Virus record (IMG/VR): IMGVR_UViG_3300042564_004697
Coordinates: 1-37,606 of that record
Reading direction: 5' to 3' (one strand)
Length of the DNA stretch: 37,606 nucleotides
Origin: a virus
The position numbers were made by a program, and so were the translations under genes. Positions 1 through 37,606 of this stretch are shown here, one piece after another (position 1 is the stretch's first letter; the number at the start of each line of letters is the position of its first letter). The notes beneath the pieces are model-generated. The model saw only the letters and a program-made list of their open reading frames with translations. It had not been told where the DNA came from and did no database searches.

Positions 1-111
1 CATGATTGGTTATTACTAATGTGCCTGGCGATTGGATGGCTACAGGGTCTGTATATTGGATGGTTAGTGTGGCGTAGACCACAATTGAAATATCACGGAG
101 TTGAAGAATGA
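1..111 (+). CDS. Small membrane protein, 5' end cut by window
   Basis: Frame 1 is open from the first base to a TGA at 109-111 and gives a 36-residue tail. Most of it is a hydrophobic stretch rich in Leu, Trp and Ile (LLLMCLAIGWLQGLYIGWLV), so it is probably a one-helix membrane protein with a short basic C-terminus. The last residues are YHGVEE, encoded by a stretch containing GGAG, which is the Shine-Dalgarno of the next gene (ATG at 108, ATGA overlap). The same tail closes the unrelated paralogues downstream. The true start lies outside the window, or an internal ATG at 19 is used. Function unknown. Confidence 0.45.
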   Translation, partial: HDWLLLMCLAIGWLQGLYIGWLVWRRPQLKYHGVEE

Positions 112-338
112 ACGAACGAATTCGAGAACTTGCTATTGAGGCTGGATACGAAAAGGATATGTTTGGTATTGGACACTGGAACATGCCAGAATGTAAAAAA
201 TTCGCCGAGTTGATTATTAGAGAATGTGTAAATCAGGCACACGGCGTGGCCGACCTGCGTGGTGTGAATGATGATATGGTTTATGGTGCTGATACTGCAG
301 CGGTTAGAATTCACAGATATTTTGGAGTTGAACTATGA
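108..338 (+). CDS. Small phage protein, YFGVE-tail paralogue 1
   Basis: This 76-residue protein is of unknown function. It starts MNERIRELAIEAGY, has a central KFAELIIRECV helix and ends RYFGVEL. The same three blocks (MN-x-x-I-x-x-LA-x-x-A, KFAELI-x-x-C, FGVE/FGIE) recur in the genes at 399 and 1293, so the three are paralogues. This type of short acidic helical protein is common in T4-like environmental phages, but I know of no assigned role. The sequence encoding FGVE contains GGAG and can serve as ribosome-binding site for the tiny frame at 335. It overlaps the preceding frame by ATGA. Confidence 0.75.
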   Translation: MNERIRELAIEAGYEKDMFGIGHWNMPECKKFAELIIRECVNQAHGVADLRGVNDDMVYGADTAAVRIHRYFGVEL

Positions 339-397
339 GTATAAGCATTCAGATGCCGAACCAAGAACACCACCACAAAATGAGAATGGATTTTTGA
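335..397 (+). CDS. Possible 20-residue peptide
   Basis: A 20-codon frame (MSISIQMPNQEHHHKMRMDF) starts in an ATGA overlap with the stop of the previous gene and is preceded by the GGAG of that gene's FGVE codons. It ends one base before the next ATG at 399. Spacing and translational coupling fit a real tiny gene, but the composition is uninformative and it may only be a spacer between two paralogues. Confidence 0.3.
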   Translation: MSISIQMPNQEHHHKMRMDF

Positions 398-398
398 T

Positions 399-602
399 AT
401 GAACAAACTAATTAAAGAACTTGCCGCACAGGCTACAACCTACATTGATCCAACAGCCAATGACGGAGTATGCTGGGACTTTGACAAAGAAAAATTCGCC
501 GAGTTGATTATTCGGGAGTGTGCTGATATTGCAACCATGAAACAACATGAATGGCACAGTGCTGGTTCATATATACTGGAACATTTCGGAGTTGAAAAAT
601 GA
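399..602 (+). CDS. Small phage protein, YFGVE-tail paralogue 2
   Basis: A 67-residue paralogue of the genes at 108 and 1293: MNKLIKELAAQA at the N-terminus, KFAELIIRECAD in the middle and EHFGVEK at the end. No domain is recognised. The last codons (CATTTCGGAGTTGAAAA) hold a GGAG placed 8 to 10 bases before the ATG of the next gene at 599, so coding tail and ribosome-binding site are the same bases. The genes overlap by four bases. Confidence 0.75.
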   Translation: MNKLIKELAAQATTYIDPTANDGVCWDFDKEKFAELIIRECADIATMKQHEWHSAGSYILEHFGVEK

Positions 603-1027
603 AAATTGTAATTAATCGTTGCTTTGGTGGTTATGGTTTAAGCCATGAGGCAATTATGCGATATCTTGATCTAAAGGGTATAACAGTTTACCCAGAGCAG
701 CGTAAAAATGCTTGGAAGTTTTGGACCTATTGGTTGATGAAACCTGAAGATCGTTTTGAAGTAAAAGAAAATGAAGAATTCTATGCTATGTCAATGGAAG
801 AACGACAGGCTCACAATCAAAAATATTCTGACCAAACTTTTGGTGTTTATGAAGATATCAGCAGAGATGATCCAGTATTGATCGAAGTGATTGAAGAACT
901 TGGTGATGCTGCCAATGGTGACTGTGCCGAATTGGCCATTGTAGAAATTCCAGATGATGTTGAGTGGGAAATCAGTGAGTATGATGGCCGTGAGCATGTA
1001 GCAGAAAAACATAGGACTTGGTATTAA
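599..1027 (+). CDS. Conserved phage hypothetical protein (MKIVINRCFGGYGLS type)
   Basis: A 142-residue protein beginning MKIVINRCFGGYGLS, with a C-terminal half reading DDPVLIEVIEELGDAANG and a closing block VEIPDDVEWEISEYDGRE. From memory this is a widespread phage family in which the last part ends in a conserved aromatic residue near E-H-x-x-W; here it ends HRTWY. No catalytic motif is apparent and the function is unknown. Translation is coupled to the paralogue upstream by a 4-base overlap. Reading and composition match its neighbours. Confidence 0.8.
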   Translation: MKIVINRCFGGYGLSHEAIMRYLDLKGITVYPEQRKNAWKFWTYWLMKPEDRFEVKENEEFYAMSMEERQAHNQKYSDQTFGVYEDISRDDPVLIEVIEELGDAANGDCAELAIVEIPDDVEWEISEYDGREHVAEKHRTWY

Positions 1028-1047
1028 TATTTTGGAGTTAAATAATG
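1026..1047 (+). repeat. Untranslated relic of the YFGVK tail carrying the SD of the next gene
   Basis: The bases TATTTTGGAGTTAAATAATG between the stop at 1025-1027 and the start at 1045 are nearly identical to the 3' ends of the coding paralogues. Read in phase they would give Y-F-G-V-K-stop, but no frame leads into them. The GGAG here is the ribosome-binding site of the gene at 1045. It looks like the tail of a lost paralogue kept for translation initiation. A second copy lies at 1917-1938. Confidence 0.55.
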
Positions 1048-1296
1048 GACATGGATAAATCAATGGTATTTCTATCAGGCAGTATATTAATCATGTTGGG
1101 GTTCATTGTGATTGTTGCAGGCAGTATTGTGATTAACAACCTTCTACACAAATACTGGAAACCCGTTACAATATTTACAGCAGGCAGTTGGCAACCTTTT
1201 GGAGGAAGAGAACTGCCGCGATATGCAACCGAAGAAGAGCTTGCAAAGCTTGAGCCTATACCACCAAAATTTGACCAGGAGAAATTAAAGAAATGA
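1045..1296 (+). CDS. Small inner-membrane protein
   Basis: An 83-residue protein. After a short polar start (MDMDKS) there is one long membrane helix (about residues 7-32, MVFLSGSILIMLGFIVIVAG and following), then a cytoplasmic or periplasmic tail with FTAGSWQPFGGRELPRYATE and a charged end. The RELPRYATEEEL segment is of a type seen in small phage membrane proteins. Function unknown. It is preceded by the relic GGAG at 1034-1037 and overlaps the next gene by ATGA. Confidence 0.7.
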   Translation: MDMDKSMVFLSGSILIMLGFIVIVAGSIVINNLLHKYWKPVTIFTAGSWQPFGGRELPRYATEEELAKLEPIPPKFDQEKLKK

Positions 1297-1523
1297 ACGA
1301 ACGAATTAAAGGCCTTGCTGAACAAGCTGGTTTTGTATTATGGCAAGATGAACCATGGCGTCCCACTGATGTTATCGATTGGAGTGTCCGTTATGATGAT
1401 GAACTTGAAAAGTTTGCTGAGTTGATTGTAAAAGACTGTGCTAAGTTTGCTGATAAAGGTAATCGCGGCGGCACCGGAGAATTAATGAAAAAACATTTCG
1501 GAATTGAGAGGGAATTAGATTGA
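1293..1523 (+). CDS. Small phage protein, YFGVE-tail paralogue 3
   Basis: A 76-residue paralogue of the genes at 108 and 399: MNERIKGLAEQAGF, then KFAELIVKDCAKFAD, then KKHFGIERELD. The tail is altered: FGVE has become FGIE followed by RELD, and the coding bases CGGAATTGAGAGGGA now offer GAGG as ribosome-binding site for the gene at 1520. Three copies within 1.4 kb point to local duplication. Function unknown. Confidence 0.75.
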   Translation: MNERIKGLAEQAGFVLWQDEPWRPTDVIDWSVRYDDELEKFAELIVKDCAKFADKGNRGGTGELMKKHFGIERELD

Positions 1524-1816
1524 TAACCGATCCAATTTTTCAAACATATGATTATGCCATCGGTGGAAAGCTGGTAGTTGGTCGTGCAGAGATGAACGAT
1601 TCTTTCAAACTAATGATAGAAGATGGAGATGCTGATGCCGTTTTGCATTTGAAAGAAAAACTCACAAGAGATATGGTGACCTTTATGATGAAGAATAAAC
1701 TAGTTGAATTTACCCATCGTGATGATCCAATAACAATGATTAGACACCTGGCAATAAGAGCATATCTAGCTCCATCAGATCAAGTAAAAATATTAAGGCT
1801 TGCGAAACAATTATGA
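1520..1816 (+). CDS. Hypothetical protein
   Basis: A 98-residue protein with mixed helix and strand character (MITDPIFQTYDYAIGGKLVVG... AIRAYLAPSDQVKILRLAKQL). It shows no recognisable motif, signal peptide or membrane segment. It is translationally coupled on both sides (4-base overlaps with 1293-1523 and with the membrane peptide at 1813) and has coding character like its neighbours. Function not recognised. Confidence 0.65.
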   Translation: MITDPIFQTYDYAIGGKLVVGRAEMNDSFKLMIEDGDADAVLHLKEKLTRDMVTFMMKNKLVEFTHRDDPITMIRHLAIRAYLAPSDQVKILRLAKQL

Positions 1817-1914
1817 CCGTTGATGAAATTATTTCTATCATAATTATTATAACTGTGGTAGTAGTAGTACTGTGGGACATGTACAAGAAAGAAAAACATG
1901 ACATTGAAGAATAA
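1813..1914 (+). CDS. 33-residue single-helix membrane peptide
   Basis: ATG at 1813 overlaps the upstream stop (ATGA). The peptide is MTVDEIIS, followed by an uninterrupted run of Ile, Val, Thr and Leu of about 16 residues, then WDMYKKEKHDIEE. This is a classic one-helix membrane peptide with an acidic N-terminus and a charged C-terminal tail. Such peptides are frequent between phage early genes. The role is unknown; holin-like or host-takeover functions are possible but nothing decides. Confidence 0.55.
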   Translation: MTVDEIISIIIIITVVVVVLWDMYKKEKHDIEE

Positions 1915-1916
1915 AG

Positions 1917-1938
1917 AATATTTTGGAGTTAAAGAATG
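1917..1938 (+). repeat. Second untranslated YFGVK-tail relic
   Basis: TATTTTGGAGTTAAAGAATG (1919-1938) matches the relic at 1028-1047 at all but one position and the coding tail at 318-337 closely. It follows the stop of the membrane peptide and supplies GGAG to the ATG at 1936. In phase it would read Y-F-G-V-K-E-stop with no coding region in front. Confidence 0.55.
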
Positions 1939-2169
1939 AATATTGAAGGACTCACCGAACACCAAGTCGAGCTCTTGGATATTATGTGGAGCATTGAAGA
2001 ATATTCCGACCTAGAGGAATGGATGAGCACACTAAGTCGTGCTGACCGTATTGAAGCGGAAAACTTGCAGCGACTAGTTGTTCTAGAGGCATTTGAAGAT
2101 ATGTTGTTGGTTAATAAATGCCCGGAAGCCAAGGCAATACTGACTAAGTTTATGTTAAAAAGTGCTTGA
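1936..2169 (+). CDS. Conserved phage hypothetical protein (MNIEGLTEHQVELLD type)
   Basis: A 77-residue acidic helical protein starting MNIEGLTEHQVELLDIMWSIEEYSDLEEW and ending AKAILTKFMLKSA. From memory very similar proteins occur in many T4-like phages of unicellular bacteria, without an assigned function. The start is fixed by the GGAG at 1924-1927 in the relic tail. The gene's last codons overlap the -35 box of the promoter at 2166. Confidence 0.75.
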   Translation: MNIEGLTEHQVELLDIMWSIEEYSDLEEWMSTLSRADRIEAENLQRLVVLEAFEDMLLVNKCPEAKAILTKFMLKSA

Positions 2170-2195
2170 CATGACCACGGAAGGTATCGTATAAT
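2166..2195 (+). promoter_or_regulatory. Consensus sigma-70 promoter
   Basis: TTGACA at 2166-2171, an 18-base spacer and TATAAT at 2190-2195: both hexamers are perfect. Initiation is expected near 2202. The -35 overlaps the stop of the preceding gene and the -10 contains the ATG (2194) of the next small frame, so this promoter cannot drive that start. It most likely serves the metallophosphoesterase gene at 2342. Confidence 0.75.
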
Positions 2196-2364
2196 GGCGG
2201 TGTTGACCGATGAGGAAGCTATTAAAATCTATAACCACATGGTAGAGATTTTTGGAGATAATTTACCGAATCTAGAACATTACCCAGTATCATTCGAATA
2301 CTACGTCAAGTTGTATAAGAAATATTATATGAAAGAAGAAAATGAAAATAGCAGTAGCGTCTGA
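2194..2364 (+). CDS. Hypothetical 56-residue protein overlapping a promoter
   Basis: The open frame gives MAVLTDEEAIKIYNHMVEIFG, then NLEHYPVSFEYYVKLYKKYYM and a short tail that overlaps the metallophosphoesterase gene by 23 bases. The central NLEHYPxxFxYYVKLYKK pattern looks like a conserved small phage protein. The ATG lies inside the -10 box of the promoter at 2166, so from that transcript only an internal start (ATG at 2239) could be used. From read-through transcripts the full frame is possible. Confidence 0.5.
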   Translation: MAVLTDEEAIKIYNHMVEIFGDNLPNLEHYPVSFEYYVKLYKKYYMKEENENSSSV

Positions 2365-3187
2365 TATCCATTTGGAGTTTGGACCAATTGAATTAAAAAA
2401 CACAGAAAATGCCGAAGTATTAATACTGTCTGGTGATATCTGTGTGGCTGATAGTTTGGATCCTTATGATGCGACTGGCATTCTGGAACGTTCGGTATCA
2501 GTACACAGGTTCTTCCAAGAATGTTGTTCTGAGTTCAAGCATGTTGTATACGTTGCTGGTAACCACGAACACTATAATGGTGATTTTGCCAAAACCATTC
2601 CAAAACTAAAAGAACGTTTGGGTTATTTGGTGAATTTACATATTCTGGATAAAGAATGTCTTACGGTCGATGGTGTTTTGTTTATTGGTGGCACACTGTG
2701 GACCGATATGAACAAAGAAGATTCTATCACGATGTGGCACATGAAAGATATGATGAATGACTTTCGATGTGTAACCAACAGCGCTAGAGAAACATACTTC
2801 CGTGATGCTGACGGTAATTCACAGAGTCGTTCACCGAGGTTTACTCCTGAGGATGCTGTGGTTGACCATCGTGAATTTTTGGAATATATCAAACTAATGG
2901 TGTCTGGTAAGAATGATAAAGATATTGTGGTTGTTGGGCATCATGCACCGAGTAAACAATCTACTCACCCAAGATACGCCCGTGAGGAGATTATGAATGG
3001 TGGATACAGTTCTGATTTGTCTGAATTTATTCTTGACAATCCACAAATTAAATTGTGGACTCACGGACATACCCATGAAGACTTTGACTACATGATTGGC
3101 TCAACACGTATTTTTTGCAACCCTCGGGGTTATATTAAGTACGAAGATCGTGCTGATAAATTTAGTTTGAAATTTGTTGAGATTTGA
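2342..3187 (+). CDS. Calcineurin-type metallophosphoesterase
   Basis: A 281-residue enzyme with the full dimetal phosphoesterase signature: D8 and H10 in SDIHLEF, GD at 31-32, GNHEHY at 73-78, GHH at 199-201 and HGHTH at 241-245. Family members hydrolyse phosphomonoesters or phosphodiesters, including cyclic nucleotides, RNA ends and nucleoside polyphosphates; the substrate here cannot be told. It is probably cytoplasmic, since no signal peptide is seen. It precedes the tRNA array, so a role in RNA-end repair (2',3'-cyclic phosphate removal) is possible but only an idea. The start is preceded by GAAGAAA and the terminator at 3374-3403 closes the unit. Confidence 0.88.
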   Translation: MKIAVASDIHLEFGPIELKNTENAEVLILSGDICVADSLDPYDATGILERSVSVHRFFQECCSEFKHVVYVAGNHEHYNGDFAKTIPKLKERLGYLVNLHILDKECLTVDGVLFIGGTLWTDMNKEDSITMWHMKDMMNDFRCVTNSARETYFRDADGNSQSRSPRFTPEDAVVDHREFLEYIKLMVSGKNDKDIVVVGHHAPSKQSTHPRYAREEIMNGGYSSDLSEFILDNPQIKLWTHGHTHEDFDYMIGSTRIFCNPRGYIKYEDRADKFSLKFVEI

Positions 3188-3329
3188 TGTACAATGTGGA
3201 TATATACTCCATAGATTTAAAATTTTATAAAGACTTATGTTACCTTCTTTAATACACGCCGATTATACGAAACAGTCCACACTATGTGGCTGGATTAACA
3301 CACGTCCGGTGTTTTTGGAAAATAGGGCA

Positions 3330-3403
3330 GGGGTTTTGTAACAGTTTAAATTTAAAAGTTTACCGCAACAAAACCCCAAACCTAAAAAGTTTGGGGTTTT
3401 TTG
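3330..3403 (+). terminator. Rho-independent terminator with a competing upstream hairpin
   Basis: CCCCAAAC (3374-3381) pairs with GTTTGGGG (3389-3396) around a CTAAAAA loop and is followed by TTTTTTG, a strong intrinsic terminator also usable on the other strand. GGGGTTTTGT at 3330-3339 is perfectly complementary (10 bp) to ACAAAACCCC at 3368-3377, which contains the left arm of the terminator. The two stems exclude each other, the layout of an attenuator. The stretch 3188-3330 otherwise shows no gene; an 83-codon frame from 3286 runs through the terminator and is not credible. Confidence 0.7.
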
Positions 3404-3407
3404 TTTG

Positions 3408-3486
3408 GTGTTGCGTAAAAACAACACTGACGGTTGCCAAAATATGTGGTTGTGTTATACTTCATATATCGATTGAGAAATCAATC
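3408..3486 (+). promoter_or_regulatory. GTTG-N8-CAAC hairpin plus promoter of the tRNA array
   Basis: GTGTTG (3408-3413) and CAACAC (3422-3427) flank the 8-base loop CGTAAAAA. Six bases on lies TTGCCA (3434-3439), a 16-base spacer and TATACT (3456-3461). Transcription should start near 3468, just before a hairpin GATTGA-GAAA-TCAATC (3471-3486) that would cap the 5' end of the tRNA precursor. The same GTTG-N8-CAAC element stands before at least four other promoters of this window. Confidence 0.65.
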
Positions 3487-3548
3487 AAAAAGATTCTATT
3501 CGTATCTACGTATAGAGTACGCTCATTAACAATGTAAATTTTGGTTTT

Positions 3549-3624
3549 GCTCGGTTCATCTAGAGGCCTAGGATAGTGCCCTTTCACGGCATTCACACCG
3601 GTTCGAATCCGGTACCGAGCACCA
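3549..3624 (+). tRNA. tRNA-Glu (TTC)
   Basis: Cloverleaf with acceptor GCTCGGT/ACCGAGC, anticodon loop CTTTCAC (anticodon TTC), T-arm CCGGTTCGAATCCGG and encoded CCA. It is the first tRNA of the array. Its CCA is also the beginning of the left arm of the long-stem element at 3622-3733. Confidence 0.93.
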
Positions 3625-3733
3625 TATAAAAACACATTGTTAAACAGCACAGCCGAATCTGTGTGTAACTCCTAGTCGTAACCTATTGTGAGAGATAGGG
3701 GAGTGTTTCTCTCATCAGTGTGTTTCTATATGG
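3622..3733 (+). ncRNA. Long-stem RNA element 1 of the tRNA array
   Basis: CCATATAAAAACACA (3622-3636) pairs with TGTGTTTCTATATGG (3719-3733), 14 of 15 positions. The enclosed 82 bases hold two local hairpins: CACAG/CTGTG (3648-3652 with 3659-3663) and CCTAT/ATAGG (3682-3686 with 3695-3699), the latter followed by GGGGAG. It is neither a tRNA nor an ORF. The same arm sequence recurs in elements 2, 3 and 5. Function unknown. Confidence 0.6.
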
Positions 3734-3742
3734 TTATATTGT

Positions 3743-3816
3743 TGGGGGTTAGTTAAATGGTATAACCACGGATTTTGATTCCGTTATCACAAGTTCGATT
3801 CTTGTACCCTCTGCCA
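3743..3816 (+). tRNA. tRNA-Gln (TTG)
   Basis: Anticodon loop TTTTGAT on a 5-bp stem ACGGA/TCCGT, T-arm CAAGTTCGATTCTTG and encoded CCA. The first acceptor pair is a T1/T72 mismatch followed by GGGGGT/ACCCTC; a weak 1-72 pair is a known identity feature favoured by glutaminyl-tRNA synthetase. Confidence 0.9.
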
Positions 3817-3834
3817 TTTTTTAAAAGGAAAGTT

Positions 3835-3978
3835 ATGAAACGAAAAACAATCGCCAAAGAACGTAACTGCTTCGTTCGTTTGGCTTTATTCCGTAAAGCA
3901 GGTGTTCATCGCAAGTCTAACAAGGCCTTGCGTAAAGCACAAAAACAAAATCGATTAGAGGGTGAAACTTTAAGGTGA
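3835..3978 (+). CDS. Small basic phage protein overlapping tRNA-Lys
   Basis: A 47-residue, strongly basic protein: MKRKTIAKERNCFVRLALFRKAGVHRKSNKALRKAQKQN and a short acidic end. From memory the RNxFVxLAxFRKAGxHxKSNKALR pattern is a recurrent small phage protein. The ribosome-binding site AAAAGGAAAG precedes ATG 3835; the frame is open further upstream through tRNA-Gln but that part is not coding. Its last 21 bases (3958-3978) are also the 5' end of the tRNA-Lys gene, with the stop codon in the D-loop. It may bind nucleic acid, judged from charge only. Confidence 0.65.
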   Translation: MKRKTIAKERNCFVRLALFRKAGVHRKSNKALRKAQKQNRLEGETLR

Positions 3979-4031
3979 AGTAACTGGCTTTTAACCAGTA
4001 AAATTCGGATCGTTCCCGAACACCCTCACCA
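3958..4031 (+). tRNA. tRNA-Lys (TTT)
   Basis: Acceptor GAGGGTG/CACCCTC is perfect, anticodon stem ACTGG/CCAGT with loop CTTTTAA gives TTT, and CCA is encoded. The T-arm is unusual: stem TTCGG/CCGAA with loop ATCGTTC instead of the normal TTCRANT. The first 21 bases overlap the small ORF ending at 3978, and the CCA overlaps the left arm of the next long-stem element. Confidence 0.8.
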
Positions 4032-4099
4032 TATAAAAACACATTAGTTCCCCGCAGGGATAATTGACAACAGGTTCATGCTATTGTGTTTTTATATGG
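4029..4099 (+). ncRNA. Long-stem RNA element 2 of the tRNA array
   Basis: CCATATAAAAACACA (4029-4043) and TGTGTTTTTATATGG (4085-4099) form a perfect 15-bp stem. Compared with element 5 the eighth pair is A-T here and G-C there, a compensatory change. The 41-base loop contains AGTTCCCCGC and GGGATAA (4046-4063) and GGTTCATGC. The CCA of tRNA-Lys is the first three bases of the stem. Confidence 0.6.
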
Positions 4100-4102
4100 T
4101 AG

Positions 4103-4233
4103 CTATAGAAAAACACACTTTCAATCTGAATTGACAGATACAAACAACCAAGGGGAGCCACTGGGTTCATCCAGTTTCATCCTGAATTGACAGGAACAAG
4201 GTTGTAAGGGGAGCCAAGTGTGTTTTTCTATGG
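4103..4233 (+). ncRNA. Long-stem RNA element 3 with an internal tandem repeat
   Basis: CTATAGAAAAACACACTT (4103-4120) pairs with AAGTGTGTTTTTCTATGG (4216-4233), 18 bp including one G-T. Inside are two related units of about 42 bases, each with a CTGAATTGACAG hairpin and ending AAGGGGAGCCA. The hairpin closing pair is T-A in the first (4125/4138) and C-G in the second (4181/4194), a compensatory change. ACAACC (4144-4149) can pair with GGTTGT (4200-4205), and ACTGG/CCAGT (4160-4175) forms a central hairpin with loop GTTCAT. Confidence 0.6.
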
Positions 4234-4342
4234 TCAGTATTGGTAGATCCCGGACCAACTAGGTTGCTAGTCACAACACATAGGGGAAGGGGAATCGCCA
4301 AGAAGTTGCAAGAGTAGGCTTGACCGCCAGAGGGTAGCAACG
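4234..4342 (+). ncRNA. Linker region 4 between long-stem elements, structured
   Basis: These 109 bases join elements 3 and 5. There is no gene. Visible pairings are ACTAG-GTTG-CTAGT near 4258-4271 and GTTGCTA with TAGCAAC near the end (about 4264 with 4335), plus AGGGGAAGGGGAA in the middle. The right arm of element 3 and the left arm of element 5 are themselves largely complementary with a 2-base bulge, so this linker could also be enclosed by an alternative stem. Confidence 0.35.
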
Positions 4343-4470
4343 CCATATAGAAACACACTAGCATAGAGTGACGTACCCGTTTAGCGGCGGGTGTTATGGG
4401 TTACTCGACTGTCAATCCTCGGGCGGGGAGCTAGCAAGGCGGTTCGACTCCGTAGTGTGTTTCTATATGG
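4343..4470 (+). ncRNA. Long-stem RNA element 5 with a T-arm-like hairpin
   Basis: CCATATAGAAACACACTA (4343-4360) and TAGTGTGTTTCTATATGG (4453-4470) form a perfect 18-bp stem. Inside: GAGTGA pairs with TTACTC around an ACCCG/CGGGT hairpin, and next to the right arm stands GCGG-TTCGACT-CCG (4439-4452), a 7-base T-loop whose 3' strand abuts the long stem as a tRNA T-stem abuts the acceptor stem. It has no anticodon arm and no CCA end. AGTGACGTACC (4367-4377) recurs in element 7. Confidence 0.6.
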
Positions 4471-4521
4471 TAAAACTATTCGAGTTCAATGGTCACACGC
4501 CCTTGCTTGGATTTGAAGTTA

Positions 4522-4634
4522 CCATATTAAAGTATATTTCAGGTTGGGTTAGATTCGCGGTCTAACTATTTGGGATAAAAAGTCGGCGTAATTGCAGGAC
4601 AATAATCTAAGATACGAAATATACTTTAATATGG
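4522..4634 (+). ncRNA. Long-stem RNA element 6, different arm sequence
   Basis: CCATATTAAAGTATATTTC (4522-4540) and GAAATATACTTTAATATGG (4616-4634) form a perfect 19-bp stem. Only the outer CCATA/TATGG is shared with the other elements; the rest differs, yet pairing is complete. The 75-base inside holds GTTAGA-TTCGCGG-TCTAAC (4548-4566), a 7-base-loop hairpin resembling a T-arm. The 51 bases before it (4471-4521) show no gene or clear fold. Confidence 0.6.
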
Positions 4635-4639
4635 TTTAT

Positions 4640-4714
4640 GCAGAGGTTAGTTTAGTGGTAAAACCTCGGGTTGTGATTCCGATATCAAGAGTTCAATTCT
4701 CTTACTTCTGCCCA
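4640..4714 (+). tRNA. tRNA-His (GTG)
   Basis: The anticodon loop TTGTGAT gives GTG. The histidine hallmark is present: an extra G at position -1 (4640) opposite C73 (4711), followed by acceptor CAGAGGT/ACTTCTG. CCA is encoded. Confidence 0.92.
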
Positions 4715-4719
4715 ATAAT

Positions 4720-4795
4720 GCAACCTTAGCTGATGTGGTCATAGCGGCGGCCTGAAGAGCCGTTGAAGTTGGTTCAATTCCAACAGGTTGCACCA
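4720..4795 (+). tRNA. tRNA-Phe (GAA)
   Basis: Acceptor GCAACCT/AGGTTGC, anticodon stem CGGC/GCCG with loop CTGAAGA (GAA), T-arm TTGGTTCAATTCCAA and encoded CCA. Confidence 0.92.
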
Positions 4796-4797
4796 AT

Positions 4798-4877
4798 GCC
4801 CCTATAGACAAATTGGTAAAGTCACTCTCCTCAAAAGGGAGTATATGTTCTCAGTTCGAATCTGAGTAGGGGTACCA
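4798..4877 (+). tRNA. tRNA-Leu (CAA) with a short variable region
   Basis: Acceptor GCCCCTA/TAGGGGT, a leucine-like D region (GACAAATTGGTAAAGTC), anticodon stem CTCTC/GGGAG with loop CTCAAAA (CAA), T-arm CTCAGTTCGAATCTGAG and CCA. The variable region is only about 8 bases (TATATGTT) and forms no arm, unlike the class II arm normal for bacterial leucine tRNA and present in the Leu(TAA) gene at 6164. Confidence 0.82.
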
Positions 4878-4890
4878 AGAAATAATATTT

Positions 4891-4965
4891 GGTCTGTTCG
4901 TATAGAGGTTATTACTGTGGATTGTCTATCCACTTACAGGAGTTCGATTCTCCTACAGACCGCCA
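4891..4965 (+). tRNA. tRNA-Asp (GTC)
   Basis: Acceptor GGTCTGT/ACAGACC, discriminator G, anticodon stem GTGGA/TCCAC with loop TTGTCTA (GTC), T-arm GGAGTTCGATTCTCC and encoded CCA. Confidence 0.93.
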
Positions 4966-5009
4966 AATACTAGACACATCTAGTAAATATGATAGATAGG
5001 TCTAGTGTT

Positions 5010-5084
5010 GCCGAGGTAGCTCAGTGGTAGAGCAGTGTCTTGATAAGGCATTGGCCAAGAGTTCAATTCTCTTTCTCGGTACCA
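5010..5084 (+). tRNA. tRNA-Ile (GAT)
   Basis: Acceptor GCCGAGG/TCTCGGT (G1-T72 wobble), D-arm AGCTCAGTGGTAGAGC typical of isoleucine tRNA, anticodon loop TTGATAA (GAT), T-arm AGAGTTCAATTCTCT and encoded CCA. Confidence 0.9.
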
Positions 5085-5098
5085 AGTTTTTAGTTTTA

Positions 5099-5184
5099 GG
5101 AGATGTGGCCGAGTGGCTGAAGGCGGCAGACTGTAAATCTGTTCTGTAAAAAGCGCGGTGGTTCGAATCCATCCATCTCCACCA
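5099..5184 (+). tRNA. tRNA-Tyr (GTA)
   Basis: Acceptor GGAGATG/CATCTCC, anticodon stem CAGA/TCTG with loop CTGTAAA (GTA) and a long class II variable arm (TTCTGTAAAAAGCGC), as expected for bacterial tyrosine tRNA. CCA is encoded. Confidence 0.93.
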
Positions 5185-5190
5185 ATTTTA

Positions 5191-5221
5191 ATTTTGTAGT
5201 CATAACTACAAATTCTTTTTT
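5191..5221 (+). terminator. Possible intrinsic terminator inside the tRNA array
   Basis: TTTGTAGT (5193-5200) pairs with ACTACAAA (5205-5212) across CATA and is followed by TTCTTTTTTG. The stem is A+T-rich, so termination would be partial. The T-run passes directly into the left arm of the element at 5219. Confidence 0.4.
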
Positions 5222-5424
5222 GTTAAAGTGTCAGCAAGAGAAAGTCACGCTGTCTAGGTTTCTTCGAAGGACCGAAACAGTAGAAGGTTATGGGTTCGAC
5301 ACCCACTAGGTCCATTGAGGCGACTAAACTGGACCGGTATCCCAAGTGACGTACCTCATGCCGTCCGGACTTGTATACTCGGATAAATGAGTTGCTATAA
5401 TTGAGGGGCAACTACTTTAACAAA
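5219..5424 (+). ncRNA. Long-stem RNA element 7 with a tRNA-like minihelix
   Basis: TTTGTTAAAGT (5219-5229) and ACTTTAACAAA (5414-5424) form an 11-bp closing stem around 184 bases. Inside: CAGC/GCTG and CAAGT/ACTTG hairpins, TGAGG/CCTCA, GTTGC/GCAAC near the end with GGGG, and a minihelix in which GGACC (5269-5273) pairs with GGTCC (5309-5313) stacked on TGGG-TTCGACA-CCCA (5291-5305), that is, acceptor stem plus T-arm without D or anticodon arms. AGTGACGTACC (5345-5355) is shared with element 5. No ORF is convincing. Confidence 0.5.
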
Positions 5425-5435
5425 TTCAATGCAAT

Positions 5436-5510
5436 GGGGGATTAGTGATAATGGGAGCACATGTGCTTTGCAAGCATGAAGTGGGAGTTCGATCCTCCCA
5501 TCCTCCACCA
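5436..5510 (+). tRNA. tRNA-Ala (TGC)
   Basis: Acceptor GGGGGAT/ATCCTCC with a G3-T70 wobble (the alanine identity element), anticodon loop TTTGCAA (TGC), T-arm GGGAGTTCGATCCTCCC and encoded CCA. Confidence 0.93.
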
Positions 5511-5516
5511 ATAAAA

Positions 5517-5590
5517 GTCCACTGAATATAAAGAGGTGGCAGATTAATCACCGCAAGGTTTGATTAGCAGTCAGTGAAAGCCTGACACCA
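5517..5590 (+). ncRNA. Structured element ending in CACCA, not a normal tRNA
   Basis: About 74 bases between tRNA-Ala and tRNA-Arg, tRNA-sized and ending CACCA, but with no acceptor stem. Pairings: CACTGA with TCAGTG enclosing a hairpin AATCACC-GCAA-GGTTTGATT (GNRA tetraloop, 2-base bulge), or alternatively GTCAG-TGAAAGC-CTGAC directly before ACACCA. It may be a decayed tRNA or a member of the element family described above. Confidence 0.4.
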
Positions 5591-5594
5591 ATTT

Positions 5595-5669
5595 GGGTCT
5601 TTAGTAAAATGAATATTACACTGGGCTACGAACCCGGAAGTGGGAGTTTGATTCTCTCAAGACCCTCCA
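5595..5669 (+). tRNA. tRNA-Arg (ACG)
   Basis: Acceptor GGGTCTT/AAGACCC, discriminator T, anticodon stem CTGGG/CCCGG with loop CTACGAA (ACG, expected to be edited to ICG by host TadA), T-loop variant TTTGATT and encoded CCA. Confidence 0.9.
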
Positions 5670-5675
5670 AATTTT

Positions 5676-5748
5676 GCGGGTAAGCACAAGGTGTGTCGCC
5701 AGCCTTCCAAGCTGTGCAGTTGGGGTTCGAATCCCCATACCCGCTCCA
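5676..5748 (+). tRNA. tRNA-Gly (TCC)
   Basis: Acceptor GCGGGTA/TACCCGC, discriminator T, anticodon stem CAGC/GCTG with loop CTTCCAA (TCC), T-arm GGGGTTCGAATCCCC and encoded CCA. Confidence 0.92.
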
Positions 5749-5754
5749 GTTTTT

Positions 5755-5828
5755 CTCTGTGTGGTGAAATGGTATCATTCATGGTTTGGGACCATGAGGC
5801 GAAGGTTCGATTCCTTCTACGGAGACCA
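5755..5828 (+). tRNA. tRNA-Pro (TGG)
   Basis: Acceptor CTCTGTG/TACGGAG (one T-G and one G-T wobble), anticodon stem CATGG/CCATG with loop TTTGGGA (TGG), T-arm GAAGGTTCGATTCCTTC and encoded CCA. Confidence 0.91.
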
Positions 5829-5837
5829 AGTTTTTAT

Positions 5838-5916
5838 TCCGCAAAACCCGAGCAAGGTGCATGGGCGTGACTGTTAATCACTGGTTAGTAGAGTTCGATC
5901 CTCTAATGCGGAGCCA
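5838..5916 (+). tRNA. tRNA-Asn (GTT)
   Basis: Acceptor TCCGCA/TGCGGA, discriminator G, anticodon stem GTGA/TCAC with loop CTGTTAA (GTT), T-arm AGAGTTCGATCCTCT and encoded CCA. Confidence 0.91.
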
Positions 5917-5923
5917 ATTTTAA

Positions 5924-5998
5924 GCCCTTTTATCCTTAATGGTAGAGGTCCGGTTTTGTAGTCCGGGTGTGTGAGTTCGATTCTTGCAAAGGGCACCA
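5924..5998 (+). tRNA. tRNA-Thr (TGT)
   Basis: Acceptor GCCCTTT/AAAGGGC, anticodon loop TTTGTAG (TGT) on a CCGG/CCGG stem with a T-T mismatch at the loop-closing pair, and encoded CCA. Confidence 0.88.
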
Positions 5999-6001
5999 AT
6001 T

Positions 6002-6077
<76 letters not shown>

Positions 6078-6085
6078 AATTATAA

Positions 6086-6162
6086 GTCTCGGTAGCTCAA
6101 TTAGGCAGAGCAGTGGCCTCCAAAGCCAAAGGTTGTAAGTTCGATTCTTACTCGGGTCGCCA
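6086..6162 (+). tRNA. tRNA-Trp (CCA)
   Basis: Anticodon stem TGGC/GCCA with loop CTCCAAA (CCA), T-arm GTAAGTTCGATTCTTAC, discriminator G and encoded CCA. The acceptor GTCTCGG/TCGGGTC has a T2/T71 mismatch. Confidence 0.88.
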
Positions 6163-6163
6163 A

Positions 6164-6250
6164 GCAAGTGTGGTGAAATAGGTAGACACAAGAGACTTAA
6201 AATCTCTCGCCCGCGAGGGCGTGCCGGTTCGATTCCGGCCACTTGCACCA
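6164..6250 (+). tRNA. tRNA-Leu (TAA), class II
   Basis: Acceptor GCAAGTG/CACTTGC, anticodon loop CTTAAAA (TAA), a normal long variable arm (CGCCCGCGAGGGCGT), T-arm GCCGGTTCGATTCCGGC and encoded CCA. Confidence 0.93.
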
Positions 6251-6255
6251 AATTT

Positions 6256-6331
6256 CGCGGGTTACGTCAGAGGTCAGACTATCAGGCTCATAACCTGGAG
6301 GACGGAGGTTCGAATCCTTCACCCGCATCCA
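6256..6331 (+). tRNA. Initiator tRNA-fMet (CAT)
   Basis: Anticodon stem TCAGG/CCTGG with loop CTCATAA (CAT). The acceptor is CGCGGGT/ACCCGCA with the C1/A72 mismatch that marks bacterial initiator tRNA and prevents EF-Tu binding. The discriminator is T, which is unusual, and CCA is encoded. The three-G:C anticodon stem of cellular initiators is not complete. Confidence 0.82.
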
Positions 6332-6334
6332 ATA

Positions 6335-6409
6335 CTGGCGTTAGTATAATGGATAATACAGTAGCCTTCTAAGCTATCAATAGAGGTTCGATTCCTCTAC
6401 GCCGGACCA
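6335..6409 (+). tRNA. tRNA-Arg (TCT)
   Basis: Acceptor CTGGCGT/ACGCCGG, anticodon stem TAGC/GCTA with loop CTTCTAA (TCT), T-arm AGAGGTTCGATTCCTCT and encoded CCA. Confidence 0.92.
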
Positions 6410-6411
6410 AA

Positions 6412-6486
6412 GCCTTGTTATTTCAGTGGTAGAATGTCTCTTTTACACGGAGAAGGTCGGCAGTTCGAATCTGTCACAAGGTACCA
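6412..6486 (+). tRNA. tRNA-Val (TAC)
   Basis: Acceptor GCCTTGT/ACAAGGT, anticodon stem TCTCT/GGAGA with loop TTTACAC (TAC), T-arm GCAGTTCGAATCTGT and encoded CCA. Confidence 0.9.
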
Positions 6487-6495
6487 TAAATATTT

Positions 6496-6570
6496 GGACA
6501 TATAGCACAGCGGTAGTGCAACGTCTTCATACGGCGTAGGTCAGTAGTTCGAATCTACTTATGTCCGCCA
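6496..6570 (+). tRNA. tRNA with CAT anticodon (elongator Met or Ile2)
   Basis: Acceptor GGACATA/TATGTCC, discriminator G, anticodon stem ACGTC/GGCGT with loop TTCATAC (CAT), T-arm AGTAGTTCGAATCTACT and encoded CCA. With the CAT tRNAs at 6002 and 6256 this makes three: one initiator and probably one elongator Met and one Ile2. Confidence 0.86.
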
Positions 6571-6573
6571 AAT

Positions 6574-6650
6574 GCCCCTGTGACGGAATTGGTATACGTG
6601 TTGGTCTTAGAAGCCAAATTTTTGGAGTTCGAGTCTCCACGGGGGCACCA
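6574..6650 (+). tRNA. tRNA-Leu (TAG) with a short variable region
   Basis: Acceptor GCCCCTG/CGGGGGC, anticodon stem TTGGT/GCCAA with loop CTTAGAA (TAG), T-arm TGGAGTTCGAGTCTCCA and encoded CCA. As in the Leu(CAA) gene at 4798, the variable region is only about 5 bases (ATTTT), so this is class I shaped although leucine tRNAs are normally class II. Confidence 0.83.
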
Positions 6651-6656
6651 AATTAT

Positions 6657-6733
6657 GTGCGTGTGTAGCTGAACGGTTAGGCGCGGGATTGCAAATCCTT
6701 TCCATGCAGGTTCGATTCCTGTCACGCACTCCA
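6657..6733 (+). tRNA. tRNA-Cys (GCA)
   Basis: Acceptor GTGCGTG/CACGCAC, discriminator T (the cysteine identity base), anticodon loop TTGCAAA (GCA), T-arm GCAGGTTCGATTCCTGT and encoded CCA. Confidence 0.91.
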
Positions 6734-6748
6734 TTATAGAAAGTTAAT

Positions 6749-7219
6749 ATGAAAAATATAGACATTGCAGAAGTGAAAGCGTTTATCGATGCTCAGTCAC
6801 CACAAACCAAAATTTACATTGGAGCAGACTCCGAACGTTTTAAAGTTGGTGGTATTTGGTTTGCAGATTATACGCTTGCTGTTGTTGTTCATATTGATGG
6901 GTGTCACGGTTGTAAAATCTTTGGAGAAGTTCAGCGAGAGAGGGACTACGACCAACGTAAAAACAAGCCTTCAATGCGCTTGATGAATGAAGTTTATAAA
7001 GTTTCTGATTTATTTCAGAAACTTAAAGAAGCATTGGAAGACCGTACTGTTGAGGTACACTTGGACATTAATCCAAACGAAATGTATGGAAGTTCATGTG
7101 TGATTCAACAGGCAATTGGTTATATTAAAGGCACATGCAATGTGACACCTTTGGTTAAACCAAGTGCATTTGCGGCTTCATATGCTGCTGACCGCATGAA
7201 GATGTTGTTAGCTGCTTAA
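6749..7219 (+). CDS. Predicted RNase H-like nuclease (DUF458/YkuK type)
   Basis: A 156-residue protein with an RNase H-like start (IYIGADSERFK, first Asp at about residue 27), a central ERDYDQRKNKPSMRLMNEVYK segment and HLDINPNE around residues 98-105, which holds the next acidic positions. C-terminally VKPSAFAASYAADR is typical of the family. From memory this matches the DUF458 group related to Bacillus YkuK. It may process or cleave RNA or RNA-DNA hybrids; its place between tRNA genes invites an RNA role, but that is inference. It has its own weak site (AGAAAGTTAAT) 16 bases after tRNA-Cys. Confidence 0.8.
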   Translation: MKNIDIAEVKAFIDAQSPQTKIYIGADSERFKVGGIWFADYTLAVVVHIDGCHGCKIFGEVQRERDYDQRKNKPSMRLMNEVYKVSDLFQKLKEALEDRTVEVHLDINPNEMYGSSCVIQQAIGYIKGTCNVTPLVKPSAFAASYAADRMKMLLAA

Positions 7220-7226
7220 AGAAATA

Positions 7227-7318
7227 GGAAGATGATGCAGGTGGGATGGTCCGCCGACTGGCCTTGAAAACCAGGTTCTCTTAATCGGGATGGGGTTCGA
7301 CTCCTCCGTCTTCCGCCA
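7227..7318 (+). tRNA. tRNA-Ser (TGA)
   Basis: Acceptor GGAAGAT/GTCTTCC, anticodon loop CTTGAAA (TGA), a long class II variable arm (GTTCTCTTAATCGGGAT), T-arm GGGGTTCGACTCCTC, discriminator G and encoded CCA. Confidence 0.9.
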
Positions 7319-7334
7319 ATCAATAAATATAGTT

Positions 7335-7637
7335 ATGAAATATTACATATTCTTTCTTCTATTGGTAGTTGGCATCTCTGTTGCACAGTCTGTAACTGTG
7401 CAGAAGTCTGTGGAATGTACCGACACGGAAACAATGTTTCGTGGGTTAATTAATAGTGATTATAAAGAAAAACCTATTTGGTGGGGTGTCGAGCCCGGAA
7501 GTAATGTTTCGAAATACAGTTTGTTTGTCAATGAACAAACCAAATCATGGACATTAATTCAATTCGATGGTAAAATGGCCTGTGTGCTGGGTGCAGGTGA
7601 AAACAGCACCAGAATATTTACTGGACCTAGTATATGA
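7335..7637 (+). CDS. Small secreted phage protein
   Basis: A 100-residue protein with a signal peptide: MKYYIFFLLLVVGISVAQS, probable cleavage after AQS. The mature part contains two Cys (VECTDTE and MACVLGAG), an FRGLIN block and EKPIWWG, then YSLFVNEQTKSWTLIQF. The pattern of Cys, P-x-W-W-G, L-x-x-N-x-x-T-x-x-W-T and C-V-L-G is, from memory, common in small exported proteins of T4-like phages. Function unknown; it acts in the periplasm. The frame is open upstream into tRNA-Ser, but ATG 7335 after the tRNA end is the sensible start. Confidence 0.75.
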   Translation: MKYYIFFLLLVVGISVAQSVTVQKSVECTDTETMFRGLINSDYKEKPIWWGVEPGSNVSKYSLFVNEQTKSWTLIQFDGKMACVLGAGENSTRIFTGPSI

Positions 7638-7834
7638 AAATAACTCAAATCGATACAATTTATGGCCTGCAGGGTTCCGATAAATTGATTACACAATATG
7701 TGAAGACTAATTATGATTCAGGCAATTCAACCATCGATGTTATAAGACGGCAATATAGTGTTATTCTGTATGACAAAGACGGCAAAGAAGACAATTACAC
7801 CAATAACGGTAAAACGGTGGATTTACAAACATAG
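7634..7834 (+). CDS. Hypothetical protein
   Basis: A 66-residue protein (MKITQIDTIYGLQGSDKLIT... DKDGKEDNYTNNGKTVDLQT) starting in an ATGA overlap with the secreted protein before it. It has predicted strands and a polar, Asp/Asn-rich end, with no signal peptide. Its last codons overlap the -35 region of the promoter at 7822. Function not recognised. Confidence 0.6.
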   Translation: MKITQIDTIYGLQGSDKLITQYVKTNYDSGNSTIDVIRRQYSVILYDKDGKEDNYTNNGKTVDLQT

Positions 7835-7850
7835 GTTTTTGTGATATACT
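7822..7850 (+). promoter_or_regulatory. Sigma-70 promoter with extended -10 for tRNA-Ser (GCT)
   Basis: TTTACA (7822-7827), a 17-base spacer and TATACT (7845-7850) preceded by TGA (TGn extended -10). Initiation is expected near 7857, two bases before the mature 5' end of the tRNA at 7859, so this tRNA would be transcribed almost without a leader. Confidence 0.65.
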
Positions 7851-7858
7851 GGATGTAT

Positions 7859-7948
7859 GGAGTGTGGGCAGGACGGTAATGCAGCTGATTGCTAATCAGT
7901 AGACTCATGAAAGTGGGTCACAGGGTTCGACTCCCTGACACTCCACCA
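7859..7948 (+). tRNA. tRNA-Ser (GCT)
   Basis: Acceptor GGAGTGT/ACACTCC, anticodon stem CTGA/TCAG with loop TTGCTAA (GCT), a long class II variable arm (AGACTCATGAAAGTGGGT), T-arm CAGGGTTCGACTCCCTG and encoded CCA. It is the last tRNA of the array. Confidence 0.92.
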
Positions 7949-7960
7949 AAAAAGGACTAT

Positions 7961-8317
7961 ATGGAAATAGATGATTATGATGGTTTTTATTTTCTCCCTC
8001 CGGATGAAAAAGATGTAGACTGTGATGACCTTAAAATGATGTTTTTCACCAAAGAAAATAAAACACCGGAAGACATGTCAACCAAAGTTTTAAATAGTGG
8101 TTACTGGTTTCATGTGGTATTTTTTAAGGAAGACGATAAAGGTAAACCTGAATTTGATTCCAATTTCGAAGCAATCTTTTTGGACCCCGTTGAATATGTC
8201 AAAGGTCTGATTGGTAGCAATTTATATGGTGTGATCTTAAAGAAAACTGAAAAGTCCAGGGAATGGATTGACAATTACATTAAAGACACAGAACAAAAAA
8301 TAATTGAATTAAGTTAA
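7961..8317 (+). CDS. Hypothetical acidic protein
   Basis: A 118-residue protein with an acidic start (MEIDDYDGFYFLPPDEKDVDCDD) and a core rich in aromatics and strands (GYWFHVVFFKEDDKGKP, FEAIFLDPVEYVKGLIGSN). It ends in a helix with a charged tail. No motif is recognised. AAAGGACTAT is a clear ribosome-binding site for ATG 7961; the frame is open upstream inside tRNA-Ser, but that part is not coding. Confidence 0.65.
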   Translation: MEIDDYDGFYFLPPDEKDVDCDDLKMMFFTKENKTPEDMSTKVLNSGYWFHVVFFKEDDKGKPEFDSNFEAIFLDPVEYVKGLIGSNLYGVILKKTEKSREWIDNYIKDTEQKIIELS

Positions 8318-8331
8318 ACGGAGATTATATT

Positions 8332-8622
8332 ATGACTAATACAAAACATGCATTCACAACACCCGAAGGCAAAGAGTGGCTCATCGGAATGTTGAAATCT
8401 GAAGAATTCCTTGATATTATTTTCACTAAATCTGATGGAACCGAGCGCCAAATGCGGTGTACATTGAATATTGATAAAATTCCTGCTGATTTTTTACCGA
8501 AAAACACGGAACGCAAAAAAAGTGATGAAGTTTTGCCCGTTTTTGATGTTGAAAATCAAGGCTGGCGCAGTTTTCGCTTAGATTCCATCAAAAGTGTGCA
8601 GATATACATTGGTGTTGCATAA
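8332..8622 (+). CDS. SH3/Sm-like beta-barrel phage protein (WYL_2/DUF2693 type)
   Basis: A 96-residue protein. EFLDIIFTKSDGTERQMRCTLN followed later by VFDVENQGWRSFRLDSIKSV is the pattern of the small Sm-like SH3 beta-barrel proteins found in many T4-like phages (DUF2693). The central PADFLPKNTERKK is the usual variable loop. The role is unknown; nucleic-acid or nucleotide binding is suspected for the fold. SD is GGAG at 8321-8324. The stop codon lies inside the loop of the GTTG-N8-CAAC hairpin. Confidence 0.72.
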   Translation: MTNTKHAFTTPEGKEWLIGMLKSEEFLDIIFTKSDGTERQMRCTLNIDKIPADFLPKNTERKKSDEVLPVFDVENQGWRSFRLDSIKSVQIYIGVA

Positions 8623-8665
8623 AAACAACACTGTGATTGACAATATTTTGACTTCATGTTATAAT
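8612..8665 (+). promoter_or_regulatory. GTTG-N8-CAAC hairpin plus consensus promoter
   Basis: GTGTTG (8612-8617), loop CATAAAAA, CAACAC (8626-8631). Five bases on: TTGACA (8637-8642), a 17-base spacer and TATAAT (8660-8665). Initiation near 8672 would leave about 4 bases before ATG 8676, an essentially leaderless message for the SprT-like protease gene. Confidence 0.75.
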
Positions 8666-8675
8666 AATACATTAT

Positions 8676-9089
8676 ATGAGCGAAATATTGTCAAAATCCG
8701 AGCTTCTTTCAGCTAAAAATTACTTTGCGAAAATATTGTTGAGCTCAAAAATGCTCAACAATGTCAATATTAAAGTAAAAGTAGTTACCGGTGATGCACC
8801 TAGTGGTTTATGCATCATTGACGAATACAACAACCAGAATAAACCACGTTCCTTTACGATTGAAATCAATAAAAATCAATCAAAAATGGAAATTCTAAAT
8901 GCCGTAGCGCACGAAATGGTTCACGTAAAGCAATATGTTTACGGCGAACTAAACGAACAAATGTCCAGCTGGTTGGGACAAAAAATTGATTGCGATAAAG
9001 TAGATTATTTTGAGCAGCCTTGGGAAGTAGAAGCTTACGCGCTTGAGGCATTTTTGACAGTTATGTATTTGAGTGAGAAAAATGGTTAA
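8676..9089 (+). CDS. SprT-like zinc metalloprotease
   Basis: A 137-residue protein with the zinc signature HEMVH at residues 79-83 and a downstream PWEVEAYALE at 115-124 providing the third ligand or Glu, as in SprT-like phage proteins. The N-terminal part (SGLCIIDEYNNQNKPRSFTIEI) forms the strand region before the active helix. Cellular SprT/Spartan proteins cleave DNA-bound proteins; phage homologues are uncharacterised. No signal peptide, so cytoplasmic. It is driven by the promoter ending at 8665 with almost no leader. Confidence 0.8.
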   Translation: MSEILSKSELLSAKNYFAKILLSSKMLNNVNIKVKVVTGDAPSGLCIIDEYNNQNKPRSFTIEINKNQSKMEILNAVAHEMVHVKQYVYGELNEQMSSWLGQKIDCDKVDYFEQPWEVEAYALEAFLTVMYLSEKNG

Positions 9090-9309
9090 TGTACACTTTT
9101 TGAGAAAACTAGCATCCGATGAATTGAAGGACACAATGTTCTTTTGCACCGGTGAATTACCAATTAAAAAGAGAGATCCCAATTGGGTAAAGCTTGACGT
9201 TCCTAAAATTTCTGTTAAAATTATTACAAATAGAAATATTACAGTGAATTCACGAAAGTGCAAGTCGATACCTGAAGCAAAATGGATCATACAACACATA
9301 GACATTTAG
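9082..9309 (+). CDS. Conserved small phage protein
   Basis: A 75-residue protein from ATG 9082 (GTG 9073 is an alternative), overlapping the end of the protease gene. It begins MVNVHFLRKLASDELKDTMFF, continues WVKLDVPKISVKIITN and ends with KSIPEAKWIIQHIDI. The spacing of WVKLDVPK, a basic RKCKS stretch and a final A-K-x-x-I helix is, from memory, shared with small proteins of many T4-like phages. Function unknown. Confidence 0.7.
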   Translation: MVNVHFLRKLASDELKDTMFFCTGELPIKKRDPNWVKLDVPKISVKIITNRNITVNSRKCKSIPEAKWIIQHIDI

Positions 9310-9333
9310 GCAATAATGATTTAATTAGAAAAA

Positions 9334-9356
9334 AGTGCTCTATATAATAGAGTGCT
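9334..9356 (+). promoter_or_regulatory. TATAAT box nested in an inverted repeat
   Basis: TATAAT at 9343-9348 sits in CTCTAT-ATA-ATAGAG (9338-9352) and between two AGTGCT direct repeats (9334-9339 and 9351-9356). No good -35 is present at the right distance, which suggests an activator-dependent (middle-type) promoter or an operator. The 12-mer CTATATAATAGA also occurs at 24608-24619. It probably serves the gene at 9375. Confidence 0.4.
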
Positions 9357-9374
9357 AACATAAAAATAAAAAAT

Positions 9375-9656
9375 ATGAGTGGAATTTACATTTTAGAGTC
9401 GAAAGATGGTTTTCGAGTTGCTTACAGTGAGCGATATGAAAACATGATCGGCTCATATGATGATTCATTGATGAATTACCGGTTAAATATAAAAGTTATC
9501 AAAGAAATTTTCGGATATAAAAAAACTTATACTGAATATTCGGATGCGTTAGATGCAGCTCTTGAAGTATCGAAAAAATATCCCGAAACTGATGATGGTA
9601 TTTTTGTTATGCGGCACGCTTTAAACAAAACATTTGACGAAGTTATAAATGACTAA
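9375..9656 (+). CDS. Conserved small phage protein
   Basis: A 93-residue protein: GIYILESKDGFRVAYSERYENM at the N-terminus, FGYKKTYTEYSDALDAALEVSKKYPETDDGI in the middle and a final helix. From memory the DG-(I/F)-x-V-L-x-(S/T)-KDG-(Y/F)-RVA start, followed by an ALxxAxxL-x-x-x-Y segment and a D-x-G-I/V block, is a common small phage family of unknown role. It overlaps the next gene by 8 bases. Confidence 0.7.
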   Translation: MSGIYILESKDGFRVAYSERYENMIGSYDDSLMNYRLNIKVIKEIFGYKKTYTEYSDALDAALEVSKKYPETDDGIFVMRHALNKTFDEVIND

Positions 9657-10359
9657 TGAAAAATTCCGTGACCCAAACTATGGTGAACCAAAATTTACTA
9701 AAGAACTGACCAAGGTTGAGTTATCTCAGGCCTTAAACTGGTACACACAAAACCGTGACAAGAAGGCTGCGTTAAAATACGCCACCGACTATTTTAAAAA
9801 GAAGTTGAAGGTTAGTGCTGATTCTACACTAAAAAAAGAACCTAGTACATTTGGATTCATCTGTAGAATTGTTACGAATGGTGGCCAGTTATCAGCCAAA
9901 GATGTGGAATGGTTTAATGAACAGATTGCCCGCATCAAAGAAGAATCGAAGAAAGAAAAACCAGTTGCGGTTGAAGATGATGATGAACCAGCTGCACCAA
10001 ATATTCAGGACCGAATTAATGAAAAGGTACATGAGTGTGTTGGTGAACTTGAGGGACAATTAGATGATTATATTCTGTCCGATTTTAAAGAAGTTGGTTC
10101 TGCTTATGGCATAATGCACACCTTTCAGATTAAAGGTGTACACGCCAATAAAATTATTAAGATTTACGAAAAACAAAAATTGCGTTTTGAAGAAGTGTTG
10201 GATTCTGATGATAAACAGCTCAAAGAAGGATATTCAAATTTTAAACGTATGCAGTTGAAGAAGATTATCAGTTACATTAATTCGGTAATTGATGATGCTA
10301 CTAAAATCAAGACCGCCAGTTTGAAAAATCGTAAACCTAGAGCAAAGAAAATCAAATGA
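9649..10359 (+). CDS. Hypothetical protein with basic C-terminus
   Basis: A 236-residue protein in three parts: an N-terminal helical domain (residues 1-85, TKELTKVELSQALNWYTQN... FGFICRIVTNGGQLS), a charged linker (about 86-118, KKEKPVAVEDDDEPAAPN) and a helical C-terminal domain ending SLKNRKPRAKKIK, a basic nucleic-acid-type tail. From memory similar proteins are common in T4-like phages without a known role. It overlaps the preceding gene by 8 bases. Confidence 0.7.
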   Translation: MTNEKFRDPNYGEPKFTKELTKVELSQALNWYTQNRDKKAALKYATDYFKKKLKVSADSTLKKEPSTFGFICRIVTNGGQLSAKDVEWFNEQIARIKEESKKEKPVAVEDDDEPAAPNIQDRINEKVHECVGELEGQLDDYILSDFKEVGSAYGIMHTFQIKGVHANKIIKIYEKQKLRFEEVLDSDDKQLKEGYSNFKRMQLKKIISYINSVIDDATKIKTASLKNRKPRAKKIK

Positions 10360-10406
10360 CAATTGCCTGTTTAATTTTCGCAATAAAACAACACAATGGC
10401 GAATGA

Positions 10407-10438
10407 TTGCCTGTCGATAACATAAAACATGTTATACT
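10407..10438 (+). promoter_or_regulatory. Probable promoter of the RNase H gene
   Basis: TATACT (10433-10438) lies 9 bases before ATG 10448. A -35 is poor: TTGCCT at 10407-10412 is 20 bases away. Upstream, TTCGC/GCGAA flank a sequence containing AATAAAACAACACAA, a relic of the GTTG-N8-CAAC element, and ATTGCCTGT occurs twice. Initiation near 10445 would make the message nearly leaderless. Confidence 0.4.
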
Positions 10439-10447
10439 TACTACACT

Positions 10448-11296
10448 ATGATAATTTTTGATTTTAACCAAGTTGCAATTTCGAATCTGATGGAACAAAT
10501 CGGATCCTCAAAAACTAAAGTTGAGGAAACATTGGTGCGACACATGATTCTTAATTCAATTCGCACCTATGTGAAGAAGTTTAAGAACACACACGGACCT
10601 GAGGTAATTATTGCTTGCGATAACCGACATTACTGGCGCCGTGGTATTTTTGAGCACTATAAAGCCAGCCGTAAGAAGGCACGTGATTCTTCTGGTCACG
10701 ATTGGAACACTATCTTTGATTGCTTGAATAAAATTCGTGAAGAGTTGAAACAACACTCTCCATATAAAGTTATTGATGTTGAAACCGCTGAAGCTGATGA
10801 CGTTATTGCTGTGCTGGCAATAAAATATTCGGCATCTCAAAAGGTTATGATTTTGTCATCAGATAAAGACTTTGCTCAATTGCAAAAATATCCTAATGTT
10901 GAACAATATTCACCTATTCTCAAAAAATACATTAAAGAACCATTGCCTGCTGCTCAACTTAAACAATTGATTATTCGTGGTGATAAGAGTGATGGCATTC
11001 CTAACATTCTCACTAAAGATGATGTGTTTGTGACTGGTGGTCGACAGAAACCGATTACTGAAAATAAGATCATTGGTTGGATGAATCAAACACCGGAAGA
11101 ATTTTGTGATGGTGAGATGTTGCGTAATTTCAAACGCAACGAAATGTTGATTGATTTAAACTTGATACCTGAAACCTTGAAACGAAGTATCCTAGATACC
11201 TATGAAAACACGAAAGGTCAAAGTCGCCAAGTTTTTATGAACTACATGATTGCCAATCGTTTAAAAAATTTACTGGAAGTGATTGATGAATTTTAA
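10448..11296 (+). CDS. rnh: T4-type RNase H (5'-3' exonuclease/flap nuclease)
   Basis: A 282-residue protein close in length to T4 RNase H (305). It has the FEN/Rad2-type acidic motifs in order: DFNQVAIS at 5-12, IACDNRHYWRR (about 54-64) with the basic YKASRKKAR helix, ETAEADDVIAVLA (about 113-125) and SSDKDFAQLQ (about 136-145), then IIRGDKSDGIPNI (about 174-186). It removes RNA primers of lagging-strand fragments with gp32. In T4 this gene adjoins dsbA-33-59-32; here it lies about 15 kb upstream. It starts almost at the transcription start and overlaps the next gene by 11 bases. Confidence 0.9.
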   Translation: MIIFDFNQVAISNLMEQIGSSKTKVEETLVRHMILNSIRTYVKKFKNTHGPEVIIACDNRHYWRRGIFEHYKASRKKARDSSGHDWNTIFDCLNKIREELKQHSPYKVIDVETAEADDVIAVLAIKYSASQKVMILSSDKDFAQLQKYPNVEQYSPILKKYIKEPLPAAQLKQLIIRGDKSDGIPNILTKDDVFVTGGRQKPITENKIIGWMNQTPEEFCDGEMLRNFKRNEMLIDLNLIPETLKRSILDTYENTKGQSRQVFMNYMIANRLKNLLEVIDEF

Positions 11297-11714
11297 CCTA
11301 ATGATGCACGAAATATTGCACGAATTTGAACAAGCAAAAACAAAAAATGAGAAAATCACCGCGTTGCAAAAACATGGCGATAAGTCGTTTCAACTGTTGA
11401 TGTTTTATGCGTTTAGTCCTGATGTTGTATTTGATGCAACCGTACCTGAATATCGTCCTTCAAAAGAACCTGCTGGACTAAATCACATGTACTTACATTC
11501 CGAAGTTAATCGGTTGTATAACTTTATTGTTGGTCATTCAAAACGAGCTGACGGCATTACAGCAAAAAAACAACAACAGCTTTTAGCAATTATGTTGGAA
11601 TCACTGTTTGTTGAAGAAGCAAAGTTATTGGCCGACATTATTTCTCGCAAATTCAAAGTTAAATCTTTGGATATTAAAATGTTAAAAGAAGCATACCCAC
11701 ACATAGCACTGTAA
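11286..11714 (+). CDS. Conserved T4-like phage protein (DUF6433-like)
   Basis: A 142-residue helical protein: MNFNLMMHEILHEFEQAKTKNEKITALQKHGD at the start, then FSPDVVFDATVPEYRP and an all-helical half with LLAIMLESLFVEEAKLLADI and a final LKEAYPHIAL. From memory this pattern (HEFE-x-x-KT-x-x-x-K, F-D-P-x-V-x-F-x-L-P-x-x-x-P-x-Y, LE-x-L-x-x-x-EA) is a conserved neighbour of replication genes in cyanophage-like T4 relatives. Function unknown. It starts inside the RNase H gene end; ATG 11286 is preferred over TTG 11283. Confidence 0.75.
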   Translation: MNFNLMMHEILHEFEQAKTKNEKITALQKHGDKSFQLLMFYAFSPDVVFDATVPEYRPSKEPAGLNHMYLHSEVNRLYNFIVGHSKRADGITAKKQQQLLAIMLESLFVEEAKLLADIISRKFKVKSLDIKMLKEAYPHIAL

Positions 11715-11715
11715 T

Positions 11716-12483
11716 ATGAAGAAAACCGTTGTTGTCATTTCCGGTGGATTTGACCCTATTCATTCTGGTCACATTGAACTGATAAAAAAAGCATCTGCAT
11801 TGGGTGATAAACTAATCGTTGGATTAAATTCTGATGGTTGGTTGACTCGCAAAAAAGGCAGGTCTTTCATGTGTGTGCATGAACGCCGAAAAGTACTTGA
11901 GTCAATCAAGTGGGTTGATGAAGTTTGGGAATTTGATGACTCAGACGATTCAGCTTGTGATTTGCTTGAACAAGTAACAATGAATCATCCATCAATTGAG
12001 GATACTATTATCTTTGCAAATGGTGGTGACAGAACAGAAGGCAACATCCGTGAAATGGAAGTTCCTGGTATTCAATTTGTATTTGGTGTAGGTGGCTCTG
12101 ATAAGAAGAATTCATCGTCATGGATTCTAGAAGAATGGAAAGCACCAAAGGTCGAAAGGCCTTGGGGTTATTATCGAGTGTTACATGAAGTGAAAGGATG
12201 TAAGGTTAAAGAGCTTACAGTAAATCCTAAAAAAAGTTTAAGTATGCAAAAACATTTTAAACGCCACGAGCTATGGCATGTCACTGAAGGCAAATGTATA
12301 GTTAATCAACAGATGCAAGGCGGTTATCAGTTGCCGCCATTAGAACTTATTACACATAGTCGGTTGTCTATACCTCAGGGAGATTGGCATCAATTAACGA
12401 ATCCATTTAATGAGCCTTGTAAAATTGTTGAGATACAATACGGAACACATTGTGAAGAAGAAGACATAGAGAGGGAAACATGA
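11716..12483 (+). CDS. Cytidylyltransferase-like/cupin fusion (sugar activation)
   Basis: A 255-residue fusion. Residues 1-140 are a nucleotidyltransferase of the HxGH family: GGFDPIHSGHIELIKKA (HSGH at 16-19), VGLNSDGWLTRKKGR and NSSSWILEEW in the place of the ISSTxIR motif; relatives activate glycerol-phosphate or heptose-phosphate with CTP or ATP. Residues 145-245 are a cupin like type II mannose-6-phosphate isomerase: VERPWGYYRVL, then QKHFKRHELWHVTEG (metal ligands near Q178, H180, E185) and QGDWHQLTN. It probably makes an activated sugar for the glycosyltransferase downstream. Fusion of these two domains is the odd feature. Confidence 0.8.
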   Translation: MKKTVVVISGGFDPIHSGHIELIKKASALGDKLIVGLNSDGWLTRKKGRSFMCVHERRKVLESIKWVDEVWEFDDSDDSACDLLEQVTMNHPSIEDTIIFANGGDRTEGNIREMEVPGIQFVFGVGGSDKKNSSSWILEEWKAPKVERPWGYYRVLHEVKGCKVKELTVNPKKSLSMQKHFKRHELWHVTEGKCIVNQQMQGGYQLPPLELITHSRLSIPQGDWHQLTNPFNEPCKIVEIQYGTHCEEEDIERET

Positions 12484-12683
12484 GTGACGGTGGAAAAGGA
12501 AGTAAACCGAGACCATTTAGTGTAACACAAGAAGAATACGACAATAGATGGGACGCAATCTTTGCTAGAGACTTGCGGAAGGAAGAATTAAAAGATAAAT
12601 TGATGAAGCAGTTAGAAGCTGAATCTGAAAGATTAGGATTATATAATGAAAGTAGCAGTAGTAACACCGACAATCGGAAGTGA
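12480..12683 (+). CDS. Small conserved phage protein (GGKGSKPRPFSV type)
   Basis: A 67-residue protein: MSDGGKGSKPRPFSVTQEEYDNRWDAIF, then a charged helix. The GGKGSxPRPFSVxxxxFDxNWDxIF motif is, from memory, widespread in phages and of unknown function. Its 3' end overlaps the glycosyltransferase gene by 38 bases in another frame and its start overlaps the fusion gene by ATGA. Confidence 0.75.
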   Translation: MSDGGKGSKPRPFSVTQEEYDNRWDAIFARDLRKEELKDKLMKQLEAESERLGLYNESSSSNTDNRK

Positions 12684-13395
12684 GCACCTAATACGGTGTG
12701 TTGATTCCGTTGACAAGCAAACATACAGTGATTTAACACATTATGTTTTTATTGATGGTGAACAAAGTGAGTTAAGTGTAATTGACAAAATCGAAGGTGC
12801 AACCAAAGTGCGGAAGGTTGTTCTGGAAGAAAATGTTGGTAAAGGTTGGTATGGCCACCGCGTCTATGCAGCTTGTTCTTTTTTGGTTAATGCCGATGTG
12901 ATTTGTTATTTGGACGAAGACAATTGGTACGAACCAAATCACGTGGAAAAACTTGTTGATAAAATTAAACAAGGTAATGATTGGGCATATTCTTTAAGGA
13001 AAATTTATGATAAAGACGGTAATTTCTTATGTAACGATGACTGTGAGTCGCTTGGCAAATGGCCTGTATCTTTCAATGATGAAGTATTCCATATTGATAC
13101 CTCAAGCTTTGCTGTTAGGCGCGATATTGCTGTTAGGATTGGGCATGCTTGGTACGGCCAATGGGGCGCCGATAGACAGTTCTTTGGTGCGTTAAAGAAT
13201 CATTTTCCTAAATTCGACTGTTCGAATGATTACACCATGTGTTATAGATTAGATGGAAATCCAAATTCAGTGACACATGAGTTTTTCGAAAAAGGTAATG
13301 CTGTGTCAACTGAGAAATATCCCACAAATTTTCCATGGAAACAAGGTCTTATCAAAGAACAACTTGGTCCGAATATTTCATTAATTTTCAATTGA
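12646..13395 (+). CDS. Family 2-type glycosyltransferase
   Basis: A 249-residue GT-A fold enzyme: VAVVTPTIGSEHLIRCVDSVDKQTY at the N-terminus, the donor-metal motif LDEDNW at 89-94 and a C-terminal acceptor part with WGADRQFF. It transfers a nucleotide-activated sugar to an unknown acceptor (phage DNA, virion protein or host surface). Neighbours are a sugar-activating fusion and a UDP-sugar 4-epimerase, so substrate supply is encoded with it. Cytoplasmic, no membrane anchor. The start is placed inside the previous gene after GGATTATATA. Confidence 0.82.
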   Translation: MKVAVVTPTIGSEHLIRCVDSVDKQTYSDLTHYVFIDGEQSELSVIDKIEGATKVRKVVLEENVGKGWYGHRVYAACSFLVNADVICYLDEDNWYEPNHVEKLVDKIKQGNDWAYSLRKIYDKDGNFLCNDDCESLGKWPVSFNDEVFHIDTSSFAVRRDIAVRIGHAWYGQWGADRQFFGALKNHFPKFDCSNDYTMCYRLDGNPNSVTHEFFEKGNAVSTEKYPTNFPWKQGLIKEQLGPNISLIFN

Positions 13396-13396
13396 T

Positions 13397-14335
13397 ATGA
13401 CTACAGTATTAGTTACTGGTGCTTCGGGTTATCTTGGATCGCACTTGTGTAAAAAATTGAAACAAGAAGGTATCAAGGTTGTTGGTTATGATTCTAAACC
13501 ACCAAAACATGGACACATGGATATTTTCTATGAAGGTGATATTCGCAGAAAAAGTTCCCTACTGGATTTATTCTCACGTGTTAAAATTGATTCGGTATTT
13601 CATTTAGCCGCAAGAATAGAAGTTGGTCTATCGTGGGAATATCCAAATGAATTTATGGATGTTAACACCGGTGGTACTTGCAACCTGTTAAATGTTATGT
13701 CAATGTTCAGAGTGAAAAATATTATATACTCCTCGACCGCAGGCGTGTATGCACCGAGTAATGTGCCAATCAAAGAGAATGGTAAGACTGCTGAGAATCA
13801 TCCATATGGCATTTCAAAGCAATTGGCCGAGACTGCCATTCGTTACTCAAACATCAATCATGTAATCTTTCGGTATTTTAATCTTGGTGGTGCTGACTTA
13901 GATGGAGAAATGGGTGAGTGCCATGATCCAGAAACACATCTGATACCGAACATCCTACAAAATCTAAATAACTTTGAAATTTATGGTGATAACTATGAAA
14001 CACCAGATGGCACATGCGTCCGTGACTATGTGCATGTCTGTGATGTTGCCGATGCTCATTTTGATGCTTTTAATTATTTGAATGAAGGCAAGAAATCTAT
14101 AACTTTAAATTTGGGTACAGGTCAAGGCGTTTCGGTATTAGAAATGGTAAATTTAGTTTCAGAAATTACGGGTGAATATGTTGATTATGATATTTTGCCT
14201 AGGCGTCAAGGTGACCCACCTATTTTGATTGCCGATATCAGTCTTGCCGAAAAAGTCTTGCGTTACCGACCTAAACATGATATAATGAGTATTATTGCAA
14301 CAGCTAGTGAGTGGCACAAAAATGAGAGCATCTAA
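13397..14335 (+). CDS. galE: UDP-glucose 4-epimerase-like enzyme
   Basis: A 312-residue extended short-chain dehydrogenase: NAD-binding TGASGYLGSHL at 7-17, DIR at 48-50, FHLAARIEVG (69-78), YSSTAGVYAP (111-120), the catalytic Y137/K141 in PYGISK and RYFNLGG after it. It interconverts UDP-glucose and UDP-galactose or the N-acetyl forms; the substrate cannot be fixed. It is slightly shorter than E. coli GalE (338). It lies one base after the glycosyltransferase gene and overlaps the ClpP gene. Confidence 0.85.
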   Translation: MTTVLVTGASGYLGSHLCKKLKQEGIKVVGYDSKPPKHGHMDIFYEGDIRRKSSLLDLFSRVKIDSVFHLAARIEVGLSWEYPNEFMDVNTGGTCNLLNVMSMFRVKNIIYSSTAGVYAPSNVPIKENGKTAENHPYGISKQLAETAIRYSNINHVIFRYFNLGGADLDGEMGECHDPETHLIPNILQNLNNFEIYGDNYETPDGTCVRDYVHVCDVADAHFDAFNYLNEGKKSITLNLGTGQGVSVLEMVNLVSEITGEYVDYDILPRRQGDPPILIADISLAEKVLRYRPKHDIMSIIATASEWHKNESI

Positions 14336-14924
14336 TCCGATGAAACAAAATTTAGTTGATGACAGCTTCGATGCTGGTGGTTGGTTTGATGTGGTTAATC
14401 AGCGTTTGCTGGATAACAGCATTCATTTCCTTACGGGTGAAATTGAAGAAGGAAACATCCATCGTGCGATGCAATGGATTGTATATGAAAATTTAAATGT
14501 TACTAGCGATAGATTTTTAACACTGTACATCAATTCAACCGGAGGCAACTTGACTGATGCATTTGGATTAATTGACTTGATGAAGACATCCGTTATACCT
14601 ATTAGGACTATTGGAGTTGGTTCAGTTATGAGTGCTGCATTCCTTATTTTCTCCTCAGGTGACCAAGGTCATAGATACATTGCTAAGAATACATCTTGTA
14701 TGTGCCATCAATATTCAACCGAAATTCAAGGTAAGTTTCACGATATCAAATCTGAAATGATTGAAGCTAACTATACGAACGAACGCATGTTAAATTTATT
14801 GGTTGAAAACACGCAACTTACCGAACGTGAAGTCAAGAAAAAATTGTTGCCTGCCACAGACATTTGGTTGCAGCCACAGGAGTTGATTGAGCTCAATGTT
14901 GCGGATCGTATTTTTGGAGCATAA
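14322..14924 (+). CDS. clpP: ClpP-like serine protease
   Basis: A 200-residue protein from ATG 14322 (an ATG at 14340 is an alternative). It has the ClpP fold signature: TLYINSTGGNLTDAFGLIDLM, GVGSVMSAAFLIFSSG with nucleophile S104, CMCHQYS with H129 and ATDIWLQPQELIELNVAD with D180, so the triad is complete. No ClpX or other AAA+ partner is seen in the window, so it may pair with the host ATPase, replace host ClpP subunits or act on small peptides. It overlaps the epimerase end by 14 bases. Confidence 0.88.
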   Translation: MRASNPMKQNLVDDSFDAGGWFDVVNQRLLDNSIHFLTGEIEEGNIHRAMQWIVYENLNVTSDRFLTLYINSTGGNLTDAFGLIDLMKTSVIPIRTIGVGSVMSAAFLIFSSGDQGHRYIAKNTSCMCHQYSTEIQGKFHDIKSEMIEANYTNERMLNLLVENTQLTEREVKKKLLPATDIWLQPQELIELNVADRIFGA

Positions 14925-15100
14925 TGGAAATGTTTGTCGGCGGAAATAAACCTCAGAAAATTCAAAAGACGAAGTTTAGGAAAAATGCGGATTCTGAGAG
15001 ATATAGTAATCAACATAAACACCACGATAAGAGTACTTATCGTCTTTTAAAACAGGAAGAAGAATATGAGCTTGAAAACAGAACTACAAAGAGAAATTGA
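14924..15100 (+). CDS. Small basic hypothetical protein
   Basis: A 58-residue frame starts one base into the stop of the ClpP gene (TAATG): MEMFVGGNKPQKIQKTKFRKNADSE and then a Tyr/His/Lys-rich stretch. It overlaps the next coiled-coil gene by 35 bases. The SD is GGAG within the codons for FGA of the ClpP end. Function not recognised. Confidence 0.55.
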   Translation: MEMFVGGNKPQKIQKTKFRKNADSERYSNQHKHHDKSTYRLLKQEEEYELENRTTKRN

Positions 15101-15245
15101 TAGACTTGAAGCAAAGTTGCAAAATGACAATATGTCATTACAACAACTAAAAGAAGTTAAAGAAAAATTGAAACGTGATAGGTTATCCGAGTTTGAAGAA
15201 GACTTGCGAGAAGAAGATAACAAACAAATTTTATTAAAGGGTTGA
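15066..15245 (+). CDS. Small coiled-coil protein
   Basis: A 59-residue, almost entirely helical, highly charged protein (MSLKTELQREIDRLEAKLQN, MSLQQLKEVKEKLKRDRLSE and an acidic end). Heptad-like Leu/Ile spacing suggests a coiled coil. A good ribosome-binding site, AGGAAGAAG, precedes ATG 15066. It ends one base before the next gene. Function unknown. Confidence 0.6.
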   Translation: MSLKTELQREIDRLEAKLQNDNMSLQQLKEVKEKLKRDRLSEFEEDLREEDNKQILLKG

Positions 15246-15246
15246 T

Positions 15247-15717
15247 ATGACAGATAAATCATGGGTTGTTGAAGTGAATCGTGTAGAAGGTACCGATGAG
15301 TGCTATATCGAATTGAATGAAGATATTCTGAATGGATCCGGTTTTAAAATCGGTGACAATTTGGAATGGACTGATCGTGGTGATGGTAGCTGGTTGTTGA
15401 AGAAAAAAGTAGAGAAGACTTGGGTGATGGTCGAAACCATTCACACATTCCGTATGCGATATATGGTTGAAGCGCCAGCTGAACATCCAGAATATGCACT
15501 TGACACCGTTACAATGGATGAGGCTAAAGAATTCTCACAGGAGTTTATTGGTGACCAAATTGTGTCGCATCGTGTCGTGACTGAAGAAGAAGCTCTGAAG
15601 ATATGCGATGTTGATAATAGTTATTGTGCAAAGTGGCATAACGATAAAAAAATAGAAACCTTTTTCACTGAAGAGGGCTGGACGAATGAAATTCGAGAAT
15701 CTGTGATGGACCGATAA
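15247..15717 (+). CDS. AbrB-like N-terminal domain phage protein
   Basis: A 156-residue protein of two parts. Residues 1-55 (EVNRVEGTDECYIELNEDIL, GSGFKIGDNLEWTDRGDGSW) resemble a SpoVT/AbrB swapped-hairpin domain, usually DNA-binding. Residues 56-156 contain FRMRYMVEAP, HPEYALDTVTMDEAKEFSQE and IVSHRVVTEEEALKICDVDN, a block that is, from memory, conserved in T4-like phages. It may be a regulator. It is the last gene before the hairpin-promoter at 15719. Confidence 0.7.
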   Translation: MTDKSWVVEVNRVEGTDECYIELNEDILNGSGFKIGDNLEWTDRGDGSWLLKKKVEKTWVMVETIHTFRMRYMVEAPAEHPEYALDTVTMDEAKEFSQEFIGDQIVSHRVVTEEEALKICDVDNSYCAKWHNDKKIETFFTEEGWTNEIRESVMDR

Positions 15718-15718
15718 C

Positions 15719-15771
15719 TGTTGCGTAAAAACAACATTAGGCTTGCACAATAAAATCGGTAGTGTTATAAT
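15719..15771 (+). promoter_or_regulatory. GTTG-N8-CAAC hairpin plus promoter
   Basis: TGTTG (15719-15723), loop CGTAAAAA, CAACA (15732-15736). Six bases on: TTGCAC (15743-15748), a 17-base spacer and TATAAT (15766-15771). The expected initiation base, 15778, is the A of the ATG of the next gene, so the message should be leaderless. Confidence 0.75.
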
Positions 15772-15777
15772 AGCATT

Positions 15778-16131
15778 ATGATGTTATTCGTACACAATCG
15801 TTCAAAACGTAAAAAACCAACAGCCAAAAAACTGGCTGAATATCAGGCATGGTTGGATAAAATCAATTCTATGCCACCGCCATCAGGTAGTAAAAAAGTA
15901 CTCAAAACAAATTTGAGTGCAAATGTGATACCTAAGTTAAAACCACCAGCAGGTCGGGAAACTCCACGTTATCCTAGTCTAATCACTGCTGGTGGCATGG
16001 CAACAAAACCCAACACCGGCAAGGTATACACCGGCACAGCTATGTTAGGCATCGGTACTTTGCATAAATCTAATGCGGTTCCGATTTTCTCGGCTGAAGA
16101 TGCAAAAGACCAAGCCAACATGCGGAGGTAA
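15778..16131 (+). CDS. Conserved phage protein (GIGTLHKSNAVP type)
   Basis: A 117-residue basic, Pro-rich protein. The C-terminal YTGTAMLGIGTLHKSNAVPIFSAEDAKDQANMRR is, from memory, a hallmark of a small T4-like phage family, preceded by the usual R-x-T-P-x-Y-P-S-L segment. Function unknown. A second ATG at 15781 follows immediately. The promoter -10 ends 6 bases before the first ATG, so initiation of transcription and translation coincide. Confidence 0.75.
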   Translation: MMLFVHNRSKRKKPTAKKLAEYQAWLDKINSMPPPSGSKKVLKTNLSANVIPKLKPPAGRETPRYPSLITAGGMATKPNTGKVYTGTAMLGIGTLHKSNAVPIFSAEDAKDQANMRR

Positions 16132-16132
16132 T

Positions 16133-16261
16133 ATGGAGATATATCTATCGTCCACATCAATATTTGTTTTGGGTGCGTTCCTAGGCGCTCTGGTCGGCCG
16201 TTCAGTGACATTCGGTGTCATGGGAATAGCACTCTTGGTAATACTACTACTTAAGTACTAG
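16133..16261 (+). CDS. 42-residue membrane peptide
   Basis: Starts after a strong ribosome-binding site (CGGAGGTAAT) that lies inside the end of the previous gene. MEIYLSSTSIFVLGAFLGAL is followed by VGRSVTFGVMGIALLVILLLKY: two hydrophobic stretches separated by GR, so either one long or two short membrane helices. Its stop is followed at once by the hairpin at 16262. Function unknown; such peptides often accompany the preceding gene in related phages. Confidence 0.65.
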   Translation: MEIYLSSTSIFVLGAFLGALVGRSVTFGVMGIALLVILLLKY

Positions 16262-16321
16262 TGTTGTTTCTATGCAACATAGGCAAAAAACGCTTGACAA
16301 TTGTACCGAAACCTGTATAAT
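16262..16321 (+). promoter_or_regulatory. GTTG-N8-CAAC hairpin plus consensus promoter
   Basis: TGTTG (16262-16266), loop TTTCTATG, CAACA (16275-16279): here the loop is the reverse-complement type of the other copies. TTGACA (16294-16299), a 16-base spacer and TATAAT (16316-16321) follow. Initiation near 16328 gives a 26-base leader with the SD AAGGAC before ATG 16354. Confidence 0.75.
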
Positions 16322-16353
16322 TGGTTATGTTGAGTTGATAAGGACACATTGTT

Positions 16354-17103
16354 ATGAAATTGCTTTCTACTGGTAACCCCAAAATCCTTAAAGGATTGGC
16401 TGCAGGTTACAACACCTATATTTTGCATTTGGCGCCGGCCAATTTGTCAGGTTATGAAACCTGTGCTAAACGTACCGCTGGTTGCACCGCTGCTTGTTTG
16501 AATACCGCTGGGCGTGGCGGCATGTTCAAAAGAGGTGAGACCACCAACGTTATTCAAAAAGCCCGTATTCGTAAAACAAAAATGTTTTTTGAAGATCGTA
16601 TTACCTTTATGAATTTGCTAGTCAAAGATATTGAATTAGCAATTAAGCAAAGCAAACGGATGAACCTTGTTCCTGTTTTTCGTATGAACGGCACATCCGA
16701 CCTTGCATTTGAAAAGTATGAGGTGATTCGCAACGGACAATCATACACCAACATTTTCTACGCTTTTCCTGAAGTGACATTTTACGATTATACCAAAATT
16801 CTTGGCCGTAAAATCAAAATGATTCCTAATTATTCTCTGACATTCTCTGCCGCTGATGGTAATGATGCCGATGTTTATCGTGCTATTTCAGAAGGTTATA
16901 ATGTTGCTGCTGTGTTTGGTTTGAAGAAAACCGAACCGATGCCAGAAACCTATTTGGGTCGTACCGTGTTCAATGGTGATGATTCTGATTTGCGCTTTTT
17001 GGATCCAAAAAATGTTATTGTTGGTTTGTATGCCAAAGGTAAGGCGAAAAAAGATACCTCTGGTTTTGTGAAATATCCTACTTTTATGATGAAGGCTGCT
17101 TAA
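16354..17103 (+). CDS. Gp88/DUF7227-like Cys-motif protein
   Basis: A 249-residue protein beginning MKLLSTGNPKILKG and carrying YETCAKRTAGCTAACLN with Cys at about 38, 44 and 48, then AGRGG, T-x-x-IQKARIRKTKMFFED and a C-terminal GLKKTEP/NGDDSDLRFLD block. From memory this is the phage/plasmid Gp88 group related to radical-SAM-like proteins, but the exact CxxxCxxC triad is not present, so catalysis is uncertain. It is expressed from its own strong promoter with a good SD, suggesting high early expression. Confidence 0.7.
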   Translation: MKLLSTGNPKILKGLAAGYNTYILHLAPANLSGYETCAKRTAGCTAACLNTAGRGGMFKRGETTNVIQKARIRKTKMFFEDRITFMNLLVKDIELAIKQSKRMNLVPVFRMNGTSDLAFEKYEVIRNGQSYTNIFYAFPEVTFYDYTKILGRKIKMIPNYSLTFSAADGNDADVYRAISEGYNVAAVFGLKKTEPMPETYLGRTVFNGDDSDLRFLDPKNVIVGLYAKGKAKKDTSGFVKYPTFMMKAA

Positions 17104-17104
17104 T

Positions 17105-17254
17105 ATGACAAGAGAATTTTTCTTCTACCTCGATGCGTGGAAATTCTGCAATCAAAATAATTTACCTGTTGCTAATATTTTCCGTAGAGATTGGAAAACA
17201 TGGGTAATAAATTATTCGGATGATTATTTAATTGTGGAGAAACAAGATGTTTGA
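17105..17254 (+). CDS. Small hypothetical protein
   Basis: A 49-residue frame (MTREFFFYLDAWKFCNQNNL, then NIFRRDWKTWVINYSDDYLI and VEKQDV) beginning 2 bases after the previous stop and overlapping the next gene by 8 bases. It is aromatic-rich with no membrane helix. GGCTGCTTAAT offers no good SD, so translation is probably coupled. Function not recognised. Confidence 0.5.
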   Translation: MTREFFFYLDAWKFCNQNNLPVANIFRRDWKTWVINYSDDYLIVEKQDV

Positions 17255-17474
17255 TTCATTTTATGTCGTAGGCAATCGTGCTCTTTATCATAGAGTACCA
17301 ATTCAATTTTTAGAATATTTTCGAAGTGAAATGTCAAACGAAAATAAATTTTTTAAGATTAGATATCGTGGTCCCCGAGCTGGCATGCCCTCGTCACGAT
17401 ATCGTTCACCGGCGTCCAGACAATCTACCTGTTTAAAAGAAGATGCGACACACTTTTCTGCTTATACTTATTAA
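17247..17474 (+). CDS. Conserved small phage protein (RYRGPR type)
   Basis: A 75-residue protein: MFDSFYVVGNRALYHRVPIQFLE, then FFKIRYRGPRAG and a basic stretch followed by STCLKEDATHFSAYTY. From memory, V-G-(N/D)-R-A-x-Y, V-(K/R)-(Y/R)-RGPR and CLK-x-x-ATHF are shared by small proteins of many phages. ATG 17247 follows GTGGAGAAA and is preferred to the upstream GTG 17232. Function unknown. Confidence 0.68.
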   Translation: MFDSFYVVGNRALYHRVPIQFLEYFRSEMSNENKFFKIRYRGPRAGMPSSRYRSPASRQSTCLKEDATHFSAYTY

Positions 17475-17485
17475 GGAATATTAAA

Positions 17486-17866
17486 ATGGGAACACGTAGT
17501 TTGACTTTTGTTTATGCTGGTAATGAACCTATTGTGAATATGTATCGCCAATTTGATGGTTATCCAGAAGGACACGGCCAAGAGTTGGCCGAGTTTTTAT
17601 GCTCTGGCAAATTGGTTGAAGGTTATTCAGATACTGATGAAATACAATTTAACGGTATGAGTTGTCTTGCAGCTCAAATGATTACCAACTTTAAAAAAAC
17701 GGTTGGTGGATTCTACATTCATGCTGTTACCAATAACGATTTTGACCAAGAATATGAATACCATGTTTATGAGAATAAAGTGGTAATTACGGATCCAGGT
17801 GCAGAGATTTTTTCTGGTACATGGTCTGAGTTCAAAGATTTTTGTTGTTCAAAGGCAACAATCTAA
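17486..17866 (+). CDS. Conserved phage protein (MGTRSLTFVY type)
   Basis: A 126-residue protein starting MGTRSLTFVYAGNEPIVNMYRQFDGYPEGHGQELAEFL, a very characteristic block known from many phages and some bacteria, and ending with GTWSEFKDFC. Functional data are lacking. SD AAGGAAT lies before ATG 17486. Its end contains the left arm of the hairpin at 17842. Confidence 0.78.
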   Translation: MGTRSLTFVYAGNEPIVNMYRQFDGYPEGHGQELAEFLCSGKLVEGYSDTDEIQFNGMSCLAAQMITNFKKTVGGFYIHAVTNNDFDQEYEYHVYENKVVITDPGAEIFSGTWSEFKDFCCSKATI

Positions 17867-17915
17867 CGGCAAATGAGGCGATGCCGCTTGACAAATTCGC
17901 CACAAAGTGTATAAT
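17842..17915 (+). promoter_or_regulatory. GTTG-N8-CAAC hairpin plus consensus promoter
   Basis: TTGTTG (17842-17847), loop TTCAAAGG, CAACAA (17856-17861), overlapping the stop of the preceding gene. A second inverted pair, CGGCA/TGCCG, lies just before TTGACA (17888-17893), a 16-base spacer and TATAAT (17910-17915). ATG 17943 follows a 20-base leader with AAGGAAT. Confidence 0.7.
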
Positions 17916-17942
17916 TAAACTATTGAAACTAAGGAATATATT

Positions 17943-18347
17943 ATGTCCAAAACTGTAAAACTCAAACCTTTCGAAAAACTTTTGACATTGATGGTCTCAG
18001 GCGAACCTGTTACCAAAGATGAAATTGATGCCAAGATTGGCTCAGAAATTTATATGTACCGATTGTCTACATATATTTGGCACATTAAGACAATTGCCAA
18101 TGGTGCAGTTCGTGCGATTAAAGATGGCCGACAAGTCGTTGGTTATCAACTAATCAATGTTGACGAAGTTAAGTCCTACTTGAGTTCAATTGGCATTGCC
18201 GATTCAACATGGGTTCCAGGTCAAAAGGTTAAAAAGCCGTCATCTGCCAAATTGGTTGCTCAGACTGGTGCCACACCAATGCCAGCAATTGTTGAACCTG
18301 CCACTGAAGATGTTCAAATAGATGAAACTGCCGGACAGACTACTTGA
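17943..18347 (+). CDS. Putative phage transcription regulator
   Basis: A 134-residue protein. Residues 1-75 look like a winged helix: PFEKLLTLMVSGEPVTKDEIDAKIG, then YMYRLSTYIWHIKTIANGAVRAI and KDGRQVVGYQLINV. The basic C-terminal linker WVPGQKVKKPSSAK and an acidic tail follow. From memory, similar proteins of T4-like phages are annotated as helix-turn-helix or hypothetical. Its own consensus promoter fits a regulator made early. Confidence 0.6.
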   Translation: MSKTVKLKPFEKLLTLMVSGEPVTKDEIDAKIGSEIYMYRLSTYIWHIKTIANGAVRAIKDGRQVVGYQLINVDEVKSYLSSIGIADSTWVPGQKVKKPSSAKLVAQTGATPMPAIVEPATEDVQIDETAGQTT

Positions 18348-18468
18348 TTGCATAGAAGATTTGCATAACAACATTGATTCCGCAGCATTTGTATGTGTTG
18401 CGGTTTTAATCAATGTTTCTTTCGTTTGTGTGATTGTCTTAGCTTTATATGAATATTTTTTATCTTGA
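18322..18468 (+). CDS. 48-residue single-helix membrane peptide
   Basis: MKLPDRLLDCIEDLHNNIDS followed by AAFVCVAVLINVSFVCVIVLALYEYFLS: a soluble N-terminal helix and one membrane helix. The gene overlaps the regulator upstream by 26 bases and the next gene by 20 bases, in other frames, a dense arrangement seen for small phage membrane peptides. Function unknown. Confidence 0.5.
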   Translation: MKLPDRLLDCIEDLHNNIDSAAFVCVAVLINVSFVCVIVLALYEYFLS

Positions 18469-18997
18469 CCGCGATGTTATAAAATGTGCAGAAATGCATA
18501 ACGATAAACATTGCGTAAAGATGATACTTGAATATGCTCAGTTACTTTCTACTGCTCATCGTGTTCTTGATGGTACTCTGTCTATTGGCCTCTCTGAAAC
18601 TGGTCGCAAACAAAGCAGATATGTTCTTTCTGACGGCCGTGAGTCTTTGCTTTATATTGCTACTCATCTCAATCATCCTTCAGCAGTTTGGGTAAGACAG
18701 TCGGCCGAGAATTATCTTTGGCTTGCAAACATGTTGATTGCATTGTGTGAAGAGTATACCTATCGTTATGGTAAAGTGCATAAAACTGAAAGAGATGGGC
18801 TTGCTTATGTTCTACTTAAAAACATTCCTCATAATATTCGGAATAGTGGTTTTACACAACCTACTCCTGCAATGCCTGATGAAGTGAAAATTGTTGGTGA
18901 TTCTTTGGCATCTTATAGAAATTACTATATAAAGAACAAGGCGCATTTAGCGTCTTGGAAAAAACGAAATATTCCGGAGTGGTATGCCAACATATAG
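18449..18997 (+). CDS. Conserved T4-like phage protein (MNIFYLDxD type)
   Basis: A 182-residue protein. MNIFYLDRDVIKCAEMHNDKH is followed by CVKMILEYAQLLSTAHRVLDG, then THLNHPSAVWVRQSAENYLWL, YRYGKVH, and GFTQPTPAMPDE plus YRNYYIKNKAHLASWKKR. From memory this is a well-conserved family of T4-like phages. The DKH-C-VKM and NHPS-x-W-x-R-x-S blocks look like an active site, with conserved His, Asp and Arg, but no reaction is known to me. Weak resemblance to pyrimidine-dimer glycosylase-type proteins is not enough for a call. Confidence 0.78.
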   Translation: MNIFYLDRDVIKCAEMHNDKHCVKMILEYAQLLSTAHRVLDGTLSIGLSETGRKQSRYVLSDGRESLLYIATHLNHPSAVWVRQSAENYLWLANMLIALCEEYTYRYGKVHKTERDGLAYVLLKNIPHNIRNSGFTQPTPAMPDEVKIVGDSLASYRNYYIKNKAHLASWKKRNIPEWYANI

Positions 18998-19304
18998 CTT
19001 TTTAAACACCGAAACAGGTGAAAATTTTGATTCATTTATGAGCTTTGCTGCTCGTGAAGATTATTTGAATGAGAATAAACACATTCAAACCCTCGTAACA
19101 GCACCAGCAATTGTTTCTGGTGTTTCAACTTCAATGCAAAATCGGGTACCTGATGGTTTCAAAGAAGTGTTATCTAAGGTTGCAGAAGCACATCCTGCCA
19201 GCACTGTTGCTGATAGATATGGCCAGAAGTCGATTAAACAGGTGCAGACCGAACAAATTGTTAAGAAGCACGTTGAAAAAATTGTAAAGAAAACGAAAAC
19301 TTGA
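18984..19304 (+). CDS. FmdB-like phage protein lacking the zinc cysteines
   Basis: A 106-residue protein beginning MPTYSFLNTETGENFDSFMS, as FmdB-type zinc-ribbon proteins do (MPTYxFxCxxCG), but with no Cys at all. The middle has ITAP-type TLVTAPAIVSG and the end DGFKEVLSKVAEAHP, ADRYGQKSIKQVQTEQIVKKH, typical of the T4-like phage version. Function unknown. It overlaps the gene before by 14 bases and the exonuclease gene by ATGA-type coupling. Confidence 0.72.
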   Translation: MPTYSFLNTETGENFDSFMSFAAREDYLNENKHIQTLVTAPAIVSGVSTSMQNRVPDGFKEVLSKVAEAHPASTVADRYGQKSIKQVQTEQIVKKHVEKIVKKTKT

Positions 19305-19975
19305 TGCCATTTAAATTTATACAATTGCCAGAGTTAGATTTTGACTTGAAGGCCGTTACAACAGAAGACGGCAGAAGATACAGTACACCGACTGGAGAAA
19401 TGTATCCATCGGTGACTACTATTTTGGCAGATTATAATAAGAAAGCCATTATGGAATGGCGTCAGCGAGTTGGTGCCGAACAAGCAAATAAGATTGCTAC
19501 ACGTGCTTCGAATCGTGGCACTAAATTGCACAGTTTATGTGAGACTTACTTATTGGGTAAATTGTTACCTGAAAAGATGGCATCATTAATGCCATTGGAC
19601 AAAATGATGTTTAAGCAATTGCGTCCAAAGTTGGACGAATTTGTTGATAATATCTATTGCCTTGAACAAGCGTTATATAGTCACCAGCTAAAGATGGCAG
19701 GTCGTGTGGACTTAATTGCTGAGTGGGATAATGAACTGGCAGTTATAGATTTTAAATCTTCTACCCGTGAAAAGAGTGAAGACAAGATTGAAAATTATTT
19801 TATGCAATGTACCGCATACGCTTTGATGTTTGAAGAAATTACAGGCAAAACTATAAATAAAATTGTGATAGCTATTGCCACCGAAGATGAAGTGCCGCAA
19901 ATTTTTATTAAAGATAAATCAAATTATATTAGCGGCCTAAATAAATACATACAAAATTATTGGGATAAAAGATGA
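19304..19975 (+). CDS. PD-(D/E)XK phage exonuclease
   Basis: A 223-residue nuclease. YSTPTGEMYPSVTTIL is followed by RGTKLHSLCETYL, then GRVDLIAEWDNELAVIDFKS: D of GRVDLIA and the D-x-K of VIDFKSS make the PD-(D/E)XK site, and YFMQCTAYALMFEE supplies the conserved Gln/Tyr helix. This arrangement is that of single-strand exonucleases of the MGME1/Cas4/RecB-nuclease group common in T4-like phages. It probably trims DNA in replication or recombination. ATG 19304 overlaps the previous stop. Confidence 0.82.
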   Translation: MPFKFIQLPELDFDLKAVTTEDGRRYSTPTGEMYPSVTTILADYNKKAIMEWRQRVGAEQANKIATRASNRGTKLHSLCETYLLGKLLPEKMASLMPLDKMMFKQLRPKLDEFVDNIYCLEQALYSHQLKMAGRVDLIAEWDNELAVIDFKSSTREKSEDKIENYFMQCTAYALMFEEITGKTINKIVIAIATEDEVPQIFIKDKSNYISGLNKYIQNYWDKR

Positions 19976-20619
19976 AAATTTATATTGGTCCTTATCGTGA
20001 TTGGATTGGTCCTTATCAGATCGCGGATAAACTATTTTTCTGGTTAACAAAAGACGAACGATTTAAAATTGGTGCTTGGCTGGGCGAGACCGATGGTAAA
20101 GATACTTGGTTGACAAAGTTCTGTGAATGGGTACAAAGTCATAAAAAACGCAAAGTGAATATTCGTATTGACAAATACGACACATGGTCAATGGATAGCA
20201 CACTAGCATATATTATTTTGCCCATGCTCAAACAATTACATGCAACAAAACACGGCGCTCCTTGTGTTGATGATGAAGATGTGCCAGAAGGTCTTTGCTT
20301 ACGCAGCACTGAAGCACCACCCAAAGAAAATGAATATTGTACTGATGACAATCATTTCAAACGTTGGGATTGGGTTCTTGAAGAAATGATTCAAGCCTTT
20401 GAGTGTAAAATTAATGAAAATTGGGAAGAAAAGTATTGGACTGGTACCAGTAAAATTGAATGGCGTGAATCTGATATAGAATATGATGGCGAAAAGACTT
20501 CACAAATGGTGGAGTTGGGTGACCGAAAATGTGATTGGGATGCATACAAAGCGCATGAGGCTCGAAACAATAACGGGTTTAGACTGTTTGGGAAATATTA
20601 CCAAGCTCTATGGGATTGA
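19972..20619 (+). CDS. Conserved T4-like phage protein (RIDKYDTWSMD type)
   Basis: A 215-residue protein with MKIYIGPYRDWIGPYQIAD, then RKVNIRIDKYDTWSMDSTLAY and IILPMLKQLHATKHGAP with VDDEDVPEGL, DDNHFKRWDWVLEEMIQAFE and a charged end. These blocks are, from memory, strongly conserved in T4-like phages of many hosts, without known function; acidic and aromatic residues dominate. It overlaps the nuclease gene by 4 bases. Confidence 0.78.
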   Translation: MKIYIGPYRDWIGPYQIADKLFFWLTKDERFKIGAWLGETDGKDTWLTKFCEWVQSHKKRKVNIRIDKYDTWSMDSTLAYIILPMLKQLHATKHGAPCVDDEDVPEGLCLRSTEAPPKENEYCTDDNHFKRWDWVLEEMIQAFECKINENWEEKYWTGTSKIEWRESDIEYDGEKTSQMVELGDRKCDWDAYKAHEARNNNGFRLFGKYYQALWD

Positions 20620-20652
20620 TCCGACTAAATAACTAAATAGTACATCACATTT

Positions 20653-20660
20653 TATAAGTA
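20653..20660 (+). promoter_or_regulatory. T4-type late promoter box
   Basis: TATAAGTA differs in one base from the T4 late consensus TATAAATA. In T4 the box spans -13 to -6, so +1 would be 20666, exactly the A of the adhesin ATG: a leaderless late message. Two ACTAAATA copies (20624-20631 and 20632-20639) precede it. Confidence 0.5.
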
Positions 20661-20665
20661 AAAAA

Positions 20666-21562
20666 ATGACTATTAAAGTATTTAACCCAGCAACCAACGG
20701 ACCATCATTAGCATTTGATGAAATCCAATCGGAATTTGGCGGAACCAATCCGATTGGCTTGGATGAGTATTACCGTGGCGCCGGCCGTGTCCCGTCACAT
20801 GTTACAGATGTACCAACATCGGGGCCAATTTCAGTAAGAAACTTTTACGGTACAAACCGGCGTGTAGTTATTCCACTGAACATAGCAACAAACACCTACA
20901 ATTACGATATATTCAACAACCGCGGTCCATCATACGTTGCCGGACTTTCTGATATCACTGTAACAGTTCCTAGTGGTGTTTTGGTTGGATCTACAGCAAC
21001 AAACGGATTCGCCATGCTGGTTCCAAACTCTTTTAATCCGGCTGACACGGTGACAATTGTAAACAACGGTGTAATTCAAGGCCGAGGCGGAGACGGCGGC
21101 GAATCACAATTCGCGGCTCAACCGGCCGGCGGCAATGCCGGCGGACCCGGCGGCAGCGCCTTGTGGGTGAATCGACCAACTACTATTCAAAATAACAGCG
21201 TTATTGCTGGTGGCGGAGGCGGCGGCGGCAGCGGTGCTGGTTGGACACCACAAAAAGGTTCTAGTGGTTGGGGCGGCGCCGGTGGCGGCGGCGCTGGATT
21301 TAATGGTGGTTCTGGTGGCGGCGGTCCATACGCTGCCTCCGCAGGTGACAGCGTTAATGGTGGCGCAGGTAATCCAGGCGACTTTGAGAACCATGCTGGT
21401 GGAACTGGTGGCGGCCGCGGTGCAGCAGGAGGAGTTGGCGGACTCACTGGCGGCCACAATCCTCGACCCGGTGGCGTTGGCGGCGCAGCGGGTAACTATG
21501 TTACTGGCGGTTTTAATGTTACATGGGTGTCGAATGGCACACGCTTGGGCCCAGCAGGTTAA
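20666..21562 (+). CDS. Glycine-rich tail-fibre adhesin
   Basis: A 298-residue virion protein. The N-terminal ATNGPSLAFDEIQSEFGG, then PIGLDEYYRGAGRVP and ISVRNFYG, is the attachment domain known from many tail-fibre proteins. Residues 75-140 are a strand-rich domain and 140-298 are glycine-rich (up to seven Gly in a row: GGGGGGGSGAGW), as in the polyglycine-sandwich receptor-binding tips of T2/S16 gp38-type adhesins. It probably recognises the host surface. The Gly-coding part is GC-rich, unlike its neighbours. Long frames on the other strand here are shadows. Confidence 0.8.
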   Translation: MTIKVFNPATNGPSLAFDEIQSEFGGTNPIGLDEYYRGAGRVPSHVTDVPTSGPISVRNFYGTNRRVVIPLNIATNTYNYDIFNNRGPSYVAGLSDITVTVPSGVLVGSTATNGFAMLVPNSFNPADTVTIVNNGVIQGRGGDGGESQFAAQPAGGNAGGPGGSALWVNRPTTIQNNSVIAGGGGGGGSGAGWTPQKGSSGWGGAGGGGAGFNGGSGGGGPYAASAGDSVNGGAGNPGDFENHAGGTGGGRGAAGGVGGLTGGHNPRPGGVGGAAGNYVTGGFNVTWVSNGTRLGPAG

Positions 21563-21594
21563 ATTGAAATAAATTGAAATAAATTGGAGTAAAT

Positions 21595-21933
21595 ATGAAC
21601 AGTGTTAAATTTAAAATCAAGAGCTACGAAGAGGATACTAACTCGTTAATAATCTCGTTTGCTTCGGATACAACAGCAAGCCAAGACCCGGAAGCCTATA
21701 CAGCGTATGCGTTTCAGCCACTGACTATGTGGCCAGATATAACTGACATGACAGAACTAAAAAAAGAATTGGCTAAAGCAGGAATGTGGCACGCCCAGCA
21801 GCAAGAGGCCAAAGAAAAGTTTGTTGTTGACTCAGCACGTGTTGCAGCACTTAAATCGCTGGTAGGTCAAACGCACGAATTCACTGTTGCCGAACTTACC
21901 ACTACCTTCACAACTCCTTTTGATACGGTGTAA
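21595..21933 (+). CDS. Tail-fibre-associated protein
   Basis: A 112-residue protein (VKFKIKSYEEDTNSLIISFA, SDTTASQDPEAYTAYAFQPL, TMWPD, then a helical tail). From memory, the ISFASDTTASQDPE-x-Y-x-x-x-A-Y-QP-x-x-M-W-P-D block is repeatedly found next to tail-fibre genes of T4-like phages, so a chaperone or a small fibre subunit is likely. It is preceded by AAATTGAAAT copies and a GGAG SD. Confidence 0.6.
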   Translation: MNSVKFKIKSYEEDTNSLIISFASDTTASQDPEAYTAYAFQPLTMWPDITDMTELKKELAKAGMWHAQQQEAKEKFVVDSARVAALKSLVGQTHEFTVAELTTTFTTPFDTV

Positions 21934-21935
21934 AT

Positions 21936-22409
21936 ATGATACGCAAACCATTTTCAGCCTTTGGCCGAATCCTTTACGCCAACTACTACGAAGCTGGATA
22001 CACGGGAGAGGCGGCCACCTTTTCCGCCAGCGATAACATTTTGTTTTTTAGTGAAGGTAGTTTTACTGTTCTAGACAAAATAACAGGCGAAGTTGTGCAT
22101 GAACTCGTTCCCGGAGCAATCAACATGGGTGAGTACGAAGACCGGATGTTTAACTGTGTTTGCAATGTGGCCAGCGTGTTTTGGTGCTACGACCCAAAGG
22201 TCAACCAAAATTATATTCCTGTCATTGATTCGCTTATTGTAAAGCGGGGGGAGTCAGTCGCGCTTCCGACAGGAACAAATTTGTTCCTTTGCTCAGGTAC
22301 ATTGCAAATCAACGATGCAACTTGTGTGGCTCCGCGTCAAATTCATGTGCGCTCTGTAGGCACTACGGCTACAGCAACCGAAGATGTGTACGGGTTAGTA
22401 TTTAAGTAA
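21936..22409 (+). CDS. Hypothetical protein next to the adhesin
   Basis: A 157-residue protein with predicted strands (ILFFSEGSFTVLDKITGEVVH, then DSLIVKRGESVALPTGTNLF and LCSGTLQI). The C-terminal half reads like a small cupin or other beta-barrel (VKRGESVALPTGTNLF) but lacks a clear metal-binding triad. Position between the adhesin and the oxygenases suggests a tail-related role. The 74 bases after it (22410-22483) carry no gene. Confidence 0.5.
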   Translation: MIRKPFSAFGRILYANYYEAGYTGEAATFSASDNILFFSEGSFTVLDKITGEVVHELVPGAINMGEYEDRMFNCVCNVASVFWCYDPKVNQNYIPVIDSLIVKRGESVALPTGTNLFLCSGTLQINDATCVAPRQIHVRSVGTTATATEDVYGLVFK

Positions 22410-22483
22410 AACTTGCTGCCAAACAAAGCACGGCGAATGTTGTCGTTCTGATTTAATAAATTAAAATATGATGAGGTGTTTGA

Positions 22484-23044
22484 ATGATCCGCAATCAAAT
22501 GATTATGGAGGTTGAGGTTGACAATGGTAGGAAGCTGCGTATATACGACAACATTTTTGACATGGAGTACAGGAACAACCTGTATGCGTTTGCACTTGCG
22601 TCAAAGTTTCAAATTGGCTGGGCAGATGGCTCCATTATTGAGAACAAGAAGCATCAGTTCCTGCACTCAGTTTTTTCTGCTGATGACTTAGCAAAAATTC
22701 AGATTGTGGAACGATTGAGCAAGACACCCGCTGCACAAGAGATGGTCGGGTATAAGCTTGCTAAGTGCGTATTAAATCTATCTACTCCAGCAGATGTAAA
22801 TTTTGTTCACGCGCATCCGGAAGATAAAGTCCTACTTTACTACGTCAACTTGGAATGGCATGATGGTTGGCATGGAGAAACTTTATTTTTTGATGAGGCA
22901 GGTAAGGACATTATGTTCGCTAGCGCGTACACACCAGGCAGACTAATTGTGTTTGATGCCAAGATTCCACACACTATTCGACCACAGTCTCATCTATCCG
23001 CTTTCTACCGCTTTACGCTTGCATTGGTATACACGAAATGTTGA
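22484..23044 (+). CDS. 2-oxoglutarate/Fe(II) oxygenase 1
   Basis: A 186-residue protein. NFVHAHPEDKVLLYYVNLEW, WHGETLFFDE and PGRLIVFDAKIPHTIRP, then FYRFTLAL, follow the order of phage double-stranded beta-helix oxygenases: the proximal His/acid in HAHPED (109-114), distal H163 and Arg for 2-oxoglutarate near R176. The HxD is not canonical (HPED/HAH), so catalysis is probable but not certain. It would hydroxylate an unknown protein or nucleic acid. It overlaps the next oxygenase gene. Confidence 0.7.
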   Translation: MIRNQMIMEVEVDNGRKLRIYDNIFDMEYRNNLYAFALASKFQIGWADGSIIENKKHQFLHSVFSADDLAKIQIVERLSKTPAAQEMVGYKLAKCVLNLSTPADVNFVHAHPEDKVLLYYVNLEWHDGWHGETLFFDEAGKDIMFASAYTPGRLIVFDAKIPHTIRPQSHLSAFYRFTLALVYTKC

Positions 23045-23520
23045 TAATTATAGATGATGTTTTGAACACAGAAAAACTTAAGATTACTCAGGAGTATTTT
23101 AACTATCCGGACAATCGTAAAATGCATTGGGTTGATGGCAGCCTAGACGAATGTATGACCGGCGGAACTCCGATGGCGGATATTTTAGCGCATGTACGCT
23201 GCGCTTTTGATTTAAAAGATATGAGTGGCGCCGAGCAGTGGGCTCACCACGGTACCAAACCTAATTGGCATATCGACAAGGACGAAACTCTGGTGAATAC
23301 CACAGGTGAAATAGCTATGCCTATTTGTAGCATTGTCTTTTATGCTGACGTACAATATTTGAAAGGTGGTAAATTTATGACTAATTCGATTTCTGTCACA
23401 CCAAAAACCAATCGACTGATTGCTTTTAGTCCTGGTGTAGAACATGGCGTTGAGGACTATACTGGTACTCGAATGTCTATTGCAATAAATCCTTGGGCTA
23501 AGAAACCGAGGGGATATTAA
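23038..23520 (+). CDS. 2-oxoglutarate/Fe(II) oxygenase 2
   Basis: A 160-residue oxygenase with canonical metal ligands: H78-x-D80 in WHIDKD and H136 in GVEHGVEDYTGTRMSIAIN, with R145 for 2-oxoglutarate. The LKGGKF segment before the distal strand is typical. It overlaps oxygenase 1 by 7 bases and oxygenase 3 by one (TAATG). The substrate is unknown; adhesin or tail proteins are the nearest candidates. Confidence 0.82.
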   Translation: MLIIIDDVLNTEKLKITQEYFNYPDNRKMHWVDGSLDECMTGGTPMADILAHVRCAFDLKDMSGAEQWAHHGTKPNWHIDKDETLVNTTGEIAMPICSIVFYADVQYLKGGKFMTNSISVTPKTNRLIAFSPGVEHGVEDYTGTRMSIAINPWAKKPRGY

Positions 23521-24110
23521 TGTTGTATCCAATTGAACCTGTTAACGGTTTTGGTAAAGACGAAATGGCCCTCTGGGATGGGTTTTTAACCGATGCAGAG
23601 ATTAATCTATTGTTAGCGCAGCCTGAGTGGTTAGCAACTGAAAAGGCGGCCGTTGGTATTGGTACTGTGAATGATGATGTACGTATAACGCAAGTTGGTT
23701 GGTTAGGGCCGAAGGCAGAACTTCTGCCTATTTGGGAAAAACTGTCCAAGATTGTGGCCGAAGTGAACCGCCGGTTTTTTCAGTTTGACTTGACTGGTTT
23801 TTATGAACCAATGCAGATCGGCATTTACAGTTCTGATAACAAAGGACATTACGACTGGCACACAGATGCCAGTGCTAAAGATACTAACGCTCCACGCAAA
23901 CTGTCTATTGCTCTGATGTTGTCAGATCAGTCGGAGTTTGAAGGAGGAGAATTTCAAGTGCGAGTATCCACAGATACACCACAGACATTGGAAACCAAGC
24001 GAGGTAGAGCATGGTTTTTTCCATCGTATGTTATGCACCGAGTGCAGCCAGTCACTAAAGGAGTGCGGCGCTCTCTTGTGATTTGGGTTGGTGGCCCTCC
24101 GTTTAAATGA
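23520..24110 (+). CDS. 2-oxoglutarate/Fe(II) oxygenase 3 (PKHD-type)
   Basis: A 196-residue prolyl-4-hydroxylase-like (PiuC/PKHD family) enzyme. GHYDWHTDAS gives H114-x-D116, SEFEGGEFQV follows, then GRAWFFPSYVMHRVQPVTKG with H173 and the R184-S motif for 2-oxoglutarate, ending VIWVGGPPF. The arrangement is complete. It is the third, clearly diverged oxygenase in a row. The tmRNA acceptor piece starts directly after its stop codon. Confidence 0.88.
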   Translation: MLYPIEPVNGFGKDEMALWDGFLTDAEINLLLAQPEWLATEKAAVGIGTVNDDVRITQVGWLGPKAELLPIWEKLSKIVAEVNRRFFQFDLTGFYEPMQIGIYSSDNKGHYDWHTDASAKDTNAPRKLSIALMLSDQSEFEGGEFQVRVSTDTPQTLETKRGRAWFFPSYVMHRVQPVTKGVRRSLVIWVGGPPFK

Positions 24111-24175
24111 ATGGTAGTAAACTAATTTTTTGAAAAGTGTTCTGGACGCGGGTTCGACTCCCGCCAGGTCCACCA
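24111..24175 (+). ncRNA. ssrA: Permuted tmRNA, acceptor (3') piece
   Basis: GGACGCGGG-TTCGACT-CCCGCC (24144-24165), followed by CAGGTCC-A-CCA (24165-24175), is the 3' tRNA-like part of tmRNA and nearly identical to the E. coli end. The acceptor strand CAGGTCC (24165-24171) pairs over all seven positions with GGGCCTG (24230-24236), which lies downstream: the two halves are in permuted order. TTCTGG (24140-24145) can pair with CCAGTA of the coding piece to form helix P2. The 5' end of this piece is set at the preceding stop codon only for convenience. Confidence 0.88.
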
Positions 24176-24229
24176 AAAGCATACTGGACTGGGAGTATTT
24201 TGTAAAAAGACCTCTGGTATGCTTTTGAT
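24174..24229 (+). other. Intervening segment of the permuted tmRNA
   Basis: The bases between the two tmRNA pieces. CAAAAGCATAC (24174-24184) and GTATGCTTTTG (24217-24227) form a perfect 11-bp stem that begins at the CCA and ends three bases before the coding piece, so it would stack on the acceptor stem and hold both pieces together before processing. The segment 24176-24229 is expected to be removed. Confidence 0.75.
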
Positions 24230-24420
24230 GGGCCTGCCATGGTTTCGACAGGGCAACCAGTATGAATATTGGCTACTCGGGAATGCAGAACCCGTAGGAT
24301 TGAGGTAACTCGGTCGTAGAAGCAAAAAAATAAATGCAAATGACGAAAGTTACGCATTGGCAGCCTAAACGCTGACTAGGGTTTTTATAGGTTTCCTCGT
24401 AACAGAATAACCTATTAATT
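24230..24420 (+). ncRNA. ssrA: Permuted tmRNA, coding (5') piece, tag ANDESYALAA
   Basis: It starts GGGCCTGCCATGGTTTCGAC, the conserved 5' end of tmRNA. The tag frame begins with resume codon GCA at 24336 after an A-rich stretch and reads ANDESYALAA, stop TAA at 24366-24368; E. coli has ANDENYALAA. A hairpin ATAGGTT/AACCTAT (24387-24393 with 24409-24415) lies near the 3' end, which I place around 24420. It rescues stalled ribosomes with SmpB and marks peptides for ClpXP-type proteases. No one-piece 3' end follows; the next gene starts at 24443. Confidence 0.9.
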
Positions 24421-24442
24421 TTAACTTATATAAGGAATTAAT

Positions 24443-24604
24443 ATGAAATCGATTATCGCACTAGTAATGTTGGCATTCGCAACTGTTTCTTTCGCAGCTG
24501 AACCTGCAAAGAAAGAAGAAGCTAAACCGGCAGCCAAAAAAGAAGAAGTTAAGCCTGCAGCTAAGAAAGCTGAACCGGCTAAAACTGAACCTGCAAAAAA
24601 ATAA
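24443..24604 (+). CDS. Exported Lys/Ala-rich peptide
   Basis: A 53-residue protein with a clear signal peptide (MKSIIALVMLAFATVSFA, cleaved after SFA). The mature part is a low-complexity repeat of EPAKKEEAKPAAKKEE type, like a TonB linker or histone-H1 tail. It would be periplasmic and cationic/zwitterionic, able to bind peptidoglycan or nucleic acid. SD AAGGAAT at 24430-24436. It is the first gene after the tmRNA. Function unknown. Confidence 0.65.
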   Translation: MKSIIALVMLAFATVSFAAEPAKKEEAKPAAKKEEVKPAAKKAEPAKTEPAKK

Positions 24605-24681
24605 TACCTATATAATAGACAATGGGTTGGTGGATCCCAATAAAACCACCATTTTACACTCATACACACAAGGAGATTATA

Positions 24682-24951
24682 ATGAGTAATATGACACCGT
24701 TCGAGATCCGTCTAGAACTTTTAAAACTTGGCAAAGACATGCTCGAACAAGAGTATATGTCAAAACGCGAAGTTGCACACAATAACTGGCAGGTAGCTTC
24801 CGAGAATGCTCGCACTCAAGGACAACAGTTACCGAATCAGCCAGAATATCCACCATTCCCATCGGAACAAGAAATCATTGCCAAGGCGCAAGCTTTAAAT
24901 GGTTTCGTTTCAAACATTCCTGAGCCCGTTAAGGTCTCTAAGAAATTGTAA
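24682..24951 (+). CDS. Conserved T4-like phage protein (MTPFEIRLELLKLA type)
   Basis: An 89-residue helical protein: MSNMTPFEIRLELLKLGKDMLEQEY, then a polar linker with PNQPEYPPFPSEQEIIAKAQALNGF. From memory this is a well-conserved small protein near the gene 32 region of cyanophage-type T4 relatives, with no known role. SD AAGGAGA gives ATG 24682; the frame is open further upstream but unlikely to be used. The 77 bases before it hold the CTATATAATAGA box. Confidence 0.78.
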   Translation: MSNMTPFEIRLELLKLGKDMLEQEYMSKREVAHNNWQVASENARTQGQQLPNQPEYPPFPSEQEIIAKAQALNGFVSNIPEPVKVSKKL

Positions 24952-24958
24952 GGGGAAG

Positions 24959-24980
24959 ATAGGCCGTTTATTCGGCCTAT
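24959..24980 (+). terminator. Hairpin, possible weak terminator
   Basis: ATAGGCCG (24959-24966) pairs with CGGCCTAT (24973-24980) around TTTATT, 8 perfect pairs. Only two T follow, so it may protect mRNA ends or attenuate rather than terminate. It lies between the genes at 24682 and 25003. Confidence 0.5.
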
Positions 24981-25002
24981 TTCACACACAGAAAGGAATC
25001 AA

Positions 25003-25563
25003 ATGCAAAGTAAGATTGTGCTTTTAAGCGCATTTTTATCAAGTGTTATTTTAATGTTAGCTTCAATTAATGTTGATTTACACAACATTATGCCATTCAA
25101 GGCAAGCTATCAGTCTCTATCCGAAGAGGCAAAAAAACATGTGACATGTCTGGCTGAGAATATATATTTCGAGTCGGCACACGAACCCGTTGCTGGTCAA
25201 ATGGCTGTTGCGTTTGTTACGTTAAATCGTGTACAGACCGGCAACTATGCTAGTAATATTTGCGATGTAGTAACCCAAAAGACCGGTAACACTTGCCAAT
25301 TTTCTTGGTATTGTGACTCCTTCTTTACCTCAAAACGGTTGACAATCAAGAGTACAAAGTTGTATAATGATATCAGAGAGTTAGCAACAAACCTGTACAT
25401 TAATTTTGATCGGATGGAGGATGTTACAAACGGTGCGACATATTATCATGCAGATTATGTTAATCCAAATTGGACAAAACTTCAGAAGGAGACTAAAATT
25501 GGCAGGCATATTTTCTACAAGAGCAAAGGTGATAAAATTGACCGAACAAAAGGAGTTATTTAA
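25003..25563 (+). CDS. SleB/CwlJ-type cell-wall hydrolase
   Basis: A 186-residue protein: an N-terminal hydrophobic segment (residues 5-21, IVLLSAFLSSVILMLAS) acts as signal or membrane anchor, then the Hydrolase_2 domain: CLAENIYFESAHEPVAGQMAVAFVTLNRV with the likely catalytic Glu at 52 or 57, ICDVV, CQFSWYCD and a final GATYYHADYVNPNW. Such enzymes cleave peptidoglycan glycan strands. With its N-terminal anchor it may be the phage endolysin (signal-arrest type) or a lysis helper. SD AAGGAAT. Confidence 0.85.
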   Translation: MQSKIVLLSAFLSSVILMLASINVDLHNIMPFKASYQSLSEEAKKHVTCLAENIYFESAHEPVAGQMAVAFVTLNRVQTGNYASNICDVVTQKTGNTCQFSWYCDSFFTSKRLTIKSTKLYNDIRELATNLYINFDRMEDVTNGATYYHADYVNPNWTKLQKETKIGRHIFYKSKGDKIDRTKGVI

Positions 25564-25564
25564 T

Positions 25565-25780
25565 ATGAACAAAGACCTTATTACTATATGTGTTTCCATC
25601 ACAATCGTATTGTGTACCACAATCGTTGGAGGAATCATGTATAATTTAAACGACCGCAACAACATGGCTAAAAACATCGAAGTTGCCATTTCAAAGGGTG
25701 TTGATCCTTTGTCTGTTAAGTGTGCATATGAAACAACCTCTAATCCGGTTTGTATCACCTTGGCAGCAACAAAGAAATAA
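25565..25780 (+). CDS. Small membrane protein after the cell-wall hydrolase
   Basis: A 71-residue protein: MNKDLITICVSITIVLCTTIVGGIMYNLN gives one membrane helix (about 6-25), followed by a soluble part KNIEVAISKGVDPLSVKCAYETTSNPVC with two Cys. From memory the KGVDPL-x-x-x-CA block is common in small T4-like phage membrane proteins. Adjacent to a peptidoglycan hydrolase (one base apart), a lysis-related role is possible but unproven. SD AAAGGAGTT. Confidence 0.68.
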   Translation: MNKDLITICVSITIVLCTTIVGGIMYNLNDRNNMAKNIEVAISKGVDPLSVKCAYETTSNPVCITLAATKK

Positions 25781-25794
25781 TTTAGGAGTATATT

Positions 25795-26067
25795 ATGGCA
25801 GTGAAACAATTTAGTATTAATCAAATCTCCAGTGAAGCGGACCGCAAGAAATTGTTGGACGCTATAAAAGAGTGTTCAAATTCTATGACACGAATGGACG
25901 GAGAAAAAGACTTCATTAAAGAAGCAGTGAAAAAAGTTTCAGATGATTTGAAATTGCCTAAACCTGTTGTTCAGCGTTTGGTTAAAGTTTATCATAAACA
26001 AAACTATGATGAAGAAGTGGCTACGCACGAACAATTTGAACAATTGTATGAAACGATTGTGAAGTAA
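25795..26067 (+). CDS. dsbA: DsbA-like double-strand DNA-binding protein
   Basis: A 90-residue protein, the same length as T4 DsbA (89), ending KPVVQRLVKVYHKQNYDEEV and EQFEQLYETIVK, which aligns with the T4 end (RLLALYHKDNRDVFEAE). T4 DsbA binds double-stranded DNA at late promoters. Here it is followed by gp33, gp59 and, after a HAD gene, gp32, preserving the T4 order. SD TTAGGAG. It overlaps gp33 by one base (TAATG). Confidence 0.88.
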   Translation: MAVKQFSINQISSEADRKKLLDAIKECSNSMTRMDGEKDFIKEAVKKVSDDLKLPKPVVQRLVKVYHKQNYDEEVATHEQFEQLYETIVK

Positions 26068-26291
26068 TGCCAACTAAAGAAGAAATGAAGAAGTTTTCTG
26101 TGGAGATTGATAGATTCGTCTCCGAAAGAAACATTAATCATCTTGAAGCTATAGTTGAGTATTGTGCAGAAACGGGTCTCGAAACGGAAGTCGCCGCAAC
26201 ATTAATTAATTCGAATTTAAAATCGAAAATTGAGTTGTTGGCTTCCGATTTGAACATGCTGAAAGTGAAGAAATCTCGTCTACCTATATGA
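26067..26291 (+). CDS. 33: gp33 late-transcription coactivator
   Basis: A 74-residue protein; the core NHLEAIVEYCAETGLETEVA and LINSNLKSKIELLASDLNML, then RLPI, is the conserved part of T4 gp33 (112 residues). gp33 links RNA polymerase, via the beta flap, to the sliding clamp at late promoters, with sigma factor gp55. Its presence supports the TATAAATA boxes called here. TAATG and ATGA overlaps couple it to DsbA and gp59. Confidence 0.9.
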   Translation: MPTKEEMKKFSVEIDRFVSERNINHLEAIVEYCAETGLETEVAATLINSNLKSKIELLASDLNMLKVKKSRLPI

Positions 26292-26878
26292 CTGGTTATG
26301 AAACATTTGCGTTATTCAATTCATTAAAACTACACTTCAACCGAGAATCTTACGATTACTTTAAATACAATGGTAAAAGTAATATCTCAGTTGAAGCGTT
26401 TGAGAATAGGCGTGACAAATACCACTTTCACAAGTTGTCAAGGAAGTACACAAGTAAGGATGACATGGAATTATTTTTCGTGTCCAACTTGGTTGAGAAA
26501 CCTAACACTTGGGCTGGTGATTTGTTAACTGAAGAAGCAGATATTAATTACAAGACTCACCAAAAGGTGTTACAATCACTATCGTATTTTTTCGAAAACG
26601 ATTGTCACGTACTATTTGATGGTTGCGACAATCCAAACGATTTGTTCAAAGTGAATGACGGTGATTACCCTGTAATTTTACGCAAGACTATGCAGAAGGT
26701 GACACAAATTGAAACCTTGTGTATACTGAATAAGATACTTGCTTTCGAACCTAACTGGAACACTAAGATTGCCGACACTATTCGGTGGCCAGAATTTCGG
26801 TTAAGGTTGCTCAAGTATGCCACATTTCTACCACAAGATGTGTTAAAATATAAACTTATTCTAAAGAAAATGATATGA
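26288..26878 (+). CDS. 59: gp59 helicase loader
   Basis: A 196-residue protein (T4 gp59 has 217) with MTGYETFALFNSLKLHFNRESYDYFKYNGK at the start, the most conserved region of the family, then RRDKYHFHKLSRKY and a C-terminal helical part FEPNWNTKIADTIRWPEFRLRLLKY. gp59 loads helicase gp41 on forked DNA coated with gp32. It is coupled to gp33 (4-base overlap) and to the HAD gene (4-base overlap). Confidence 0.92.
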   Translation: MTGYETFALFNSLKLHFNRESYDYFKYNGKSNISVEAFENRRDKYHFHKLSRKYTSKDDMELFFVSNLVEKPNTWAGDLLTEEADINYKTHQKVLQSLSYFFENDCHVLFDGCDNPNDLFKVNDGDYPVILRKTMQKVTQIETLCILNKILAFEPNWNTKIADTIRWPEFRLRLLKYATFLPQDVLKYKLILKKMI

Positions 26879-27372
26879 TAAAGAAAATCTACCTCGATAT
26901 GGACGGTGTTCTCTGTAACTTTGAACGCCGGTACCTTGAACTATATGATGAGTTGCCCGGCTCCATGCGTGACCGGAAAAACTTCAGTGAAAATTGGGAT
27001 CACTTTGTGCAAACAGAACAATTTAAAACATTGGACTGGTGGCCAGGTGGTCGAGACTTGTTGACTTATATTACACAATATCAACAAGAAAATGAAATCG
27101 AGGTAGAAATTCTTTCATCTTCTGGTGGTCAAAAATACCACCAAGTAGTTGCCTATCAAAAAATTGAATGGTTGTCTGATAAAGGCATTCCATTTAAAGC
27201 GAATATTGTTTCTGGACGTAAAGCGAAAGCCAAATATGCCACACCAGAATCAGTATTGATTGATGATACACAAGATGTTATTCAAGCCTTCATTGGTGCG
27301 GGTGGCATTGGTGTACTTCACAGAGATATAGATAACACTTTGATGATGTTGGATAAACTTCTGAACAGGTGA
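26875..27372 (+). CDS. HAD-family 5'(3')-nucleotidase-like protein
   Basis: A 165-residue HAD enzyme: IYLDMDGVLCNFERRY with the DxD nucleophile pair (D8, D10), LSSSGG as motif II, K near GRKAKAKYA and ESVLIDDTQDVIQAF as the DD motif. It resembles phage 5'(3')-deoxyribonucleotidases that dephosphorylate dNMPs or other small phosphoesters. In T4 no gene stands between 59 and 32; here this one is inserted, coupled by ATGA to gp59. Confidence 0.83.
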   Translation: MIKKIYLDMDGVLCNFERRYLELYDELPGSMRDRKNFSENWDHFVQTEQFKTLDWWPGGRDLLTYITQYQQENEIEVEILSSSGGQKYHQVVAYQKIEWLSDKGIPFKANIVSGRKAKAKYATPESVLIDDTQDVIQAFIGAGGIGVLHRDIDNTLMMLDKLLNR

Positions 27373-27445
27373 CCTATATAAGTCTATATTATGATAATGT
27401 GGACAAAAATATACAAAGTAATACAATTTATACAAGGAAATACAT

Positions 27446-28333
27446 ATGAGTACATTCGAAAATTTACAACGCAATCGTGGCAAGTTCGACAAATTGTCAA
27501 AGGCGATTGAAGCAACCGGCACTCCAGCAGAAGCCGGTTCTAAAGATGACACCAGATTCTGGCAACCAGAAGTTGATAAAGCTGGTAACGGCATGGCGAT
27601 AATTCGTTTCTTGCCAAGTCCGGCAGTCGATGGTGATGATGCTCTGCCATGGGTTCGGGTGTTTACACACGGATTTCAAGGACCTGGAGGTTGGTTCATC
27701 GATAACTGTTTGACTACTTTGAACGATAAGTGTCCAGTGTGTGAACACAACAGCACACTTTGGAATTCTGGTATCGAAGCCAACAAAGAAGTTGCTCGTA
27801 AACAAAAGCGCAAGTTGACTTACATGACAAATATTTTGGTCGTTTCTGACCCAAGTAATCCGTCAAACGAAGGACAAGTTCGCTTGTTCAAATTCGGTAA
27901 GAAAATTTTCGACAAGATTAACGAAGCAATGAATCCTGAATTTGCCGATGAAACACCAATCAACCCATTTGATTTATGGGAAGGTGCTAACTTCAAGTTG
28001 AAGATTCGCAATGTTGAAGGTTATCGTAATTATGACAAATCAGAATTTGCTAGCAAGTCTGTCTTGTCTGAAAATGATACTGAGTTGGAAACAATTTGGA
28101 AGAAAGAATATTCTCTCAAGGAATTTACTGAACCAAAGTTGTTCAAACCTTACAACCAGTTGAAGGCTCGTTTGGATAAAGTATTGGGCTTTGAAGGCAT
28201 TGCACCTTCAAGCACTGCTGAGTCTATTGACCTCTCTCCGCCAGCAGCTAAGTTTTCACCTCGTCAATCAGCACCAGTTGACACTGGTGGAGATGATGAT
28301 TTGGAATACTTCAAGTCTCTCGCTGAAGAATAA
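27446..28333 (+). CDS. 32: gp32 single-stranded DNA-binding protein
   Basis: A 295-residue protein (T4: 301). The N-terminal MSTFENLQRNRGKFDKLSKA is the cooperativity region with the LAST-like basic patch. The OB core carries the zinc site H75, C88, C96 and C99 (FTHGFQ, DNCL, KCPVCEHN). The acidic C-terminal tail DDDLEYFKSLAEE binds gp59 and other partners. It coats single-stranded DNA in replication and recombination. Its 73-base leader (27373-27445) contains CTATATAAGTC and an SD AAGGAAAT. It ends at a strong terminator. Confidence 0.95.
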   Translation: MSTFENLQRNRGKFDKLSKAIEATGTPAEAGSKDDTRFWQPEVDKAGNGMAIIRFLPSPAVDGDDALPWVRVFTHGFQGPGGWFIDNCLTTLNDKCPVCEHNSTLWNSGIEANKEVARKQKRKLTYMTNILVVSDPSNPSNEGQVRLFKFGKKIFDKINEAMNPEFADETPINPFDLWEGANFKLKIRNVEGYRNYDKSEFASKSVLSENDTELETIWKKEYSLKEFTEPKLFKPYNQLKARLDKVLGFEGIAPSSTAESIDLSPPAAKFSPRQSAPVDTGGDDDLEYFKSLAEE

Positions 28334-28360
28334 ACTTTTCTCTCTCTGAGAACCGTTTGA

Positions 28361-28383
28361 CCCCGCCTAGTGCGGGGTTTTTT
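28361..28383 (+). terminator. Strong intrinsic terminator between convergent genes
   Basis: CCCCGC (28361-28366), CTAGT, GCGGGG (28372-28377), then six T. It terminates gene 32 transcription. The stop codon of the minus-strand gene (28382-28384) lies in the T-run; on that strand the hairpin lacks a T-run, so it works mainly one way. Confidence 0.9.
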
Positions 28384-30289
28384 ACGCTCCCATTCTGCCA
28401 GGATTTAAAATGTTCGCACTCCAAATATCCGTCCAAGGATCAAAGTTGTGTGCTGATGCAACCGCAGTTGCTGGCGCAGATTGTGTTTGGGGTGCAGCCG
28501 ATTGTTGATTGATGACAACTGGTGCTGATTGTTGTTGTGTTAATAGTGCCATCTTCATATCTGAAGCCGCCGTAGAACCAGAGGCTAATGCTGTGCCAGT
28601 AGTTGGTGGTGGCAGAGAGAACATTGCCAGTTCTTCATTTCTTCTCGTTATTAGGCCTGGCAACGCCTTGCCGCTGGCTTGATTATATTCTGGAATCTTT
28701 GCTGCAATTTCCTGATTACTTCTTTTTCCGTCAGCAGTGACTTGCCTTAGGGCTGCTGGTCCTAAATTATAAACAAATGAAGTTAATGCATCTATTTGTT
28801 TTTGGTTCCAATCATAACCTTTATTTTTGCCGTAAGAGACCACATCTTTTTGTGCTTTTTCCAAATATTTACGTAGACGCGCATCGGCCTCAGCTTCAGT
28901 TATTACTTCATCCTCGCTGTTGGCTTTTGTGCCGTATCCAATACTTATTTGTTTATGGTCTTTAAAGGCTCTGGCAGAAAATTTTTCTTTCTTTTTTATG
29001 AAGTTAACCAACTCCTCACTGACTCCACCTTCACCTGGAGAAACTTTTGTTGGAGATGCACTATCATCCGTGCGCTGACCTCGCCAGGCACCTGCTGGAG
29101 CTGGTGTAGGAGAAGTAGGTTTTAGACCAAGTCTTTTTGATTCCACAGCAGCATACGAACCATCATTCATGGATTGTGATGCTTCTGTTTCGAGTTTGAG
29201 TTGCATTTCTTCTGCAACGCGGGATTGTTTTATTTCAATAGCATTTTTGCCTTGTGCTTGAGCTGATGCTATGGCTTCCGATAACTCTTTTTTAGTTTTA
29301 ATTTCACCTCTTGTGTAAGCGGAAACATCTGCATCGGTTCTGTCTTTGTCAAGTAAAGATTTCAATCCCTCATCTATCAGTAAAGTTCTAGCGGCTAATT
29401 TTGATGAGTTACTTCCACGGTCTTGCGCCACTCTGAGATTCTTCTTTTCTTCCGTATTAGCTTCTAAATTTCCCTTATCTATAAGATCCATCAACCATTT
29501 TGCGCCAACTAATCCAGCTGCAAGGCCTATGAACAAAGGATTTGTTATTATTGGTAACAACAAACGAAATACACTACCTAATCCTTTCATAACATCTAAA
29601 CCAATTCCAAATATTTTTCCTATGTTTTCAGCAGAAAAAATGCTCGAAAGAAGACTTGGTATTGAACCTAATGCTCCGGTTACCGCAGCTGCGATTGTTG
29701 ATCCTATTGTTCCTATTGTTCCTGCTATTCCCAACAATGTACCCATTATTCCTTTATTTCCTCCACCTCCCGATTCGCCTGGTTTGTTTACTGGAGTTGG
29801 TGAGGTTTTTGTTTTCTCTTTTCCAAATTGACTTTCATATGCTTTTTCTCTTGCAGCTGAATCTTTAAAGAACATATCTGAACCACGTGATGCTTTTCCG
29901 CCACCCATAGTTACCAACTTCATAATGTTTTGGCGCATGACATTCATGTCTCTGGCCATTGCATTACTGTTCATTGTATTTTTTGCAATGATGGAGAGTT
30001 GTGCTTCTTGATTCTGTGATGATGTTAATAGAGAATTTAATACCTCAGATTTTATTTCTCCATTAAATGTTCCAGATTCTGATAATTTTTTACCTGGTGT
30101 TCTATCTAATGACTGATATCCTTTTCCGAAAATTTTTCTTCCAGTAGCAGCCAACATTCCGCTTCCGCCGAAGAGCATATTTCTAGGATCCAATCTTTCT
30201 TTGGTTCTTTTGAATGCTGCAGAGCCAAGAGAGTTTAATATCCCTTTTGATTTTAATTCTTGTTTATAAACATCGGTGAAAGTTGCCAT
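28382..30289 (-). CDS. Baseplate hub or tape protein with C-terminal lysozyme domain
   Basis: A 635-residue protein. Residues 1-165 are helical and polar; about 185-280 is Gly-rich and hydrophobic (GTLLGIAGTIGTIGSTIAAA, LLPIITNPLFIGLAAGLVGA), as in tape-measure proteins. About 425-575 is a GH24 lysozyme: FIKKKEKFSARAFKDHKQIS with catalytic Glu and, nine residues on, Asp as in T4 lysozyme, then IGYGTKA and FVYNLGPAALRQV. A Pro/Gln-rich tail follows. The upstream neighbours gp51-like and gp26 are hub-assembly proteins, so it is probably a hub/tape component that brings the peptidoglycan-cleaving activity which in T4 sits in gp5. The exact T4 counterpart (gp29?) is uncertain. Confidence 0.7.
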   Translation of the reverse strand: MATFTDVYKQELKSKGILNSLGSAAFKRTKERLDPRNMLFGGSGMLAATGRKIFGKGYQSLDRTPGKKLSESGTFNGEIKSEVLNSLLTSSQNQEAQLSIIAKNTMNSNAMARDMNVMRQNIMKLVTMGGGKASRGSDMFFKDSAAREKAYESQFGKEKTKTSPTPVNKPGESGGGGNKGIMGTLLGIAGTIGTIGSTIAAAVTGALGSIPSLLSSIFSAENIGKIFGIGLDVMKGLGSVFRLLLPIITNPLFIGLAAGLVGAKWLMDLIDKGNLEANTEEKKNLRVAQDRGSNSSKLAARTLLIDEGLKSLLDKDRTDADVSAYTRGEIKTKKELSEAIASAQAQGKNAIEIKQSRVAEEMQLKLETEASQSMNDGSYAAVESKRLGLKPTSPTPAPAGAWRGQRTDDSASPTKVSPGEGGVSEELVNFIKKKEKFSARAFKDHKQISIGYGTKANSEDEVITEAEADARLRKYLEKAQKDVVSYGKNKGYDWNQKQIDALTSFVYNLGPAALRQVTADGKRSNQEIAAKIPEYNQASGKALPGLITRRNEELAMFSLPPPTTGTALASGSTAASDMKMALLTQQQSAPVVINQQSAAPQTQSAPATAVASAHNFDPWTDIWSANILNPGRMGA

Positions 30290-30292
30290 TTT

Positions 30293-30484
30293 TTATTTTT
30301 TTCTACTGTTAATCTGTTGCTTAGTCTTTTCATTTTCATCTTCTATAAACCTCAAAAGCATAGAGACATACATCGTTTTTTCCCAAGGCACCATCTTTTC
30401 CAAATCACTTAAACTATATTTGTGGTGTTGCATCAACGCAAAATTGGTTTGATAATGATTGTTTAAGTTATCGTGCCTAAACAT
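30293..30484 (-). CDS. gp51-like hub assembly protein (short)
   Basis: A 63-residue protein started by the ATG of the TAATG overlap with gp26 (30484): MFRHDNLNNHYQTNFALMQH and then HKYSLSDLEKMVPWEKTMYV, a block of a type found in short gp51/hub assembly proteins. The frame is open 21 codons further upstream inside gp26. It stands between gp26 and the hub/tape gene, the place of lambda G-T tape chaperones. T4 gp51 is much longer (249), so the name is tentative. Confidence 0.55.
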   Translation of the reverse strand: MFRHDNLNNHYQTNFALMQHHKYSLSDLEKMVPWEKTMYVSMLLRFIEDENEKTKQQINSRKK

Positions 30485-31215
30485 TATACGAAAAAACTTT
30501 GTAATCCCTCCAACACCATCTCTTCCTGATACCCGCATTTTCCACATTTGAAATCGAGCGTCTTCTTCATTTTAGGAATGTTGTCGAAAAAATCTTGTAT
30601 TTTTTGAAATTGGTCTCTGGTTAAACTATCTACGAAATCTAGTAATTCTTTTTCTTCAACATCTTTGGAGTAATAAATCGATTCTTCATCGTAAATATAA
30701 TCTATGCTACTTGAAACTAATTTACCTAAAACTTCAGATTCTTTAAGATTTCTTATTTTTTCCATAATCTTAAAGTCTGGATATTTCATAACAACACCAA
30801 GTTTTTGTGTTAACTGTATTTTACAAGAATGATTTTCAACTTGTTCAGGATAAATTTCCAAAGCATTAAAACTTAATTTAATAACATGATTGCAAGGCTT
30901 GTCAAGTCCTTCTTCATCTTTAACTTCATTATTGCACTTGTATTCCAAATCTATTATTTCACCTACAGACCTTGCTCTTAATTGTAAGAACATATATTCC
31001 AAGTCTAGTATAGGCAAATCATCGACATTAATATCGTCTAAACAACAGTTATTAACAATTTGTTTGATTGCTAATAAAACGGATTCCTCTTCTTCAGATT
31101 CCATAGCCATCAACAATACTTTTTCCTCTTTCACCAAAAAAGGTCTGAATTTTATCTTCTGTTTAGATAAAGGTAAAGTTATTTCATATAGCGGTGTATC
31201 AATCTTAGGTAACAT
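30484..31215 (-). CDS. 26: gp26-like baseplate hub assembly protein
   Basis: A 243-residue protein with the T4-baseplate (gp26) pattern: LPLSKQKIKFRPFLVKEEKV, LLMAMESEEEE, LPILDLEYMFLQLRARSVGE and a C-terminal zinc-type CGKCGYQE; a second Cys pair lies in CNNE and PCNH. T4 gp26 takes part in central hub assembly and may chaperone the tape protein. ATATGGAGAT before ATG gives a GGAG SD. The minus-strand operon continues into gp51-like by TAATG. Confidence 0.82.
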   Translation of the reverse strand: MLPKIDTPLYEITLPLSKQKIKFRPFLVKEEKVLLMAMESEEEESVLLAIKQIVNNCCLDDINVDDLPILDLEYMFLQLRARSVGEIIDLEYKCNNEVKDEEGLDKPCNHVIKLSFNALEIYPEQVENHSCKIQLTQKLGVVMKYPDFKIMEKIRNLKESEVLGKLVSSSIDYIYDEESIYYSKDVEEKELLDFVDSLTRDQFQKIQDFFDNIPKMKKTLDFKCGKCGYQEEMVLEGLQSFFV

Positions 31216-31232
31216 TATATCTCCATTTTAAA

Positions 31233-31976
31233 TTAAAATCTATTTCCAAAAATTGAGGATGCTGCGAATGAACCAAATATGGATGCAGCTGCCTCTTTCA
31301 AATTATAATTGCCTTCGTAAATTGTTCTATATTTCTGGAAAGCAAATTGAACACCGAGTCTGTGGAAATTATCGTCAGACCAAGATAGTGGTTGAGATGC
31401 TACTCCAACAGGAAAAGCATCAAGCAATTCTACGGCATAAATTTGTTTGATAAAATCATCATACTGAATAATTTTAATGTTTGTTAAGTAACGAGACTCT
31501 TGGTCTTTTGCAAATCTTAAATTGTTTGTATCTGTTGGCATAATAGATTCGATCCAACGATCAAACAATTTTCTTTCATAGAAGTCATTGGTGCATAAAA
31601 AAGAAAGTGTGGTTTCCGTATATTGTGTTTGATAAGGAACTTTGTATGTTGGTCCATAAACCTTCACTTCTGTTGTGGCCAAAGTTTTACCTGGAAGTTC
31701 AGCTGATTCACATTGCAGTGACAAATACCGTGTGATTGATGGATTAGAAGACTGAGAATAACCTGTTGGTGGTTGTCCACCAAATGATGTGGATAATATT
31801 TCCGAAACATCAGTTACAATTGTGTTTGGTAGGTTGATAATCTTTTCAAGTAGACCAGCTTCAATAAATTTACCAATGTACTCTGGTATCGGTAGAATTA
31901 CCTGAAAACGATTTGGTCTAGCAAGACCATCCTTTGCCTTAATATTAGACAAAAATAAATTTGGAGCGAATGACAT
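31233..31976 (-). CDS. 54: gp54-like tail tube initiator
   Basis: A 247-residue protein from the ATG in the TAATG overlap with the upstream gene: MSFAPNLFLSNIKAKDGLAR. The later part has the tail-tube fold pattern shared by gp19 and gp54: CESAELPGKTLATTEVKVYG, YTETTLSFLCTNDFYERKLF, then VELLDAFPVGVASQPLSW and QFAFQKYR. gp54 starts tube polymerisation on the baseplate with gp48. T4 gp54 is 320 residues, so gp19-type assignments remain possible, but the hub neighbourhood favours gp54. Confidence 0.7.
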   Translation of the reverse strand: MSFAPNLFLSNIKAKDGLARPNRFQVILPIPEYIGKFIEAGLLEKIINLPNTIVTDVSEILSTSFGGQPPTGYSQSSNPSITRYLSLQCESAELPGKTLATTEVKVYGPTYKVPYQTQYTETTLSFLCTNDFYERKLFDRWIESIMPTDTNNLRFAKDQESRYLTNIKIIQYDDFIKQIYAVELLDAFPVGVASQPLSWSDDNFHRLGVQFAFQKYRTIYEGNYNLKEAAASIFGSFAASSIFGNRF

Positions 31977-32554
31977 TAGAATTTCTTTCTTGAGTCGGAA
32001 TATACTTTGTTCGTAGAAGCTCCAACAAAACTTTCCATTGGTAATAATGCAGCAATGTCCCACTCACCTGCTGAAATTTCCAGGAATCTTGACTGAACAT
32101 GGTTAAACAAATACCTCTTAATGCAAGGTTGTGCCTCAAACAATTTGGATGCAGCCTTCAAGGTTTGATATGTTAGTCTCAACCTTGTTGTTGCGTCATA
32201 CTTGTTATTACTTGCGTAATCGCTCAATTTATCTAAAAGAATGATGCGTTGCTTTGGGTGAATGTAATGTAGATTCAGCCCTAGAAAACCGTCTTGGTAA
32301 CGTTCTATTGGTAAAACCAATGGGAACCTGTCGTAATATGGCAACGAATCCTTCGTTTTCGGATCATAAAAGTAAAAGTACATTTTTCCAATAATTGTGC
32401 CCTCTCTCAGTCTGGTCATGTCATTCATTAACGATTGTTTGGACGGTTTTAAATCCGAAACTTTCGAACGAAGCCAATCACGTGACTTTCGAGTGCGCGG
32501 TGTTAATCCCTCTTTTTGTAGGGATGCATTAATTCTATCTATTAAATAAGCCAT
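31976..32554 (-). CDS. 2: Probable DNA end protector gp2
   Basis: A 192-residue protein. GKMYFYFYDPKTKDSLPYYD, RFPLVLPIERYQDGFLGLNL and HYIHPKQR form the conserved core, followed by WDIAALLPMESF and a basic SDSRKKF end. From memory this pattern is annotated gp2 (DNA end protector, needed against RecBCD on the packaged ends) in T4-like phages, and gene 2 adjoins gene 4 in T4 as here. A TATAAATA box ends only 4 bases before the ATG, so a transcript from it would be leaderless. Confidence 0.6.
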   Translation of the reverse strand: MAYLIDRINASLQKEGLTPRTRKSRDWLRSKVSDLKPSKQSLMNDMTRLREGTIIGKMYFYFYDPKTKDSLPYYDRFPLVLPIERYQDGFLGLNLHYIHPKQRIILLDKLSDYASNNKYDATTRLRLTYQTLKAASKLFEAQPCIKRYLFNHVQSRFLEISAGEWDIAALLPMESFVGASTNKVYSDSRKKF

Positions 32555-32558
32555 GCCG

Positions 32559-32566
32559 TATTTATA
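32559..32566 (-). promoter_or_regulatory. T4-type late promoter box (minus strand)
   Basis: TATAAATA on the minus strand (32566 to 32559), identical to the T4 late consensus. It overlaps the gp4 stop region and would start transcription at about 32553 or 32554, the first base of the gp2-like gene. Confidence 0.6.
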
Positions 32567-33007
32567 CTAGATGCCTAGTTCTTTTTCAGTTATGATTTGA
32601 AATTGCCACCCATGTTCTCGGCAAAATATATCGGCAGCTCGCCATTTTTCTTGATTTACCGCATAGGTTGCCGCCTCTTGGATAAACCTGTGGGTCTTGC
32701 GTTTTTGCACTGGCATCTTTGTTTGTGAATAAGGCTTAACCTCCCACAAATATGTCATCACCAGACCGTCTTTCCGCCTGACCTTGACGATGAAATCTGG
32801 AAAGTAACGATGTATTTTTTGGTCAATCGGACTTCTGTATGGAATGGGCAACTCCTCGGACCCCCACCAAATTACACCCGGATTGTCATCAAGGTATTTC
32901 ATCACCATCTTTTCCCAACTTGAACGATAAATAATGTTGGTCGGGTCACCTTTATATTTCTGTGGGTTTTTAGGTTTGAATACACCTTTGTAGGTTTGTC
33001 TGGTCAT
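32567..33007 (-). CDS. 4: gp4 head completion protein
   Basis: A 146-residue protein (T4 gp4 has 150): YKGVFKPKNPQKYKGDPTNI, YRSSWEKMVMKYLDDNPGV, WWGSEELPIPYRSP, HRYFPDFIVKVRRKDG and YLWEVKPYSQTKMP. The E-x(n)-PDF-x(n)-EVKP order is that of a TnsA-like nuclease fold, as noted for gp4. It completes filled heads before tails attach. It diverges from gp48, with 35 bases between them holding a plus-strand late promoter. Confidence 0.92.
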   Translation of the reverse strand: MTRQTYKGVFKPKNPQKYKGDPTNIIYRSSWEKMVMKYLDDNPGVIWWGSEELPIPYRSPIDQKIHRYFPDFIVKVRRKDGLVMTYLWEVKPYSQTKMPVQKRKTHRFIQEAATYAVNQEKWRAADIFCREHGWQFQIITEKELGI

Positions 33008-33011
33008 GTGG

Positions 33012-33019
33012 TATAAATA
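33012..33019 (+). promoter_or_regulatory. T4-type late promoter box
   Basis: TATAAATA, identical to the T4 late consensus, between the divergent genes 4 and 48. Initiation near 33025 gives an 18-base leader with TTAGGG before ATG 33043. It drives the plus-strand baseplate genes. Confidence 0.75.
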
Positions 33020-33042
33020 ATGAGTAATAACTTAGGGTATAT

Positions 33043-34293
33043 ATGGCACTATTCACACTTACAGACATACGATTCACTTCAGATAAAAGTCGATCAGCTA
33101 ATAAAATAGTTGACAACAAATACAGGATTAACACGTTGCGTTATCCTATCGATTTGGGTGAAGTCGATAAGGGACACTATATGATACTGCATATAAATGA
33201 ACAGAAACGTACTCAGTTTCCTGGCTCAACAACTGGTGATGAAACAACCGCAGTACAGAATAGACTTGGTTTAAATCGTTTTAATGGTGGCGCGTCAGAT
33301 TTTGTTTCGGTGACTCAGGGTGCTATAACCGCTGCTTCACAATTGGACCTTTCGGTAGTTTCTGAGAACATACAGAAAAAATTTAATTTGTCGGCCGGTA
33401 GTCCAGAATTACAAAGACTGTTGCAAAAAACTCAAGACACATTCAGTGGAAGTTTTTCAGGTGCAGCAGAATTTATTGCAGATAATGCCGGAACTTATGC
33501 TAAAACCGGTCTCAGAACAACGAAACGTACAACAGATACAATTGCATTATACATGCCCGATACATTGGCGTTTTCTCAATCACAAAATTTTGCTGGACTT
33601 GAACTTGGTGGTGGACTAGCAGCAACCTTGGGTGCAGGGTTTTCTGGAATACAAAACATTGCTAATAGTGATGCGAGTAATACTGAAAAGGCAAATTACG
33701 CACTTAAAAATGCAACACCATTTGTTTTGAATGCTTTAGCTAACATGGCAGGACAAGCTGGACGTGCCGTATTTGCTGGGCTAACTGGAACAACTGTCAA
33801 TCCAATGATGGAAGTTATATATTCGGCTCCTGAGTTTAGAACTTTTCGTTTCGATTTTATGTTTTATCCAAGAAGCCGAGTTGAAGCAAAAGAAGTGCAA
33901 AATATTATACACAGAATTAGGTTTCACCAAGCACCAGAAGTATTGGGTAACAGTTCTGCCGGCGGATTGGGTGGATATTTCTTGGTGCCACCATCAGAGT
34001 TCGATATTAAATTCTTTTATAATGGAGCAGAAAATCCAAATATACCACCAATTTCTACTTGTGTTTTACAAACAGTTGATGTGGATTATGCGCCAAGTGG
34101 TTTTGCTGCGTATGAAGTACTAGAAGACGGCGGCGCACCAAAAATAGGTTCAACTGGTATGCCAGTTGGTATTAGACTTGGTTTGGTATTTAAAGAAACT
34201 CAAATTATTACAAAATATGATGTGAACCGAGAAGTTAACGGTAGAGATTTCTTTTCTGCAGCTGAAAATAAAAATAACGAGCTTTTTACCTGA
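33043..34293 (+). CDS. 48: gp48 tail tube cap/baseplate protein
   Basis: A 416-residue protein (T4: 364). NTLRYPIDLGEVDKGHYMIL near the start and, at the C-terminus, NPMMEVIYSAPEFRTFRFDF, MFYPRSRVEAKEVQNIIHRI, PPSEFDIKFFYNGAENPNIP and CVLQTVDVDYAPSGFAAYEV are the hallmark blocks of gp48 in cyanophage-type T4 relatives. The middle (about 110-250) is variable and Gly/Ala-rich. gp48 caps the hub and starts the tail tube with gp54. Confidence 0.9.
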   Translation: MALFTLTDIRFTSDKSRSANKIVDNKYRINTLRYPIDLGEVDKGHYMILHINEQKRTQFPGSTTGDETTAVQNRLGLNRFNGGASDFVSVTQGAITAASQLDLSVVSENIQKKFNLSAGSPELQRLLQKTQDTFSGSFSGAAEFIADNAGTYAKTGLRTTKRTTDTIALYMPDTLAFSQSQNFAGLELGGGLAATLGAGFSGIQNIANSDASNTEKANYALKNATPFVLNALANMAGQAGRAVFAGLTGTTVNPMMEVIYSAPEFRTFRFDFMFYPRSRVEAKEVQNIIHRIRFHQAPEVLGNSSAGGLGGYFLVPPSEFDIKFFYNGAENPNIPPISTCVLQTVDVDYAPSGFAAYEVLEDGGAPKIGSTGMPVGIRLGLVFKETQIITKYDVNREVNGRDFFSAAENKNNELFT

Positions 34294-34311
34294 CCAATAA
34301 AATAAACAATC

Positions 34312-34959
34312 ATGGCAAAATATTTTAATTACTTTCCACAAACGGCGTACTATTTGTCGGACGATAACTCATCATTGGATGTTGTTACCAATATAATGTC
34401 TCGTTTCTCCTTCAACGCAACATCAAAAGATAAATTGGTGATGTATTCAAAATATGATATTTTTGATGGTGAAACTCCAGAAATAATTGCAGATAAATTG
34501 TATGGCTCACCAGAGAAACATTGGATTATTCTTTCTGTAAACAACATTAAGAATCCACAATTTGATTGGCCTTTGCGTTATAATGACTTAACAAAATATA
34601 TTGATATTAAATATCGTGGTGTAACATATGCAAATACTGCAAACTCAGGAACAGGATTATCTTGGGCTAAATCTCACACGCATTCTTATTACATAAATGA
34701 GAAACGAACTTTACCAACGGGTGATGAAACGCTCGAAACCATTATCATTGATGCTGCAACATTTGCAAATACGAATACAACATCAACTGTTGTATACACA
34801 CTTTATGATTCCACAAATGTTACAATAACAACAACAAAATCTTCAATATCTTATTATGAATATGAGATAGAAGAAAATGAAGGAAAGAGAACGATAGACA
34901 TTCTTCGTCCAGAATTTGTAAAAACAATTGAACAAGAATTTAGAAACGTTATTGCATAA
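34312..34959 (+). CDS. 53: gp53 baseplate wedge protein
   Basis: A 215-residue protein (T4: 196). SKYDIFDGETPEIIADKLYG and SPEKHWIILSVNNIKNPQFD, with the WPL-x-Y turn after it, match the LysM-like core of gp53 (PEELANAIYGNPQLYWVLL in T4). gp53 clamps neighbouring wedges around the hub. A variable Thr-rich region (about 120-175) follows. It overlaps gp27 by one base (TAATG). Confidence 0.9.
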   Translation: MAKYFNYFPQTAYYLSDDNSSLDVVTNIMSRFSFNATSKDKLVMYSKYDIFDGETPEIIADKLYGSPEKHWIILSVNNIKNPQFDWPLRYNDLTKYIDIKYRGVTYANTANSGTGLSWAKSHTHSYYINEKRTLPTGDETLETIIIDAATFANTNTTSTVVYTLYDSTNVTITTTKSSISYYEYEIEENEGKRTIDILRPEFVKTIEQEFRNVIA

Positions 34960-36296
34960 TGTCAGAGTTAAATATACAAGAAACAACGCAATACAGAATT
35001 ACTGAATTGATGTTGGTGACCAAATCTGGTTATATTGATATCAGAGACAAATTTGAAGAGTTGAATATATTTGATTCACTGTTGAATCAATCGATGAGCG
35101 GAAACATTTTGATACGTGATGCCATAGGTTTATCTGAACAATTGTTGTTTGATGGATCTGAAGTTTTGATAGTTAAGATTGGTAAAGATGAAGATGAGTT
35201 GATGATAAAGAAATCGTTTCGAATTTACAAACAATCGAATCGAGTTCCAGTAAACCAGTCTAGTGAAGTTTACGTATTACATTTTGTTTCAGATGAGTAT
35301 ATTTTTTCACTGCAACAAAAAGTACAACACTATTATAAATTGACATATTCTGAAACTGCTGTTAAAATTATGAGTGACTATTTGGGTATCAAAAAATTTG
35401 GAATATATTCTTCTTCTTTTGGTGTACGAAACATCCTTGTTCCTTCTTTAGAGCCTTTAGTTGCTCTACAGTGGCTTGCGACTAGAGCTGTAGATGAAAA
35501 GCAATCACCTGGATTTATATTTTTTGAAAATAGACTTGGATTCAATTTTACGAATTTGAGTACATTGTTTTCCTTTCCAAGTTTAACTAGAGTGAATTTT
35601 AGTGCTAAAAACATTTCAGATAATTTAGGAGAAGAATTTACGGGTGCCAGAAGTTTTGAAGTTATTACACAGAATGATTTTGTTCGTAACACAAAATCTG
35701 GTGTTTATGCTGGCAAACTTGTAGCATTTGATCCTTTGACGAAAACAATACAAGAACAACAACACACATTTAAAGAAATGTATGATACGGGTGAACACCC
35801 AAATAAAAATCCAAACGTTTCATTAGTAAAAAATAGAGGCGGTTTATTCCAAACACAGATGTATGATTCTAGAATTGTCACTTATCCTTTTTTCGGAAAT
35901 AGAAGAAATAGTGATTTTATCAAAGAAAATAATCCAACATCGGTGTCACTGGATGAAGATACGGAAAATTATAGATTTCAACGTGAAGCTATCTTTCAAA
36001 ATTTATTTTCGAAGCGTGTTAAATTAGTTTTACCTGGAAATTTTAAGTTATCTTCTGGTTTTTGTATAGATTTGGATGTACCAAAAAGAAGTATTTTGGC
36101 TGATCGTGAAAATCCATTCGATTCTTCATTGCATGGTAAATATTTAATTGTTGCAGCACGACATATTATACGACCAAATATGCATGAAGTTGTCATCGAA
36201 GCTGTGACCGATTCATCAAATTATAAAGATAAGAATAACAATACTGTATTTACGAGTACTGTTGACCAAGAGAAGGCGGCAAATTACAATGAATAA
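34959..36296 (+). CDS. 27: gp27-like baseplate hub protein
   Basis: A 445-residue protein (T4 gp27 has 391). It begins with a strand-rich domain (YRITELMLVTKSGYIDIRDK, DSLLNQSMSGNILIRDAIGL) and later EPLVALQWLATRAVDEKQSP and FIFFENRLGFNFT, which are typical gp27 hub motifs (late-control-D-like tube domains). The C-terminal part KLVLPGNFKLSSGFCIDLDV and YLIVAARHII is the second tube barrel. gp27 forms the trimeric hub that carries the gp5 spike. It overlaps gp5 by 8 bases. Confidence 0.82.
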   Translation: MSELNIQETTQYRITELMLVTKSGYIDIRDKFEELNIFDSLLNQSMSGNILIRDAIGLSEQLLFDGSEVLIVKIGKDEDELMIKKSFRIYKQSNRVPVNQSSEVYVLHFVSDEYIFSLQQKVQHYYKLTYSETAVKIMSDYLGIKKFGIYSSSFGVRNILVPSLEPLVALQWLATRAVDEKQSPGFIFFENRLGFNFTNLSTLFSFPSLTRVNFSAKNISDNLGEEFTGARSFEVITQNDFVRNTKSGVYAGKLVAFDPLTKTIQEQQHTFKEMYDTGEHPNKNPNVSLVKNRGGLFQTQMYDSRIVTYPFFGNRRNSDFIKENNPTSVSLDEDTENYRFQREAIFQNLFSKRVKLVLPGNFKLSSGFCIDLDVPKRSILADRENPFDSSLHGKYLIVAARHIIRPNMHEVVIEAVTDSSNYKDKNNNTVFTSTVDQEKAANYNE

Positions 36297-37356
36297 TAAC
36301 TATTATGGCATGTGGGTTGGAATTGTTGAGGACAGAAACGACCCGTTAAAATTACGTTGCAGGGTGCGAGTTATTGGTGTGCATCCAGAAAGTCGAGCAC
36401 AAGTTCCAACTGAGGCTTTGCCTTGGGCATCAATTTCTTGTCCACCATCCTCAATGTTATCTCTGATGATGCCAAAAGAAGGTGATATGGTCGATGGATA
36501 CTTTATGCAAGGTAATCCAGATTTTCCAGTTGTTACTGGAGTCATACAAGGAATTAGATTAGAAGACCAAAATAATCAAATTGGTTTTAATGACCCACGA
36601 ACAAAAGCACAAATAAATGCAGCACCAAAGACTGGCGGCGATGTTGTTTACGTACAAAAAGGTGCGCCATCATTGCCTTATATTGGCCTAGAAAATTTGA
36701 CATTGTTAAAACAAACAACTATACATAGAGCAAATCAGAATAGAAAACATGTTTGCGATGTTGCTGGATTAATGAAACGTAGTGCAGCTTTAGCAAGATT
36801 AAAGTTTTCTGAAATTATGGAATCTATTCGTAAGGCCATTAAGGCTGTATTGAAAGCATTAGGACTAACACCCAGTGGTGAAACCAGTTATTGGATTGAA
36901 CAAGCAAAAAAACTTGCGCGTGAATTAAAAGATATTGCGAGAGCTATTTCAGAAATTGCAGACCTTGCTACTGTGATTGTTGATTTTGCAAAACGAGTTA
37001 GAGCTATGATTGATTTTATACTTGGTTTGCCTGCAAAATTATATGCATTGCTGAAACAGTGTTTGGCTGAATTGATAGCATCACTCACTTCCGGTTTCAC
37101 AGAATTATTTTCTCTCTCAGGTAAAACAGATTTCTCGGAAGCTATCGCAGTGTTCAATGATATAAAGAATTCGGCCGGAGAGATTTACACCGCGAGTTTA
37201 AAAGTTGTGGCGGCACCTATTGCTATAGTTGAGGCACTAACTACTCCAGCTAGTGCTTCTGGTGTTGCAGCTGCAGGAGAAACGTTGAATACATACCTAT
37301 CCAGTGTGAACCCAACATCAACTACAACCGATTTTACTAAATTTACAACTAATTAA
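36289..37356 (+). CDS. 5: gp5-like hub protein: OB domain without lysozyme
   Basis: A 355-residue protein; ATG 36289 is preferred to ATG 36262 because it starts at the conserved MNNNYYGMWVGIVEDRNDPL. Residues 1-100 are the gp5 OB-fold: RCRVRVIGVHPES, LPWASISCPPSSM and GDMVDGYFMQGNPDFPVVTG. Residues 130-355 are mainly amphipathic helix (AKKLARELKDIARAISEIAD, FAKRVRAMIDFILGLPAKLY) with a Thr/Ser tail. The lysozyme and beta-helix parts of T4 gp5 are absent; the beta-helix type sequence starts as a separate gene at 37358. Confidence 0.82.
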   Translation: MNNNYYGMWVGIVEDRNDPLKLRCRVRVIGVHPESRAQVPTEALPWASISCPPSSMLSLMMPKEGDMVDGYFMQGNPDFPVVTGVIQGIRLEDQNNQIGFNDPRTKAQINAAPKTGGDVVYVQKGAPSLPYIGLENLTLLKQTTIHRANQNRKHVCDVAGLMKRSAALARLKFSEIMESIRKAIKAVLKALGLTPSGETSYWIEQAKKLARELKDIARAISEIADLATVIVDFAKRVRAMIDFILGLPAKLYALLKQCLAELIASLTSGFTELFSLSGKTDFSEAIAVFNDIKNSAGEIYTASLKVVAAPIAIVEALTTPASASGVAAAGETLNTYLSSVNPTSTTTDFTKFTTN

Positions 37357-37357
37357 T

Positions 37358-37606
37358 ATGGCAACAAAACCATCTGATGATTATTCGTGGACAGAACCAG
37401 AGTCGCAGGCAAACGATGAGACTTTGCCAAAATACCCATACTGCCATGCAACCATAACCGAATCTGGTCACAGCTTTGAGTTGGATGATACTCCAGGTCG
37501 TGAGAGGATACGCCTCCAGCACGGCGGCGCACAAACTGATGGTCTTGGCACCTTCTTTGAAATTCAATCTGATGGAACGAGAGTCAATCACATTGTCGGT
37601 GATAAT
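37358..37606 (+). CDS. gp5 beta-helix (spike) protein, cut by window end
   Basis: An open frame from ATG 37358 to the window end (83 residues seen). After an acidic start with PKYPYCHATITESGHSFELD comes DTPGRERIRLQHGGAQTDGL and FFEIQSDGTRVNHIVGDN. The G-(T/H)-F-x-E-(I/F)-x-x-DG-x-R-V-x-x-(I/V)-x-GD pattern is that of the C-terminal domain of T4 gp5 and VgrG spikes, where it leads into the trimeric beta-helix. Hence the spike is encoded separately from the OB domain. Confidence 0.78.
   Translation, partial: MATKPSDDYSWTEPESQANDETLPKYPYCHATITESGHSFELDDTPGRERIRLQHGGAQTDGLGTFFEIQSDGTRVNHIVGDN

Follow-up and report, generated by a model that had tools for sequence, protein, structure and literature searches.

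The IMG/VR record IMGVR_UViG_3300042564_004697 is a 37,606-base fragment of a T4-like phage, a freshwater virus of bacteria. The whole stretch was analysed and is referred to here as the window. It encodes homologues of gp32, gp33 and gp59 together with baseplate, tail-tube and head-closure genes. Twenty-four tRNA genes, which cover most amino acids, are clustered at 3549-7948 (ARAGORN), and a cytidylyltransferase-like domain is fused to a mannose-6-phosphate isomerase C-terminal domain in one protein encoded at 11716-12483. A complete circularly permuted (two-piece) tmRNA gene with the tag ANDESYALAA lies at 24113-24423. It is directly preceded by a 2OG-Fe(II) oxygenase gene (PF13640), the stop codon of which ends at 24110. 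The features discussed below are the following, with the supporting evidence in brackets.

14295-14924, + strand: phage ClpP protease subunit (PF00574, 5.4e-29; PDB ClpP, 4e-18)
24113-24175, + strand: upstream half, 3' (acceptor) piece of the mature tmRNA (RF04321 and RF01850 alignments, ARAGORN, covariation)
24113-24117 / 24273-24277, + strand: GGTAG / CTACT pairing (model alignments)
24138-24144 / 24249-24255, + strand: P2 strands TGTTCTG / CAGGGCA (model alignments)
24148-24164, + strand: T-arm (RF04321 and RF01850 alignments, ARAGORN)
24165-24171, + strand: acceptor 3' strand CAGGTCC (sequence)
24172-24175, + strand: encoded ACCA (sequence)
24175-24184 / 24217-24226, + strand: closing stem of the intervening segment, 10 bp and a possible eleventh G-U pair (sequence, fold)
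24176-24229, + strand: intervening segment, predicted to be removed from the precursor (sequence, fold, covariation)
24230-24423, + strand: downstream half, 5' and mRNA-like piece (RF01850 alignment to 24423, sequence)
24230-24236, + strand: acceptor 5' strand GGGCCTG, with G3-U70 (sequence)
24336-24368, + strand: tag frame ANDESYALAA and TAA (ARAGORN)
24336-24338, + strand: resume codon GCA (sequence)
24366-24368, + strand: stop codon TAA (sequence)
24387-24392 / 24410-24415, + strand: terminal stem (RF01850 alignment, sequence)
25003-25563, + strand: cell wall hydrolase (Hydrolase_2), downstream of the tmRNA (PF07486, 1.1e-21; neighbourhood table)
26067-26291, + strand: gp33-like late-promoter transcription factor (phrog_254, neighbourhood)
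26288-26878, + strand: gp59 helicase loader (phrog_269, 2.7e-55)
27446-28333, + strand: gp32 single-strand DNA binding protein (phrog_224, 6.8e-109)

ARAGORN predicts a single permuted tmRNA at 24083-24459 with the same tag. In a cmscan search, the general permuted model RF04321 (tmRNA_permuted) matched 24113-24368 with 141.9 bits (E 4.3e-28; cut-off 47), and the betaproteobacterial model RF01850 matched 24062-24423 with 127.3 bits (cut-off 84). The alpha model RF01849 scored 68.9 bits, and the cyanobacterial model RF01851 scored 46.5 bits, under its cut-off of 70. The window tmRNA is thus of the betaproteobacterial type, RF01850 being the best of the alpha, beta and cyano models. These searches bear out an earlier note, made from the sequence alone, that had proposed a phage-encoded permuted tmRNA with this tag in a T4-like phage and had called for a comparison with the permuted models. 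Neither a second tmRNA nor a complete one-piece ssrA 3' end further downstream, which the note had named among the findings that would speak against it, was detected within the window by ARAGORN or the Rfam search.

The separated acceptor strands form seven pairs and the GCA resume codon opens the tag frame, both as the note had read them from the letters; G3-U70 is among the seven pairs. Two other details required correction. P2 is not formed by CCAGTA and TTCTGG, but by the strands listed above, and the gene starts at 24113 rather than 24144, with a GGTAG element that pairs with CTACT. The pre-tag lies in the downstream half, between the P2 strand and the tag frame. Among phage relatives, 523 of 560 P2 cells hold standard pairs, compared to 431 +/- 6 after shuffling, and for acceptor stem and P2 the standard pairs exceed those in all of 1000 reshufflings. 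When the joined or two-strand RNA was folded by minimum free energy, P2 did not form, and it was therefore taken from the covariance-model pairing. Of 80 anchored phage genes, 57 show G3-U70 and 17 are out of register. Among distinct phage tags, 69/85 end in AA and 45/85 in ALAA. With the charged alanine, the window tag would read AANDESYALAA, which is one residue off the E. coli tag. Promoter-like sites near the gene are mostly on the opposite strand, and no terminator-like site was found directly 3' of it.

The stem in the intervening segment covaries as well. Across 113 distinct phage genes, standard pairs occupy 545 of 791 cells, compared to 378 +/- 14 when partners are reshuffled. All these shuffles ignore relatedness, yet several positions show at least four pair types. 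The note had described an 11-bp stem that would clamp both pieces. The stem is real, with 10 bp and perhaps a G-U pair in addition, but a clamp on the mature pieces is not feasible, since the segment would be excised; the stem would act on the precursor. An open frame of 14 codons within the segment has no ATG and was judged to be due to chance. In some other IMG/VR loci (designated by L and a number), the intervening segment carries small frames with Shine-Dalgarno-like starts (L231 and L232, with the tmRNA at 1461 and 847, respectively; L260; L002:46050-46200). Such frames, with 50 codons in L231 for example, may be genes nested in a tmRNA gene.

The earlier note considered a permuted tmRNA in a T4-like phage to be rare or undescribed, which is at odds with the literature and with the databases. 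According to Buchholz et al. (2022), the T4-like phage Melnitz has a two-piece tmRNA, and two-piece structures make up 53 of 133 unique phage tmRNAs (PMC9004378). RF04321 itself derives from a study that gives 79 phage tmRNA sequences (PMC11915505). The annotation of Pelagibacter phage Mosig includes SsrA, and our pattern scan of IMG/VR for permuted tmRNA identified at least 120 viral contigs. The tmRNAs of mycobacteriophage Bxz1 and Bacillus phage G are, unlike the window tmRNA, one-piece molecules with the standard gene order. These two phages also encode a tmRNA of their own (PMC4131195). New to our knowledge are the conserved tmRNA locus, the co-occurrence with ClpP in the absence of SmpB, and the variability of the tmRNA gene with its associated cassettes.

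The closest described counterparts are in Methylophilales phage Melnitz and Pelagibacter phage Mosig (MZ577096, MT647606), which like the window are T4-like with a permuted tmRNA upstream of gp33 and gp59. Their tmRNAs are of the alpha type, whereas that of the window is of the beta type, and the intervening segment and the tag differ too; Melnitz has a glutamine riboswitch right behind the tmRNA gene. With the betaproteobacterial permuted tmRNA, as captured by RF01850 and the general model RF04321, the window gene shares the order of parts, the T-arm, P2, pre-tag and tag layout, and its tag is identical to the Alcaligenaceae tag. In the RF01850 alignment a P5-like stem is present. In contrast to the bacterial genes, the window gene has an intervening segment longer than in the bacterial examples examined, it is without the last, terminator-like 3' hairpin of the model, and it sits in a phage gene cluster. 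A search for the nearest phage DNA with the tmRNA gene turned up nothing beyond short or patchy matches, and whole-gene comparisons were therefore done on IMG/VR loci.

The gene order tmRNA - Hydrolase_2 - gp33 - gp59 - gp32 is conserved. A same-strand gp33, gp59 or gp32 gene lies at most 7 kb downstream in 37 of 114 contigs picked by the tmRNA pattern, only 50 of which extend 4 kb downstream. Conversely, where a close relative of gp32 has 4.5 kb or more of sequence upstream, a permuted tmRNA is present in 17/27 cases, and the gp59-linked phage tmRNA genes are all permuted and beta-type (18/18). The locus is kept even between phages that share only about 50% identity in gp59. In Mosig and Melnitz, the alpha-type tmRNA is likewise just upstream of gp33. 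Three Synechococcus phages have no tmRNA at the gp33-gp59-gp32 position. Alpha and beta genes in the same place suggest replacement at one locus or independent insertion.

The window also encodes a ClpP, 9.2 kb upstream of the tmRNA, which matches PF00574 with 101.8 bits (cut-off 20.2). The triad S113, H138 and D189 is invariant in an alignment of 14 phage homologues, and the window protein is predicted to be active. In counts uncorrected for ancestry, a permuted tmRNA above the cut-off was found in 8 of 10 large contigs picked by ClpP only (two of the eight being near copies), a ClpP match in 9/13 large contigs picked by tmRNA (6 of them strong), and both genes in 4/4 contigs picked by gp59 or gp32. 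In a random control of 40 contigs retrieved with an arbitrary 14-mer, 12 of which exceed 55 kb, the respective numbers were 0/40 for permuted tmRNA above the cut-off and 2/40 for a distant ClpP match. The association may in part come from the shared ancestry and habitat of these phages. ClpP is at most 3 kb downstream on the same strand in about 17 of the 114 tmRNA-picked contigs. It was not found beside gp59 or gp32 in loci picked by those genes, and a tmRNA is at most 6 kb away in only 9/79 ClpP loci, so that we claim an association for whole contigs only. No SmpB was found in this 37.6-kb fragment or in 18 other records, and function would therefore depend on the host. A literature search found no report that links ClpP with phage tmRNA, although a paper could have been missed.

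Taken together, we think it likely (probability roughly 0.85) that the window carries an intact beta-type permuted tmRNA of a phage lineage, which works as a two-piece rescue and tagging RNA by way of host factors. We infer the following course from its anatomy. A single transcript would fold with the intervening stem stacked on the acceptor stem, and host RNase P and 3' nucleases would cut out the intervening segment. The two pieces would stay joined through the acceptor stem, P2 and the GGTAG/CTACT pairing. Host alanyl-tRNA synthetase would charge the RNA via G3-U70, and host SmpB and EF-Tu would deliver it to ribosomes stalled on broken mRNA. Translation would restart at the GCA at 24336, append ANDESYALAA and stop, thereby freeing the ribosome. 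The tagged product would be passed to ClpXP, possibly with the phage ClpP acting together with host ClpX. The likely benefit would be that ribosomes are kept available while mRNA is degraded during infection. The data show a widespread freshwater phage family with the tmRNA at one fixed position, ClpP elsewhere in the genome and a hypervariable tag, so that tests of ribosome rescue in infected cells can be combined with tests of proteolysis. This bears on the question of why phages carry tmRNA.

The gene could instead be a passenger, the permuted ssrA recently captured from the current host. Its beta type would fit, as would the tag, which is the same as in Alcaligenaceae such as Brackiella, Oligella and Advenella. 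Over the full gene, other phages nevertheless give the best matches, and the locus is conserved among phages that are as distant as stated above. A 157-row tree places the window inside a phage-only group of 44 rows (SH-aLRT 99); in a more careful 74-row tree it has no well-supported small clade. The tree draws on some 190 columns of a gene that recombines, and it ignores recombination. AU tests reject a grouping of the window with the bacterial beta genes as a whole (p 0.03) or with Alcaligenaceae alone (p 0.002). In the order to which Brackiella belongs, only 4 of 150 sampled genomes (centre included) have a permuted match above 100 bits. We consider a recent capture quite unlikely. The sequence comparisons indicate that the gene belongs to a long-established phage lineage of beta-type permuted tmRNAs. 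The suggestion of the earlier note that the gene came from a host with a two-piece tmRNA thus stands loosely, on the strength of the beta type, and the bacterial donor that it hoped to find by phylogeny did not emerge.

tmRNA genes are common integration sites, and the gene might be a pseudogene or scar left by a temperate phage that integrated at ssrA, a use of tmRNA genes raised in PMC9004378. This is highly improbable for a T4-like phage in which the termini, core helices and tag frame are all intact and the covarying precursor stem is maintained. It also seems unlikely that the RNA is a decoy or inhibitor that titrates SmpB off the host tmRNA, a role suggested for mycobacteriophage DS6A, whose tmRNA has the tRNA-like part only. 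RNA of the DS6A type, when expressed, does inhibit tmRNA (PMC11915505, PMC4131195), but the window gene has a full mRNA-like part and an open tag frame with an ALAA end, and most phage genes conserve the end of the tag.

Compared to its close relatives, the window is 92-98% identical at the DNA level in Hydrolase_2, gp33 and gp59, but only 68-73% in the tmRNA. L221 and L224 share 98.6% identity as far as the pre-tag and 97.3% past an insertion of about 575 bases in L221. The insertion supplies its own tag (ANDERFLMAA) and 3' end, together with an antisense ORF of 128 codons, which matches the phrog_314 homing endonuclease (4.5e-12) and in Pfam only a weak NUMOD3 motif. The 69 bases behind it match the 3' end of the L214-type allele exactly. 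This arrangement recurs in L263, L030 and L114, where the remnants measure 50 to 65 bases and are 91-92% identical to cassette-free alleles. An antisense cassette with a new tag and the old 3' end displaced behind it is thus seen in four lineages. L017 has the antisense ORF and no detected remnant. Homing-endonuclease-like antisense ORFs at the tmRNA 3' end were noted at L221:1970-2590 and also in L212, L219, L388, L263, L030 and L114; none is present in the window.

Judging from this architecture, tags seem to be swapped among relatives, perhaps by homing cassettes. The window pre-tag is 94.5% identical to that of L221, and the window tag 97% identical to that of L224. Because the pre-tag resembles a cassette-bearing and the tag a cassette-free allele, the window may be a mosaic. 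Tentatively, and at somewhat below even odds, tmRNA and ClpP could form a tag-and-destroy module that borrows host SmpB and ClpX, with cassettes that invade the tmRNA gene and substitute a pre-tag, tag and 3' end of their own, behind which the former 3' end persists, the window being one such mosaic. If true, the cassettes would offer a route to invade a tmRNA gene and rebuild it with a different degradation signal. Titles and abstracts of the best-ranked papers on homing endonucleases and tmRNA mention no link between the two, although one may have been missed.

Several further variants were seen. The T-loop of the close relatives L212, L214 and L224 is GTGCGAATC, not GTTCGAATC. Tags in L046, L068, L077 and L085 end in AV instead of AA (for example AKASTGEVTVSGKNVKFSARTVKAESFAV). 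Long tags of 23-33 residues, such as ANADTFDFSAMSFTGNTVRGAANESRFALAA, occur in the permuted phage tmRNAs of L032, L112, L007, L461 and others, several of them in contigs of more than 200 kb.
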